64,000 nucleotides of DNA from Akkermansia muciniphila (lineage in GTDB: Bacteria; Verrucomicrobiota; Verrucomicrobiia; Verrucomicrobiales; Akkermansiaceae). The notes beneath the pieces were generated by a model. That model had not been told where the DNA came from, made no database searches, and was given only the letters and a program-made list of their open reading frames with translations. The stretch is taken from NCBI GenBank assembly GCA_945874895.1, contig CAMCIC010000007.1:62001-126000 (forward strand). Reading direction: 5' to 3'. The position numbers were made by a program, and so were the translations under genes. This document shows, piece by piece, positions 1 to 64,000 of the stretch (position 1 is the stretch's first letter; each line of letters starts with the position of its first letter).

Positions 1-66
1 ACGCCCCATCAGGATCGGCGCACCGAGTTCCTGCCAGTCGGCCCATACTTCCATTTCCCTGCTCAT
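1..66 (-). CDS. HipA-like serine/threonine kinase toxin, N-terminal fragment
   Basis: Only the first 22 codons lie in the window, reading MSREMEVWADWQELGAPILM and onward. The ADW-x-x-L-G-x-P-x-L-M-G pattern is the usual first beta strands of HipA-family proteins, which are kinases that act on tRNA synthetases or other targets and are neutralised by a HipB antitoxin. The ATG overlaps the stop codon of the upstream HTH gene by 4 bases (ATGA), the coupled arrangement typical of hipBA operons. The catalytic part lies outside the window, so activity cannot be judged. Confidence 0.7.
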   Translation of the reverse strand, partial: MSREMEVWADWQELGAPILMGR

Positions 67-389
67 TCCTTGCGTTTCCTTTTCGGCGCGCGCCGTCGGG
101 TTTCCGTGAGGCGAGCGTCTGCCAGCTTACGGCCCAGAACATCGTCGCAACCGACAGCGGAGAGATCTTGCTCTAGTCCCAGAACGGCCAACACCTGTAC
201 CAGCTTACCAAGCGAAATACCGGCGGATCCGTTTTCCATCAGATGAAGAGTCGAGCGACTGATGCCTGCGCGCTCTGCAACCTGTTCGGCACTGAGCTTT
301 CGCCGAAGCCGCGCCAATCGAAGATTTTCTCCAAAATCGACAAGGAGACGCTCGTACTTGGGCAGTAATGTGCTATTTTCCCTTCCCAT
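63..389 (-). CDS. HipB-like XRE-family HTH antitoxin/repressor
   Basis: A 108-residue protein with a helix-turn-helix of the Cro/CI (XRE) type: LARLRRKLSAEQVAERAGIS then RSTLHLMENG, followed by the hydrophobic helix LGKLVQVLAVLGL. Family members bind operator DNA next to their own promoter and hold a HipA kinase inactive. A HipA start overlaps the stop by 4 bases, which supports an antitoxin role. The C-terminus is strongly basic (RRRAPKRKRKE). A TTG at 410 would add seven residues, but the likely -10 box lies at 410-415, so I prefer the ATG at 389 with a very short leader and no clear ribosome-binding site. Confidence 0.8.
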   Translation of the reverse strand: MGRENSTLLPKYERLLVDFGENLRLARLRRKLSAEQVAERAGISRSTLHLMENGSAGISLGKLVQVLAVLGLEQDLSAVGCDDVLGRKLADARLTETRRRAPKRKRKE

Positions 390-409
390 AATGTCTTTTA
401 CTCTGGACA

Positions 410-438
410 ATATTGCTCGATTTTGTGTAGCATGTCAA
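410..438 (-). promoter_or_regulatory. Predicted sigma-70 promoter of hipBA-like operon
   Basis: On the minus strand a perfect -35 box TTGACA (433-438) is followed after exactly 17 bases by CAATAT (410-415), a fair -10 box. It points to transcription starting near 403, just upstream of the ATG at 389. AT-rich sequence around it could hold an autoregulatory operator, but no clear inverted repeat was identified. Confidence 0.5.
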
Positions 439-640
439 ACATTATAAATCGCAATGTCTTAGAAGCCATAAATGCAGCTAACCTGGTGATTCTTACTGTT
501 GATCCGTACCCAAGTCATGTGCAGGCGGGAAATCTCTGATCAGACCGGGGAGGGGTTGCTGCGACAAGCAAGGCTTCCATCCATGTCTGCTCCAACGTAA
601 TCGGCACGGGCGAGAGACTTCGCAAATCGGCACCCCACTC

Positions 641-3172
641 TCACTCGATGCGAAACGTCCCGGTCAGAGCAATCCGATCCGATGAGCCACCGATGCGAAT
701 TTCGTATTCTCCCGCATCCCTAACAAATTGCTTTTGTGCTTCGTTCCAGAAACCCAGTTTTTCGCGGTCCAGCATCAATGTGACCACCCTGCTTTCGCCA
801 GCTTTTAGGCTGATGCGCTGAAAACCCAGCAATCGCATGGCAGGACGAACATCTGACACCGCGGGACTTTTCACATAGAGCTGGATCACTTCATCACCAT
901 CGCGCCTACCCTCGTTGCGGAGCTCGAAACGGATTTCTCCCGAAGCCGCTTTAACGTGGAGATTCCGATAGGCAAAAGTCGTGTAACTCATTCCATGACC
1001 GAATGCGTAAAGTGGCTTGCCACGCAGATGCATGTAGGTGAAGCCTTTGCTGATATCGTATTCCTCCTGAGCGGGAACTTGTTCCTCGTGAGCATAGACC
1101 GTATGAGGCAAACGCCCAGCGGGATTGACCATTCCGAGCAAGACATCCGCGATTGCATGACCTTGTTCCTCGCCGCCCCACCAAGCTTGCAACATGGCAG
1201 GTGCTTTTTCTTTCAGCTTCGGCACGGTTAACGGACCAGCGGACATCTGGACAATGATGGTGCGCGGGTTGGCGGCGATGACCTGCAAGGCCAGTTCCTC
1301 TTGTTTGCCCGTAAGCCCCAGGGTTTCGCGGTCATTGCCTTCCTGCTCGACTCGCTGATCGGTGCCCAAACAAACGATCGCCACGTCAGCCTCGCGGGCC
1401 AGTGCGACGGCATCGGCCATTCGATCTGATCCAGTGTATGTCGAGTGACGGACCGATTCCAATTCAAACGACTTCTCCTCCACGCCACGCAGTTCGAGGC
1501 AATCGAAATGACCATCCATCCCAGTGCTCGACAAGTTCTTTCCCGTCAAGGTACAGGTAAAAAGAAGTTCGCCTTGCTCTAACAAAACATCATCAAACCG
1601 GGCCACCTCTCCGTAAGCTTCGGAAACACGGTAAAAATCGATTTCCTCCCCAATCGGTTTGTCATTGACCGAGCACTGAAAACGTCCCCGACTCGGGAAA
1701 AACTTTCCGTGCAGGCGCAACGAACATCGACCCGACTTGGCAACGGGGAGGTGGAAACGAATGCCGTCGCCCTTTCTTTCCGCGAGAAACTTCACGCTGG
1801 CACCTCCTCGGAATCCCGCCTCGCGATCCACTCGGATGGCTGGGCCGGCATCTCCGAGCACCTCGCAGCCTTTGAGTAGATCCACTTGGACCTTCTCCCC
1901 CAAACGATGTTTCAGCCCTTCTAATGCCGAGACCATGGAGCCGGTGATACCGTTGTAGTTGTTCAAAACCACCCGATCCGCCAAAGGCCCTAACACTGCC
2001 ACGCGACGGAGTGAGGTTGAGTCGAGCGGCAACAATCCATTTTTATTTTCTAACAATACGATGCTCTGTTGTGATGTCTTCAGGGACAGCTGCCTGTGTT
2101 CTGGTGATCCCACAACGTGAGGAGGAATCTTGCTGAAGGGAACTCGGGAAAAATCATCAAATTCGCCGAGACGGAATCGCACCATCATCACCCGGCGAAC
2201 TGCGTCATTGAGCCGATCTTCATTCAACTTCCCCTGTTTGACCGCCTGCGGAATGTATCGTGCGTATTCCTTATCGGAGAAATCGCAGCCCGCCATCACC
2301 GAGCGGGCCACCGCATCCACATAATCCATGGCGCCTTTGCCATGACCATCGACCATGGTCTTGACTCCGCCCAGATCGGAAACCACGAATCCCTCGTGCC
2401 CCCATTCCTCTTTCAGCACCTTGGTCAAGAGCCAGTGATTGACATTGTTCGGCGTGCCGTTGATGGCGTTGTAACTCGCCATCAGTGATTGCGCCTTGGC
2501 CTCGACGACAGCATCGCGAAAATGAGGCAGCCAATACTCGCGCAACATCCTCTCGCCCACTTTGACGTCTAGTGCCGTGCGTCCGTGTTCCACGTTGTTG
2601 ACGGCATAATGTTTTAACGTCGCTGCGACTTTCAGGTAACGAGGATCATTCCCCTGCAAACCTCGCACATAAGCCACAGCCATGCGCCCGGTGAGATAAG
2701 GATCTTCGCCCCAGGCCTCGTGATTCCGTCCCCAATAGGGATTGCGCCCGATGTTGATGACCGGCGCGCGGTAGATCAGTCCTTTGTGCTCTCCAAGAGC
2801 CTTGGGATCGATTTTCCAACCATTGTATATGCCGCGCGCTTCATCCGACAGGGCGTTCGCCACTTCCTGCACTAAGTCCTGGTTCCAAGTTGCGGACATC
2901 GCGATGCAAACGGGAAACAGGGTGGCCGGTCGATCCCATTTCACGCCATTGAGACACTGATTCCATTGGTCCGACCGAATCCCGAACCGTTCGATGACCG
3001 GCCCCTTGTGATCGAGAAACATCGCCTTCTCCTCCAGCGTCATCCTGCCTAACAAGTCATCGACACGTTCCGACCAGGGTTTTTCCGGATCTAGATAGAC
3101 CGGAGCGCATACAGCCAGATGGAGTGAAGAGACCAGAAAGAAAGCAACCGCCCCAAGAGGAATTCGTTTCAT
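641..3172 (-). CDS. Secreted glycoside hydrolase family 3 (beta-glucosidase/beta-xylosidase type)
   Basis: An 843-residue exported enzyme. Residues 1-22 form a signal peptide. The GH3 TIM-barrel domain (about 30-340) contains KHYAVNN (187 on) and GFVVSDLGG, whose Asp266 is the expected nucleophile. The alpha/beta sandwich domain (about 365-735) has VEQEGNDRETL (608 on), which holds the candidate acid/base glutamates. Between its halves, about 445-565, sits an inserted beta-rich module in the place where PA14/CBM-like modules occur in family 3. The C-terminus (about 765-835) is a fibronectin III-like domain. The motif KPLYAFGHGMSYTTF is shared by xylosidase/glucosidase-type members. It is a retaining enzyme that removes terminal beta-linked sugars from oligosaccharides in the periplasm or outside the cell. 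The exact substrate cannot be read from sequence. The GH20 gene upstream on the same strand suggests a common role in glycan use. Confidence 0.9.
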   Translation of the reverse strand: MKRIPLGAVAFFLVSSLHLAVCAPVYLDPEKPWSERVDDLLGRMTLEEKAMFLDHKGPVIERFGIRSDQWNQCLNGVKWDRPATLFPVCIAMSATWNQDLVQEVANALSDEARGIYNGWKIDPKALGEHKGLIYRAPVINIGRNPYWGRNHEAWGEDPYLTGRMAVAYVRGLQGNDPRYLKVAATLKHYAVNNVEHGRTALDVKVGERMLREYWLPHFRDAVVEAKAQSLMASYNAINGTPNNVNHWLLTKVLKEEWGHEGFVVSDLGGVKTMVDGHGKGAMDYVDAVARSVMAGCDFSDKEYARYIPQAVKQGKLNEDRLNDAVRRVMMVRFRLGEFDDFSRVPFSKIPPHVVGSPEHRQLSLKTSQQSIVLLENKNGLLPLDSTSLRRVAVLGPLADRVVLNNYNGITGSMVSALEGLKHRLGEKVQVDLLKGCEVLGDAGPAIRVDREAGFRGGASVKFLAERKGDGIRFHLPVAKSGRCSLRLHGKFFPSRGRFQCSVNDKPIGEEIDFYRVSEAYGEVARFDDVLLEQGELLFTCTLTGKNLSSTGMDGHFDCLELRGVEEKSFELESVRHSTYTGSDRMADAVALAREADVAIVCLGTDQRVEQEGNDRETLGLTGKQEELALQVIAANPRTIIVQMSAGPLTVPKLKEKAPAMLQAWWGGEEQGHAIADVLLGMVNPAGRLPHTVYAHEEQVPAQEEYDISKGFTYMHLRGKPLYAFGHGMSYTTFAYRNLHVKAASGEIRFELRNEGRRDGDEVIQLYVKSPAVSDVRPAMRLLGFQRISLKAGESRVVTLMLDREKLGFWNEAQKQFVRDAGEYEIRIGGSSDRIALTGTFRIE

Positions 3173-3363
3173 GCCCCAGTGACTATCTCTTTTGCGAACC
3201 GTTGCACACCGACTGTTGTGTCATCAGAGCAAGCCCGGGCGGAAACAAGCAGTTAAGCCATTCGGAGGCAATCAGGTTTTCTACGGAGTGGTTTTGTTTC
3301 GGTTGTTTCGAGTACGCGATCGGCTTGATGAAGATGGTTGTAGCTGATTGCTCCAGTCATACG

Positions 3364-5370
3364 TCATTCGATGCTGATCTCGTGCAGGATCAGCCAGAAT
3401 GTTTGCGGCGCTGTGACACGCACTCGCAGCATCTTTGTTGCAGCGGGGATTTTGCCGATCGCTGTGCCACCCGAAAATGGAGCCACCCTGATCCAGGTCG
3501 TTCCGTTGAGAGAATACTCGAGCTCGCCTTGCTCCAGTCGATCGCCATTTTTACTGGCTTTTCCTCCGGTCTCCACCTTGACCGTTGCCTCGCGCGTGAG
3601 AGGGACCTTTAGTCGAAGAGTGATATGGTCGTCTTTTTTCAATTCGCGAGCCGCCCAGAAAAACGTGTCGGACCTGCCATCAAAGGCAAATTCGATGGCA
3701 TGATCGTTATAGATGCTCAAGGATGTCTCGATCAAAGAGCCGTCCTTCGTGGCCTTTTTGGGTGGATCCAGCGGCACGGCGCGATGAATGCCCAGCGCAT
3801 CGTAAAACTTCATCACCCCATCGAGACGCGCTCGGAAGTCCTCGTAGTTTTTCTTTTCCTTGGGCAGCCAGGCGATTTCCGCGAGGGCGGCGATGCGCGG
3901 AAAGGCCATGTATTCGACTTTTTTCCAGTCTTTCATGTATTCCGTCCACAACTGCGCCTGCACCCCTAGGATCTGCTTGCGCTCCTTCTCATTGCGCGCC
4001 ACCGATGCGGGATCGTATCCATAGAGTTTCGAGACCGGCAAAAACCCGCCGATCGCTTCGTATTCCGGCCCTTTGGAAAGCTCCTCGCTGGCCGAGCGTT
4101 GGTAGTGATCGAGGTAAGCGAAGGCGTTCGGCGCCATCACCACGTTGTTGCCGAGATCGAGCGCGTGCTGCGCCCACTTCAGATCGCGCCAGACCATCAT
4201 CGTCGCGGATTTCGGCAGTCCGCCTTCCTGAATCTCGTCCCATCCCACCAACGAACGGTTTTTCGAGGCGAGAAATTTTTCGATGCGTCGGATGAAATAA
4301 CTTTGCAGCTCATCGGCATTTTTTAGGCCCTCGCGCTGCATCACTTCCTTGGCGAACTTCGATTGGTTCCACTGCGATTTCGGCGCCTCATCGCCGCCGA
4401 TGTGAATGAATTTCGAGGGGAACAGTTCGCACACTTCTGTCAGCACGTCTTCGAGAAAGGCGAAGGTTTCCTCCTTTGGCGCAAACACGTAGGGATGCAC
4501 GCCCCAGCGCGTCATCACCTTGGGATTGTAGTTGGGAATGTCGGTATTACCGAATTGCGGATAAGCCGCTATGGCCGCCGCGGCGTGACCGGGCAGTTCG
4601 ATTTCCGGCACGATGGTGATGTGCCGCGCACTGGCATACGCCACCAGCTCTTTCACCTGTTCCTGCGTGTAGAAGCCGCCGTAGCGCTTGCCATCGTCGC
4701 TGTTGCGATTGCCATAAGGCGGTGTGGAATCACGAAACGCTCCGACTTCGGTGAGTTTGGGGTATTTTTTGATTTCCATGCGCCAGCCCTGATCCTCAGT
4801 GAGGTGCCAGTGAAAGACGTTGAGTTTATGAAAGGCCATTTGATCGATGAATTTCTTCAAATCCTCGAGCGGGAAAAAATGCCGACCGCAATCCAGATGC
4901 ATGCCGCGCCAGGCGAATTCGGGTTCATCGGAAATCCGTAACGCGGGCACTTTGATCTCTTTTGTCGACATGGGTGCGCTCGCAGGCAGCAACTGCAAAA
5001 GCGTTTGCGCTCCCGCAAAAGCGCCTGCCGCATCCTTGCCGATGATTTTCACTCCTGCCTCAGCCACCGTCATGCGGTAGCCTCCATTTTTGAGCGGCAG
5101 AGTCGAATCGATATCGAGCACGATTTCCGATGGCAAATGAATGCGCCATTCTTCTGCTACCACTCGCGCCTCACCCCCAGTCAAACGTCTGATTTTTTCC
5201 GCAAGCAAACCACTTTCGGCTGCCAGCTGTCGATCATGGCGGATCGCCGTCGCGGAGCTAAAAACGAAAAATCCGTCTTGGCTCTGTAACTCCTTCGGCA
5301 AAGGAATGAGAGGAAGACTTTGCGACATGGCATGCACCGACATTGCCATCAAAATCATTGTATGTTTCAT
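3364..5370 (-). CDS. Secreted beta-N-acetylhexosaminidase, glycoside hydrolase family 20
   Basis: A 668-residue protein with a short signal peptide (about 1-16), the non-catalytic GH20b domain (about 20-145) and the GH20 barrel (about 150-500). The barrel shows RGMHLDCGRHF, FHWHLTEDQGWR and IHIGGDEAP with the catalytic pair Asp327-Glu328. Family 20 enzymes use substrate-assisted catalysis to release terminal GlcNAc or GalNAc from chitin, glycoprotein or peptidoglycan-derived sugars. The last 110 or so residues form a beta-sandwich resembling F5/8-type (discoidin-like) modules (SIYNDHAIEFAFDGRSDTFF), which suggests glycan binding. It lies 191 bp upstream of the GH3 gene on the same strand, so the two may or may not be cotranscribed. 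Confidence 0.93.
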   Translation of the reverse strand: MKHTMILMAMSVHAMSQSLPLIPLPKELQSQDGFFVFSSATAIRHDRQLAAESGLLAEKIRRLTGGEARVVAEEWRIHLPSEIVLDIDSTLPLKNGGYRMTVAEAGVKIIGKDAAGAFAGAQTLLQLLPASAPMSTKEIKVPALRISDEPEFAWRGMHLDCGRHFFPLEDLKKFIDQMAFHKLNVFHWHLTEDQGWRMEIKKYPKLTEVGAFRDSTPPYGNRNSDDGKRYGGFYTQEQVKELVAYASARHITIVPEIELPGHAAAAIAAYPQFGNTDIPNYNPKVMTRWGVHPYVFAPKEETFAFLEDVLTEVCELFPSKFIHIGGDEAPKSQWNQSKFAKEVMQREGLKNADELQSYFIRRIEKFLASKNRSLVGWDEIQEGGLPKSATMMVWRDLKWAQHALDLGNNVVMAPNAFAYLDHYQRSASEELSKGPEYEAIGGFLPVSKLYGYDPASVARNEKERKQILGVQAQLWTEYMKDWKKVEYMAFPRIAALAEIAWLPKEKKNYEDFRARLDGVMKFYDALGIHRAVPLDPPKKATKDGSLIETSLSIYNDHAIEFAFDGRSDTFFWAARELKKDDHITLRLKVPLTREATVKVETGGKASKNGDRLEQGELEYSLNGTTWIRVAPFSGGTAIGKIPAATKMLRVRVTAPQTFWLILHEISIE

Positions 5371-5602
5371 GTGTACAGAAAAGAACCGTGCTCAAGCATT
5401 GATTTGCTGGCAAGAAAAAACCATAAGATTGTTGGCAATTCATTCATGGAGATGAAAATGAGAAAATTTTTGAACAAGCGATCACAACAAGTGCCTAAAA
5501 CAATCATTTTCAAAAATTCTTGCTACTCCATCCGCATAAGCAAGCACCATCAAATCAATCAATCGTTTGATTAAAGCGCATGTCCTTGAGTGAGTCAACC
5601 GC

Positions 5603-5776
5603 GTGGATACCGAGGGAACTTTCACGATCCAGTCGAGCGATACTCTGACGGGAACATGGGAAAATGTCATGACACTCCACATCGAGACAAACGCCAACCA
5701 GCATGCCATCGTTTTACCGAATCATGGTGCGAAGCGTTTCTATCGCGTTTTCTATCAGGCCCCACCACTGCCATGA
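5603..5776 (+). pseudogene. Short frame resembling the C-terminal end of a secreted verrucomicrobial protein (remnant or tiny gene)
   Basis: From GTG 5603 to TGA 5774-5776 there is a 57-codon frame with protein-like composition: TFTIQSSDTLTGTWENV, then an I-x-L-P strand and AKRFYRVFYQ. The pattern (a strand, T-x-W-x-N-V, then FYRV near the end) recalls the last beta-sandwich repeat of long secreted Verrucomicrobiota proteins. Stops at 5537-5539 and 5591-5593 close the frame upstream and no longer partner is visible, so it may be the tail of a decayed gene. The rest of 5371-5844 holds no recognisable gene and must contain the promoters of the flanking GH20 (minus) and M23 (plus) genes. Confidence 0.35.
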
Positions 5777-5844
5777 TCGAGAAGTCGCGGCTCATCTAGA
5801 GCCTTGCATTCCCGCCCTTTTCCTGCATGCTTGCAGAACATTTG

Positions 5845-6648
5845 ATGAAACGCCCCGCACTTTTTCTTTTCATACTTATCGCCTCTGGGCTGCTCATAGG
5901 GCTGACGCTTCACTTGTCTGATCTCTCGATCCAGCGCAGGGATTTTCATTTGAAAAATCCTCAAGGGGCCCATCGCCCGTTAGGCATGCCTGCTGAAGGT
6001 GAGCCGGACCATCGCTTTCATCAATTCGCACCATGGCAACGCTTGGCGCAGCCGGTGGCAACTCGCATTGATATACCCATGGGCTCGGAACACGGCGCGC
6101 TGACCTACAACGCCCAACCATTCTGGGCTATGAACGAACAGCGCGGCGGAAATCACACAGGCGATGATTTGAACGGAATCGGCGGCATGAACACCGACCT
6201 GGGCGACCCCGTTTTTGCGGCGGCGGATGGGATGGTGGTGTATGCAGGAATCCCTTCACCCGGATGGGGTCGTGTGCTGATTCTGGCTCATCGTTTGGCA
6301 GATGGTAGCTCGTTTCAAACGATGTATGCACATCTGCACGAAATCGATGTCGAGCTTGGAATGTTAGTCGGTCGAGGACAACAAATCGGCTCTGTAGGCA
6401 CGGCGGACGGTCTCTATCCTGCTCACTTGCATTACGAAATTCGCACAGGATATGGTATCGATCTAGGAGCAGGCTACGCGGCTTATCCGCTCAATCGTGT
6501 GGATCCTGCACGGTTCCGGCAGAGTCTCGCCGGCACTGCCGATGATCTGCGCCCCGCTGCAGCGCGCCTGCTCTTCGCTGGATCTGCGGCTTCATCCCGG
6601 CCTAAAGTCGATCGTGCAAGCCCTTCACAGGTTCCCGAAACAAAATGA
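5845..6648 (+). CDS. M23-family (LytM-like) metallopeptidase, membrane-anchored or secreted
   Basis: About 267 residues starting MKRPALFLFILIASGLLIGL, a signal peptide or N-terminal anchor. A start at 5827 would add six residues before it and is less likely. The C-terminal half has the LytM/M23 zinc site: NHTGDD supplies the first His and the Asp, and HLHYEI supplies the last His, with YAHLH between them. The fold features GDPVFAAADGMVVYAG and GRGQQIGSVG are also present. M23 enzymes cut peptide cross-links in peptidoglycan, and some relatives only activate amidases. All metal ligands are present here, so catalysis is expected. The target is inferred. Confidence 0.88.
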   Translation: MKRPALFLFILIASGLLIGLTLHLSDLSIQRRDFHLKNPQGAHRPLGMPAEGEPDHRFHQFAPWQRLAQPVATRIDIPMGSEHGALTYNAQPFWAMNEQRGGNHTGDDLNGIGGMNTDLGDPVFAAADGMVVYAGIPSPGWGRVLILAHRLADGSSFQTMYAHLHEIDVELGMLVGRGQQIGSVGTADGLYPAHLHYEIRTGYGIDLGAGYAAYPLNRVDPARFRQSLAGTADDLRPAAARLLFAGSAASSRPKVDRASPSQVPETK

Positions 6649-6665
6649 GCCCACCTTCGCGGGGA

Positions 6666-7106
6666 TCAGTCACCGCCATCGCCCACGCCGCTTTGTCTCG
6701 CTTCGATAGCGAGCTGGTATGCCACGGCATCCCCGTATTTTTTGATCGAAAACTTCACCGATTGCCGCTGACCGGATGCGGGGCACCATGTGGCTTGCCA
6801 GAAATGATAGATCGCGCCGCTCTGAGCTCGAACGATCACGCGTGAAACCCCTACCACGCCAGAAGCATTGCGCGGCGAAGCTTGGCAAACGCGGGGCCGT
6901 TGCACCGAGCTCCAGAATTCTCGCTGTTCATCGCGCCATTGTCTTGCGGCCAGCAAGGAAGCCATCATGCCGCCGTGCGTCCTATCGGAAAAAAAACGCG
7001 AGACTTTTTCCCCCCTGCATTGCAATCGCACCTGCCAACCATGGCTTCCCACGCTCGGCAATTCGATGCGAGCAATGCCATGATTGTCTCCGAGCCTCGG
7101 CTTCAT
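6666..7106 (-). CDS. Double AP2-domain DNA-binding protein
   Basis: A protein of 146 residues from ATG 7106. It contains two consecutive AP2-like units. The first is HGIARIELPSVGSHGWQVRL with FFSDRTHGG and AARQWRDE. The second is GVVGVSR, HFWQATW, then FSIKKYGD and AIEARQSG. AP2 modules are DNA-binding beta-sheet/helix folds known from plant regulators and from bacterial homing endonucleases and small bacterial proteins. No HNH nuclease motif is present, so this looks like a pure DNA-binding protein. An upstream start at 7163 is in frame, but its first 19 codons are just the terminator hairpin of the neighbouring gene. It is convergent with the M23 gene (17-base gap). The role is unknown. Confidence 0.7.
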   Translation of the reverse strand: MKPRLGDNHGIARIELPSVGSHGWQVRLQCRGEKVSRFFSDRTHGGMMASLLAARQWRDEQREFWSSVQRPRVCQASPRNASGVVGVSRVIVRAQSGAIYHFWQATWCPASGQRQSVKFSIKKYGDAVAYQLAIEARQSGVGDGGD

Positions 7107-7144
7107 AAAAAAACTCAGGACACCCTGAATCAGGTATCCTGAGT
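7107..7144 (-). terminator. Intrinsic terminator of the helical-repeat protein gene
   Basis: On the minus strand ACTCAGGA (7137-7144) pairs with TCCTGAGT (7113-7120) around an inner CCTGATTCAGG-type helix. Seven T residues follow (7107-7113). It lies 22 bases after the stop at 7167. The T-run abuts the ATG of the AP2 gene at 7106. Confidence 0.85.
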
Positions 7145-7166
7145 TGTCAATTCGTTCACGCACCGA

Positions 7167-8555
7167 TTAGCGTCCACCGCCGTCGCGACCTCTTCCACCC
7201 CAGTCACGCCAACTGCCGCCACCTTCCATCAGTCGTGTTTTTACTTCGTCGCTCAGGCTGGTGGATTGCTGGATGGCTGCTTTAGCGGCCTCTGGATTGG
7301 TTGTCATCCACTTCGCGGCACTGACTCCGATGGCCCGTGATCTATCACGCTCATCCGTGATGGTTTCTGCAAGAGCAAAGTTTTCCGCATAATTCGTACC
7401 ATTATTTGCAAACACATAGGTGCCGATGGCAGTGTCACGCGTTTCTCCTTGGGGGATCTTCTGAATGGCCGCCAAAGCTCCCACACTGTCCTGACGAGCG
7501 TAGTTCATCATCACATTGCGCATGGCATCTTCCTGTGCGGCAGCGCCCGAGGAGATCACCAGACTGAATGCCTCGGAGGGATTCTCCCTCGACATACGCT
7601 CCGCTACCGTAGCAGTCGCGCGATTGCGCTGCTCTTCATCTGAGAAGGAGCCCAACTGGCGGGCTGCCTCCGTAGGATTTTTGTTTGCCAATCCCTCGAA
7701 GGCACGTCGACGAGCATCGTCTTGTTGATCGGTGGGCAGACCGGCAATGAACTGCTGAGCTTCGTCCCAACTCTTTCCGCCCAATGCTTCAGCAATCTGA
7801 CGGTTAGCGCGCGACTTGTCGTCCCCCTCCAGGCTGGCTGCCAAGTTCATCGCTTTCTGCGGATCGTTGATCGCAATCTGAGAAATGATGGAGCTCACGG
7901 CGTTGCCCTTTTCCGAACCATTCAGGGTTTTCGCCCACTTCATTGCATCATCAGGACTTTGACGGGCCCACTCTCCAGCGATGATGGAAGCGGCACCATT
8001 GCCCATGGGACCGCCGCCCCCGCGACCACCGAACATCCCCATCATGGCAAACTGCCCGGGGTTTTCGGAATAAAACTTCGAGGCTGCCACCGGATCGACA
8101 CTGGCCCAACTTTGCATGATGGTGGGGCGCACGAACATGCCGGTGAAACCCATTTTGTCCGAGTATGCCATGGCACTCATCGGATCCGTTTCTGCCCATT
8201 TGGCAAACAACACATAGGAAGCCATCATGCGCTCAGGCATCGGAATCCCATCGAGTTTTTTGGCTTCTTCCTCCAGTTGTTCGGGACTCAGACCCGCGTA
8301 AAATTCCAGCATCGACTGCATGCGCTGGAGTTGGCCCGGCTTTTGATGGATGTCTTGCGCGGACCTTGGACGCTGAGTGCCCGCGGAGCGATTGCTGGCG
8401 GACTCAGAAAGAGAACCGGATCGACTGCTGCGCGACAAGACTTCCGCGGCCTTTTCCTTTTCAGCAGGAGCTGGCTTGTTGTTGTTGCCCACCAGAAAAC
8501 CTCCGGCAGCACCGAGAAACAAAGTCACAGCTGGATAAAGAAGCTTTTGATTCAT
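7167..8555 (-). CDS. Exported helical-repeat protein of unknown function
   Basis: A 462-residue protein with an N-terminal membrane segment (LLYPAVTLFLGAAGGFLVG) that acts as signal or anchor. A low-complexity Ser/Arg/Ala linker (about 27-70) follows, then repeated alpha-helical units of roughly 30-40 residues. The recurring patterns are W-A-x-x-D-P-x-x-A-x-x-x and I-A-x-x-(D/N)-P-x-x-A. A Gly-rich insert (MMGMFGGRGGGGPMG) and a Gly/Arg/Trp-rich tail (WRDWGGRGRDGGGR) are unusual. Similar TPR/HEAT-like secreted proteins are common in Verrucomicrobiota but have no assigned role. It is divergent from the phosphatase operon at 8640, which suggests shared control of the 84-bp region between them. 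Confidence 0.75.
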   Translation of the reverse strand: MNQKLLYPAVTLFLGAAGGFLVGNNNKPAPAEKEKAAEVLSRSSRSGSLSESASNRSAGTQRPRSAQDIHQKPGQLQRMQSMLEFYAGLSPEQLEEEAKKLDGIPMPERMMASYVLFAKWAETDPMSAMAYSDKMGFTGMFVRPTIMQSWASVDPVAASKFYSENPGQFAMMGMFGGRGGGGPMGNGAASIIAGEWARQSPDDAMKWAKTLNGSEKGNAVSSIISQIAINDPQKAMNLAASLEGDDKSRANRQIAEALGGKSWDEAQQFIAGLPTDQQDDARRRAFEGLANKNPTEAARQLGSFSDEEQRNRATATVAERMSRENPSEAFSLVISSGAAAQEDAMRNVMMNYARQDSVGALAAIQKIPQGETRDTAIGTYVFANNGTNYAENFALAETITDERDRSRAIGVSAAKWMTTNPEAAKAAIQQSTSLSDEVKTRLMEGGGSWRDWGGRGRDGGGR

Positions 8556-8639
8556 AGTATGTTAACGTGTTCATGGGCAGTAACACCGCAAAAGACAGAA
8601 GTTGCTTGTGAATTCGATAAAAACTTCCAGAATCCTGTC

Positions 8640-9113
8640 ATGCAACCCCCAGCGAAAACCATTCTCTTTGTCTGCATGGGCAACATCTGCCGATCGCCGG
8701 CCGCTGAGATCATTTTCCATCATTATGTGCAAGAGGCAGGGCGTAGCGCGGAGTTTCTCATTGATTCCGCCGGCACCATCGGTCTGCATCAGGGCAATCC
8801 TCCCGACCATCGCATGCGCCATCATTTGATCCAGCGTGGTTATGAAGTGTTCGGGACCTCGCGTAAAATCACACCCGCCGACCTGAAGCAATTCGATCTC
8901 ATACTCGTCATGGACGAGGAAAACGAGCGGAACGTCAAAGCTCTGGATCCATTGGGGCAGCATTCGAGCAAAATCCGCTATCTGACCGAATATGCCACTC
9001 AGCATCATATAGGCAAAGTGCCCGACCCCTATTACGGCGATGCATCGGGATTCGCACAAGTCATCGACCTCATCGAAGATTCCTGCAGCGGATTGCTCCG
9101 CACCTTATCATGA
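8640..9113 (+). CDS. Low-molecular-weight protein tyrosine phosphatase
   Basis: A 157-residue protein that begins MQPPAKTILFVCMGNICRSP. The P-loop CMGNICRS matches the C-x5-R-S active site with the nucleophilic Cys, and the general acid Asp sits in VPDPYYGD near the C-terminus. These are exactly the two hallmarks of the family. LMW-PTPs dephosphorylate bacterial tyrosine kinases (Wzb/Wzc-type exopolysaccharide control) or arginine-phosphorylated proteins. No kinase gene lies in the window. The stop overlaps the next start (ATGA), so it is cotranscribed with the NlpC/P60 lipoprotein gene. The frame is open further upstream to 7722, but that part is antisense to the previous gene and is not used. 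Confidence 0.93.
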   Translation: MQPPAKTILFVCMGNICRSPAAEIIFHHYVQEAGRSAEFLIDSAGTIGLHQGNPPDHRMRHHLIQRGYEVFGTSRKITPADLKQFDLILVMDEENERNVKALDPLGQHSSKIRYLTEYATQHHIGKVPDPYYGDASGFAQVIDLIEDSCSGLLRTLS

Positions 9114-9844
9114 AACACCAAGTTCTTTCGCTACTAGCGGGTGCATTGATCGGCTTATTTTTGAACCAATGCTCGTTGCCGTCGCGATCCGCTCCGAGAA
9201 TTCCGGGTCCGGCGGGCAAAGTTCACGCCAAAGATAGTTTGGCCATCGCCCATGCCTATGCGAGTATGAAGTGGATGCCCCGATCGACTCATGTCCGGCA
9301 TGGACATGATAAGGACGGCATCGAAATTCATACACCAGATCAAACTTTGCCAGATTATGGATACTCGCATGGCTACTGGTGCCCCGATATCATGCAAACT
9401 GGAATGCCCTACCAATGGGGGGGATTCGCTACACCTCGTAGCTTTATTCGCAGGATGGAGTGCGGTGACGCAGCGGGCGACATCGCTACTCCCAGCAAAC
9501 GCATCGGGGGCGATGCTCTTGTCAGCAAAGAAGCCACGGGCATCGACTGCTCAGGATTCATCTCACGCTGCTGGCGCTTGAACCGCTCATATTCCACCGC
9601 CCAGCTTCCCGCGATCAGTCACTCCATCTCATGGGGGCAACTTTTGCCGGGCGATATTTTGATCAACGACAGGCATGTCTTGCTATTTGCCGGATGGAAA
9701 AATCCAGGATCAATCATCCTCGCCTACGAGGCCGGTCCCTTTCCCGCATGGAAAGTTTCAGCCCATGCGATGGCAACAGAAACTCTGATCCGCCAAAACT
9801 ACGAGCCTCGCCGCTATCTTCACATGATCCACCAAACACCATGA
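9110..9844 (+). CDS. NlpC/P60-like cysteine peptidase lipoprotein
   Basis: A 244-residue protein with a lipoprotein signal ending LFLNQCS (lipobox Cys about residue 22). The C-terminal half carries the NlpC/P60 core: GIDCSGFISRCW with the catalytic Cys, then LLPGDILINDRHVLLFAGW with the catalytic His. Such enzymes hydrolyse cell-wall peptides, usually gamma-D-Glu-meso-DAP bonds, though some act on other amide bonds. The region between the lipobox and the core has an unusual Trp/His-rich stretch (YGYSHGYWCPDIM) of unknown use. It is coupled by ATGA overlaps to the phosphatase before it and to the small anchored protein after it. Confidence 0.82.
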   Translation: MKHQVLSLLAGALIGLFLNQCSLPSRSAPRIPGPAGKVHAKDSLAIAHAYASMKWMPRSTHVRHGHDKDGIEIHTPDQTLPDYGYSHGYWCPDIMQTGMPYQWGGFATPRSFIRRMECGDAAGDIATPSKRIGGDALVSKEATGIDCSGFISRCWRLNRSYSTAQLPAISHSISWGQLLPGDILINDRHVLLFAGWKNPGSIILAYEAGPFPAWKVSAHAMATETLIRQNYEPRRYLHMIHQTP

Positions 9845-10329
9845 AATCCATCTACCGCTTCGCGGCTATCGCGCTCATCGTTCTCGGGTTATTTTCTTGG
9901 TGGTACTACCAAACGCCACGGATGCTTGCTCGCAAAATTGACGGCTTGATCTCGACACTGCGCTTCGATCCCAGCACCAGCCGCAGCTCCCGCTTGATCA
10001 AAACTTCCGGGATCCAATCATACTTCGATGAACAAGTCGAAATCACCTCACCCATCGACAACGCCAATGGAAATTTTTCCCCAGAAGATCTTACAAGCGG
10101 CTACAGTTTCCTCACAGAAAATGCGAGGGAAATTAGCATCGAACGGGTCGGCCAGATCTCGTGCGAGCTGGATGGTCCACACGCCACACAACGATTCGAT
10201 TGTAACGCGAAAGTCTCTGTCAGCCGCTGGCTCAAGAATCTGAACGGCCGCTACGAGGTTACTGTCCATTGGAAAAAAACCAACGATGGCTGGAAAATTC
10301 ATAGCACCGATTGGAAAGAAATCCCCTAA
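9841..10329 (+). CDS. Small N-terminally anchored periplasmic protein, unknown function
   Basis: A 162-residue protein: one membrane helix (FAAIALIVLGLFSWWYY) followed by a periplasmic domain. The C-terminal half (YEVTVHWKKTNDGWKIHSTDWKEIP) has alternating strands like NTF2/SnoaL-type cone folds, which often bind ligands without catalysis. That fold is a guess from the pattern only. Its ATG overlaps the stop of the NlpC/P60 gene (ATGA), which makes it the third member of a coupled operon with the tyrosine phosphatase. Confidence 0.75.
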   Translation: MKSIYRFAAIALIVLGLFSWWYYQTPRMLARKIDGLISTLRFDPSTSRSSRLIKTSGIQSYFDEQVEITSPIDNANGNFSPEDLTSGYSFLTENAREISIERVGQISCELDGPHATQRFDCNAKVSVSRWLKNLNGRYEVTVHWKKTNDGWKIHSTDWKEIP

Positions 10330-10398
10330 TTCTACTTGCCGAATGAAAATTTTCTGTAACAACATTCGTAGCAGTTATTATCCCTTTTTGAAATTAAT

Positions 10399-11784
10399 AT
10401 GAACCAAGACTCCCACCAACCGACTCATCGCCGCAATTTCCTGAAAACTCTCGGTGGTATCAGTGCCGGAGTGGCCGCTCTGCCCAGCCTTTTGGAGGCA
10501 CAGAGCGTTTCCTCCCGTCCCAATCTATCGAAATACATGGGCGATTTCGCCGCACCGAAGTTGGACAAAGTCAAGGTAGCCATCATCGGTGTCGGCGCAC
10601 GCGGGTCAGGTCATATCTCTCAATTGGCAACCATCGAGGGAGTGGAAGTCGTGGGCATTTGTGATCTGAATGAAAACCGCGCCAAGGGTTCGGAAAAGAA
10701 TGTCACCGCTAAAGGTCATAGCCCCAAAGTGTATTTCGGGGATGAAAACGCTTGGCAAAAAATGCTCGCTGAGGCCAAGCCAGATGCCGTTTTTATCGCC
10801 ACCCCTTGGCAGCTCCACGGACCACAAGCCGTGGCCGCCATGAAGGCGGGAGCTCATGCTTTCGTTGAAATCCCCATCGCTCTCAGCATCAAGGAGATGT
10901 GGGATATTGTCGACACCTCAGAGGCGACCGGACGTCACTGCATGCTCATGGAAAACGTCAACTATGGTCGTGAAGAGTTGCTTTATTTGAACATGGTTCG
11001 CCAGGGAGTGATCGGCGAATTGCTGCACGGCGAGGCCGCTTACATCCATGAACTGCGCGGACAAATGAACGGTGGCAACAGCACCGGTTCTTGGCGCACG
11101 CTTCACTATGCCAACCGCAATGGCAACCTCTATCCTTGCCACGGCCTCGGTCCCGTAGCGCAATACATGAGCTTAGCCCGTGGTGAAGACAATTTCCGCC
11201 GCATCGTTTCCTTTTCTTCACCCGCTCGAGGCCGCAAACTCTGGGCGGAAAAATCCACCAACCTCACCAAGCCCGAGTTCAAAACCCTCGATTACCAGTG
11301 CGGAGACATCAACACCTCCATCATCAAAACGACGATCGGTCGCACGATCATGGTTCAGTGGGATGAAACATCACCTCGCCCCTACAGTCGTCATAACTTG
11401 ATCCAAGGCACCAAGGGAACGCTCAAAGGCTTCCCCAATGCCATGGCGATCGAGGGCATGACGAAGAGCTATCACGAATGGACCAACTCAGAGGAATTCA
11501 ACGCGATCGCCGAAAAATACGAGCACCCCTTGTTCAAACGCATGGGAGAACTCGCCAAAAAAATGGGTGGCCACGGCGGAATGGACTTCCTGATGCTCTA
11601 CCGCATCATCGAATGCCTGCGCAACGGTCTGCCGCTCGATCAGAATGTCTACGAAGGTTGCTTCTGGTCGTCCGTCGCTCCGTTGAGTGAAAAATCGCTC
11701 AAGGCAGATGGCATGCCACAGGATTTCCCTGACTTCACCCGCGGCAACTGGAAGACCACAAAGCCCCTTGGCATCATTTCGTGA
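10399..11784 (+). CDS. Tat-exported Gfo/Idh/MocA protein, GH109-like (alpha-N-acetylgalactosaminidase family)
   Basis: A 461-residue protein with a twin-arginine signal (HRRNFLKTLGG, Arg11-Arg12) followed by an Ala/Gly-rich stretch. A Rossmann NAD site is at VAIIGVGARGSGH (about 60-72). The family pattern NYGREELLYLNMVRQGVIGE (188 on) and NGNLYPCHGLGPVAQYM (241 on) is that of GH109 proteins, which cleave alpha-GalNAc with a tightly bound NAD+ by an oxidation-elimination route. The His in CHGLGP corresponds to a catalytic His of the family. Export by Tat fits folding with the cofactor in the cytoplasm. Whether it acts on GalNAc or on another sugar cannot be decided from sequence. Confidence 0.82.
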   Translation: MNQDSHQPTHRRNFLKTLGGISAGVAALPSLLEAQSVSSRPNLSKYMGDFAAPKLDKVKVAIIGVGARGSGHISQLATIEGVEVVGICDLNENRAKGSEKNVTAKGHSPKVYFGDENAWQKMLAEAKPDAVFIATPWQLHGPQAVAAMKAGAHAFVEIPIALSIKEMWDIVDTSEATGRHCMLMENVNYGREELLYLNMVRQGVIGELLHGEAAYIHELRGQMNGGNSTGSWRTLHYANRNGNLYPCHGLGPVAQYMSLARGEDNFRRIVSFSSPARGRKLWAEKSTNLTKPEFKTLDYQCGDINTSIIKTTIGRTIMVQWDETSPRPYSRHNLIQGTKGTLKGFPNAMAIEGMTKSYHEWTNSEEFNAIAEKYEHPLFKRMGELAKKMGGHGGMDFLMLYRIIECLRNGLPLDQNVYEGCFWSSVAPLSEKSLKADGMPQDFPDFTRGNWKTTKPLGIIS

Positions 11785-11819
11785 AGCACTGAGTTTGATC
11801 TCGTTGTCCTCCTACTTCC

Positions 11820-11853
11820 AGCGCTGTTGAGACTCAACAGCGCTGTTGTTTTT
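11820..11853 (+). terminator. Intrinsic terminator after the GH109-like gene
   Basis: AGCGCTGTTGA (11820-11830) pairs with TCAACAGCGCT (11834-11844) across a 3-base loop and is followed by GTTGTTTTT. The perfect 11-bp stem sits 36 bases past the stop. It may also serve the convergent operon ending at 11967. Confidence 0.85.
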
Positions 11854-11966
11854 GAGGTGGGTCCCGATTGCTGCCATGATCATCGACCAAGGCATACCGA
11901 ACCTGCCGATTGAGGCGAAAGCGTGATTTGAGGAGGAATCATGCCGTGAGGAGCTGTTCGCGAACC

Positions 11967-13109
11967 TTACGGAACATCAACCCAAGCTCCCTTGTGGTGG
12001 GAGTCCCAACTGAGCTCAGCCAGTTGCACGCCTTTGGCACCCTCGCGCAAAGTCCAACGGAAAGGCTCGCCCGCAACCACATGCTTGAGAAACATTTCCC
12101 ATTGAATCTTGAAGGCATTGTCATAAGCCCCCTGATCCGGCACTTCAGTCCAGTTATCGTAGAAATTCAATGGACTATCAATATCCGGATTCCACACGGG
12201 GCGTGGCGTGACACTCTGATGCTGCACCCAGCACTTGCGCAGACCTACGATGGCGGAGCCTCTCGTACCGTCCACCTGCATGGTCAGTAGATCATCGCGG
12301 CGAACTCGCACCACCCAACTGCTGTTGAACTGGCAAATCACGCCGGTATCAGTCTCAAACAAAGCATAAGCGGAATCGTCAGCCGTGCAGGGAAACATTT
12401 CACCGGACTCATGGCGACGTTGTGGGATGTGTGTAGCGGCTTTGCAGAAGACTCGGGTCACATTGCCGAATAAATTATCGATCACATAACGCCAGTGGCA
12501 GTGCATGTCGACGATCATGCCGCCGCCGTCCTCATTGCGATAATTCCAACTCGGGCGCTGGGCGGGTTGTTCCAGATTCTCGCCGGTAAAGACCCAGTAG
12601 CCAAATTCGCCTCGCACGGAGAGAATCTCTCCGAAAAATCCCTGCTCCTTGAGCAACTGGAACTTACGAATACCGGGCAGCCAGAGTTTGTCTTGCACGG
12701 TGCCGTTTTTCACGCCGGCTTTTTCCGCCACCTCAGCGATGCGATAAGCTTCATCAGCTTTGACCGCAGTGGGCTTCTCGCAGTAGATGTGCTTGCCCGC
12801 AGCGATGGCACGCTCCAAGAAAGGGATACGGTGTGGAGTGCCACTGGCATCAAAAAAGATTTCGTAATAGGGATCGGCTAATACGGCATCAAGATCCGTC
12901 GTATATTTCTCCACACCATGCTTCGCAGCAAGTTGTTGAAGTTTGTCGGCATTGCGCCCGGTGAGAATCGGATCTGGCATGATTCGTTCATCACCGCAGA
13001 CGAGACCTCCTTGCTGACGAATCGCGAGAATGGAGCGCACGAGGTGCTGATTGGTGCCCATGCGTCCTGTGACGCCGTTCATGATGATGCCGATGTTGCG
13101 TATTTTCAT
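11967..13109 (-). CDS. Gfo/Idh/MocA-family oxidoreductase
   Basis: A 380-residue cytoplasmic dehydrogenase with no signal peptide. The N-terminal Rossmann fold begins IRNIGIIMNGVTGRMGTNQH, an unusual nucleotide-binding loop with an inserted Asn-Gly. The family EKP motif is at HIYCEKPTAVKADEA. The C-terminal domain has GGGMIVDMHCHWRYVID, in the position of the catalytic Asp/His region. Family members oxidise or reduce sugar hydroxyls with NAD(P). It is the last gene of a minus-strand operon, 6 bases after the isomerase gene, so it probably works on the same sugar as the isomerase and the aldolase-like protein. Confidence 0.85.
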   Translation of the reverse strand: MKIRNIGIIMNGVTGRMGTNQHLVRSILAIRQQGGLVCGDERIMPDPILTGRNADKLQQLAAKHGVEKYTTDLDAVLADPYYEIFFDASGTPHRIPFLERAIAAGKHIYCEKPTAVKADEAYRIAEVAEKAGVKNGTVQDKLWLPGIRKFQLLKEQGFFGEILSVRGEFGYWVFTGENLEQPAQRPSWNYRNEDGGGMIVDMHCHWRYVIDNLFGNVTRVFCKAATHIPQRRHESGEMFPCTADDSAYALFETDTGVICQFNSSWVVRVRRDDLLTMQVDGTRGSAIVGLRKCWVQHQSVTPRPVWNPDIDSPLNFYDNWTEVPDQGAYDNAFKIQWEMFLKHVVAGEPFRWTLREGAKGVQLAELSWDSHHKGAWVDVP

Positions 13110-13115
13110 AAAGTT

Positions 13116-13946
13116 TCAGTCAAGGTAGGGATTTTGCAGTGGCTGCAAGCTAGCAGCGATTTTTTTGAGAAATTCGTCCTGGTCCTCTGCCCAGTAGCGG
13201 TTGGAGAAAATCTCCACCTCGGTCATGCCAGCAAATCCAGCATCTCGCACCCAGGTATCGATGACGCCCACGTTCGCCACGCCCTCTCCCGGCAAGCCGC
13301 GGTCTAACAAAACATGACTCATGTCAGGCTTAAAATCACAGACATGAAACGCGAAAAGATGGCCTTCATCGGCACAGCGATCGATCTGCTCCTGCAGGTC
13401 CAGTTCCCACCAAACGTGAAAGACGTCCACAGCGATGCCAACCAGCGGATGGGACAGACGCTCTACCATGTCGTTCGCATCTCTCAAACTGCAGACTGCA
13501 GAGCGGTCCCCCGCATACATGGGATGCAATGGCTCCACAGCGAGGCGGATGCCGGCGGCCTCGGCGTAGGGAAGGATCTCCTCTAGGCCTTGTTCAATCT
13601 GCAAAAAATTATCAGAAGGAATTTGACCAGGAGTGGCGCCGCAAACGAGAACGATCATCGGCAAGCCCAGCGCCTCCGCTTCGTCAATCGCCTTACGATT
13701 TTCCAAAATGGCTGCATTGCGCTGTTCGCTCGTCTTCCCGGTGAAAAATCCTCCACGCACCAGCGATACCCCTGCCAATCCGGCATCAGACATTTTTTTC
13801 CGCACTCGGCCTAAGTCCTGCCCCGCAACCGTCTCACGCCACACGGAAATACCACCGAAACCATGACGGGCGTAACCGTCGATGCATTGATCAATGCTCC
13901 AAGGCTTGGTGGTAAAGGTATGAATGGCAGCGTGATGTAGATCCAT
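13116..13946 (-). CDS. Sugar phosphate isomerase/epimerase-like TIM-barrel protein
   Basis: A 276-residue AP-endonuclease-2/xylose-isomerase-type barrel. Candidate metal ligands are seen in AVEPLHPMY (Glu), VDVFHVWWE (Asp and His), FHVCDFK and TEVEIFSNRYW (Glu). Relatives include IolE, hydroxypyruvate isomerase and 3-keto-glycoside lyases, so the reaction could be isomerisation, dehydration or C-O elimination. It sits between the aldolase-like and dehydrogenase genes in one operon. The substrate is not predictable from sequence alone. Confidence 0.85.
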   Translation of the reverse strand: MDLHHAAIHTFTTKPWSIDQCIDGYARHGFGGISVWRETVAGQDLGRVRKKMSDAGLAGVSLVRGGFFTGKTSEQRNAAILENRKAIDEAEALGLPMIVLVCGATPGQIPSDNFLQIEQGLEEILPYAEAAGIRLAVEPLHPMYAGDRSAVCSLRDANDMVERLSHPLVGIAVDVFHVWWELDLQEQIDRCADEGHLFAFHVCDFKPDMSHVLLDRGLPGEGVANVGVIDTWVRDAGFAGMTEVEIFSNRYWAEDQDEFLKKIAASLQPLQNPYLD

Positions 13947-14001
13947 GGCAGCAAGAAATAACAGTCGTGAAAATCAACTCATTTTTCATGTTTGGTGCGA
14001 G

Positions 14002-15009
14002 TTACCCGACATGGTAACCGAGTCGCAACGCGCAGTCCCTCATGATACCAGCCTCCCAATCGGGACGTCGTGGGCAGAGAGGATGGGGCTCGGAAGAAGG
14101 AATCCGCCCCAGCAAATGCTGGAATACTGCACAACTGTGCTTGTAGGCAGGCACCGCAGCACGGAAACCGACATTCCCCAAGTATTGCAGAGCATCATTC
14201 AGTTCATCGTAGCGCTCATCTCCGCTTTCCCAGTAAGCATCGCGCTCCGCAAATTTTTCTGGGCAAAATGCGGCCAAGCCTAACAGATAATCAGAGCCAT
14301 ACTCGACCATGTCTATGCCCAGGTCATTTCCAGTGAAGACCATGAACTCGGGGCGCACTTCATCGCGAATTTGCAGACGACGCAATTCCTGACCGCGATC
14401 GAGCGAAGAATGCTTCATGCCTTTCAAAGCGGGAATTTGCATCAATCCGCGCACGGTTTCTTCACAGAAAATCATCCCATTCGGAGCAAACATCCGACCG
14501 AGTTCAAAGCCAAAGACCGACTCGTATCCCTCGCATACTTTTGCATAGAGATCCACGATCTGCTTGGGCGACCAATCGTGAAAACGCGTTGTCTGAAAAA
14601 GAATGGGTGTGCCTCCATAGCTGACAATTTCATCCATCTCGCGACGATACAGATCGATCAGATCGCCCTCTTTTCCCTCCACAAAAGCACCTGCCGTGAA
14701 ATCACGGCGACCGGCAATGACCTCCTGCGTCCAACGCAAGACCTGTGTGCGCTCGGCTGCCGTAATGTAGTTGGCATATCCAGTGTCCATATTGACCGCA
14801 CAACCAAGCCCCGCATTCGTCGTCCGTTCTACTGCCTCACAAAATGCCTTGCCCGCTATGCTCCCATCCTGTTCAAAAGGCAGCAAACAAGCGGCGTAGC
14901 CGGTAATTTTCCGACGAAACTTTTTGGCGTGGTGACGATCTTCCAAAGACATGGTGAATCCATGCCACTGGATTTCCTCCGAGGCAAGTCCAGACTCTGC
15001 CATAATCAC
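14002..15009 (-). CDS. Dihydrodipicolinate synthase (DapA)/N-acetylneuraminate lyase superfamily aldolase
   Basis: A 335-residue class I aldolase-like barrel. ALKGMKHSS holds the Lys (about 199) that should form the Schiff base, in the position of the DapA G-x-K-x-S/D motif. TGYAACLLPFEQDGSI is the typical first strand with the pyruvate-binding region. The second family Tyr motif is altered (YGGTPILFQTT instead of a Y-Y-N-x-P loop), so it is not a canonical lysine-pathway DapA. In this operon a 2-keto-3-deoxy-sugar-acid aldolase or dehydratase role is the reasonable inference. Its start (ATG 15009, or 15003) lies 9 bases after the RDD gene. Confidence 0.82.
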   Translation of the reverse strand: MIMAESGLASEEIQWHGFTMSLEDRHHAKKFRRKITGYAACLLPFEQDGSIAGKAFCEAVERTTNAGLGCAVNMDTGYANYITAAERTQVLRWTQEVIAGRRDFTAGAFVEGKEGDLIDLYRREMDEIVSYGGTPILFQTTRFHDWSPKQIVDLYAKVCEGYESVFGFELGRMFAPNGMIFCEETVRGLMQIPALKGMKHSSLDRGQELRRLQIRDEVRPEFMVFTGNDLGIDMVEYGSDYLLGLAAFCPEKFAERDAYWESGDERYDELNDALQYLGNVGFRAAVPAYKHSCAVFQHLLGRIPSSEPHPLCPRRPDWEAGIMRDCALRLGYHVG

Positions 15010-15018
15010 TCATCAATT

Positions 15019-15741
15019 TCAGCGTTTTTCCTGCAGCCAATGCGCGATCGCCGATAGCGCTGACACTCCCTCCTCGCCCTTCTTTCCCGTAATCTCAAAC
15101 AAATGATCCGCGATTTCGCGTCGTCGCTGATCCGACCAGAAAACCGAGCGCTCGCGAAAGGTCACGATGGCCCTGCTCTCCTCAGGCCGCAAGGATACCG
15201 TAGGGCGCTGTGCTTTCAGCGGCGGCGGACCAGAACTTTCCGGCACCACCTCGCTGCGCTCATAGACCACCACCGTTCCTGCAGCAAGATCACCCAAGCG
15301 TTGAAAACGCTTTGTTGCTAAGCAACTCACCACACCCGGCAAGCCCCAGAACGGTGGATGGATGTCGACCACACGCAGGAAATTACGCACGATAGACTGT
15401 GACCATGTGATCGGAGCGCCGGATGGCTGAATCACACGCAAACCACAAATTTTCTTGCCCAAGCTAGCTCCCCACCCACTCACTTCGAAAATCACGGGAT
15501 ACCACCATGACATCAGAAAGCCCGACAACATCATCACCCCTGTCACCACATGCTCACCCGTCATCCATCCCGCTATGCTCAAAAACAGACCTAACAAAAA
15601 AAGTGTGAGCATGATCACGAGCATATCGATGAACCAAGCCAATCCTCTCAATAGAGGGCCAGCGATACGGAGCCGGATCTCCACTCCTTCCACCAACTCG
15701 ATCGATTGTAAGGTATCTAGTTTATGGTGCTCGCGCATCAT
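15019..15741 (-). CDS. RDD-family integral membrane protein
   Basis: About 240 residues from ATG 15741. RLRIAGPLLRGLAWFIDMLV contains the Arg/Asp signature of the RDD family, followed by membrane segments (about 45-65 and 75-100 from this start), GASLGKKICGLRVI, and RNFLRVVDI with a further family Arg-Asp arrangement. The C-terminal third is soluble and charged. RDD proteins are small membrane proteins, some implicated in ion exchange or transport, and mostly without assigned function. The frame is open to 15819, but family members begin close to the HKLDTLQSIELVEGVEIRLR segment, so the shorter start is favoured. It is the first gene of the aldolase/isomerase/dehydrogenase operon and divergent from mfd. 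Confidence 0.75.
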   Translation of the reverse strand: MMREHHKLDTLQSIELVEGVEIRLRIAGPLLRGLAWFIDMLVIMLTLFLLGLFLSIAGWMTGEHVVTGVMMLSGFLMSWWYPVIFEVSGWGASLGKKICGLRVIQPSGAPITWSQSIVRNFLRVVDIHPPFWGLPGVVSCLATKRFQRLGDLAAGTVVVYERSEVVPESSGPPPLKAQRPTVSLRPEESRAIVTFRERSVFWSDQRRREIADHLFEITGKKGEEGVSALSAIAHWLQEKR

Positions 15742-15822
15742 CGCGATTACGCTACGCCGAGGATTCTTGAGTGAAAAGAAAATACGCTTCGCGATTGCGT
15801 CGAAACGGCGTATCGTCATGGC

Positions 15823-18800
15823 GTGCCGCGATCAGCGAACACCCTACAAACGCTGTTGTCTGTCATCTTGGAACAGCAGGACTTTTGTCAATCCCTGTCC
15901 GAGCTAGGACAAGGGCAGGAACTGCTCGTGCTCGGTCCCTGTCACGCCGCTTCGCATGCCTATGTCATTTCGGCTTTGAGCAGAATGCATCCACAAAAAA
16001 CCCTGTGGATCCTTCAGGAACAACCACGTCAACGCGAGCGCCTTGTCTCTGAACTGGAGTGCTGGGACCAGTCCGCTTGGCAGTTGCCTGAGCCCGCCGC
16101 GGACCTCGTGGATGGCTCATTGGCCGATCCCGAGGCAGAAGCAGAACGCATGCAGGTCTTCGAGTCACTGCGCCAAGGCAAACGAATGGTCATCATCACT
16201 CATGAGGGAGCACTTCAGTCTCCCGCTCCTAGCCCCCAGGAACTGGATGATGCCCGAATGATTCTCAAACGCGGTTCATGCTGTGATCCGATTGAATTGT
16301 GTCTCACCCTGAGTCAGGCGGGCTACGAACGAAACAGCATCGCTCATACCCGCGGGCAATTTGCACAGCGTGGCGGCATCGTCGACGTTTTTCCTTGGCA
16401 CGCATCACAACCCCTGCGACTCGAATTTTTCGATCAGGAAATCGAGTCGATCCGAGAATACGACCCTGACTCCCAGCTTGGCACTCACAAACGCGAAAAA
16501 GTCAATCTGACACTCAGAGAGCCAGAAAAAAATGCCATCGCGGCCGATTACCTCGCGGATCATCACCTAGTCATCCGCATCGGTGATGCTACCGAATCCC
16601 CCATTCACCTTGATTTGCTCATCAGTGATCATCGGCTAGACGATGATTCTCATGACCCTCTTCGACTCGAAATTCACCCCAGCCCTCTGGGGACATTCGA
16701 GGCCGGTGACTTCATCCTCCAAGAAAAAAAACGTGAACAATTTTTTCAGCAGGTTGAAGCGTGGCGACAAGATGGCTGGACAATCGCCATGAGTTTTGCC
16801 AATCGGGGTGAAGAGGAACGCTTCCACGAGCTCGCCGGTGATTTCGCCCCCCTGCCCGTTCTGCGCGGTGATCTTCAGGCAGGATTCGTCATACCCTGCT
16901 GGAAATTGGCCGTTCTATCTTCATCGGAACTCTTCGGTCGCTATCGCAGTTCCGTCAACAAACGCAAAAACCTGTTAGAGCGCAATCATACGGTGACCGC
17001 CCAGATGGAGGAAATCCACTTGGCCGATCTTGTCGTCCACTACGAATACGGGATCGGTCGTTTCCGCGGCATCGAAGTTTCTGAAGACGGACACACCGAA
17101 GAGATGGTGATCGAATACCAAAACGGAGCCCTACTCAATGTCCCCCTCGATCAAGCCCATCTTGTTGCCAAATACGTCGGCATGGGAGGCAAGACTCCAG
17201 AACTCAGCAAGCTCGGGGGCAACTCATGGAAAAACACACGCAAGAACGCGGAAACGTCGATCTTGGATTACGCTGCTCAAATCCTACGAGTTCAGGCTGA
17301 ACGCCAAACCGCCATGGGTTATGCCCATCCCCCAGACTCACGCTGGATGTGGGAATTCGAAAACTCCTTTCATTTCACCGAAACCGCCGATCAGCGCCGA
17401 GCGATCGAAGAGACCAAACGCGATATGGAAAGCACTGAGCCGATGGATCGCCTGATCTGCGGCGATGTCGGATTTGGCAAAACCGAGGTCGCGATCCGCG
17501 CCGCATTCAAGGCGATCACCGGCGGCAAACAGGTTGCCCTACTCGTTCCCACCACCGTGCTCGCCGAACAACACTGGCGCACCTTTCGGGAGCGGATGAG
17601 TGATTACCCGGTCCGCGTCGACCTGCTCAATCGCTTCCGCACCCCCGCCGAAACGCGAGGAACCGTGGCTGGATTGGCCGATGGCTCGGTGGACATTGTC
17701 ATCGGCACCCATCGCTTGCTCTCAGGAGACATCTGCTATCACAATCTCGGTCTCGTTGTCATCGATGAGGAACAGCGCTTCGGGGTAAAACATAAAGAGA
17801 AATTCAAGGAAATCTTTCGTCACATCGATATCCTCACCCTATCCGCCACACCCATCCCGCGCACGCTCTACATGGCACTGATGGGCACGCGCGATATGTC
17901 CACCATCGATACCCCACCGCCCAATCGAACGCCCGTACACACCACCATTTCTCCCTACGATGAACGCATCATCCGCGAGGCAATCATGCGCGAAATGAAA
18001 CGCGGTGGGCAGGTGTTTTTCCTGCATAATCGAGTCAAGACCATCGATCACATGCGCCGCAAACTCCAGGAGCTTGTGCCTTCTGCCCGCATTCTCATCG
18101 GCCACGGGCAAATGGAACAGGATGAACTCGAAGTGGTGATGAAAACTTTCGTGAAAGGCGATGCTGACATTCTATTGGCAACCACGATCATCGAGACAGG
18201 GATCGATATCCCCAATGCCAACACGATTCTCATCGACCGTGCTGATCGTTTCGGCCTTGCCGATCTCTATCAACTACGCGGACGAGTGGGCCGGGCAGGC
18301 GAAAAAGCCTACGCCATCCTGCTGCTACCGCGTGACATGTTGGCACAGGGTGACGCGCGCAAGCGCATCCAAGCGATTCGTCAATACACTGCACTCGGCT
18401 CTGGCTTCAAGATTGCGATGCGTGACCTCGAAATCCGCGGTGCCGGTAATTTGCTTGGCACCAAGCAATCCGGACACATTGCTGCAGTGGGATTCGATCT
18501 CTATTGCAAACTACTGCGTCAGTCCGTCGATCGCCTCAAAGGTCGCAATACTCCACAGCGGGCGGACACCTCTTTGAAAATCGACTGCGTAGCTCTCACG
18601 GAAACGGAATACCGCGGCAACGATTTCCATGCGCCAAAGTCAAAAACCAAAAGTCCTCCCTCAAACCTTCTCTCGCCTCCTACCATCATCCCCGCGTATC
18701 TTGCTAAGGATTTCATCGATGACACCAAGCTCCGCGTGCACGCCTATCGAGAATTGGCAGAATGCCTCACGGAAAAGGAAATGGATGCTTTGGAAAAAGC

Positions 18801-19035
18801 CTGGCGCGACCGATTTGGTCGGTTCCCCGATTCCGTTAGCAACCTCTTCATTCTCACTCGAATCAAGCTACGTTCCGCGTGCAAAAAGATCTCCAGCGTT
18901 GAACTCAATGGCCAGCGCTTGACTCTCATTCGCAACAAACATCCCATCACGGTCGATAACCGGCATCCGCGCTTAAAATCCATACAACCGACCGAAAAAC
19001 TGACAGAAATCCTGAAGATGCTAGAAACTTTGTAG
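15823..19035 (+). CDS. mfd: Transcription-repair coupling factor Mfd
   Basis: A 1070-residue protein, a little shorter than the E. coli one. The N-terminal UvrB-like homology part (about 1-330) includes RGGIVDVFPW. The CarD/RID-type RNA-polymerase-binding domain is at about 400-455 (VVHYEYGIGRFRGIE). The helicase/translocase motor carries Walker A GDVGFGKTE (547 on), DEEQRFG (648 on), a TATPIPRT-like motif and the TRG region EIRGAGNLLG. The TRCF C-terminal domain ends the protein. Mfd removes stalled RNA polymerase from lesions and recruits UvrA. The start codon is GTG. The upstream space to the divergent RDD start is about 80 bp. Confidence 0.97.
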   Translation: MPRSANTLQTLLSVILEQQDFCQSLSELGQGQELLVLGPCHAASHAYVISALSRMHPQKTLWILQEQPRQRERLVSELECWDQSAWQLPEPAADLVDGSLADPEAEAERMQVFESLRQGKRMVIITHEGALQSPAPSPQELDDARMILKRGSCCDPIELCLTLSQAGYERNSIAHTRGQFAQRGGIVDVFPWHASQPLRLEFFDQEIESIREYDPDSQLGTHKREKVNLTLREPEKNAIAADYLADHHLVIRIGDATESPIHLDLLISDHRLDDDSHDPLRLEIHPSPLGTFEAGDFILQEKKREQFFQQVEAWRQDGWTIAMSFANRGEEERFHELAGDFAPLPVLRGDLQAGFVIPCWKLAVLSSSELFGRYRSSVNKRKNLLERNHTVTAQMEEIHLADLVVHYEYGIGRFRGIEVSEDGHTEEMVIEYQNGALLNVPLDQAHLVAKYVGMGGKTPELSKLGGNSWKNTRKNAETSILDYAAQILRVQAERQTAMGYAHPPDSRWMWEFENSFHFTETADQRRAIEETKRDMESTEPMDRLICGDVGFGKTEVAIRAAFKAITGGKQVALLVPTTVLAEQHWRTFRERMSDYPVRVDLLNRFRTPAETRGTVAGLADGSVDIVIGTHRLLSGDICYHNLGLVVIDEEQRFGVKHKEKFKEIFRHIDILTLSATPIPRTLYMALMGTRDMSTIDTPPPNRTPVHTTISPYDERIIREAIMREMKRGGQVFFLHNRVKTIDHMRRKLQELVPSARILIGHGQMEQDELEVVMKTFVKGDADILLATTIIETGIDIPNANTILIDRADRFGLADLYQLRGRVGRAGEKAYAILLLPRDMLAQGDARKRIQAIRQYTALGSGFKIAMRDLEIRGAGNLLGTKQSGHIAAVGFDLYCKLLRQSVDRLKGRNTPQRADTSLKIDCVALTETEYRGNDFHAPKSKTKSPPSNLLSPPTIIPAYLAKDFIDDTKLRVHAYRELAECLTEKEMDALEKAWRDRFGRFPDSVSNLFILTRIKLRSACKKISSVELNGQRLTLIRNKHPITVDNRHPRLKSIQPTEKLTEILKMLETL

Positions 19036-19059
19036 CTTCGAGAAAATGACGAGAGACAT

Positions 19060-20331
19060 TCAAAGACCGCATTCTTCAACAGCTGATTGCAGCGCAGCCA
19101 CGGCGTATCCCAATTCATCCACTGTGCTGCAAAGCGGCGGCATCAGCACCACCGTGTCGCGAATGGGTCGCGTCAGAAGCCCATACTTGCGTGCCGCATA
19201 ACAAACCCTTGCTCCCATCTGCTGATCCGCAGGATAGGCCTCACCATTCGCATCTCGCAACTCTATGCCTGCAATCATGCCACAAATTCGCAAGCGATGC
19301 TGACGAAATGCCTGGCGCAACAAATCGGAAAATGCCTCGATTTTCCCCGGCAGCATCTCGATCACTTTCTCTTCCGTAAAAATTTCCAAGTTGGCCAAAG
19401 CAGCGGCACAGCCGAGCGGATTGGCGGTGTAACTATGACCATAGTAGAAAACATGCTCCTTGCCCTCAAACACACGATAAATTGCGTTCTTCGTCAAAGT
19501 CGCAGCGAGAGGAAGATACCCCCCGGTCAATCCTTTCGCCAAACAGAGAAAATCAGGAATCACTTGCTCCTGCTGGCAAGCGAACATTGACCCAGTTCTG
19601 CCAAAACCTGTCATCACCTCATCCAGGATGAGATGCACACCGTGGCCATCACACCACGCCCGCAGATCACGCAGCATCCCCTCGGGCCAGAGGTGGATCT
19701 GATTCACGCCCTGCACGAGCGGCTCGATGATGACAGCGGCAATTTCAGCAGAATTCAAAGATTTCAGTTCCTCGAGATCTCGCACGAAAGTTACGGGCAT
19801 ACCGAACTTGCGAAACCGATCGAAAAACAAACTCACACCACCCAAGGATGCTGCGCCCATGGTGTCGCCATGATAAGCATTGTCAAAAGCCACCAAGCCC
19901 ACGCGCTTCGGCTCACCCGTTTGCATGCGGTATTGCAATGCCATTTTCACAGCGCACTCCACAGCCGTCGATCCGTCATCGGAAAAAAATACGCGGGACA
20001 GGGAGTCTGATGGGAAAAATCCACAAAGACTTGCAGCCAACTCGGAAGCGCGGGGATTGGCGAAACCCAGATAGGACGTGTGTGCCACATCCTCCAACTG
20101 CTCACGCAAAGCTGCATTCAAAACGGGATGCGCATGACCATGAATGTTGGTCCATATCGAGGAATTGCCATCGAAATAACGACGTCCCTCGGAATCCCAT
20201 AACCATACTCCCCTACCACGTACGAGCACCAGCGGCTCAAATGCGGGATCACACCACTCACGCTGATCCGTGAAAGGATGCCAACAATGCCTGCGATCTT
20301 GGCTCAACCACTGCGCGGTATGTTCATTCAT
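19060..20331 (-). CDS. bioA: Adenosylmethionine-8-amino-7-oxononanoate aminotransferase
   Basis: A 423-residue class III PLP aminotransferase. It has WHPFTDQ near the N-terminus and IWTNIHGHAHP, both typical of BioA, then ILDEVMTGFGRTG with the PLP-nitrogen Asp237, and CLAKGLTGGYLPLA with Lys266 for the Schiff base. BioA converts KAPA to DAPA using SAM as amino donor, in biotin synthesis. No other bio gene is in the window. The frame is open 95 codons further upstream, but ATG 20331 matches the family start. It overlaps the stop of the small gene upstream by 8 bases (ATGAATGA), implying translational coupling. Confidence 0.95.
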   Translation of the reverse strand: MNEHTAQWLSQDRRHCWHPFTDQREWCDPAFEPLVLVRGRGVWLWDSEGRRYFDGNSSIWTNIHGHAHPVLNAALREQLEDVAHTSYLGFANPRASELAASLCGFFPSDSLSRVFFSDDGSTAVECAVKMALQYRMQTGEPKRVGLVAFDNAYHGDTMGAASLGGVSLFFDRFRKFGMPVTFVRDLEELKSLNSAEIAAVIIEPLVQGVNQIHLWPEGMLRDLRAWCDGHGVHLILDEVMTGFGRTGSMFACQQEQVIPDFLCLAKGLTGGYLPLAATLTKNAIYRVFEGKEHVFYYGHSYTANPLGCAAALANLEIFTEEKVIEMLPGKIEAFSDLLRQAFRQHRLRICGMIAGIELRDANGEAYPADQQMGARVCYAARKYGLLTRPIRDTVVLMPPLCSTVDELGYAVAALQSAVEECGL

Positions 20332-20596
20332 CAGCAGACTCGTTTTTGATGCCGAAATCCTTTTCGAGCAACTTATCGATCTTTTCAATGATGCTCCAAG
20401 AGCCCCTCTTGCGTTGATAACGTTTCCACAAAATATCCCGTAACATCTGCCATAATTCAGCATCGGGATGAGGAATCGGCTCCCAATCAGGATCGGTCTT
20501 AAGGGTCTTTTGGAATTTCCACGTGCCCGCGTGGTGGGTGGCACGAAAATAACGCGTGCCTTCTTCTGTTTTTTCCCGCCATTCGTGCGCTTCCAT
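20324..20596 (-). CDS. Small conserved-looking protein coupled to bioA, unknown function
   Basis: About 90 residues from ATG 20596 (MEAHEWREKTEEGTRYFRAT). Longer in-frame starts at 20650 and 20698 exist, and no ribosome-binding site decides between them. The protein is rich in Trp, Arg, Lys and Glu: WKFQKTLKTDPDWEPIPHP, then ELWQMLRDILWKRYQRKRGS and a helical IIEKIDKLLEKDFG. It has no membrane segment, so it is probably a small cytoplasmic protein. The 8-base overlap with bioA indicates cotranslation. I do not recognise a named family. I have the impression of similar small proteins in related bacteria, but that is unchecked. Confidence 0.6.
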   Translation of the reverse strand: MEAHEWREKTEEGTRYFRATHHAGTWKFQKTLKTDPDWEPIPHPDAELWQMLRDILWKRYQRKRGSWSIIEKIDKLLEKDFGIKNESADE

Positions 20597-20698
20597 GTCC
20601 GCATCATGCCACGCAATGGGTAGGGATTGGCAATGAAAAAAACGTGCCATGCCGGTATCGTGACAAAAAACGTGCTTCAACTTGCCACCCGACCACAC

Positions 20699-21118
20699 AC
20701 ACCATGAAACCTCTTTCCTATGCCATCACTGAATTTTTGTCAGATCCTGCGGAATCCCCTTATGGGACAGGGATCCATTACTTGCATGCTATTGGAAACA
20801 ACAGATTTTGCTGATCACATCGCATGACTTCTTTTTATGTCGTTTTTTTCTACTCATAAAAAAACACCTATAAAAAGTAGAGTATCTATGAGGATGAATG
20901 ACTGAGAGTGTAACAGCTTGTTGATCGATCAATGCTCTTCACAGCCGGCCCTTTCATGAGATCTTCCCGAAAAAAGATTTTTCCGCTTGTCCCCTTCGCT
21001 ATTGTTCAAGAAGATCCACTCCGCGCAGGGGCTCAACAGCAGGAAAAACGAAGTCTCCGATCAGGGCTTTGGTATCATAGCATCCTTCTGATGATTCGCT
21101 CAACAACCCTGAAACAAA
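20699..21118. other. Intergenic region between the small bioA-linked gene and the CDF transporter
   Basis: No convincing gene was found in about 420 bp. A 36-codon frame from ATG 20704 on the plus strand (MKPLSYAITEF...) ends at 20814 and shows nothing recognisable. An AT-rich part (20830-20900, with runs of T and A) probably holds promoters. A perfect 12-bp palindrome TTGATCGATCAA lies at 20921-20932. Confidence 0.4.
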
Positions 21119-22063
21119 ATGACTGGAGCGGCACATAACGACAACAGCCACTATCGCGAGCAAAGGACCATCATGCTCGTTTCCTTGGGCGTGGCCGTAA
21201 TTTTGTTAGTTCTGAAAGCTTGGGCGGCATGGACTACCCATTCCTCGGCATTGTATTCAGATGCCGCAGAATCCTTCGTGCATTTGATCGCAGTCATCAT
21301 TGCCGTTCGCGCTTTGCAACTCTCGCACAAACCCGCGGATGACGAACACCACTTCGGCCACGACAAAGCCGCTTATCTATCTGCGGGCTTCGAGGGTGCC
21401 ATGATTTCCAGTGCGGCTTTGTTCATCTACTACGAGGCAGGACGTCAACTCCAGCACGGTGTACAAATCGAAAAAATCGGCTTGGGCGCGCTGCTTGCCG
21501 GAGCGGCTACTACCGTCAATTTTTTGTTAGGTGTGGCGCTTCTCCACATTGGGAAAAAACGGCATTCGCCCGTTCTCAGAGCCAACGGTCATCACGTGAT
21601 GACGGATGTCTCTACCAGCGTGGGCGTGCTCATCGCCCTCGCACTGGTCCATTTCACCGGCTGGCTGTGGTGGGACCCTATCATCGCCATCATCGCCGCC
21701 ACCAATATTCTCTGGACGGGCATCAAGCTCGTGCGCTCCAGTCTGGATGGTCTCATGGATGCCGCAGAACCAGAAACAGAAGCACGCATCCGCACATTGC
21801 TCGATGAACTGATGCAAAAAAACGATTTCCGTTACCATCACTTGCGACATCGGCACTCCGGTCACACGCACTGGGTGGAACTGCACCTCGTCTTCGCCGA
21901 TGAAACCACGGTGCAAGACGCGCACGAAGTCGCCACTAGGGTCGAATCCGCCATCAGTGATTTGCTCGCTCCTTACGGCCGCATCATCACCCACCTCGAA
22001 CCGCGCTCTGCGGAGGAAAAAGATGAGATCTGGGAGGGAATGCGCGGCATGAAAGAGTCTTGA
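21119..22063 (+). CDS. Cation diffusion facilitator (CDF) metal exporter
   Basis: A 314-residue protein with six predicted membrane segments. TM2 holds YSDAAESFVHL and TM5 holds NGHHVMTDVSTS with an H-x-x-x-D pair, the usual transport metal site. A cytoplasmic C-terminal domain (about 205-300) has RHRHSGHTHWVELHLVF, the ferredoxin-like metal-sensing fold of CDF proteins. Members export Zn2+, Fe2+, Co2+ or Mn2+ in exchange for protons. The SDAxES form in TM2 differs from the DxxxD of YiiP, so the metal is uncertain. It is followed closely (31 bases) by the dGTPase gene on the same strand. Confidence 0.9.
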   Translation: MTGAAHNDNSHYREQRTIMLVSLGVAVILLVLKAWAAWTTHSSALYSDAAESFVHLIAVIIAVRALQLSHKPADDEHHFGHDKAAYLSAGFEGAMISSAALFIYYEAGRQLQHGVQIEKIGLGALLAGAATTVNFLLGVALLHIGKKRHSPVLRANGHHVMTDVSTSVGVLIALALVHFTGWLWWDPIIAIIAATNILWTGIKLVRSSLDGLMDAAEPETEARIRTLLDELMQKNDFRYHHLRHRHSGHTHWVELHLVFADETTVQDAHEVATRVESAISDLLAPYGRIITHLEPRSAEEKDEIWEGMRGMKES

Positions 22064-22094
22064 TGCATCGGGAGCTAGTCCCTAGTGTGCGTTC

Positions 22095-23387
22095 ATGCAA
22101 AATGCATTTTACAACGCGTGGGATCGCGAGCGAATCTCAGGGAGATCGGATGAAAACGATTTCCGCTCCTCATTTCAGATCGATCGCGACCGCGTGTTGC
22201 ACACGCCCACGTTTCGCCGCCTGCAGAACAAAACGCAGGTATTCTGGAGTGGTGAGTATGATTTCTATCGAACACGGCTGACTCATTCGTTAGAAGTGGC
22301 TCAAATCGGGCGATCGATCTGCCACTGGCTGCAATCACGCGCTAGTGGTCCATTGCGGGCGGATTATTTCATCGATCCCGACCTCGTCGAGGCGGCTTGT
22401 CTTTCGCATGATTTGGGACATCCTCCTTTTGGTCACGCGGGTGAAAAAACCCTGAATTTCCTGATGCAGGATCACGGTGGATTTGAGGGCAACGCCCAGA
22501 CGCTGCGCATTCTGACGGAAAGGATCTTTTCCGCCAAACGCACTGGCATGGATCCTAGTCGAGCTTTCCTCGATAGCATTCTCAAATACAAATCACTGTG
22601 GAGCGAACTGAAGACCCTCACGGGGAAGAATCCGAAAAACCATTTTCTCTACGATGACCAGCACGCCATCCTCGACTGGGCCATGGGCGGCCACGACTTC
22701 CCGATCGAATTATCGCCGGGGAAAGCACGCGATTCCTTCAAGTCCATCGAATGCCAGATCATGGACTGGGCAGATGACACCGCCTATTCGCTCAACGATA
22801 TCTCCGACTGTGTGCGTGCCGGCTTTCTCACCACCGACAAAATCCACCAGTGGGCGGAAAAAAACGGCATCCATTGTGAAGCAGGAGGCAGTTTGGAAAA
22901 ACTCATGGAAGCCATCCGCGGCGGCAAGGTCGATCCCTTCATTGGCAAACGGATCGGTCGTTACATCCAGTCCACGAGTCTTCGTGAATGCGTCAATTTC
23001 CTTTCACACCAGAGCATGCGCTATCGCTACGAACTGATCGTCGATGAAGATGTGCGGCGCGAGTCTGAGTTATTCAAGAAGCTCGCCTTCGAGGTCGTGT
23101 TCCTCTCGCCCCAACTCAAGCAACTCGAGCACAAAGGCAACCACATGCTACACCAGTTGTGGGATCTGCTTGAAAAACGCTACATCTCTGCAGGTCAGAT
23201 CGATGGACAAAACTTCCAAATCCTCAGCAACGATACCGCTGGAGAAATCGACCAGACGTCCGACTCTTCCGCCAAAGCGCGATTGATCTGCGATTTTCTC
23301 GCAGGCATGACGGATGGCTACGCCTCACGCATGTATAAGCGCTTGTTTCTGCCCGACTTCGGCTCCATTCACGATCTGATCGGCTGA
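22095..23387 (+). CDS. dgt: Deoxyguanosinetriphosphate triphosphohydrolase-like protein (dGTPase)
   Basis: A 430-residue HD-domain enzyme. RTRLTHSLEVAQ (His64) and SHDLGHPPFGHAGE (His105-Asp106, with His109 and His114) form the metal site of the dGTPase family. The N-terminal HTPTFRRLQNKTQVF is also characteristic. It hydrolyses dNTPs, usually dGTP, to nucleoside and triphosphate, which tunes dNTP pools and in some bacteria limits phage. The stop (23385-23387) lies one base from the stop of the convergent DUF6600 gene, leaving no room for separate terminators. Confidence 0.93.
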   Translation: MQNAFYNAWDRERISGRSDENDFRSSFQIDRDRVLHTPTFRRLQNKTQVFWSGEYDFYRTRLTHSLEVAQIGRSICHWLQSRASGPLRADYFIDPDLVEAACLSHDLGHPPFGHAGEKTLNFLMQDHGGFEGNAQTLRILTERIFSAKRTGMDPSRAFLDSILKYKSLWSELKTLTGKNPKNHFLYDDQHAILDWAMGGHDFPIELSPGKARDSFKSIECQIMDWADDTAYSLNDISDCVRAGFLTTDKIHQWAEKNGIHCEAGGSLEKLMEAIRGGKVDPFIGKRIGRYIQSTSLRECVNFLSHQSMRYRYELIVDEDVRRESELFKKLAFEVVFLSPQLKQLEHKGNHMLHQLWDLLEKRYISAGQIDGQNFQILSNDTAGEIDQTSDSSAKARLICDFLAGMTDGYASRMYKRLFLPDFGSIHDLIG

Positions 23388-23388
23388 C

Positions 23389-26001
23389 CTAACGAAAACG
23401 GCGCAATCCTTCAGCTGACTCTGATTCACGCTGGCGCTGTTGCTCCTGCCGCTCACGCATCGACTCCTGCTGCTGACGCATTTGCTGCTCGCGCGCAGCT
23501 TCTTGCTGCTCGCGCATCGCTTCCTGTTGCTGACGAAGTTGCTCCTGACGTGCGGCCTCCTGCTGCTCGCGCATCGCTTCCTGTTGCTGGCGAAGTTGCT
23601 CCTGACGTGCGGCTTCCTGCTGCTCGCGCATCGCTTCCTGTTGCTGACGAAGTTGCTCCTGACGTGCGGCCTCCTGCTGTTCGCGCATCGCTTCCTGTTG
23701 CTGGCGCTGTTGCTCCTGACGTGCGGCTTCCTGCTGCTCGCGCATCGCTTCCTGTTGCTGACGAAGTTGCTCCTGACGCGTGGCCTCCTGCTGCTCGCGC
23801 ATCGCTTCCTGTTGCTGACGAAGTTGCTCCTGACGTGCGGCCTCCTGCTGCTCGCGCATCGCTTCCTGCTGCTGACGAAGTTGCTCCTGACGCGTAGCCT
23901 CCTGCTGTTCGCGCATCGCTTCCTGCTCCTGACGTGCGGCCCCCTGCTGCTCGCGCATCGCTTCCTGCTGCTGAAGTGCCTGTTCCTCGCGAGCTTTTTC
24001 TTCTGCCTCACGCATTACGGCAGTTTGTTGTCGCCGCGCTTCTTCGAGCGCAACCTGCTCTGTTTGTTGTTTCTCACGCTCCTGAGCTTGCAGGTTCATG
24101 CGAGTCTCTTGCTCCATTGCCTCACTTTGCTTTTTCTCGTATGCGGTCTGTTCCGCTTTTTTCAACGCCTGTTGTTCCGCAGCGCGCTGCTCATCCATCA
24201 CGCGCTTGCGGGCATCTGCCATTCGCTCTTGCTGCAGACGATTCTGGTTTTGCATACGATCTTGATCGATTTGCTGCTGCACTCGAGCCGCCTGCTCCTG
24301 AGCTCGACGCATCGCGTTGCCTTCCTGAACCGATGGCTCACGTGGCAAGGATGCTTGTTCTTGTCGGCCTTCCGTCATCGGAATCGTATCCGATGTTTGC
24401 GGCCATGTTGGCTCTTTCTGATCACCCCTTGGCTGTTGCATTGGTTCTGTCTGAATCATGGGCGCGACGGGTGGATTCACCTCATCCCTTCCACGGAAGT
24501 CATTTCCTCTTCCCGGGCGTTTTCCCTCTTTCGCCAGACCAGAAGGTCCACTAAGCAGCGGCGAAGAACCAGTGGATTCCGTTCGAGCCGAGTCGCCGAT
24601 TTCCGCCGACTCTGGAGACTGACTGCGCAGATTGCCTTCAGATACATCTTGCAGCGTGGACGAAAGCTCCTCGCGTTGAAGGGAGATTTTCTCCCGTAGG
24701 GCGATTCGTTCGGACATCTTGCGAGATAATCCCGTGCGCATCGATTGCTCCGCGCGTTGCATTTCCTGTCTGCGCTCTTGGGCAAAACGCTCACGAACCT
24801 CTGTGGCGATGTTGTTTTCTCGGATCACCTCATCCTGCAGAGGCTGGGACTCGATGGTCCTCGGACGTAAGGCGCCGTTCCATGGGACATGAAAATCAGG
24901 AGCATGAATGTTCATTCGCTCGCCTCGCGTCGCAACATATCGAAGCGGATCCAAATGAGTGGGAGGGGTTGCCACAAAGTCACATTGATAACGCGGCAAA
25001 GGAGTGCTGACTTGACGGGACACAAAATCGTAAGAGAGACCCTCACAATGAACACGCCGCTGATCCCATCGATAACCACCGCAGTAATTTGTTTGCTGAT
25101 AGATGCGCAAACAATCGTTCAACGGCAACACGACATTGACGATCGCAGATCCCATGGTGCTGATCCTGACAAAACTGAAGCAACTTGGGCTGATTCCTGC
25201 GGCATGTCCGTAGTTGCTTTGCCAGTCGCTGCCTCGCCAATACAAAGACTCTGGAGGCAAGGGAGCCCACCCCACGTATTCCGCTCCGGATTTCCAGCAT
25301 ACCCAAGCGGGTGCCCACTGGCTGCCGGGAATCCAACACCATCCCGTATTTCGCAACAACACCCAGCGACCATAATGATAGGTCGCCCAACCAAAAGACT
25401 CCGCGGAAGACCATGTCCAACCTAGGTCGGTGTAAACCCAACGCCCCACTGTGTAGGGGCGCCAATTACGATCGCTCCGACAGATCGAAGGACTCCACAC
25501 ATAACCATAATCGGGAGATTGAAACCAAGATCCTTGACTACCCAGTCGCTCGTAAAAAATACTATAATCATAGTCGCCCGTCGAGGAATCTGAGACAGCA
25601 GGAGCAACCTGCGGAGTCGAAGCAGGGACTGGCGCAGCCTGTCGTTTTTCCTTTTCGGCCTCCGCCGCTGCTGTCGCATTCACCTCCGCCGCTGCTGCCG
25701 TGGCGCGATCTCTCTCCCACTTCACTTTTTCCTTCTCCAAAGCCCACTCTTCATCGCTCAAGCGCTCTCCCCGGTTTTGCAAGGCATCGCGCTGGAGGCG
25801 CAATTCTTCGCGCTCCATCGCCAACCTTTCCAGTTCAATTTCCCGCCGTAGCTTTTCCTCCTGCTGCTCTAAGGTGCGCAACTCCGTGGCAATTTCGTTT
25901 GCCTTTTGCGCATCGGCGGCAGCATGGGCAGCAGGCGATGATTTTTTCGAGCAGGAAGCAACCGCCAGTGACAACAGCAGAGCAAACAAGAAATGTTTCA
26001 T
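23389..26001 (-). CDS. DUF6600-type lipoprotein with long Gln/Glu/Arg repeat tail
   Basis: An 870-residue lipoprotein: the lipobox VASC places the lipid Cys at residue 17. A charged coiled-coil segment (about 30-115) precedes an aromatic-rich domain (about 145-260, GYVWSPSICRSDRNWRPYTV, GRWVYTDLGWTW, YHYGRWVLL, GWAPLPPE) that fits DUF6600, a Trp/Tyr/Gly-rich module of exported bacterial proteins. The central region is low in structure. The last third is an extreme Q/E/R/A coiled coil with eight near-identical 19-residue units. Attachment to the outer membrane with a long rod is plausible, and the function is unknown. The repeats make the opposite strand look like a long Leu-rich open frame, which is not a gene. 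Confidence 0.82.
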   Translation of the reverse strand: MKHFLFALLLSLAVASCSKKSSPAAHAAADAQKANEIATELRTLEQQEEKLRREIELERLAMEREELRLQRDALQNRGERLSDEEWALEKEKVKWERDRATAAAAEVNATAAAEAEKEKRQAAPVPASTPQVAPAVSDSSTGDYDYSIFYERLGSQGSWFQSPDYGYVWSPSICRSDRNWRPYTVGRWVYTDLGWTWSSAESFGWATYHYGRWVLLRNTGWCWIPGSQWAPAWVCWKSGAEYVGWAPLPPESLYWRGSDWQSNYGHAAGISPSCFSFVRISTMGSAIVNVVLPLNDCLRIYQQTNYCGGYRWDQRRVHCEGLSYDFVSRQVSTPLPRYQCDFVATPPTHLDPLRYVATRGERMNIHAPDFHVPWNGALRPRTIESQPLQDEVIRENNIATEVRERFAQERRQEMQRAEQSMRTGLSRKMSERIALREKISLQREELSSTLQDVSEGNLRSQSPESAEIGDSARTESTGSSPLLSGPSGLAKEGKRPGRGNDFRGRDEVNPPVAPMIQTEPMQQPRGDQKEPTWPQTSDTIPMTEGRQEQASLPREPSVQEGNAMRRAQEQAARVQQQIDQDRMQNQNRLQQERMADARKRVMDEQRAAEQQALKKAEQTAYEKKQSEAMEQETRMNLQAQEREKQQTEQVALEEARRQQTAVMREAEEKAREEQALQQQEAMREQQGAARQEQEAMREQQEATRQEQLRQQQEAMREQQEAARQEQLRQQQEAMREQQEATRQEQLRQQQEAMREQQEAARQEQQRQQQEAMREQQEAARQEQLRQQQEAMREQQEAARQEQLRQQQEAMREQQEAARQEQLRQQQEAMREQQEAAREQQMRQQQESMRERQEQQRQRESESAEGLRRFR
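23458..23913 (-). repeat. Eight-copy 57-bp tandem repeat inside the DUF6600 lipoprotein gene
   Basis: Each 57-bp unit encodes the 19-residue REQQEAARQEQLRQQQEAM or a close variant, with Ala/Thr and Leu/Gln changes. The eighth copy (23458-23514) is the most divergent (REQQ..MRQQQESM). A partial unit precedes the array. The number is a multiple of three throughout, so copy changes keep the frame. Confidence 0.92.
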
Positions 26002-26094
26002 AAAGTGTGGGAATGATTTTCCGAGCTTGAGACGAGGGAAACCGCACTTTATTCAACAAGATTTCACCTCGCGAAGATCACATCTAGGGGGCCA

Positions 26095-27753
<1,659 letters not shown>

Positions 27754-28007
27754 AATCTATCAGATCGATGCTCCTACTTCATTCATCCGTGAAAATTGTA
27801 GGCACTATCCTACGGGATAATACATCGGATGCAATGGATAGCACAAAAATCCAAGATCTGGCAAGGATGAACTGTCGCGCCCCCCGAAACAGCAGATGAT
27901 CGAGAAACAAAAATTTCCTGATTCCGTGCTGGACGCATAAGCACGATTCGTTAAAACGGCACGCCGCAACGCATGTTTGCGCCAAACAAAACGACCTACT
28001 TACGATT

Positions 28008-28427
28008 ATGGACATTCAAATTGCCTCCCTTTGCGACTTCGCTGCAGACTACCAAGGAAAACTGGTGGTGACCGGCGTGTTCGATACCCTTGCCGCCCGT
28101 GCCATGCCCGTCGTGCACCCTCATTGCGCCCTGGCCCTGCGTTTCTGCTTTACCCCCGATGATGCCGGACGTCATAAACTCTCCATCACCATCATCGACG
28201 AGGACGGAAATGCTCTCGACCCGAATAACATGCCCATCGAGCCAGAGTTCGATGTCGCCCTCCCTAACAATGTTCCCTTCCTGACTCGCAACCTGATTCT
28301 TAACCTGCAAGGTCTGCGCTTCCCCCATGCGGGCATTTATTCCGTAGACATCGGTTGCGATGGCGAAGTGATGGCGCGCATTCCGATCCGAATTCTCCAA
28401 GTGAACGCCGAAGGCAAACCTGTCTAA
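28008..28427 (+). CDS. DUF6941-family protein
   Basis: A 139-residue single beta-rich domain with no signal peptide. MDIQIASLCDFAADYQGKL begins with the pattern of DUF6941 proteins (a short strand, then CDFA, then a G-K-L turn), and GVFDTLAARAMPVVHPHCAL and LRFPHAGIYSVDI follow. These cytoplasmic proteins have an immunoglobulin-like fold by prediction and no known function. A good intrinsic terminator follows 23 bases after the stop, so it is a single-gene unit. Confidence 0.75.
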   Translation: MDIQIASLCDFAADYQGKLVVTGVFDTLAARAMPVVHPHCALALRFCFTPDDAGRHKLSITIIDEDGNALDPNNMPIEPEFDVALPNNVPFLTRNLILNLQGLRFPHAGIYSVDIGCDGEVMARIPIRILQVNAEGKPV

Positions 28428-28450
28428 TCACTGGTTTCTCCGTCTATGCA

Positions 28451-28483
28451 GGGAGGATCGTTCATGCGGTCCTCCCTTTTTTT
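28451..28483 (+). terminator. Intrinsic terminator after the DUF6941 gene
   Basis: GGGAGGA (28451-28457) pairs with TCCTCCC (28470-28476), with a 12-base loop, followed by seven T residues (28477-28483). Confidence 0.88.
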
Positions 28484-28540
28484 GTGAACCGCAAGCCGGC
28501 TTTTGCTTGAGAATGCTCCTAGCTCTGTCAAGATGCACCT

Positions 28541-29347
28541 ATGAAAGACATTCAATGCGTCCTGATCACGGGAGCCTCCGCAGGACTGGGTGAAGAATTC
28601 GCCAGACAACTCGCTTCGCGCTGCCATAGCATCATTCTCGTTGCCCGACGCGGCGACCGTTTGGCAGCGTTAGCGGGAGAACTCGCGGCTCAGCACGACG
28701 TGAAATTGCGTTGTTACGAGGCCGACCTATCTGATACCGCTCAACGCCAGCAACTTTTCGATGTCTTGGCGGCACAATCCATTTACCCCGATCTCCTTAT
28801 CAATAATGCCGGCATGGGCGACTATGGCACCTTCGCCGATGCATCTTGGGAGAAACTGGAAACCATGATGCGCGTCAACATGGAAGGTCTCACCCACCTG
28901 ACTCATCTGTTCCTACCCGCCATGCAGTCGCGTCAACGAGGTTCCATCCTCAACATCAGTTCGCTCGCCAGCATTCTTCCCATCCCCGACTTTGCCGTTT
29001 ATGCCGCCACTAAGGCTTATGTCTCAAGTTTCTCGGAGGCGCTTCGCATCGAACTCCGCGAACACGGTATTTCCGTGCTCGCCGTATGCCCCGGACCAGT
29101 GCATACCGAATTCGGCAAAGTCGCAGCACGAACCGAGGGGGAAACGTTCGATGGTATGCGTGACTGGTTCTATGTTCGCAAAGAACAGGTCGTGGCCGAA
29201 GCGATTCGTGCCATGGATGCCGACAAAGCGCGGGTCTACCCAGGCTGGCAGATAGCCCTCGCGGCGGCAGGCATCTCGCTCCTTCCCCTCGCGTTGTTGC
29301 GACTCGTCATGGCCACCCGCCCGCGCCGAGCCTCCACTGGAGAATGA
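28541..29347 (+). CDS. Short-chain dehydrogenase/reductase (SDR)
   Basis: A 268-residue classical SDR: TGASAGLG nucleotide loop near residue 10, DLLINNAG, the catalytic Ser in ILNISSLAS, and YAATK with Tyr and Lys of the active site. The Arg pair after the second strand (VARRGDR) suggests preference for NADPH. The C-terminus (about 238-258) is hydrophobic and could associate with membranes, as in acyl- or keto-steroid-type SDRs of this subgroup. The substrate is unknown. Confidence 0.9.
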   Translation: MKDIQCVLITGASAGLGEEFARQLASRCHSIILVARRGDRLAALAGELAAQHDVKLRCYEADLSDTAQRQQLFDVLAAQSIYPDLLINNAGMGDYGTFADASWEKLETMMRVNMEGLTHLTHLFLPAMQSRQRGSILNISSLASILPIPDFAVYAATKAYVSSFSEALRIELREHGISVLAVCPGPVHTEFGKVAARTEGETFDGMRDWFYVRKEQVVAEAIRAMDADKARVYPGWQIALAAAGISLLPLALLRLVMATRPRRASTGE

Positions 29348-29427
29348 CGGTCCATGGATTTTTTCTACGCAAAAACATTTTCCCTTGCCAAAACAGCGGG
29401 GCTTCCCCATAACCCTCGCACCTCAAT

Positions 29428-29502
29428 GCGCGGTTAGCTCAGTGGTAGAGCACATCCTTCACACGGATGGGGTCGCAGGTTCGAACCCTGCACCGCGCAC
29501 CA
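29428..29502 (+). tRNA. tRNA-Val (CAC)
   Basis: A 75-base cloverleaf. Acceptor GCGCGGT (29428-29434) pairs with ACCGCGC (29492-29498); the discriminator is A and CCA is encoded. The anticodon loop TTCACAC gives anticodon CAC for valine GTG. The T-arm GGTTCGAACCC is perfect. No integrase or repeated tRNA end is visible nearby. Confidence 0.96.
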
Positions 29503-29753
29503 TTTTCCAAAGGGAAAAACTCATAAAACCCATGATGAATCAAGGTTTAGAGCCGATTTTGCGCTAACTTCTTTAGATGGCAGACTGTATTGGTAAGGTT
29601 TATATTCCACTCCGAAACATCATAATCATCATATCGACTCTGGCCCGATTTCTGAGGAATGCCTCACTACAGAAACCTGAAAAATTCACAAATCCGAAAT
29701 TTTTTGGTTTTTTTTCTTGTCATTAAAGAATTTCATGGCAATTTGGTTTCGCT

Positions 29754-30413
29754 ATGAAGCTAAACAAACTAATTATTGCATCTGTCGTTACGGCTACAGC
29801 TTATGCTGGTCAGACCGCTCCATCTACCTCTGACAACGGCGCCTATGTCGAAGCTAGCGGTGTTTACAACAACTTCTCGAATGAGATTGAAGCCCAAGGT
29901 TTCCGCGTAAACGGTGGTTTCGATCTCGGCAACGGACTTTCTCTCGATGCACGTTTCGAAAACGGTTACACGAACGAAACAAGCATCGGCGGACCCAGTG
30001 GTTCAGAATTGAAATTCAACGAACTCCGCGCTCTGGCACACTACACACAACAGATCAACGATGGCGTATCCCTAATCGGCGGTCTCGGTTATGGTAAGAC
30101 TGGACTCACCTACTCTGGTGTGGACCTTATCTCGACCGAAGGCCTTCTGGCTGACGTCGGCGTTCAGTTCCAAGCTGACCGCTTTTCTGCTGGTCTTTCC
30201 TACACCCACCTGTTTTCATTGCACACCGCTAGCTTCAACTTCGGCGGCGATTCACAAATCGAAGACGAAGACATCGGACTCCTTGAGGGCACACTTGGTT
30301 ACCAAGTGAACGACAATGTTTCCGTAATCCTCTCCGTTCAAACGCAAGTTTTGGGAGATACAGTTTTAGAGAAACAACTGGCTGCTACCCTGGGTCTGCG
30401 CTACAGCTTCTAA
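29754..30413 (+). CDS. Outer-membrane beta-barrel protein (porin-like)
   Basis: A 219-residue protein with a signal peptide (MKLNKLIIASVVTATAYA, cleavage before GQTAP) and regular alternating strands to the C-terminal Phe (LGLRYSF), the usual barrel insertion signal. By size it would make an eight- to ten-stranded barrel. The promoter region is AT-rich, and the gene has its own terminator 24 bases downstream, so it is monocistronic and possibly abundant. Codon use is smooth. The function (adhesion, pore or structural) is unknown. Confidence 0.82.
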   Translation: MKLNKLIIASVVTATAYAGQTAPSTSDNGAYVEASGVYNNFSNEIEAQGFRVNGGFDLGNGLSLDARFENGYTNETSIGGPSGSELKFNELRALAHYTQQINDGVSLIGGLGYGKTGLTYSGVDLISTEGLLADVGVQFQADRFSAGLSYTHLFSLHTASFNFGGDSQIEDEDIGLLEGTLGYQVNDNVSVILSVQTQVLGDTVLEKQLAATLGLRYSF

Positions 30414-30436
30414 TCCTACTCGCTCATCAACCATTT

Positions 30437-30468
30437 AAGGTATGGACGCAAGTCCATACCTTTTTTTT
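30437..30468 (+). terminator. Intrinsic terminator of the outer-membrane barrel gene
   Basis: AAGGTATGGAC (30437-30447) pairs with GTCCATACCTT around a GCAA tetraloop and runs into eight T residues (30461-30468). This is a strong, textbook structure. Confidence 0.93.
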
Positions 30469-30605
30469 ATCATCGTAAGATCCATGCATATCCTTTTCGC
30501 CTGTAATGCAATCTCCATGAGAAAAAACAATTCGCACAGAGAATTTCAATGTCAATGATCTGCATCGGTGAGCCATAACTCCCTTGCTTTCACGTATCCG
30601 ACTGT

Positions 30606-31217
30606 ATGAAACGCTTCAAATTTCTCTTGCTCTGCCTCGCTTCTTTGGTGACGCCCTTTTGTCTCTCGCTGCTGTTGACGTATTCCGCCGTTGCCGCAGA
30701 GGATACGTTCTCGCAAAAACTTGTCCTGGCCGCGCGCGCGCAAGTAGGCGTGACCAAGACATATGTGGCCGATTACGTGAAACTCGACTACCCCCTGGGC
30801 GATGTCTCCCCAGATCGCGGCGTGTGCACCGATGTGGTGATTCGGGCGCTGAGAGCTTGCGGTCACGACTTGCAGGTATTGGTGCATCTCGACATGAAAC
30901 AGAATTTTTCCGCCTATCCCAAGAACTGGGGGTTGAAAACCACGGATCGCAATATCGATCACCGCCGAGTGCCCAATTTGATCACCTACTTCACCCGCAA
31001 AGGCATGCGTCATCCCCATAGTGATGACCCAAAACGCTTTCAACCCGGCGACCTGGTCACCTGTCTGGTCGCGCAAAATCTTCCCCACATCATGATCGTC
31101 AGCAATCAACGCGGACCATCCGGTGACTTCATGGTATTGCATAACATCGGTGCCGGCGCCCAGGAGGAAGACTGCCTTCACCGTTACCCACATACCGGTC
31201 ATTTCCGCTGGAAATAA
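30606..31217 (+). CDS. DUF1287-family secreted protein (NlpC/P60-like fold)
   Basis: A 203-residue protein with a signal peptide (about 1-31, ending SAVAAED). The domain has DYPLGDVSPDRGVCTDVVIRALR, where the conserved Cys-Thr-Asp is the family hallmark and likely nucleophile, then HRRVPNLITYF and LPHIMIVSNQ with the likely His. DUF1287 proteins are related to cysteine amidases such as E. coli YijF, and their substrate is unknown. It is the second NlpC/P60-type protein in the window. Confidence 0.85.
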   Translation: MKRFKFLLLCLASLVTPFCLSLLLTYSAVAAEDTFSQKLVLAARAQVGVTKTYVADYVKLDYPLGDVSPDRGVCTDVVIRALRACGHDLQVLVHLDMKQNFSAYPKNWGLKTTDRNIDHRRVPNLITYFTRKGMRHPHSDDPKRFQPGDLVTCLVAQNLPHIMIVSNQRGPSGDFMVLHNIGAGAQEEDCLHRYPHTGHFRWK

Positions 31218-31335
31218 GAGAAAAACCGACCCAGCACGGGTTGACTTGGCAAAGTGATGGCGACCCCCGCGAGGTATTGACTTTGCTTCCCACAGGGAAA
31301 GATTCTTGCGTCCGGCCACGTAGGAGAATTCATTC

Positions 31336-34300
31336 ATGAAGCGCTCCCTGAATCGATTGTTTCCCCTGCTAGCCTTACCCATCATGTTGCAGGCCGAGGA
31401 GAAACTTTCGTTCAACCGCGACATCCGTCCCATTCTCAGCGATAAATGCATCGGCTGCCACGGACCCGATGCCAAGCATCGCGAGGCGGGGCTGCGACTC
31501 GACCTTCCCGATGCCGCCTACGCCCCTCTCACCGAGAGCCAAGGTTTTGCCATCGTACCAGGCAAACCCGAGGAGAGCCACGTGATGAAACGGATCGATT
31601 CGAAAGATCCGGACTCCATCATGCCGCCGCCCAAAAGTCACAAGACCTTCACCAAAACGGAGCGCGACTTGATTGAACGCTGGATCCGTGAAGGCGCAGA
31701 ATACCAACCGCACTGGTCCTACACTCCCATCGTGCGTCCGGAGGTGCCGAAAGTGAAGGGCGAGACGAACAATCCCATCGATGCCTTCATCCTCGCTCCA
31801 TTGGAGAAAAAAGGCATCTCTCCCAGTCCCGAAGCCGCGCCAAACGAATTGCTGCGCCGTCTCAGCCTCGATCTCACCGGTCTGCCGCCATCCCCCGCCG
31901 AGGTGCTGGAGTTTGACAAAAATCCCGGCTCCTACTCGCAGAAAGCCGAGAAACTTCTTCACTCACCCCACTACGGTGAACGAATGGCCGTGCCTTGGCT
32001 GGATTCCGTCCGCTACGCCGATACCGTCGGTTTCCACGGTGATCAAAACATGCGCGTTTTCGCCTACCGCGACTATGTGATCGACAGTTTCCATCGAAAC
32101 AAGCCCTTCGATGTCTTCACTCGCGAACAAATCGCCGGTGATCTGTTGCCAAATCCCACTGAGGAACAACGCATCGCTTCCGCATTCAATCGTCTCAATC
32201 TGATGACACGCGAGGGAGGCGCACAACCGAAGGAATACCTCGCCAAGTATGCCGCTGACCGCGTGCGCGCCATCGGCATCGCTTTCCTCGGCCAGACCAC
32301 CGGGTGCGCCGAATGCCACGACCACAAGTATGATCCCATCACGGCAAGAGATTTCTATTCCCTCGCCGCATTCTTCGGCGATGTGCAGCAATGGGGTGTG
32401 TATGCGGATTACAACTACACGCCCAATCCCGAGCTCAAAGGAGTGAACAACGACTTCCCTTTTCCGCCGGAATTTGTAAGCCAATCGCCCGCTTTGCTCG
32501 ATCGCATGAAACGCATCGAACAGGACATTTATCAATTGTTGGAAAAAGCGCCCGTTCCGGATGCCGAGCATCCATCCTGGCAGAAGGAGATGAAGGTTTT
32601 CCTCGGCAAGCATCCCGATGGCTGGCAACCACTCCCCGTCTCTTCAGTCACTAGTATCAAAAAGACACCCATCACGGTTCTAGCTGACGGCTCTGCCGCA
32701 GCCACTGGCGCTCCGGTCAAAGATGATGTGATCACTTATGATCTCGGCGCCAGTGCCATGACAAACATCGGCAGCATACGAATCGAGGCCTTGCCTGATC
32801 CCCTACTGCAAGGGAACGTTGGCCGCTCACCCGATGGACGTTTCGCACTCAGCCCTTCACTAGAGCTCGTCGATGCCCAAGGAAAAGTTACGCCAGTCAA
32901 AGTCGCCTTTGCGCAGGCCGACCTTAGCCGACCAGAGGGTTACACGAGTGGTCATGAAAAAACGATTGGTTTTGTTACGACATGGATGAGCGCACCTGCT
33001 CTACTAGAGATGCCATCTGATCTCACCAAACGACCTCAGACCGCGGTGCTATGTCTGGCCGTTTCACTGAAAATTCCGGCAGGCAGCAGGTTGATCGCAA
33101 AAATCAAATCCGCCGATGTGGGTCGACTGCGTTTTTCCGCGTCGCCCGTGATGAACCCCATTCCTGGACAAGCGGCATTCACACCGCATTTCCTCGCGCA
33201 GATGGATAGCAGCAAGGCACCCTATCACCTCTGCCACACTCCGGAAAGTCAACTGCCTACCGAAGTCCGAACTCTTCTCAACGAAATGCGCCACTGCCGC
33301 GCTGGCTGGACCCGCACGGTCACCACCGTTTCCGTCCCTGAGGAAAAGAAACTGGTCACGCGCATACTACCGCGTGGCAACTGGCAGGACGAAAGCGGCC
33401 CCGTCGTCAAGCCTGCCGTGCTGGGATTCCTCCCACACGACTCACTGCCCAAGGATCGCGATCTCACCCGTCTTGATCTCGCCCACTGGATCACCGCGCA
33501 GGAGAATCCCCTCACCGCTCGCAACTGCGTCAATCGACTGTGGAAACAATTTTTCGGCAAAGGTCTATCGAACGTGCTCGATGACCTCGGCGGCCAGGGC
33601 GAGGCTCCGAGTCATCCCGAGCTCTTGGACTGGCTCGCCAGTGAGTTCCGTGATTCCGGATGGGACACCAAACATATGGTTCGTCTCATTGTTACCAGCA
33701 GAACCTATCGCCAGGCTGCAGCGAAACGCAAGGACCTGCTGGAGATCGATCCGGATAACCGTCTGCTGGCCCAGCAAAGCGCGCGGCGTCTCGATGCTGA
33801 ATTCATCCGCGATAACGCCCTCACCATCGCTGGTTTGTTAGACACGAGCTACGTGGGCGGCCCCCCATCCAAGCCCTATCAGCCACCAGGATACTATGCC
33901 GCGATTCAATTTCCCAACCGCGATTGGGTGACGGACACCGGCCACAGTCGCATACGTCGCGGACTTTACACGCACTGGCAACGCACCTTCATGCATCCGA
34001 TGCTAGCGAACTTCGATGCCCCATCGCGCGAGGAATGCAGCGCCGATCGAATGCAGGCGAACACTCCGCAGCAAGCCCTCACCCTTCTCAACGATCCGGT
34101 GTTTTTGGAAGCCGCTAACGCGCTCGCGCAGCGTGTCAAAGAGGCGGGTAGCATTCAAGCATCCATCACCGAGGCCCTCTCGCGCGCGCTGCTTCGCCGT
34201 CCACGCGATGAGGAAATGAAAGGCTTGGTCGATTTCTATCAGAAACAACTCTCACTCTATCAATCGGGCGAGAGCAAAGCCGTCAACATGACCAACGAAC

Positions 34301-34365
34301 AAGCCGCACTGGTGCAAGTCTGCCGCGTGATTCTGAATCTACACGAGTGCATTACGCGTTATTGA
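31336..34365 (+). CDS. PSD1 and planctomycete cytochrome C-type protein (DUF1549/DUF1553)
   Basis: A 1009-residue secreted protein. It has a signal peptide (about 1-20), a PSCyt1 cytochrome-like motif CIGCHGPD with a C-x-x-C-H haem site at 38-42, and the DUF1549 region (about 140-350) with TTGCAECHDHKYDPI (second CxxCH at 324-328). A central beta-rich insertion (about 420-650) and the DUF1553 region (about 700-980, with NRLWKQFFGKGL) follow. The domain set is characteristic of Planctomycetes and Verrucomicrobia. The pair with DUF1501 is conserved in those phyla; it is thought to act on sulfated or other complex polysaccharides, without proven activity. An AGGAG ribosome-binding site is 9 bases before the ATG. 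Confidence 0.9.
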   Translation: MKRSLNRLFPLLALPIMLQAEEKLSFNRDIRPILSDKCIGCHGPDAKHREAGLRLDLPDAAYAPLTESQGFAIVPGKPEESHVMKRIDSKDPDSIMPPPKSHKTFTKTERDLIERWIREGAEYQPHWSYTPIVRPEVPKVKGETNNPIDAFILAPLEKKGISPSPEAAPNELLRRLSLDLTGLPPSPAEVLEFDKNPGSYSQKAEKLLHSPHYGERMAVPWLDSVRYADTVGFHGDQNMRVFAYRDYVIDSFHRNKPFDVFTREQIAGDLLPNPTEEQRIASAFNRLNLMTREGGAQPKEYLAKYAADRVRAIGIAFLGQTTGCAECHDHKYDPITARDFYSLAAFFGDVQQWGVYADYNYTPNPELKGVNNDFPFPPEFVSQSPALLDRMKRIEQDIYQLLEKAPVPDAEHPSWQKEMKVFLGKHPDGWQPLPVSSVTSIKKTPITVLADGSAAATGAPVKDDVITYDLGASAMTNIGSIRIEALPDPLLQGNVGRSPDGRFALSPSLELVDAQGKVTPVKVAFAQADLSRPEGYTSGHEKTIGFVTTWMSAPALLEMPSDLTKRPQTAVLCLAVSLKIPAGSRLIAKIKSADVGRLRFSASPVMNPIPGQAAFTPHFLAQMDSSKAPYHLCHTPESQLPTEVRTLLNEMRHCRAGWTRTVTTVSVPEEKKLVTRILPRGNWQDESGPVVKPAVLGFLPHDSLPKDRDLTRLDLAHWITAQENPLTARNCVNRLWKQFFGKGLSNVLDDLGGQGEAPSHPELLDWLASEFRDSGWDTKHMVRLIVTSRTYRQAAAKRKDLLEIDPDNRLLAQQSARRLDAEFIRDNALTIAGLLDTSYVGGPPSKPYQPPGYYAAIQFPNRDWVTDTGHSRIRRGLYTHWQRTFMHPMLANFDAPSREECSADRMQANTPQQALTLLNDPVFLEAANALAQRVKEAGSIQASITEALSRALLRRPRDEEMKGLVDFYQKQLSLYQSGESKAVNMTNEQAALVQVCRVILNLHECITRY

Positions 34366-34379
34366 ATTTATAAAAAACC

Positions 34380-35792
34380 ATGATCCATCCACTCTCCATC
34401 AACCGACGATCCTTCTTGGAAAAGTCCTTCGCGGGAATCGGCGGCATCGCATTTGCCTCGCTGATGCAGCAAGCACGTGGTGAAGAAGCACCATGGCCGG
34501 GGCGCTACGACAATCTGCTCCACTACACACCCAAGGCAAAACGTGTGATCCATTTATGTATGGCGGGCGGGCCATCGCAGTTTGAGTCATTCGACTACAA
34601 ACCAGAACTGAACAAAATCAACGGTCAACCGTTCCCAGAAAGTTTCACCAAGGGTCAACAGCTCGCTCAGTTGCAGGGATCCAAACTGGTGGCACGTGGT
34701 TCGTTTGCAAAGTTCCAACAGCACGGACATTCGGGCATCTGGGTCTCCGATCTGTTTCCTCACATGGCAAAAGTGATCGATGAGTTCGCCGTCATCAACT
34801 CGATGACCACCGAGCAAATCAATCACGATCCCGCCCACGCTTTTTTGAACAGTGGATCGATTGTGAAAGGGCGACCATCGATGGGTTCGTGGATGCTCTA
34901 CGGCTTGGGCGCCGAAACTTCCGAACTCCCCGGTTACATCGTTCTTATGTCAGCCGGTGGTGGAGGCGCGCAGCCCGTGAGTTCCCGCCAGTGGTCCTCG
35001 GGCTTTCTGCCGGGAAAATACCAGGGAGTGCAGTTTCAATCCAACGGAGCGGCCGTGCACTACCTCGGCAGTCCTGATGGCATTTGCCAATCGACCCAGC
35101 GTCAGGTGGTCGATGAGGTCAAGCGTATGAATGGTTTGCTTGCAGAGACCCGGTATGATCGCGAGATCGCCGCTCGCATTTCGCAATACGAAATGGCATT
35201 CCGCATGCAGACATCCGTGCCTGGCCTCACGGAGCTGAGCGGTGAACCGAAGAACGTCCTCGATCTTTACGGCATCAAGGAACCGAACGAGTCGAGCTTT
35301 GCCCGCAACTGCCTGCTCGCACGTCGCATGGTCGAGCGCGGTGTGCGCTTCGTGCAACTCTATCACAGAGCCTGGGATCATCACAGCAATATCGAGAAAG
35401 ACATGCCATTTTCCGCGAAAAACACGGATCAAGCGACGGCCGCGTTGATCATGGACCTCAAACAGCGCGGTATGCTCGAAGACACTCTGATCATTTGGGG
35501 CGGCGAATTCGGCCGCACCCCTATGGGACAGGGCACGGGACGCGACCATCACATCAATGCCTTCAGTCTACTGATGGCTGGCGGCGGCATCAAGGGCGGC
35601 ACAGTCTATGGTAAGACCGATGAACTCGGATACGGCGTAGCGGAAAACAAGGTGACAGTGCACGACCTCCACGCCACCATGCTCCATCAACTCGGCATCA
35701 ACGACGCAGCTTTCACCTACAAGTTCCAAGGGCTCGACTTCAAACTCAGCGGCGTAGAACCAGCCAAAGTGATCAAAGCGATCCTCGCGTAG
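34380..35792 (+). CDS. DUF1501-family secreted protein (sulfatase-like fold)
   Basis: A 470-residue protein. The N-terminus NRRSFLEKSFAGIGG is a twin-arginine export signal. The domain shows HLCMAGGPSQFESFDYKPEL, with KNVLDLYGI and DTLIIWGGEFGRTPMGQG downstream, all typical of DUF1501, a relative of the alkaline-phosphatase/sulfatase superfamily. The sulfatase Cys/Ser formylglycine motif is not seen. It starts 14 bases after the PSD1 gene and belongs to one operon with it. The two are expected to act together outside the cytoplasm. Confidence 0.9.
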   Translation: MIHPLSINRRSFLEKSFAGIGGIAFASLMQQARGEEAPWPGRYDNLLHYTPKAKRVIHLCMAGGPSQFESFDYKPELNKINGQPFPESFTKGQQLAQLQGSKLVARGSFAKFQQHGHSGIWVSDLFPHMAKVIDEFAVINSMTTEQINHDPAHAFLNSGSIVKGRPSMGSWMLYGLGAETSELPGYIVLMSAGGGGAQPVSSRQWSSGFLPGKYQGVQFQSNGAAVHYLGSPDGICQSTQRQVVDEVKRMNGLLAETRYDREIAARISQYEMAFRMQTSVPGLTELSGEPKNVLDLYGIKEPNESSFARNCLLARRMVERGVRFVQLYHRAWDHHSNIEKDMPFSAKNTDQATAALIMDLKQRGMLEDTLIIWGGEFGRTPMGQGTGRDHHINAFSLLMAGGGIKGGTVYGKTDELGYGVAENKVTVHDLHATMLHQLGINDAAFTYKFQGLDFKLSGVEPAKVIKAILA

Positions 35793-35945
35793 ATTCTCTC
35801 AGTTGCATGGAAGGATTCGGGTTCTCTTCCGCACCTAGGTGCGCCACATACCAACTCAGGGCAAAACCCCGGGTGAGTTTGTCGTGATTGATTTAGTAAG
35901 AAGAATGGACTTACAAATCACGATCTGGATTTGTTAGTGAAAAAT

Positions 35946-36893
35946 TCACTCCTCAATGAACACCTCGATCTGCTGGCCGACGTAAACGCGGAACGAATCC
36001 GGCGGAGCGAAGGAGAAAATGACTTGTAACACACGGGTGTCTACACGTTCGGTGCTGGAACCTGTGAGACTCGTTTTGGGCACCACGTAGGGTTCGATGT
36101 ATTCCAACTTGAGCTCGATGGGCTGATCGCGGTTTCCTTTGATGTGCGCCACGGCCTTCTGACCGCTGCGGATGCGCATGGCGTTTTGCTCGTCCACATC
36201 CACCCGTGCCTGCAAGCGATCGATGCGCCCAAACAAAAGCGCTGGGTTCTTCGGATCGGTTCCGGCCCACTCACCTGCGCGGACATTCAATTGCAGCACC
36301 GTGCCATCGCGCGGCGCAGTGACAGTGTAACGACTGATCAAAAGCTCGACGCTGCGTTTTGCAGCCTCTGCCACCTGCAATTCGGCATGGGATGCGAGCA
36401 ACTGTGACTCCGCGACTTGGAATTGGTCTTTGGCGGTTTGCCATTCCTGCTCAATGATGGCGCGCTTATCTACCACCTTATCGAGGCGGTCGAACACCGA
36501 TCGCGCGGCATCGCGCTGGGATTCCGCCACTTGGACAGCGGCGCGCGCGCGTGCGACCTGCGCCTCTGCGGTGATCCGTTGTGCCTCGATCTCGCGATGA
36601 TCGACGACAAAAAGCACCTCTCCTTTTTTCACCTGTTGCCAGATCTCTACGGCTACTTCTTTGACCTGCCCTACCATCGGTGCCGCGATGATGACGTTTT
36701 CGCCGAAAGACTCCACGATACCGTTTGCCGCGATCATGCGATCGTAGGGGCGAGACGGAGGAGGCTGCGGCGGAGCCGTAGGAATCGCCGACTCCGCAGA
36801 CTTGATCTTGTTGCTGACAAGAAAAATTCCATAAAGGCCTGCAAGGGCGACAACGAATGTCAAATAACGCAAGAAAGTGAGGATGAGTTGCAT
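35946..36893 (-). CDS. HlyD/MacA-type membrane fusion protein of an ABC exporter
   Basis: A 315-residue protein with an N-terminal membrane anchor (LTFLRYLTFVVALAGLYGIF), lipoyl-like half domains, a helical hairpin (about 105-190, rich in Ala, Glu and Gln) and a beta-barrel domain. ANGIVESFGENVIIAAPMVG is the usual first strand of the family. It links an inner-membrane permease to the outer membrane or periplasm. It is the third gene in the permease-ATPase-fusion protein operon, an arrangement resembling DevBCA exporters of cyanobacteria, which export glycolipids. No TolC-like gene is adjacent. Confidence 0.87.
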   Translation of the reverse strand: MQLILTFLRYLTFVVALAGLYGIFLVSNKIKSAESAIPTAPPQPPPSRPYDRMIAANGIVESFGENVIIAAPMVGQVKEVAVEIWQQVKKGEVLFVVDHREIEAQRITAEAQVARARAAVQVAESQRDAARSVFDRLDKVVDKRAIIEQEWQTAKDQFQVAESQLLASHAELQVAEAAKRSVELLISRYTVTAPRDGTVLQLNVRAGEWAGTDPKNPALLFGRIDRLQARVDVDEQNAMRIRSGQKAVAHIKGNRDQPIELKLEYIEPYVVPKTSLTGSSTERVDTRVLQVIFSFAPPDSFRVYVGQQIEVFIEE

Positions 36894-36905
36894 GAGATGA
36901 TGGGG

Positions 36906-37646
36906 TTAACGGTGATGATCAAAATCAAATTCCGCAGTGGGGACGGACTCGAGGATGCGACCATCGTTCATGGTGGCAATACGATCTGAATATTGTAGGA
37001 TGCGGTGATCGTGCGTGACAACGATCGCACAGCGTCCGGGTTGCCTCATGAGGTCGCGAAATAACTCCATCACACGCTGACCGTTCTCGGCATCGAGCGC
37101 GGCGGTCGGTTCATCACAAATGATCAGGCGCGGATTGTGCACGAGGGCACGGGCGATGGCTACACGTTGTTGTTGTCCGCCGGAAAGCTGGTTCGGCCGC
37201 TTTCTCATATGCTCGGAGAGGCCTACCTGCTCTAACGATTTTCTCGCATGCGGCAGCGCTTTCGAGAGACTCATGCCCTGAATGAGCAATGGCACAGCGG
37301 CGTTCTCCTCGCAGGAAATCGTAGGGATCAAATTGAACTGTTGGAAAATGAAACCAACATTCAGCGCCCGAAATCGGGTGATAGCGGATTTTTTCATGCT
37401 GTGCAGCGGTTCGCCCAACACTTGCAGTTCACCCGAATCAGGCGTGAGAGTGCCGGCGAGGATGCTGATGAGCGTCGTTTTGCCGCAACCTGACGGGCCT
37501 AAGAGCATCAGAATTTCCGACTCGTAGGCATCGATGTCAATGCCATGCAAGACCTGAATCTTCGCGTTTCCGGCGCCAAAACTCTTGGTAACGGAACGGG
37601 CACTGGCAGCTAGGACGGGAGAGGACATGAGGGGGAAATCAACCAC
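36906..37646 (-). CDS. ABC transporter ATP-binding protein (MacB/LolD/DevA type)
   Basis: A 246-residue ATPase with Walker [11 protein letters not shown]-loop FQQFNLIPT, signature [15 protein letters not shown], Walker [14 protein letters not shown] and the switch His in VVTHDHR. All catalytic motifs are intact. Sequence and context place it with LolD/MacB/DevA exporters. It overlaps the permease gene by 8 bases at its start and is followed after 12 bases by the fusion protein. Confidence 0.95.
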
Positions 37647-38799
37647 GGAACACTACGGCGGCATCGAGCAAACTGACGCGCAGGATGCCGAGGAACGAAG
37701 CGAGGGAGCAGATCACAACGATCACCCCCAGAACAGCAAAAGGAATCACGTCCGGCATGTAAAAAGGGGGCTGGGTGTTTTTGATCGCTGCTAAACCAAA
37801 CAGGGAAGCCAAAGCCAAGCCGATGCCATATCCCACAAATCCCACCACACTCACCTGCGATAGCAACATCATGCAGAGCTTTGCGTTCGATGCGCCCATC
37901 GCCTTCAGTGCGCCGTAATGCCTCAAATTATCCAACACAAACAAATAAAACGTCTGACAAGAAATGGCGACACCGACGATGAATCCAACCAGCACCGTGG
38001 TTCCGAACGAAATCGGAATCCCTGTGTTTTTCACATACCAGAAAATGGTGGCGGTATTGAATTCGCGATTTGAAGATTGGAAACCGGCATTGGTGTAGGC
38101 TTTTAGACCCGTGTTGGTCTCAATGCCTGCCGCTACCGACTCCGCATCGCGCCCTGGACGGGGTTGCACGAGAATCGCGGAGAGCATTTTGCGTTGCGGT
38201 GGTGAATAGCTGAGAGCCCGCTCGTAAGTGGTCCAGATGAAAGGCCCCCCCGTGAACGATCGCATCGCCTGACAGATTCCCACAATGCGCGCTTCCTGAT
38301 CGTTGATTTCGAAAACATCGCCCATTTTCAAGGGGGTTTTCGGATTGGGAGAAAGCCTCTTGAGTGCGAGGTCATCCACGATCACGGCATTCGGCTGGCG
38401 CAGCGCCTCGATGCTTCCCTCAATCATTCGCTGTGGTGATCCCGCAAAGGTCGTGGAATCAACCCCCAAAAGTTGTACCACCGTGAGACTGCCATTTTCC
38501 AATCGCACGTTTTGCACCCCAGAATACAGAGGCATGGCCCACTCTACCCCATCACAACTCCGCACGCGACCCAGATCGGTATCGCGCATGGCAATGGTCT
38601 GATTGACCTGGCGCACCTCGGTTTCCACCACCCAGATCGGAGCCGGAGCGTTTTTCAGAATTGCCGTGGTCCAGCGCATGAGCCCACAAAACACGGAACT
38701 CTGTTGAGTCATCAAAAATGTCGCGAACATCACCCCGAACACCAGCATCAAGTATTTGGCGGAATCGCCAAAAAGCATTTTCAGGGCAAGGCGGAACAT
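37639..38799 (-). CDS. FtsX/MacB-like permease of an ABC exporter (DevC-like)
   Basis: A 386-residue protein with one N-terminal membrane segment (about 15-35), a periplasmic domain of about 230 residues, and three C-terminal segments typical of FtsX-like permeases (SFGTTVLVGFIVGVAISC, SVVGFVGYGIGLALASLFGL, VIPFAVLGVIVVICSLASF). RHYGALKAMGAS is the coupling-helix motif of the family. DevC relatives have the same topology and gene order. With the ATPase and fusion protein it should export a lipid, peptide or small molecule; the cargo is unknown. Confidence 0.88.
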   Translation of the reverse strand: MFRLALKMLFGDSAKYLMLVFGVMFATFLMTQQSSVFCGLMRWTTAILKNAPAPIWVVETEVRQVNQTIAMRDTDLGRVRSCDGVEWAMPLYSGVQNVRLENGSLTVVQLLGVDSTTFAGSPQRMIEGSIEALRQPNAVIVDDLALKRLSPNPKTPLKMGDVFEINDQEARIVGICQAMRSFTGGPFIWTTYERALSYSPPQRKMLSAILVQPRPGRDAESVAAGIETNTGLKAYTNAGFQSSNREFNTATIFWYVKNTGIPISFGTTVLVGFIVGVAISCQTFYLFVLDNLRHYGALKAMGASNAKLCMMLLSQVSVVGFVGYGIGLALASLFGLAAIKNTQPPFYMPDVIPFAVLGVIVVICSLASFLGILRVSLLDAAVVFRG

Positions 38800-38854
38800 G
38801 ACTCAGTCGAGTCTAGGGCAGTTGAAGGCAATTGCAAACCTCAAGACGAGAAAA

Positions 38855-38962
38855 TTAAATCAGTCCCATGAGGGCCAGCACTTTGCTAGCACCCCAGATG
38901 AAGGTCAATACGATGGCAACCATCAGCAATTTCGCGCAAATCTCAACTTGTGGACGGGTCAT
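38855..38962 (-). CDS. Possible 35-residue single-helix membrane protein
   Basis: From ATG 38962 a 35-codon frame reads MTRPQVEICAKLL and continues as a clean hydrophobic helix (MVAIVLTFIWGASKVLALMG). Composition and length look like a small membrane protein and it lies 55 bases upstream of the exporter permease on the same strand. No ribosome-binding site is clear. An in-frame extension to 39079 is less protein-like. The reality of the gene is uncertain. Confidence 0.4.
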   Translation of the reverse strand: MTRPQVEICAKLLMVAIVLTFIWGASKVLALMGLI

Positions 38963-39321
38963 GACACGCGAAGTCAAGGCATGATCCGCACATTTGGCAA
39001 GCGGGAAATGAAGAAACGCCCACCACGGGCGATCATACGAGGGAGAGAATCTTCCGTGAGAGAAACGCAAGCTGACCATGGAGACGAGTTTTGACAGAAT
39101 ATCAGAATTTTTCAGAATTTCACCATGGTCATGGGGCCGCTATCACCTTTCCGATCCCGATTCGTAGGTGCTGCCTGAAATCTCTTTATCGGGTCATTCA
39201 GAAATTCTATCAACCCTGCTTCCCCCTATCGAGAAAAACCGATCCTCTTTCACTGCCTTACAGGCATGGTGTTCCTAGGCTTGATCACCGCGATACTCAC
39301 GATGCCACGTCGTGCGCGACT
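38963..39321. other. Intergenic region with no clear gene
   Basis: About 360 bp between the exporter operon and the pseudo-trypsin lipoprotein gene. It contains the repeated motif TCAGAATTT (39104-39121, as TATCAGAATTTTTCAGAATTTC) and should hold the exporter promoter. No terminator with a T-run, RNA gene or convincing short frame was found. Confidence 0.4.
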
Positions 39322-40683
39322 TTATTTCGCATCGTCGATTTTTTTGTTCAAATCATCGATGATATCCTTGCGCGCGCCCAGAGATGCCTCCGCATGAGAG
39401 CGATGATACCAGGAAAACATTTCCACTTTTGTATCAGCAACTCCGCGTTGTGCCAGTGATAGCGATTCCGCGAGCAAGCCGCGCCATCTTTTTTTCACAT
39501 CTGCCGCGCTCATGAGAAGTTTTTTGCCATTGCCCTCGGCCTTCCATTTTTCCAAATTCTGCACGATAGATTTTTCTTTATTTTGCTCGAGCACTGACTC
39601 CACGGTCGTGGTGGAACCATGGATCACCGCATCATAGGCAGGCACATTTTCCTTCAACTGAACATTGGCTAAGGCTGAGACGAGACGCGTGGTATCGTCA
39701 AATTCCCGCAGACGCTTTGTCTCGGCGATAAAACTGCCAATTTTCGTTTCCTTCCAAACCAACTCCTGGTTGAGCCTGACGACGAATTGTTGGGGGGTGC
39801 CCGTGTTTGAGTTGTTGCTCTGCCACAGTCCCGTGGGTTTATCGATCACCTTGCCCATAACGCCTAACACTTTTCCAGAAATCGCATGTATCACAGGTCC
39901 GCCGGGCGCGCTTTGTAGGTAAGTATTGTCCAGCAGCAAGGCGGCTCCATCAACGCCTACGACGCCGGCTTTCTCCAAGGCGAGCCCCGATGAATTTTTC
40001 GCCATGCCCAGCGCCAGCACGGAAACGTTAGCAGGAATCTCCTGCCCTGCGGCAACGACTTCCATTTTCTGAGACACATCATCCAAGACCTGCATCCGGG
40101 CGATGTCCACGCCCTCACAAAGCTCTAATGCACCGAATTTTGTCAGCGCCTGACCACCGGACGTGCGGATGGTCAGCTTCTGATTTCCAGAAAGCACACT
40201 GATTGCCGTGTAGAGAAAAACCTTGCCTCCCTGCGCTGCAAGAAAAGCCCCACCGCTGGCATGGTCGCCCTCGATGGATACAAAAGCCTGCTCCACAGAC
40301 TTGCTGATCTGCGGCTCCGATGCGTTGTCTGAGGCTTGATTCGCATCTCCGCTGGGAGTCATCGTCGCGGCAGCCAACTTGGTTTTGAGTTCATCGATTT
40401 GGCGATTCAGGTCCACGATCTGACTCTCCAGAGGCAACAATCGCTGCACTTCTTTTTCGAGTTGATCCTTGCGATCCGTCAGTGCCTTGGCAGCCGCTTC
40501 ATTGAGACCTGCTTGGTTTGCCCTTAGAGATACCACATCTGCTTGCAAACTAATTTTATCACTCTCTAACGAAGCAACCGCAGTTTCCAAATCGGCAATC
40601 TTCTGCTTGTTTTTTTCGTCCTCCTTGCAAGCAGAGAACATCAGGGAAAACAAGGCCATCCAGCACAGGGAAAAAACTTTCAT
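39322..40683 (-). CDS. Lipoprotein with coiled coil and catalytically inactive trypsin-like domain
   Basis: A 453-residue lipoprotein: FSAC lipobox with the lipid Cys at 19, then a coiled coil (about 24-105). A domain with the order of strands of HtrA/trypsin-type proteases follows (about 128-305). The key positions are changed: the His of T-A-x-H-V is Ser162 (YTAISVL), and the Ser of G-x-S-G-G-P is Pro260 (QSAPGGPVI). The Asp in VDIARMQV (193) is kept. It is therefore expected to be a pseudo-protease, perhaps a scaffold or ligand-binding protein. The last 150 residues are helical and not recognised. The start at 40683 is chosen because it begins the lipoprotein signal; an upstream in-frame ATG adds 12 residues. 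Confidence 0.75.
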   Translation of the reverse strand: MKVFSLCWMALFSLMFSACKEDEKNKQKIADLETAVASLESDKISLQADVVSLRANQAGLNEAAAKALTDRKDQLEKEVQRLLPLESQIVDLNRQIDELKTKLAAATMTPSGDANQASDNASEPQISKSVEQAFVSIEGDHASGGAFLAAQGGKVFLYTAISVLSGNQKLTIRTSGGQALTKFGALELCEGVDIARMQVLDDVSQKMEVVAAGQEIPANVSVLALGMAKNSSGLALEKAGVVGVDGAALLLDNTYLQSAPGGPVIHAISGKVLGVMGKVIDKPTGLWQSNNSNTGTPQQFVVRLNQELVWKETKIGSFIAETKRLREFDDTTRLVSALANVQLKENVPAYDAVIHGSTTTVESVLEQNKEKSIVQNLEKWKAEGNGKKLLMSAADVKKRWRGLLAESLSLAQRGVADTKVEMFSWYHRSHAEASLGARKDIIDDLNKKIDDAK

Positions 40684-40810
40684 GCAATCGGTTTGGGTTG
40701 AGAACCATGGATAAGCCATTCGATCGAAACACTCAAGCTGGAAAACATTTCAGCGCAAGCCGCTCGTGGAGAAGTGTTGCAGGAGGATCAAAGGCTGCTA
40801 GCATCACAGT

Positions 40811-41437
40811 ATGAACAAACCCTCGGAGACGGATGCCACGAACCGCATCACCCATGCGATATTGGAACTGATTGGTCGCATCCCAGAAACCCACGAAGTG
40901 CCGGTCGGAGAGACAGAAGCGAGAGCCCGACACATCGCCAACACTGCCGCGGCAAAAGCCGCCACGACGGCGGGTGCCCTGGCCCTCCCGCCAGGTCCCT
41001 TGGGCTGGTTGACCATCATCCCCGAATTGCTTGCAGTTTGGCGCATTCAAGGACAAATGGTGGCGGACCTTGCAGGACTGTATGGAAAGACGGCCTCCCT
41101 CTCACAAAGTCAGATGCTGTATTGCATTTTCCGGCATGGAGCCGCCATGGCCGTTCGTGACCTAGTCATACGCGTGGGAGATCGCTATTTGGTGAAACAA
41201 GCCACACATCAGGCCTTGCAAAAAGCAGCGCAAAAAATCGGCATCAAACTCACCCAAAAAGGAATCGCCCGAGGCATCTCTCGCTGGTTGCCTTTCATCG
41301 GTGCCGTGGGTGTCGGAGGCTACGCCTACTACGATACGGCACAGGTCGCAAAAACCGCCATCGAGATGTTCCAAAAAGACATCGAACACGACGAACCGAC
41401 GATCTTGTCAGCACAGGCGATCGATCTTCCCCCGTGA
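40811..41437 (+). CDS. EcsC-like protein
   Basis: A 208-residue protein with two long hydrophobic stretches: AAKAATTAGALALPPGPLGWLTIIPELLAV (about 47-77) and the glycine-rich PFIGAVGVGGYAYYDT (about 174-189). The P-G-P-L-G-x-x-T and A-V-W-R-I-Q motifs are those of the EcsC family. Known EcsC proteins of Bacillus are linked to ABC transporters and peptide sorting, but in Gram-negative bacteria the role is unknown. It is divergent from the pseudo-trypsin lipoprotein gene and is followed 85 bases later by ribF on the same strand. Confidence 0.75.
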   Translation: MNKPSETDATNRITHAILELIGRIPETHEVPVGETEARARHIANTAAAKAATTAGALALPPGPLGWLTIIPELLAVWRIQGQMVADLAGLYGKTASLSQSQMLYCIFRHGAAMAVRDLVIRVGDRYLVKQATHQALQKAAQKIGIKLTQKGIARGISRWLPFIGAVGVGGYAYYDTAQVAKTAIEMFQKDIEHDEPTILSAQAIDLPP

Positions 41438-41522
41438 ATCCTATCGCGGCAGCCAAAGAAGAATGCAAAAAGCCGCCGATTGGGCATTTACGTCGAACGG
41501 GAAATGCTCCAGAGTTTCCTTG

Positions 41523-42467
41523 ATGTTTCGAGCCACTCAAGCCGCCGATCTTGCTGGACTGCCCATGCCACTCCACCTGGCACTGGGTGTTTTCGATGGC
41601 GTGCACCTCGGCCACCAGTCGGTCATCGCAAGTGCGATGGAAGCGTCAACTCGACATGGCGGCAGTTCCGTGGTTGTTACTTTCGAACCGCATCCCATCC
41701 GCGTTTTATCACCGGAACGGGCGCCCCGACAACTTCTCGCATCCCTGGATCACAAGTGCCGACTCCTCCAACGCATGGGTGTGAATGCCGTGCTGGCTCT
41801 GCCATTTGATGCAGCACTGGCTACCATGAGTGCGGAGGCTTTTTTTTCCCTGTTACTGCAGGCAGGAAACTTGGCAACCATTGCGGTGGGCGAAGACTGG
41901 CGGTTTGGTCGCGGTCGCGAGGGTGATGTCGCGTTTCTCCGCCACTGCGGTAATGCACATGGCATTGGCATTCATGCTCTCCCTCCCATCATGCACGAGG
42001 GCGAGCGCATCAGTAGCACCCGCATCCGGCAATCAATTCGTGATGGTGCGTTGATCAATGCCGCTTCGATGCTGGGACGTCACTACGGAGTCGAAGGAAT
42101 GGTAGTGAAAGGCCAACAACTCGGGCGAACCATCGGCTTCCCCACCGCCAATCTCGCCCTTCATAATGAACAACTGCCCCCTGATGGTGTGTGGATCGTG
42201 GAAGTGTGCAGCGAATCGGAGCGCTGGCATGGCGTTGCGAATCTGGGAGTGCGTCCCACCATCGGCGACTCAGTCCGATCTCTTGAAGTTCACCTTTTCG
42301 ATATGTCCGCTGACCTTTATGGGAAAATTCTCGAAGTCGAATTTCTTCAACATCTGCGACCTGAAAAAAAATTCGAACATCTCGATGCCCTGAAGGATCA
42401 AATTGCAAGGGATGCGGCCACCGCTAGAGATTGGCTGAATGCACGCGGTTACCCCAAAAAACTCTAA
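41523..42467 (+). CDS. ribF: Bifunctional riboflavin kinase/FAD synthetase
   Basis: A 314-residue protein from ATG 41523. The N-terminal FAD synthetase (adenylyltransferase) domain has LGVFDGVHLGHQ, the nucleotide-binding HxGH, and ISSTRIRQSIRDG. The C-terminal riboflavin kinase domain (about 190-310) has GRTIGFPTANL with the phosphate-binding PTAN motif and NLGVRPTIG. It makes FMN and FAD from riboflavin and ATP in the cytoplasm. The frame is open upstream to 41301, where it overlaps the EcsC-like gene, but the family start is here. No FMN riboswitch is present. Confidence 0.95.
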   Translation: MFRATQAADLAGLPMPLHLALGVFDGVHLGHQSVIASAMEASTRHGGSSVVVTFEPHPIRVLSPERAPRQLLASLDHKCRLLQRMGVNAVLALPFDAALATMSAEAFFSLLLQAGNLATIAVGEDWRFGRGREGDVAFLRHCGNAHGIGIHALPPIMHEGERISSTRIRQSIRDGALINAASMLGRHYGVEGMVVKGQQLGRTIGFPTANLALHNEQLPPDGVWIVEVCSESERWHGVANLGVRPTIGDSVRSLEVHLFDMSADLYGKILEVEFLQHLRPEKKFEHLDALKDQIARDAATARDWLNARGYPKKL

Positions 42468-42591
42468 GATCGCTCGGTTCAGGGCTATGGATTGCAGGTC
42501 CGTGAGGCACCATCATGACAGGTTTTTACTGGAAGATTGACTGGTCAGCGCTACGTAAGGGATGTAGCAAATCTGCCGCCGACACCCATCC

Positions 42592-43746
42592 ATGGAACGT
42601 TTCGATCTAGCCCTGTCCGTGCCCTTCACGCATCGCGTCTGTTTCACGCATGACGCCTTCTCGTTGGAAAATTCCTTGTTGCGCGATCTCTTAAGAGAAA
42701 GCGGTGGTCGTCGCGTGCTGGTTTATGTTGAGGATGCCGTTGCACAAGCGTGGCCTGCTTTGGCATCATCGATCAGCCGCTATCTGTCCGATGGCAGTGT
42801 GGAACTTTGCGCCATTCATATCAAACCCGGCGCCGAAGCGTGCAAGGCAGATGATTCCCTCGTGCGGCATGTTTGGGATCAGGTGGAAAAAAGCAAGATT
42901 GATCGGCATTCCTGCATCCTTTGCGTGGGTGGGGGCGCTTTCCTTGACGCTGTCGGTTTCGGTGCCGCCACCGCCCACCGCGGTGTGCGGCTGCTGCGTT
43001 TCCCAACCACAACGCTGTCCCAAGACGACAGTGGAGTCGGCGTGAAAAACGGCATCAATGCCTTCGGCAAAAAAAACTGGATCGGTAGCTTCGCCGTGCC
43101 ATACGCCGTAATCAACGACTTCACATTTCTCCATAGCCAGGATCCAGAAATCAGTCGATTGGGCCTGATCGAAGCGATCAAGGTTGCCTTGGTCAAGGAT
43201 GCCGATTTTTTCTCATGGATCGAAACAAACGCCGCCGCGCTGGCAGTGCTCGATCACCATGCGCTGGAAGAGTGCGTGAAACGTTCCGCGCTGTGGCATG
43301 CACGGCACATCACCACCGGAGGTGATCCTTTCGAAATGGGTAGCAGTCGACCCCTCGATTTCGGTCACTGGGCCGCCCACAAAATGGAGCAACTCAGCGG
43401 TTTCAAATTGAGTCATGCTGCTGCCGTAGCCGTCGGACTGTGGCTCGATGTTTGCTACTCCGTAAAAGCGGGACTGCTCGATGAGGCGGATGCCCGCCGT
43501 ATCGCCACCGTGCTGGAGACCATGGAGATGCCGATGTTTGACCCACAACTTCTCGCGCGCGACTCGTCCGATCAACTCGCCGTGCTCGCTGGGCTGGAAG
43601 AATTCCGCGAACACCTCGGCGGGAGGCTCACCGTTCTTCTGCTGCGCGCTCCAGGACAAGGCGTAGATGTTCATGAAATGAATCATGAATGGATCGCCCA
43701 ATGCATTGACCATATGCACAAACGTGCAACAGCCGCCATGCGCTGA
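42592..43746 (+). CDS. 3-Dehydroquinate synthase-family sugar-phosphate cyclase, EboD-like
   Basis: A 384-residue member of the DHQS/glycerol dehydrogenase fold. CVGGGAFLDAVGF and FPTTTLSQDDSGVGVKNGIN are the NAD-binding and lysine loops, and RPLDFGHWAAHKMEQL carries metal-ligand His residues. The AroB motif H-G-E-A-V is HAAAVAVGL here, so the protein differs from true AroB. The pattern fits EboD proteins, found in ebo operons whose other members (EboA, B, C, E, F) are not in this window. The role may be in unusual cyclitol or metabolite transport chemistry. An Ala replacing the AroB Glu makes dehydroquinate synthesis unlikely. Confidence 0.78.
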   Translation: MERFDLALSVPFTHRVCFTHDAFSLENSLLRDLLRESGGRRVLVYVEDAVAQAWPALASSISRYLSDGSVELCAIHIKPGAEACKADDSLVRHVWDQVEKSKIDRHSCILCVGGGAFLDAVGFGAATAHRGVRLLRFPTTTLSQDDSGVGVKNGINAFGKKNWIGSFAVPYAVINDFTFLHSQDPEISRLGLIEAIKVALVKDADFFSWIETNAAALAVLDHHALEECVKRSALWHARHITTGGDPFEMGSSRPLDFGHWAAHKMEQLSGFKLSHAAAVAVGLWLDVCYSVKAGLLDEADARRIATVLETMEMPMFDPQLLARDSSDQLAVLAGLEEFREHLGGRLTVLLLRAPGQGVDVHEMNHEWIAQCIDHMHKRATAAMR

Positions 43747-43765
43747 TCAGGGAAGCGCCCAGACA

Positions 43766-44404
43766 TTAGGAATCCAACTCATCGGCCAGCGACTCACGCA
43801 ATGTGGCTCGCGCTCGGAAAAGAAGGCTTTTCACGGATGACACGCTGGTCTCCAAAGCTTCGGCAATGTCCTCGTAGTCCAAGCCCTCAAACGTGCGCAG
43901 GATCACTGCCATGCGCTGTTGTTCAGGCAGCGCAGCGATGGCACGATCAATGCTGCGATGCAGCTCGCGCTTTTCCATGGTCTCACCTGGCTGCATGGAT
44001 TCATCGGCCGTTGTCACGGTGGGATGATGCTCCTCGAGTGAGTCCAGCGAGACTTCTTTTTTTCTACCACGGCGCCGACTTTCGTTGAAAACCAGATTGC
44101 GGGTGATGGTAAAAAGATAAGTCGTAAATTTCGCCTCATGCTTCCATTTTGGTGCGGATTGCCAGATGCGAACAAAAACCATTTGCGCAATGTCTTCGGC
44201 CTCCGTGAAATCATTGAGCATGCGAGCCACCGTGCCCACAACCGCCTGCTGATGTCGCTGAATCAACTCGCGAAAAGCTTTTTCGTCGCCTTGCGCCACC
44301 GCGCGCATCAACGATACATCGATGGCATCTTCAGCATCGACGCCGTGAATCGCGGGTTGAGGTGGATCGGGAAAAAATTCAGGCATGGAAACGGCTGCCC
44401 TCAT
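43766..44404 (-). CDS. ECF-type RNA polymerase sigma factor
   Basis: A 212-residue group IV sigma-70 factor. Region 2 (about 30-100) has DFTEAEDIAQMVFVRIWQSA and TTYLFTITRNLVFNESRRR for -10 recognition. Region 4 (about 150-205) has LPEQQRMAVILRTFEGLDYE and an HTH ending VKSLLFRARATLRE for -35 recognition. No anti-sigma gene follows: the downstream gene is the convergent cyclase, with stops only 19 bases apart. It is divergent from mutL. A second ATG at 44386 is possible. Confidence 0.92.
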   Translation of the reverse strand: MRAAVSMPEFFPDPPQPAIHGVDAEDAIDVSLMRAVAQGDEKAFRELIQRHQQAVVGTVARMLNDFTEAEDIAQMVFVRIWQSAPKWKHEAKFTTYLFTITRNLVFNESRRRGRKKEVSLDSLEEHHPTVTTADESMQPGETMEKRELHRSIDRAIAALPEQQRMAVILRTFEGLDYEDIAEALETSVSSVKSLLFRARATLRESLADELDS

Positions 44405-44494
44405 GGTCTGGAAGAATCAACCCGCTGGAAAGAGAGAAGTTGCGAAAAAAATGGCTTGGTGCGCCGCGATCCTCCTTTTACTCTGTCACGCAGC

Positions 44495-46264
44495 ATGCCT
44501 CGCATTCACGTATTGCCTGAGATCCTCGCCAGCCAAGTGGCGGCGGGGGAAGTCGTGGAGCGCCCGTCCAGTGTCGTAAAGGAATTGATGGAAAACTCGC
44601 TGGATGCTGGCGCGAGGGAAATTTTGATCGAGATCGAGCGCGGCGGCACTGCCCTGATCCGTATCACCGATGACGGATGTGGCATGGAGCGCGATGATGC
44701 CCTGCTCTCGCTCGAGCGTCACGCCACGAGCAAACTGCGCAGCAGCAGCGACCTCAACAACATCCTGACGCTGGGCTTTCGCGGCGAGGCCCTTCCCAGC
44801 ATCGCCAGCGTCTCGCGTTTCCGCCTGATCACGCGTGAACGCGAATCGCTGGATGGCACAGAAATCCAAGTAAGTGGAGGGAAAATCATGGATGTGCGCG
44901 CCGCTGGTTGTGCACCTGGCACGATGATCGAGATCAAACAACTCTTTTACAACATACCGGCGAGAAGGAAATTTCTCAAAGCAGACAGCACCGAGGCCTC
45001 GCATGTGGAGCACGAAATACGACTGCACGCACTGGCAGCTCCCACCGTGCGATTTCGCTACCGCCGCGATGGCAGTGAGGTGTTAGAACTACCTGCTGTG
45101 TCGCGCAAGAATGATCGCCTACGCCACCTGTTAGGTGTCGAGAGCGCAGGCGAACTCATCGAGATTCCGCAACATCACGGCAATGGCTTTTCCGTAGAAG
45201 GCTTTCTGCTGCCCGCGAGCCACGCGCGCAAGGGACGGAAACACCAATGCGTGTTTCTCAATGGTCGACCGATCGAGGACATAGCCATAGCGCGCGGATT
45301 GAATGAGGGGTTTCGCGGAGGACTGATGGAGGGCTTGCATCCAGCCGCATGGTTGTGGATCGATATGGAGGCCAATTTGGTGGACGTAAATGTTCATCCC
45401 GCCAAACGCGAAGTGAGGTTTCACCGGAGTCACGAACTCCGCGAAGGGATTTCCTCTGCTGTCGCCCTTGCGTTGCTGAAGCAACAACGACGTGCCGTGC
45501 CGCAGTCGCAGCAATCCATCAGCGCCGCGACAGGAGAAGTCCGTTCGATGGTTCCACGCCCTATCGAAGCCCCATCTTCTCCGAACATCGCAATGGCTCA
45601 TGATCTACCGATCCCTCACTGGACATCTCACGAAGTCCAGGAACAAATGCCACTTGCCCCTGAACCTCTGGAATCAAAACCCAAGGCCACCCAAGGCGCC
45701 GCTGCTTTCCGTTGGATCGGTCTCCTGCACCAGCGTTTTGCGATACTCGAAAGCCACGACGGTCTCGTTTTGTTCGATCCACGCGCGGCACGCGAGCGAA
45801 TCGTTTATGAACAGCTCCTGCAGGCGCCTCAACGCGGTATCGCAAGCCAGGGACTGCTGGTGCCACTTCTGATCGAACTCGACCCGCGCGAAGTAGATGC
45901 CGTGATGAGAAACCAAGATCGCTTCACCACGGCTGGACTCGAACTCGGAGACTTCGGTGGGGGAACCTTACAAATTCGTAGCCTGCCAGCCTTTCTTCAC
46001 CTCACAGATCCACGAGAATTTGTCCACGATGTCATCGATGATCTCATCGCTGGTGGCACGGCGGGTTCTGCTCTCGCCTATGACAAGCTGGCTCGATTGC
46101 TCGCAAAACGTGCCGGGTTGCAAGAGATCATCACGGATGCTTCCGCTCAAAAATGGCTCGAAGAATTGTTCACTTGCGACCTTCCCTACTGCGCGGCAGA
46201 TGGCCGGCCCACATTGACAGAATTCTCGTTGCGCGAATTGGATCGCCGTTTCGGTTATCGCTAA
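44495..46264 (+). CDS. mutL: DNA mismatch repair protein MutL
   Basis: A 589-residue protein with an intact GHKL ATPase: AAGEVVERPSSVVKELMENS, DDGCGM, ERHATSKL, TLGFRGEALPSIASVS. NGRPIEDI and DVNVHPAKREVRF follow in the N-terminal half. The C-terminal dimer domain reads LFDPRAARERIVYE where endonuclease-type MutL has DQHA-x2-E-x4-E, so two metal-site residues (Gln, His) are replaced by Pro and Arg. The nicking activity seen in most bacteria without MutH is therefore probably absent. It couples MutS recognition to later repair steps. The frame is open upstream to 44138 over the sigma gene; ATG 44495 is the family start. Confidence 0.95.
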   Translation: MPRIHVLPEILASQVAAGEVVERPSSVVKELMENSLDAGAREILIEIERGGTALIRITDDGCGMERDDALLSLERHATSKLRSSSDLNNILTLGFRGEALPSIASVSRFRLITRERESLDGTEIQVSGGKIMDVRAAGCAPGTMIEIKQLFYNIPARRKFLKADSTEASHVEHEIRLHALAAPTVRFRYRRDGSEVLELPAVSRKNDRLRHLLGVESAGELIEIPQHHGNGFSVEGFLLPASHARKGRKHQCVFLNGRPIEDIAIARGLNEGFRGGLMEGLHPAAWLWIDMEANLVDVNVHPAKREVRFHRSHELREGISSAVALALLKQQRRAVPQSQQSISAATGEVRSMVPRPIEAPSSPNIAMAHDLPIPHWTSHEVQEQMPLAPEPLESKPKATQGAAAFRWIGLLHQRFAILESHDGLVLFDPRAARERIVYEQLLQAPQRGIASQGLLVPLLIELDPREVDAVMRNQDRFTTAGLELGDFGGGTLQIRSLPAFLHLTDPREFVHDVIDDLIAGGTAGSALAYDKLARLLAKRAGLQEIITDASAQKWLEELFTCDLPYCAADGRPTLTEFSLRELDRRFGYR

Positions 46265-46292
46265 GCGATCACACGAACACAAGAACCCATGA

Positions 46293-46898
46293 TTAGAGGC
46301 GCGGAATGACGAGTGAACGGCCAATGGAAAGTTTGGTATCGCGCATTCCGTTGGCACGCTGAATGGCACCGACGCTCGACCCGTGGCGCATGGCAAGAGC
46401 CGAGAGAGTATCTCCTTTTTTTACCAACACACGAGTCGTTCGTGACTTGGAGGCCGTCGTTTTGGGCTTGGTGCTGCCGGATGCCACTGTCGCAGAACTC
46501 TTCGGTTTCGTGCTAGTGGACGATCCAGTCGCACCCGTGCGTGGCTTAGAGGAATTGCTCGATGTCCTGTCAGGACTCACACGTGACGATTCCGCCGTGC
46601 GCGTGGAAGTCGAGTTTGTGATGGGAGTCATATTGGCAGGCGGACTGTCGTTTGCCGCGAGCAATGTCGCATCGTCAGCATCGGGAGATGCGTCTTTTGA
46701 GAAGGTGCGACGGGTCCATTTGGAAGGATTGTCGGCCCATGCCTCGACGTAGTTGCCACGGCTATCAAAAGGACCATAGCCCGTATCCGCAGTATCTCCT
46801 CCACCCGAGGTGCAGGAAGAAATCAAGCTGGAAGCAACAAAAAGCCCCAAAATACCCACAATTGAACCTAGTGATCGGAAACGGAAAAAAGCTTTCAT
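46293..46898 (-). CDS. LysM-domain lipoprotein
   Basis: A 201-residue protein with a lipoprotein signal (lipobox SLISSC, Cys about 29) and a short conserved segment GYGPFDSRGNYVEAWADNPS. A long Ser/Thr/Pro/Lys linker (about 75-155) follows, then a C-terminal LysM (LVKKGDTLSALAMRHGSSVG, then NGMRDTKLSIG) that binds GlcNAc in peptidoglycan. It probably anchors the outer membrane to the wall or brings a partner to septal glycan. It converges with mutL (28-base gap). Confidence 0.88.
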   Translation of the reverse strand: MKAFFRFRSLGSIVGILGLFVASSLISSCTSGGGDTADTGYGPFDSRGNYVEAWADNPSKWTRRTFSKDASPDADDATLLAANDSPPANMTPITNSTSTRTAESSRVSPDRTSSNSSKPRTGATGSSTSTKPKSSATVASGSTKPKTTASKSRTTRVLVKKGDTLSALAMRHGSSVGAIQRANGMRDTKLSIGRSLVIPRL

Positions 46899-47048
46899 AC
46901 GTCAAAAATGGTAAGATGGTTACGGTCGTTGCAAAGGACACCTAAAACGTAATTCCTCCTATGTCTAGGCAAAAGTGCTCTCATGGTGCAGCCGCAGTCC
47001 CCTCACTAAGCGGCAGATGATCACAAAAAAGTGCAATTTTTTCTTGTT

Positions 47049-47065
47049 TTGAGACTGAGTCTCAA
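47049..47065 (+). promoter_or_regulatory. Fur-box-like inverted repeat upstream of the TonB-dependent receptor
   Basis: TTGAGACTGAGTCTCAA: perfect 7-bp arms TTGAGAC/GTCTCAA with a 3-base centre, 15 bases before the ATG at 47081. It resembles iron boxes of the form TGAGAATGATTCTCA that bind Fur. Its place over the likely promoter fits iron repression of a receptor gene. Binding is inferred. Confidence 0.5.
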
Positions 47066-47080
47066 TAACGATAGCCGCGC

Positions 47081-49279
47081 ATGAAAAGAAAACAGCTGCC
47101 CTTTCCCCTGCACTTCCTGCTTCCTATCAGTTTGGCTTCCCATTGGACCATCTCACTGTCTGCTCAAGCTGTGGAATCCCCATCGACAAATCCAAGGTCT
47201 CAAGCGTCCGCTGTTGCCGAAGCCCATGCCGCACAAGAAATCGATGCCGTGGTGGTCACTGCAGAATCCTCCAATGATCGAGTGATTCAGGGACCTTTTC
47301 TGCCGGATGTGGTGGGGACCACAATTTATGCGGGGAAAAAAACCTCCGTCATCGATTTCGATGCCATGCCTCAAATCCAAACGGACAACTACCGCCAGGC
47401 ATTTGCCAACACTCCGGGGCTGCTGACCAGCGAACTGAGCAATTCCTCCTTGTTATCCCTCAGCTACCGCGGCATCGGCGATCCTCATGAAACGCAAAAC
47501 ATTATGGTGCTCAAAGACGGCATTCCTTTCGTGTTGGATCCGCTGGGGTATTCCACGGTGTATTTTGCCCCCCCTTTCGAAAGCATGGATCGGCTGGAAT
47601 TCGTATCCGGCGGAGCTGCACTCCTCTACGGTTCCCAGCCCTCGGGCGCGCTGAACTACATCACACATCAACCCGATCGCAGCAAGCCGTTCCAAGCGTC
47701 TACCCAGCAGATCTTTGGCAGCAACAATCTCTACTCGACCTTCAGCACCATCGAGGGCGGAAATAAAACATTCGGCTACCTGCTCAATCTCGATCATCGC
47801 CAGGGCGATTCTTTCCGAACGCAAAACAGCGATTTTGAGCTCACCGGCGTGGAACTGAAGCTCTGTTACGATATCGATGAAAAACATCGATTCACGGCCA
47901 ACTTTGACAGCTATGATTCTGACCACGGTGAACCGGGAGGGCGATCGATGATCGACTACGCCAACCAACGTGATCAAAATCTGTTAGATCACGATAGGCT
48001 TCGCTTGGAGCGCATGTTTGGATCCATCGGTTACGAAGTGGGCGATGATACAGCCCGCTGGATCACTCGGATCTGGACCTCGGAAGTAGAGCGCTACAGC
48101 AAACGTCAAACAGGGCAAGGATTTGGCACAGTGACTGGCAACCAGCTCGACATCAATCAACACACCTATCAGACGCTGGGGCTCGATAGCCGCCTGCGTT
48201 ATGATTACGACTTGGGGGATCAAACGCAGTCGATCAGCGTGGGAACCACCTTCATGGACATCCATTCACCCATTTTCACCGACCGTACGGCTGCGGGTGA
48301 CCTCAGATCGGATCATGGAGTCGCGCATCGTTTTGATGCCATACGCGAGTCTCAGTATGGTGCGCTATTTGCGGAAAATCTTTTTCGCTATGATCGCTTC
48401 ACCATCACGCCAGCGATTCGCCTCGAATACAACCAGCAGAGCATGGAGGAGCGCATCAACGTAGCCAAGGCACCAGGTAGCCTGATCGACGACAATCGCT
48501 CGCAACTCGTTCCCCTCGGAGGACTTGGCATGACCTTTGAACTCGGTCACGAAACGGAATTTTATGGAAACATTTCCACCTCCTACAAACCGCCCACCTA
48601 CAACGATGCCTTCCCCCTCAGTGGCGGTGATACGATCAGTGAGAACCTCGATGCGGGAGAAGTCCGCAATTACGAAGTCGGATACCGTGGTGAACCCGTA
48701 TCATGGGCGAACTTTGATGCGAGTTTGTTTTACATCGACTACGACGGACGATTCGGACGCGTTGGATCGAACTTCCAAAATGTCGGACGCTCCGTGAACC
48801 AAGGATTCAGTCTCAGCGGGCAAATCGATTTTTACGACATGCTCCATGGTGAATCGCCATTTTCCGTTATCTGGTATACCTCCTATCAGCTTCTCGACGC
48901 TGCATTTGCTGAAGGTCCGCTCGATGGAAAAACGCCGCAGTATGCTCCTGATCACATGCTGCGAACGGGATTGATCCTCCAACAGGAACAACAGTGGAAA
49001 GTCGCCGCGATGCTGACCCACCTTTCTTCTCACTGGGGCGATGACGCCAACACCGTAAGTCCCAGCGTGAACTGGCACATTCCTTCCTATGTGGTGATGG
49101 ATCTGACCTCAGAGATCAAGCTAGGGTCTGGGCAAGTAGGTGGCATCGAATCGGAATGGTGGATGCTCTGTGGCATCAACAATCTACTCGATGAAAACTA
49201 CTACAGTCGTGTTCGATCCAATGGCATCGATCCCGCCAATGATCGAAACTGCTACATCGGCTTACGCGCACAATTCTGA
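47081..49279 (+). CDS. TonB-dependent outer-membrane receptor (siderophore-type)
   Basis: A 732-residue protein with a long signal peptide (about 1-30). A TonB-box-like stretch (EIDAVVVTAE) precedes the plug domain (about 70-205: FANTPGLLTSELSNSSL, LSYRGIGDPHETQNIMVLKD, LEFVSGGAALLYGSQPSGALNYI). A 22-strand barrel ends in a C-terminal Phe (YIGLRAQF). The FecA/siderophore group has this plug pattern. It imports chelated iron or another large substrate, energised by TonB-ExbBD, whose genes are not here. The palindrome just upstream suggests Fur control, and a strong terminator follows. Confidence 0.93.
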   Translation: MKRKQLPFPLHFLLPISLASHWTISLSAQAVESPSTNPRSQASAVAEAHAAQEIDAVVVTAESSNDRVIQGPFLPDVVGTTIYAGKKTSVIDFDAMPQIQTDNYRQAFANTPGLLTSELSNSSLLSLSYRGIGDPHETQNIMVLKDGIPFVLDPLGYSTVYFAPPFESMDRLEFVSGGAALLYGSQPSGALNYITHQPDRSKPFQASTQQIFGSNNLYSTFSTIEGGNKTFGYLLNLDHRQGDSFRTQNSDFELTGVELKLCYDIDEKHRFTANFDSYDSDHGEPGGRSMIDYANQRDQNLLDHDRLRLERMFGSIGYEVGDDTARWITRIWTSEVERYSKRQTGQGFGTVTGNQLDINQHTYQTLGLDSRLRYDYDLGDQTQSISVGTTFMDIHSPIFTDRTAAGDLRSDHGVAHRFDAIRESQYGALFAENLFRYDRFTITPAIRLEYNQQSMEERINVAKAPGSLIDDNRSQLVPLGGLGMTFELGHETEFYGNISTSYKPPTYNDAFPLSGGDTISENLDAGEVRNYEVGYRGEPVSWANFDASLFYIDYDGRFGRVGSNFQNVGRSVNQGFSLSGQIDFYDMLHGESPFSVIWYTSYQLLDAAFAEGPLDGKTPQYAPDHMLRTGLILQQEQQWKVAAMLTHLSSHWGDDANTVSPSVNWHIPSYVVMDLTSEIKLGSGQVGGIESEWWMLCGINNLLDENYYSRVRSNGIDPANDRNCYIGLRAQF

Positions 49280-49333
49280 TGTGATTGCCGATGCCGTGCG
49301 CCATCTCGACCCACAGCATGGACGCCTATGATC

Positions 49334-49367
49334 ATACGCCTGCTCCGAACGGATCAGGCGTATTTTT
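49334..49367 (+). terminator. Intrinsic terminator after the TonB-dependent receptor
   Basis: ATACGCCTG (49334-49342) pairs with CAGGCGTAT (49355-49363), with an inner TCCG/CGGA helix, followed by TTTT. It shares the ACGCCTG core with the rpoC terminator 47 bases away. Confidence 0.85.
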
Positions 49368-49402
49368 CATGGATGATCCATGCACGAGACCATAACTTCA
49401 GC

Positions 49403-49440
49403 CAAAAGAAAAACGCCTGCCCCAGAGGAGGCAGGCGTTT
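49403..49440 (-). terminator. Intrinsic terminator of the rpoBC operon
   Basis: On the minus strand AAACGCCTGCC (49430-49440) pairs with GGCAGGCGTTT (49411-49421) around an 8-base loop; TTCTTTT follows. It lies 21 bases after the rpoC stop and is strong enough to end the whole cluster. Confidence 0.9.
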
Positions 49441-49461
49441 GTCAAAAAGGACAGGGAAGAA

Positions 49462-53619
<4,158 letters not shown>

Positions 53620-53657
53620 AGAAAAAATAGTGTTAGTAGTTTAATTGGATGTTAGGA

Positions 53658-56600
53658 TTAGAGAGTAAGATCATCGAGGGAGAAGTCATCCACGCCACCA
53701 GTGACGCCGGATCCCTGATTGCTTCCACGCTTGCCGGGGCGAACGTCGAGACCGAGGGATTGCATCTCCTTGATGAGAACGTTGAAGGACTCCGGTGTTC
53801 CGGCTTCCAGGTTGTTGTCGCCTTTGACGATCGCCTCGTAAATGCGAGTGCGTCCCATGACGTCGTCGGACTTGACCGTGAGAAGCTCCTGCAAGGTGTA
53901 GGCGGCGCCGTAAGCTTCCAGCGCCCAAACCTCCATCTCTCCGAAACGTTGACCACCGTATTGGGCTTTACCACCCAGCGGTTGCTGCGTGACAAGGCTG
54001 TAGGGACCAACGGCACGGGCGTGAATCTTATCGGCTACCAAGTGACCGAGTTTCAGCATGTAAATATAACCAACCACCACAGGGTTGTGGAAGGCATCGC
54101 CAGTGCGGCCATCATAGAGAGTGGATTTGCCACCCATGGTGCCGTCCTTGCCATCGCCGATCCAGGTGAAGCCGCGACCTTCGGGCTCGCCTTTCTTACG
54201 CTCGCGCGCTTTGGCTTTTTCGCCAATGAAGTTCACACCGTCGACTTTTTTCGCTTCCGACATGAATTCCCAGATGCGCTCTTCTTTGATACCGTCGAAA
54301 ATCGGAGTTGCGACCTTGAAGCCCAGTGCTTTGGCAGCCACACCAAGGTGGGTTTCCAGCACCTGACCGACGTTCATCCGCGAAGGCACGCCGAGCGGGT
54401 TGAGAACGATTTCGACCGGAGTTCCGTCGTGAAGGAATGGCATGTCTTCCTCCGGCACGATCGTAGCGACCACGCCTTTGTTACCGTGACGACCTGCCAT
54501 CTTGTCCCCGATGGAAAGTTTGCGTTTCGCAGCAATGAAAACTTTCACTTCCTTGATCAAGCCAGACTCGACTTCGTCACCGGCTTCCATTTGGTCGAGT
54601 CGACGCTCGCGCTCGCTATCGACTTCAGCAAAGCGTGGCTCGAACGAAGTGATGATCTCGATGATCTTGTTACGAATCGGGCTCGGGTCGATTTCGATGT
54701 GATCGTATACCGACGCCAGCTTACGCAGAAGAGTCTTCGTGATCTTACGGTTCGAAGGAATGATGATTTCGCCGGACTGAGCATTCACCACATCGAGCGG
54801 GATTTTCTCGCCGAGCAAGATGTCGGAAAGTTTTTCCGTCAATTGATCATAAAGCTGATCTTTTTTCTTCTTGTGCTCGTCGTTGACTTTCTTGAGCTGT
54901 TTCTTGATCTCATTCGGATCGATTTTGCTATCACGACGAGCAGCGCTGCCGTGGCTGGACACGCGAACGTCCTGCACGATCCCCGTCACGCCGGATGGAA
55001 CACGCAGCGAGGTATCTTTCACGTCAGCCGCTTTTTCACCGAAGATGGCGCGTAGCAGGCGCTCTTCAGGTGCCAGTTCCGTCTCGGATTTCGGCGTGAT
55101 CTTACCGACAAGAATGTCGCCAGGTTTCACCTCGGCACCGATGCGGATGATACCGTCATGGTCAAGGTTTTTCAATGCCTCTTCGCCGACGTTCGGGATA
55201 TCGCGGGTGATTTCTTCGGGACCGAGTTTGGTATCGCGGGCGGCCACATCGAACTCGGAAATGTGAATCGAGGTATAAATGTCCTCCTTAGCCACTTTTT
55301 CTGAAATGACGATGGCGTCCTCGAAGTTGTAGCCGTTCCATGGCATGAACGCCACGAGGACGTTGCGACCGATGGCAAGCTCGCCATTCTCGGTGTTGGG
55401 ACCGTCTGCAAGAACGTCACCTTTTTTGATCTTCTGACCACAGCGAACGATGGGCTTCTGATTGATGCAGGTGCTGGCGTTCGAACGCATGAACTTGCGC
55501 AGAGGATAGGCCATGATGCCTTTATCCACATTCGTTTTTACACACTCAGCATCGGAAAGGAATTTTTCATCAGCCACGGGAAGTTTGCCATCGAGAGTGG
55601 TGACGATGATTTCCGCAGTGGCAGCAGCCACAATGCCATCCATTTCCGCAACGACCACAGCGCGTGAGTCGCGGGCAGCCTTCGCCTCCAGACCGGTGCC
55701 CACCAGTGGAGCTTCGGATACGAGGAGCGGCACGCCTTGACGTTGCATGTTCGAACCCATCAAGGCGCGGTTGGCGTCATCGTGCTCTAGGAAAGGAATC
55801 AAACCAGCGGCGACCGAAACGAGCTGCTTCGGCGAAACGTCCATGTATTCAACATCGTTTGGTCCCACTTCGATGAATTCGCCGCCCTTTTCACGGGCGG
55901 TGATGCGCTCGTTGAGGAACTTACCGGTCTTGTCGATCGGGTTGTTTGCCTGAGCGATGTGGAACTTCTCCTCTTGGTCAGCGGAGAGGTATTCGATCTC
56001 GTTGGTAACTTTGCCATTTTTGACCTTGCGGTAGGGAGTTTCAATGAAACCGAACTCGTTGATGCGGGCGTAGGTGCACATCGAGTTGATCAGACCGATG
56101 TTTGGACCTTCTGGGGTCTCAATCGGGCACATACGACCGTAGTGCGAAGGATGCACGTCGCGGACTTCAAAGCCGGCGCGATCACGGTTCAGACCACCAG
56201 GTCCGAGGGCGGAGAGACGGCGCTTGTGCGTCAACTCAGCGAGCGGGTTGGTCTGGTCCATGAACTGGGACAACTGGCTGCGACCGAAGAAATCGCGAAC
56301 TACAGCGCTGAGCGCCTTGGGATTGATGAGCTTCGAGGGCATCATGCCTTCGATGTTCACATCGAACAAAGTCATGCGCTCCTTGACCAGACGCTCCGTA
56401 CGGGCGAGGCCAATGCGGCACTGATTGGCGAGCAATTCACCCACGGCACGCACACGACGAGAACCAAGGTGATCGATATCGTCAATGACGCCATCGCCTT
56501 TTTTCAATTTGAGAATGTATTTCACCGCGCCGAGGAAATCCTCGGGAGCCATGATGCGGGTGTCAGAAGACACATTCAGATCCAACTTCTGATTGATCTT

Positions 56601-57605
56601 GTAGCGGCCCACGCGGGTCAGATCATATTTCTTGGGATCAAAGAACAAGCGCTTGAGCAGAGCTTTTGAATTGGAAGCTGTCGGTGGATCACCAGGGCGG
56701 AGCTTGCGATAAATGTCCTTCAGAGCACTGTCTTCGTCGTGCGCAGGATCCTTGCGCAAGGATTTGATCAGAATTTCGTCTTCGCGAGCATCGATCACCT
56801 CCACGGACTTGTGACCCAAGGCGATCAACTGACGCACGATGCCAATGGTGAGTGGCTCATAGGCTTTTGCCACTACCAGCTCGCCATCCATGATGTCTTC
56901 GAAGGGAACCTTGTGACCCAGCTCATTCTCATCGAGGTTATCGTTGAGTTTCAGGGTTTCTGGAGAGTAGAACTCGTTGATGATTTCACGATCCGTTGAA
57001 TAACCGAGAGCACGCAGGAATGTGGTCGCAAGGAACTTGCGACGGCGACGGCGGCGATCAAGATACACGTAGAGGAGGTCGTTCGTGTCGAACTGCACTT
57101 CCAACCAAGAACCGCGATCGGGAATGATGCGGAACGAGTGCAGGGTCTTGCCGTTCAGGTGTTGTGACGTTTCGAAGCAAATGCCTGGGGAACGATGAAG
57201 CTGGGATACGATCACACGCTCTGCACCATTGATGATGAAGGTTCCGCGGCGTGTCATCATGGGAAGCTCGCCCATGTAGACGCGCTCTTTTTTGCTACCA
57301 GACTCGTCCTTGAGGCGGAAAGTCACGTAGAGAGCGGCGGAAAATGTTTCGCCGTGACGCAGGGAATCGAGTGAGGTCACCTTCGGGTCTTCGATGTCAT
57401 AGGTGAGGAAGTCCAGGGTGATGGATTCGTCGTAAGATTTGATCGGAAAGACCTCGTGAAACACGGCTTGCAAGCCCGTGTTCGTGCGCTCCGAAGGAGT
57501 GATCTCTTTTTGCATAAACTCCTCGTAGGAGCGGCTTTGCACCTCGATGAGGTTGGGTGGCTCGATGACTTCCTCAAATTTTCCAAAATAGAGACGTTCA
57601 GACAT
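53658..57605 (-). CDS. rpoB: DNA-directed RNA polymerase beta subunit
   Basis: A 1315-residue protein. The rifampicin pocket reads [20 protein letters not shown] followed by [10 protein letters not shown], with the His and Ser residues of sensitive enzymes, so sensitivity to rifampicin is predicted. The C-terminal part has [12 protein letters not shown] and [20 protein letters not shown]. The beta subunit forms one half of the catalytic cleft. It follows rplL after a 219-bp spacer that contains a stable hairpin. Confidence 0.99.
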
Positions 57606-57777
57606 GGTGGTATTCAGTTGGGTGGTGCTAGCAAGTTGAGCCCGATCCGGTAAACGGTTCGGGCGAGGACAGGATCAGGAGATGTTTTTTCGAGTCGAGA
57701 TCGGCGGGAATGGTCGCATGCAGGAGAGGGAAAATCTTCAGAGAGTGACAACTCGCGCCGATTTCGGAGAGGAAATT

Positions 57778-57805
57778 CCTCGTGGCCGACAAATCGACCA
57801 CGAGG
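57778..57805 (-). promoter_or_regulatory. Hairpin in the rplL-rpoB spacer (possible attenuator or processing site)
   Basis: On the minus strand CCTCGTGG (57798-57805) pairs with CCACGAGG (57778-57785) plus an inner CGA/TCG helix with a short loop. It has no T-run, so it may be a partial terminator or RNase III site like the one between rplL and rpoB in E. coli. Confidence 0.5.
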
Positions 57806-57824
57806 AGAAATCCGAGGGTAGGAA

Positions 57825-58196
57825 TTACTTGAGTTCGACTTTTGCGCCAGCTTCTTCAAGCTTTTTCTTGGCAGCTTCAGCGGCGTCTTTGGCGACACCT
57901 TCAACGACTTTGGCGGGAGCGCTTTCCACCAATTTCTTGGCATCAGCGAGGCCGAGTCCGGGAGCCACTTCGCGCACTGCCTTAATGACAGCGATCTTGT
58001 TGGCGCCACCGTCGGTGATCACGACGTCGAATTCTGTTTTCTCTTCAGCAGCTTCAGCTACTGGACCAGCCGCAGCAACTGCGGTGGGTGCAGCGGCAGA
58101 AACGCCCCAAGATTCTTCCAATTTTTTAACGAGGTCAGCAGCTTCCAGAACGGTGAGCTTGCTGAGTTCTTCTACGATTTTGTCTAGGTCAGCCAT
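57825..58196 (-). CDS. rplL: 50S ribosomal protein L7/L12
   Basis: A 123-residue protein with the dimerisation helix-pair at the N-terminus ([20 protein letters not shown]), an Ala-rich hinge (about 33-52) and the C-terminal domain ([20 protein letters not shown], then [12 protein letters not shown]). It forms the ribosomal stalk that recruits translation GTPases, bound to L10. It is followed by rpoB in the usual order. Confidence 0.98.
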
Positions 58197-58344
58197 GGTA
58201 TTGTGTTTGTGCGGTATCGTCGCACCCGAAAGCCTCCGGGCATTTCAGACTGGCAGCCACCAGTCCGACGAGGAACCATTTTCGTGTTCAGGAACCGTTG
58301 CCGTAGCTCGGGATCCATCTGTTCAAAGGGATATCCGAGGGTGA

Positions 58345-58824
58345 TTAATCTTCGGGGTTGAATTTTTTCTTGATCACGCGCGCGATGCGTGCGCCGGGCT
58401 CGTTGATCGTGCCAAGGAGTTGCGACAGCACGGATTCGCGGGAAATGATACTGGAGATCGCTTTCAGCTTGTCTTGGTCGAGGACCTGTCCACCGAGCAC
58501 GCCGACTTTCATCGCGGGCTTCTTGAACTCTTTCTCGAAGTTGCTGATGGCTTTGGCCGCAGCAAAAATTTCGTTCTGTCCGCTAATGAAAGCGGTTTGA
58601 CCCACGAGGCTGTCGCTCACGTCAGGCAAACCAGCGTCCGCCATGGCCTTGCGCAAGTAGGTGTTCTTAGCGACATGGCACTCGGCGCCAGCTGCGCTGA
58701 GGCGGTTGCGCAATTCGGAGAACTGCGGCACGGTCATGCCGGTGTAATCGATCACGATCACGTAAGGTGAGTTGTTCACCTGCTCCTGCAATGCGTCGAT
58801 GATGATTTTCTTATCGGGATTCAT
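58345..58824 (-). CDS. rplJ: 50S ribosomal protein L10
   Basis: A 159-residue protein with the L10 pattern (IVIDYTGMTVPQFSELRNRL, then KNTYLRKAMADAG) and a C-terminal helix binding L7/L12 dimers. It usually regulates its own operon by binding the mRNA leader, but the upstream spacer here is only 21 bases and no leader fold could be judged. A 148-bp spacer with small hairpins separates it from rplL. Confidence 0.97.
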   Translation of the reverse strand: MNPDKKIIIDALQEQVNNSPYVIVIDYTGMTVPQFSELRNRLSAAGAECHVAKNTYLRKAMADAGLPDVSDSLVGQTAFISGQNEIFAAAKAISNFEKEFKKPAMKVGVLGGQVLDQDKLKAISSIISRESVLSQLLGTINEPGARIARVIKKKFNPED

Positions 58825-58845
58825 AATGATATTGCTGGGCTGGGA

Positions 58846-59553
58846 TTAGGCGAGAGCTTTGGTGTAAACGGAGGATTCCAATTCGAGACCTGGCAACATG
58901 GTCGCGGCGATTGTAACGCTGCGCATGTAGTTGCCTTTTGCCGTGGCGGGCTTAGCGCGGACCACGCTGTCGATGAAGGCGCTGGCATTTTCTGCGATCG
59001 CTTCGTTCGAGAAGGAAAGTTTGCCAATCGAAGCAGCGATGTTGCCGTTTTTGTCGAGTTTGTAGTCGATACGACCTGCTTTGACTTCCTTGATGGCCTT
59101 CGCCGTATCATCCGTCACCGTGCCAGTTTTTGGATTGGGCATCAAACCGCGGGGACCCAGAACACGAGCGATTTTACGCACTTCGGTCATGGCATCAGGA
59201 GTGGCGATGGCAACGTCGAAGTCGGTAAATCCACCTTGCACTTTGGCAATCAGATCTTCGTATCCGACGTGGTCGGCACCGGCTTCAAGTGCCGCTTTGG
59301 CGGCATCACCTTGGGCGAAAACGGCAACGCGAACGTTGCGACCTGTCCCGTGCGGCAATGCGACGGAACCGCGGACCATCTGATCGCTTTTACGAGGATC
59401 AACCCCCAAATGAATGGAGATGGTCACTGCAGGGTCAAATTTGGGAGCGGGAAAACCTTTGATGGTTTCCACGGCGGCACTGAGGCCATACGGCTTTGAT
59501 TTATCGATCAAAGCCACAGCTTTTTTGTATCGTTTGCTACGTTGTTTGGACAT
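58846..59553 (-). CDS. rplA: 50S ribosomal protein L1
   Basis: A 235-residue protein of full length, with KRYKKAVALIDKSKPY, RVLGPRGLMPNPKTGTVT (the L1 signature) and ATMLPGLELES. It binds 23S rRNA at the stalk and often its own mRNA. It is followed by rplJ after 21 bases. Confidence 0.98.
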   Translation of the reverse strand: MSKQRSKRYKKAVALIDKSKPYGLSAAVETIKGFPAPKFDPAVTISIHLGVDPRKSDQMVRGSVALPHGTGRNVRVAVFAQGDAAKAALEAGADHVGYEDLIAKVQGGFTDFDVAIATPDAMTEVRKIARVLGPRGLMPNPKTGTVTDDTAKAIKEVKAGRIDYKLDKNGNIAASIGKLSFSNEAIAENASAFIDSVVRAKPATAKGNYMRSVTIAATMLPGLELESSVYTKALA

Positions 59554-59639
59554 GTTGTCTGTTGGTTGGCAGTGATGGCGGATTTTGAATGAACAAAACC
59601 CTCCTGCGTGCCGGTGTCGCGAAACCCCGGCGAGAGTGA

Positions 59640-60068
59640 TTACATTCCTTCGACTTCGATGCCCATTTGACGGGCGGTGCCGGCGAGGATGCGAGCGGCA
59701 GCTTCAGGATTCTTGGTGTTCAGGTCAGGCATCTTGCGATTGACCACTTCCATGAGTTTCTCCTTCGTGAGCTTGGCCACTTTGATTTTGTGTGGTTCTT
59801 TCGAGCCTGAGGCAATACCGGCTGCTTTTTTCAGCAGGTTGCCGGCGGGAGGTTGTTTGGTGACAAAGCTGAATGATTTGTCTTTGTAGACCGTGATCAC
59901 CACGGGCAACACGTCCCCTGCTTGCGACTGGGTAGCTGCGTTGAATTCTTTGCAGAATGCCATGATGTTCACACCACGCTGACCGAGGGCTGGTCCGACG
60001 GGTGGTGATGGGTTGGCGGAGCCTGCGGGAATTTGCAACTTGATGAATCCGGTAATTTCTTTAGCCAT
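59640..60068 (-). CDS. rplK: 50S ribosomal protein L11
   Basis: A 142-residue protein with [20 protein letters not shown] at the N-terminal domain and the RNA-binding C-terminal domain ending [15 protein letters not shown]. It binds the GTPase-associated centre of 23S rRNA. It is located between nusG and rplA in standard order. Confidence 0.98.
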
Positions 60069-60146
60069 GACTAGGAGTGGTTGTGATTGTGAGTGATTGG
60101 GGCCGTTGATTTGCCGAAGCGCCGGAACGGAACCGGTGGCGTTTCA

Positions 60147-60716
60147 TTAGGCACGCTCGACCTGCCAGAATTCCAAATCCACCGGAGTGGAGCGACCGAA
60201 GATCGAGACCGCCACACGAAGTTTACCGCGCTCTGGATCGATTTCTTCGACTATGCCGTTTTGGCTTTCAAAGGGACCATCGGCAACACGCACGGTGTCA
60301 CCAACTTCAAAAACAATAGAAGGGCGGACGCTGTCTTGGCGTTCACGCATTTGCGAGAGAAGAGCCTCCACCTCGCGTTCACGCATCGGAACGGGGCGAT
60401 CTTTGGTGCCAGCAAAGCCGATCACTCCGTCCATTTCCTTGAGGAAATACCAGGTCTTTTCAATCAACTGGTTGGCTTCATCAAACAAATTCATGTTGAC
60501 GATGATGTAACCCGGAAAAAACTTGCGTCGTGATTCGGTTTTTTTGCCTTTTCTCACTTCCGAGACCGTTTCCATCGGGACTAGGGCGTCAAAAACGTAG
60601 TCGCCGAGTTCCTGCTCCTTAGAATCGCGCAAAATCCGTTCACGCACTTTCGACTCCTGACCGGAGAGGACGTGGACGACATACCATTGGTTTTTGTTTT
60701 GGGCGGTAGCGGACAT
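60147..60716 (-). CDS. nusG: Transcription termination/antitermination protein NusG
   Basis: A 189-residue protein with an N-terminal NGN domain (WYVVHVLSGQESKVRERIL and FFPGYIIVNMNL) and the C-terminal KOW domain (GDTVRVADGPFESQNGIVEE). It binds RNA polymerase and couples it to Rho or the ribosome. It is preceded by secE as usual. Confidence 0.98.
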   Translation of the reverse strand: MSATAQNKNQWYVVHVLSGQESKVRERILRDSKEQELGDYVFDALVPMETVSEVRKGKKTESRRKFFPGYIIVNMNLFDEANQLIEKTWYFLKEMDGVIGFAGTKDRPVPMREREVEALLSQMRERQDSVRPSIVFEVGDTVRVADGPFESQNGIVEEIDPERGKLRVAVSIFGRSTPVDLEFWQVERA

Positions 60717-60777
60717 GGGCTTGGGAAAAATCGAGCAGAGAGGGAAAGAGATCGAGCAATTCGCGGGGCGAAAATTG

Positions 60778-61002
60778 TTATGACGCGAGCAGATTTGTCA
60801 AGAAAGAAACGGCTTTGGTCAAAAATAAATCCCAAAAGTTGACAAAACCTGCCAAAAGGACCATCGCGATCAAAACTACGACGGTGGAATCCACCAGCTC
60901 TTTGTATTTTTTCAAGCCTTTGACTTTAGGATCTGACTCCCAAGGCCAAGTAGCTTTCTTAAGCTCGCCGGCGACTTCGCTGATGAATTTGGAGATGTTC
61001 AC
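60778..61002 (-). CDS. secE: Preprotein translocase subunit SecE
   Basis: A 74-residue protein starting at GTG 61002: VNISKFISEVAGELKKATWP then a single C-terminal membrane helix (VVVLIAMVLLAGFVNFWDLF). KKATWP is the conserved SecE amphipathic segment. It stabilises SecY. A longer in-frame ATG at 61071 lies inside the tRNA-Trp gene and is not used. It precedes nusG by 61 bases. Confidence 0.93.
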   Translation of the reverse strand: MNISKFISEVAGELKKATWPWESDPKVKGLKKYKELVDSTVVVLIAMVLLAGFVNFWDLFLTKAVSFLTNLLAS

Positions 61003-61038
61003 GATTGCTGTAAAAACGTAGAAAGGAAAAAAACGCAG

Positions 61039-61114
61039 TGGCACGGCGGGAGGGACTCGAACCCCCAACACTCGGTTTTGGAGACCGATGCTCTACCAAT
61101 TGAACTACCGCCGT
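61039..61114 (-). tRNA. tRNA-Trp (CCA)
   Basis: A 76-base cloverleaf on the minus strand. Acceptor ACGGCGG (61108-61114) pairs with CCGCCGT, the discriminator is G and CCA is encoded (61039-61041). The anticodon loop CTCCAAA gives CCA, tryptophan. It sits between tuf and secE, its classic place. Confidence 0.97.
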
Positions 61115-61144
61115 AAAAATGACTGCACTATGTTGAGCTGAATC

Positions 61145-61178
61145 GGAGGCACCCGGGAAAATCCGCCCGAGTGCCTCC
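61145..61178 (-). promoter_or_regulatory. Long GC-rich hairpin between tuf and tRNA-Trp
   Basis: On the minus strand GGAGGCAC (61171-61178) pairs with GTGCCTCC (61145-61152), extended by a CGGG/CCCG inner helix. There is no T-run after it, so it is not a standard terminator. It may protect the tuf mRNA end or mark the processing site for the tRNA. Confidence 0.5.
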
Positions 61179-61231
61179 TGACAAGCTGAACTTGATCGAT
61201 CTGATCGACCAAGTAAAGCGAAACTTTCAGA

Positions 61232-62416
61232 TCAATCCAAGATGTCGGCCACACGACCAGCACCCACGGTACGACCACCTTCGCGGATCGCGAAACGCAT
61301 GGTCTTCTCAAGGGCGATCGGCATGATCAGCTCGATGGTCAACTCGACGTTGTCGCCAGGCATCACCATTTCCACACCGTCGGGGAGCTTGATGCTGCCG
61401 GTAACGTCGGTGGTACGGAAGTAGAATTGTGGACGATAGTTCGAGAAGAACGGGGTGTGACGGCCGCCTTCTTCTTTGGAGAGAACGTAGATCTCACCTT
61501 TGAAGTTTTTGTGACCTTTGACGGTGCCTGGCTTGGCGATCACCTGACCGCGCTCCACGTCGTTTTTCTTCAGACCGCGAACCAGCAGACCAACGTTGTC
61601 ACCGGCACGACCTTCGTCGAGGAGTTTGCGGAACATTTCGATGTCGGTAACGGTGGTTTTCTGCGTGTCGCGGATACCAACGATTTCGACTTCCTCCATC
61701 TTCTTGATGATGCCACGCTCCACACGACCGGTGCAAACGGTTCCACGACCTTCGATCGAGAACACGTCTTCCACGGGCATGAGGAAGGTTTTGTCGATGG
61801 GGCGCTCTGGCAGTGGGATGTAGCTATCCACAGCGGCCATCAGCTTGTTGATCGCCTCTTTGTAGGTAGCGTCGCCTTCAAGGGCGCGCAGAGCAGATCC
61901 GCGAACGACAGGAATGTCGTCACCGGGGAATTCGTAAGTGGAGAGCAGGTCGCGCACTTCCATTTCCACGAGGTCGAGAAGTTCTTCGTCGTCCACCATG
62001 TCGCACTTGTTCATGAAAACAACCAGTGCGGGAACGCCCACCTGACGAGCGAGCAGGATGTGCTCACGAGTTTGTGGCATTGGACCGTCTGCAGCGGAAA
62101 CCACGAGAATCGCGCCGTCCATCTGAGCAGCACCGGTGATCATGTTCTTCACGTAGTCAGCGTGACCTGGGCAGTCCACGTGAGCGTAGTGACGGTTTTC
62201 AGTTTCATATTCCACGTGAGCGGTGTTGATGGTGATACCGCGCTCGCGCTCCTCGGGAGCGGCGTCGATGTCAGCGTATCCTTTTGCCTGAGCGAAACCT
62301 TTCTCTGCGAGAGTGTTGGTGATCGCGGCGGTAAGGGTGGTTTTGCCGTGGTCGACGTGCCCGATGGTACCGATGTTTACGTGGGGCTTATTGCGTTGGA
62401 ATGCTTCTTTTGCCAT
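61232..62416 (-). CDS. tuf: Elongation factor Tu
   Basis: A 394-residue protein from ATG 62416 ([20 protein letters not shown]). G-domain motifs are [21 protein letters not shown] and NKCD. Domains 2 and 3 are complete, ending [10 protein letters not shown]. It delivers aminoacyl-tRNA to the ribosome. The frame is open 21 codons upstream but the family start is here. It is flanked by tRNA-Thr and tRNA-Trp genes. A long opposite-strand frame is a codon-bias shadow. Confidence 0.99.
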
Positions 62417-62487
62417 AATAGTTGTTAGTTTCGCTTGAGGCTTTTGTTGATTAGTTTGTTGTGGGCTGCTGAACGGCAAAACAGCGA

Positions 62488-62562
<75 letters not shown>

Positions 62563-62608
62563 AACTTTCGTTGCCTGCTGTTCCCCAGAGGTGCCAGAAA
62601 ACTGTCAG

Positions 62609-62629
62609 CCGCCCGGGAAAAGCGGGCGG
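62609..62629 (-). promoter_or_regulatory. GC-rich hairpin at the 5' end of the tRNA-Thr/tuf transcript
   Basis: On the minus strand CCGCCCG (62623-62629) pairs with CGGGCGG (62609-62615) around a 7-base loop. With the promoter at 62631-62658 this would be at the very start of the RNA, possibly protecting it from 5' decay. Confidence 0.45.
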
Positions 62630-62630
62630 G

Positions 62631-62658
62631 AAATTAACAGTTTAGCCGGATCTGTCAA
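62631..62658 (-). promoter_or_regulatory. Predicted promoter of the tRNA-Thr/tuf/secE/rpl/rpo cluster
   Basis: On the minus strand a perfect -35 TTGACA (62653-62658), preceded by a run of T, and a -10-like TAATTT (62631-62636) with a 16-base spacer. It is 69 bases upstream of the tRNA. The A/T-rich upstream tract (62659-62690) could act as an UP element. Confidence 0.65.
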
Positions 62659-62961
62659 AAAAAATATCACGAAAGATCGTTTTTTTTGCGACTCCTCGGA
62701 AACATTAGCTCATCTACCCATCAAGTTGCGGCAATCAAGCCCGCAGTCCCTATGACCGTTGGGCACTTGGAAAGATGGCTGTCATTCCTCTGGCACGCAA
62801 CTCACAGCCTGCCATGGCAAACCATGTATCCGATTCACAACAATGAAAATCGCAGCAAAATGGGGCTTTCGACCGCAAAGAAATTCTACGAAAAAGACTT
62901 TGCTGACAAATCATGCGAAAAATTGGCGTGCGTTTCTGCTCATTTTTTCCACAATCGGTTT
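62659..62961. other. Intergenic region between the tuf-cluster promoter and the plus-strand isomerase
   Basis: About 300 bp. The plus-strand frame of the isomerase remains open up to 62686 but the added 92 residues look unlike a protein domain and are not used. The A/T-rich part next to the tuf promoter may act as an upstream element; nothing else is recognised. Confidence 0.4.
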
Positions 62962-63777
62962 ATGAAATTTGCCATTTGCAACGAAACATTCGGCTCCATC
63001 CCCTTGGCAGAAGCGGCAAAACTCGCCCGCTCCTGTGGCTACACAGGTCTCGAAATCGCGCCCTTCACACTAGCGCCGGACCCTCGATCCGTAACCATCC
63101 AAGACGCCCGCCAGTGGGGTCATGAAGTGCGCAGTGAAGGAATCGAGGTCGTAGGCCTCCACTGGTTGCTACTTCAACCGCCAGGAATGCATGTTACCAC
63201 ACCTGACGCTGGAATCCGACAAAAAACCTTAGACTTCAGTCGTCACTTGGTCGATCTCTGCCATGCACTTGGCGGTAGCATCATGGTCTGGGGCTCACCG
63301 AAACAACGGTTCATCGAAGCGGAGTGGGTTCGGTCCGATGCTGTAAAGCGCGCCGCGGAATTATTCCACAAGGTGGCGGAACACGGTGAGACGATGGGAG
63401 TGACCTTGGCGCTGGAGCCCCTCGGAACCGTAGAAACCAATTTTCTCACAAGCGCCTCTGAAACCATCGAGCTCATCGAGGAGATCGGACATCCCCACTG
63501 TCGTCTGCACCTCGACGTCAAGGCCATGAGCTATGAAACCATAGCCATTGCGGATGTCATTCGCTCGTCCAAAGATCACACGGTTCATTTCCATGCCAAC
63601 GACCCGAATCTTCGAGGTCCTGGTATGGGAAGCGTGGAATACGGTCCAATCGTGGATGCCTTGCGTGAAACGGCCTATTCGGGATGGATCAGTGTGGAGG
63701 TTTTTGACTACAGCCCCTCGCCTCTTGTGATTGCGCAAGAATCCAGAGACAACCTGCGCCGCTTCTTTGGTTGTTGA
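62962..63777 (+). CDS. Sugar phosphate isomerase/epimerase-like TIM-barrel protein
   Basis: A 271-residue AP-endonuclease-2-type barrel beginning [20 protein letters not shown]. Metal-ligand candidates are ALEPLG (Glu), LHLDVKAM (Asp), HFHANDPN (His) and SVEVFDYSP (Glu). It resembles ketose epimerases and IolE/Hyi relatives, but the substrate is unknown. It is the second such barrel here (the other is at 13116-13946) and stands alone, followed by a hairpin shared with the convergent HU gene. Confidence 0.83.
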
Positions 63778-63812
63778 ATCGAGCCATGCGACATAGCTCG
63801 CGGTCGCTTTCA

Positions 63813-63842
63813 AAATAAAACAGCCCTGGCGAACCAGGGCTG
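63813..63842 (-). terminator. Intrinsic terminator of the HU gene, possibly bidirectional
   Basis: CAGCCCTGG (63821-63829) and CCAGGGCTG (63834-63842) form a 9-bp stem with a 4-base loop. Going leftwards it is followed by TTTTATTTT, so it ends the minus-strand HU transcript, and it can slow the plus-strand transcript too. Confidence 0.85.
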
Positions 63843-63878
63843 AAAAGGTTGGGTTTTGTTAGGATTGCGATCAAACAA

Positions 63879-64000
63879 TTACAGACCTGTTTTCAGGCTG
63901 CTGGAAGCTTTGAAGCCCACCGACTTGGAAGCGGCGATTTTCATCGACTCACCAGTTTTCGGGTTGCGACCCATGCGAGCGGCACGCTTCTTCACAGAGA
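63879..64000 (-). CDS. HU/IHF-family DNA-binding protein, C-terminal part
   Basis: The last 40 codons of an HU-type protein: VKKRAARMGRNPKTGESMKI then ASKSVGFKASSSLKTGL. The R-x-G-R-N-P-x-T-G-E arm binds the minor groove and is the family signature. The start lies beyond the window. HU bends and compacts DNA. Confidence 0.92.
   Translation of the reverse strand, partial: SVKKRAARMGRNPKTGESMKIAASKSVGFKASSSLKTGL

Follow-up and report, generated by a model that had tools for sequence, protein, structure and literature searches.

The closest known case to the protein described here is MamO, together with the inactive MamE copies of magnetotactic bacteria. According to PMC4794232, MamO, a degenerate trypsin-like protein, promotes the proteolytic activity of MamE and also binds metal; it is encoded in the magnetosome island, carries a C-terminal transporter domain and binds the metal by a di-histidine motif. 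The same paper describes MamO and the inactive MamE copies as having a Trypsin-2 fold with a degenerate triad and several independent origins, with MamO bearing a non-glycine residue at the oxyanion position. A search of open-access literature, covering titles and the first parts of abstracts, returned no description of the present Akkermansiaceae family among the matches listed, and the only bacterial trypsin-fold pseudoproteases among those matches were MamO and the inactive MamE copies.

Gene product and predicted fold

The protein under study is encoded on the minus strand of a 64,000-nucleotide stretch of an Akkermansia muciniphila contig, henceforth referred to as the window. Its features are as follows.

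39322-40683, minus strand: lipoprotein open reading frame, 453 amino acids from the MKVFSLC start
40630..40683, minus strand: predicted signal peptide, residues 1-18, ending in FSA before Cys19 (sequence; MSSC or LSSC at the same spot in orthologues)
40627..40629, minus strand: Cys19, predicted lipidation site, with Lys at +2 (sequence; lipobox scan)
40363..40620, minus strand: N-terminal helical/coiled-coil region, residues 22-107 (AlphaFold helices; weak Pfam hits, mostly of coiled-coil type)
40084..40302, minus strand: N-lobe, the first beta-barrel of the trypsin fold, residues 128-200 (AlphaFold model, PDB comparison, alignment)
40198..40200, minus strand: Ser162 at the catalytic His position (alignment)
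40105..40107, minus strand: Asp193, the catalytic Asp, retained (alignment)
39745..40083, minus strand: C-lobe, the second beta-barrel, residues 201-313 (AlphaFold model, alignment, branch lengths)
39904..39912, minus strand: Ser258-Ala259-Pro260 in place of Gly-Asn-Ser, with loss of the oxyanion Gly and the nucleophile Ser (alignment)
39325..39744, minus strand: C-terminal helical domain, residues 314-453 (AlphaFold of residues 304-453, pLDDT 92)

An alternative reading of the frame from position 40719, giving 465 amino acids, is likewise open. The N-terminus has the pattern of a bacterial lipoprotein (signal peptide, lipobox and Cys), and CKE is conserved throughout the window clade, which consists of the window protein and three same-genus orthologues, four species in all (L001-L004). 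An earlier reading of this DNA, made from the sequence alone, had proposed a lipid anchor and an N-terminal coiled coil. The predicted anchor is backed by the Cys19 lipobox pattern, seen in the orthologues too, and the coiled coil by the agreement of sequence, orthologues and AlphaFold helices; the outer-membrane location given in that reading is something we only infer.

The AlphaFold2 model of the window protein (mean pLDDT 79.9) contains helices at residues 3-55 and 62-107, a beta domain at residues 134-313 and a helical C-terminal part at residues 315-452. In the modelled N-terminal helical/coil region pLDDT is mostly 53-77. Residues ~113-315 matched the protease domains of DegS and DegP with a Z of about 18 upon PDB structure comparison, 3k6y (MarP) matched the model with a Z of 17.6, and the top Foldseek match was 7sjy, the RsgI9 S1C-NTF2 ectodomain of Clostridium thermocellum. 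The model and the PDB comparison together point to the Trypsin-2/S1C double beta-barrel, in agreement with the chymotrypsin/trypsin-like fold predicted by the sequence-only reading.

Profile searches with family members gave a similar picture. PF13365 (Trypsin_2) was matched by 9 of 15 aligned members, with a best E of 7.5e-19, and NCBIfam NF033740, the MarP serine protease model, was matched by six of the 15, the window protein not among them. The window protein alone gave no Trypsin match in Pfam, even at E up to 0.01; its Pfam and NCBIfam matches were weak coiled-coil and chance matches and were set aside, and weak Pfam matches to S55, S29 and KIF9 were disregarded. A PDB sequence search with the window protein returned chance-level matches only (best, glutathione reductase, E 0.019), and the same query found no relative among the named genome contigs scanned. 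Two Flavobacterium matches to the same-genus relative L005, covering only 36 residues of the lipobox/coil start, were also set aside.

Pfam searches with the 15 aligned members matched no PDZ family at E up to 0.01. In the position beyond the protease domain where HtrA/Deg proteins carry one or more PDZ domains, a mostly helical, family-specific C-terminal domain is predicted instead, so the earlier designation "HtrA-type" holds for the fold but not for the architecture. A profile of this domain, built from an alignment of the window protein and 50 of the 59 listed references, matched 55 of 260 Akkermansiaceae genomes in 7 of 16 genera (best 15 candidates per genome). Across the phylum it matched 11 of 387 genomes, ten of them Akkermansiaceae and one, a weak match, from a different family within the order. 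No convincing structural relative was obtained by PDB sequence search (best E 0.21), by Foldseek (best E also 0.21; the matches listed include ferritin-like proteins and further helical ones) or by VIA-align, and no fold family was assigned. BAG domains, which gave the best VIA-align Z of 9.8, were rejected as relatives because this value lies below the level meaningful for helical bundles. A transporter domain was not matched by Pfam in the C-terminal part, which is predicted to be helical and soluble-looking.

Catalytic residues and repeated loss in the family

The triad positions of the window protein align without gaps to those of its relatives (YTAISVLSGN against YTAAHVLSGN; LQSAPGGPV against IQGNSGGPV). 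Ser162, Asp193 and Pro260 occupy the positions at which relatives carry His, Asp and Ser, which confirms the two substitutions named in the sequence-only reading. The oxyanion-hole Gly is replaced by Ser258, a loss absent from that reading, and the window protein accordingly has neither the complete triad nor the oxyanion Gly of a catalytically active S1 serine protease. Identity to the three closest orthologues is 63, 60 and 50%. The window-clade orthologues L002-L004 have triads of S/D/P, S/D/A and S/D/I, such that position 260 reads P, P, A and I across the clade, with Asp kept in all four members. The close orthologues share both losses; the more distant same-genus relatives L005, L007 and L008 still carry the triad letters. 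The oxyanion Gly is lost in 4 of 4 window-clade members; family-wide, it is kept in 38 of 39 members with the triad (intact) and in 9 of 24 without it (lost).

A 15-member profile matched 247 of 260 Akkermansiaceae genomes (best six candidates per genome), the weaker matches covering the protease domain only and resembling ordinary trypsin-like proteases. Among the matches listed, 63 core family members were counted across 53 genomes; the triad is present in 39 of these members and missing from 24. Eight distant rows (L015, L017, L079-L084) were left out of this census. By genome, again among the matches listed and for core rows in draft genomes, 29 hold only intact copies, 18 only lost copies and 6 both, with G143 counted as lost only although it holds the triad-bearing distant row L079. 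The genomes are mostly drafts, and copy counts, drawn from the best 6 or 15 candidates per genome, are to be read as "at least". Among these matches, the window genome contributes one core copy, of the lost type; a further eight matches to Trypsin_2 in that genome exceed the Pfam cut-off.

A tree of 71 rows (47 intact, 24 lost) was constructed with the motif columns excluded, after three fragments had been dropped from 74 profile matches. The triad label requires six changes on this tree, six being forced by well-supported branches, with a bootstrap range of 6-7; reading the tree by eye, with regain ruled out, one arrives at seven or eight losses. At least six label changes on a tree free of motif columns imply that catalysis was lost repeatedly in this Akkermansiaceae family. 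The window clade has support of 100/100, and its neighbours on the tree are L006, in which Ser is lost, and L007, in which the triad letters are kept and the oxyanion Gly is changed to Ser.

A scripted count of core members found the lipobox pattern in 20 of the 39 intact copies and in 20 of the 24 lost ones. Assessed by eye, a lipid anchor seemed present in about 22 of 23 assessable lost copies, L054b being doubtful and L073 truncated, and in about 20 of 39 intact copies. Because the pattern follows clades, the difference between lost and intact copies was not treated as an independent test.

Three loci have unusual copy arrangements. Intact and lost copies adjoin on the same strand at L054 (G218:C8:296000-301747), and two adjoining same-strand copies at L058/L043 (G148:C1) both carry the triad. 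At L078 (G139:C3:489652-494997) a copy is split over two frames, with ORFs of 455 and 194 amino acids, by a frameshift or a sequencing error.

Lobe-specific divergence and the retained function

Branch lengths were fitted on a fixed topology, with motif columns removed, for the N-lobe (residues 128-200), the C-lobe (201-313) and the C-terminal domain (314-452); rows L015, L016, L017 and L078-L084 were left out. The ratio of total C-lobe to N-lobe length was 2.23 on 41 dead branches compared to 1.01 on the 78 others, and the ratio of C-terminal to N-lobe length was 1.38 compared to 1.08. For the individual dead lineages the C-lobe/N-lobe ratio was 2.62 (window), 5.73, 1.40, 2.34, 2.10 and 2.04, with the window clade at 2.1-2.8 across fits, and nine intact clades gave 0.68-1.41. 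A one-sided Mann-Whitney test comparing six dead lineages with 15 intact units, either clades or single rows, gave p values of 0.0004-0.0012 over four settings that varied boundaries, motif exclusion and model, in a comparison of few lineages that was framed after regional identities had been inspected and in which the clade containing the triad-bearing L056 was counted as dead. The two groups overlap at intact L007 (3.0-3.6), intact L036 (1.39-2.14) and dead L054b (1.27-2.57).

Residue conservation showed a similar pattern. Lost members kept 13 of the 25 N-lobe columns, 5 of the 31 C-lobe columns and 6 of the 14 C-terminal-domain columns that are at least 80% conserved in intact members (motif columns included), and invariant residues in the four-species window clade number 50 of 73 in the N-lobe and 39 of 113 in the C-lobe. 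Mean coil identity was 0.48 versus 0.54 for the C-terminal domain in lost pairs (21 of 26 measurable) and 0.26 versus 0.41 in intact pairs (23 of 100 measurable, many intact members having no alignable coil), in a comparison biased towards higher coil identity in lost pairs by matching on residues 128-453, which include the relaxed C-lobe. The closest window-clade pair, L002-L003, gave a dN/dS of 0.069 at a dS of 1.27, other clade pairs being near saturation. Three intact pairs gave 0.14-0.22, and two lost pairs elsewhere in the family gave 0.15 and, for L068-L074, 0.47. The parts held by selection are the N-lobe and, to a lesser degree, the C-terminal domain and the coil. The pseudo-protease proposed by the sequence-only reading is supported by the predicted fold, by the same two residues being lost in four species and by purifying selection in the one measurable pair.

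The row L007 (G002:C141) combines intact triad letters and a Gly-to-Ser change at the oxyanion position with a C-lobe relaxed like that of dead members. It is a possible intermediate and suggests, as one row, that relaxation of the C-lobe can precede any change in the triad letters.

Gene neighbourhoods were surveyed at 22 flank loci and the window using mechanically called ORFs. Besides family copies, only two ORF clusters recur in at least three loci (4 of 23 and 3 of 23), and the survey found no partner or conserved operon indicating function, with neighbours shared by pairs of loci only. The shared neighbours near close relatives that were examined with Pfam are housekeeping-type genes. 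An LpxC/FabA-type gene (93% identical) adjoins both L002 and L006, and a PhoH/PIN gene (93%) adjoins both L002 and L004; this sharing indicates one ancestral locus and names no partner.

Eight neighbours in the window comprise an ABC exporter (three genes), an EcsC-like gene, RibF, a DHQ synthase-like gene, an ECF sigma factor and a DUF1501 gene. The exporter genes (HlyD, ABC ATPase and MacB/FtsX permease; 35946-38799, minus strand) lie near the lipoprotein gene on the same strand. In G033 a comparable set of three genes (44-62% identity) is found ~4 kb from L091, an intact relative, and beyond L091 the whole trio was seen in none of the other flank loci among the 22. The divergent neighbour (40811-41437, plus strand) resembles EcsC below the Pfam cut-off (27.3 compared to 30.4 bits).

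The window protein is best explained as a lipid-anchored pseudoprotease, most likely a scaffold or adaptor that faces the periplasm and whose N-lobe had its function before catalysis was lost; the probability assigned to this reading is roughly 0.55. The fold, the triad and oxyanion losses (His, Ser and Gly), repeated loss, lobe-specific relaxation and, for one window-clade pair, purifying selection were shown by computation; location, oligomerisation and partner binding are inferences. A trypsin-fold lipoprotein incapable of serine-protease chemistry would have been retained for another role: the lipid and coiled coil would hold it on the membrane, probably as an oligomer, and the N-lobe and helical C-terminal domain together would bind a partner. 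The active ancestor probably had this binding function already, in which case catalysis could be lost again and again without loss of the gene. Among the functions offered by the sequence-only reading, the active-site decoy becomes unlikely given that the C-lobe is relaxed, and a scaffold fits best; the protein may act as a sensor, though a scaffold fits better.

The protein might instead pair with an active trypsin-like protease and activate or restrain it, as MamO does for MamE in PMC4794232, and we consider this rather unlikely. It is favoured by the joint presence of intact and lost copies in 6 of 53 genomes among the matches listed, as adjoining genes in G218, and by the eight further Trypsin_2 matches in the window genome, identified by family match and not by triad. 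However, in 18 of 53 genomes, that of the window among them, the core family is represented by the lost type alone (in drafts, with distant rows outside the count), and outside tandem copies an adjoining gene cluster recurs at 4 of 23 loci at most. When their nucleophile is mutated, HtrA-fold proteases can serve as chaperones, as in DegP, and in the trypsin fold the C-lobe carries the pocket and most substrate loops. A decoy, trap or chaperone binding unfolded chains or peptides uncut in the old active-site cleft would have the DegP-type activity of nucleophile mutants as precedent and would fit the predicted retention of the overall trypsin fold. It is nevertheless improbable: the C-lobe, with nucleophile, oxyanion hole and pocket, is the relaxed part (ratio 2.1-2.8 in the window clade) and 26 of its 31 conserved columns are not kept in lost members, which makes binding in the old cleft an unlikely reason for retention.

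The retention of Asp193 in 4 of 4 window-clade members would accord with a protein that is still enzymatic, through a different nucleophile or in a non-hydrolytic activity, but with His, Ser and the oxyanion Gly all gone and P, A or I at the nucleophile position in the clade, we give this very little credence. Decay of the gene after the loss of activity might be read from the variation at position 260 (P, P, A, I) and from the dN/dS of 0.47 in the lost pair L068-L074 elsewhere in the family. Against this, the frame is open, the three closest orthologues are 63, 60 and 50% identical, the dN/dS of L002-L003 (0.069) is no higher than that of the three intact pairs (0.14-0.22), and 50 of 73 N-lobe residues are invariant in four species. 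The window gene is not decaying, and that explanation is scarcely credible.

A scaffold or adaptor with an old N-lobe function leads to a wider proposal for the family, which is put forward tentatively. The N-lobe would hold an old non-catalytic function, and proteolysis would have been dropped repeatedly, with at least six label changes, each time freeing the C-lobe while N-lobe, coil and C-terminal domain persisted as a scaffold. If this is true, intact members are bifunctional, and a non-catalytic N-lobe function is predicted in active members too. Within this family a single architecture has gone from active to dead many times, and close active relatives are at hand, so that the effect of catalytic loss can be measured lobe by lobe.

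Comparison with known systems

Structurally, the likeness to the RsgI9 S1C-NTF2 ectodomain (7sjy) of Clostridium thermocellum consists of the top Foldseek match, while the accessory domain and context differ. DegS, DegP and DegQ of the HtrA group share the protease-domain fold (Z about 18); unlike these, the window protein has lost the triad, has no detected PDZ and carries a helical C-terminal domain and a lipoprotein signal. The likeness to MarP (Rv3671c) lies in the trypsin-like domain, with NF033740 matched by 6 of 15 aligned members and a Z of 17.6 to 3k6y. MarP-type proteases are catalytic, in contrast to the window protein with its lost triad, and MarP is anchored by a multi-pass membrane segment, unlike the lipid and coil of the window protein.

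The likeness to MamO and MamE, as PMC4794232 describes them, comprises a Trypsin-2 fold with a degenerate triad, repeated loss, and a non-Gly oxyanion position in MamO and in the window clade. The window protein thus has the degenerate triad and non-Gly oxyanion position that define the MamO type in that paper. It has neither the C-terminal transporter domain nor the magnetosome gene context of that type, and differs from MamO in its lipid anchor, coiled coil, C-terminal domain and neighbours. In contrast to the MamO-MamE pairing, an intact core copy of the same family is absent in 18 of 53 genomes among the matches listed, and both types occur in 6 of 53. Bacterial trypsin-fold pseudoproteases are already known as a kind, and the window family adds a further case.
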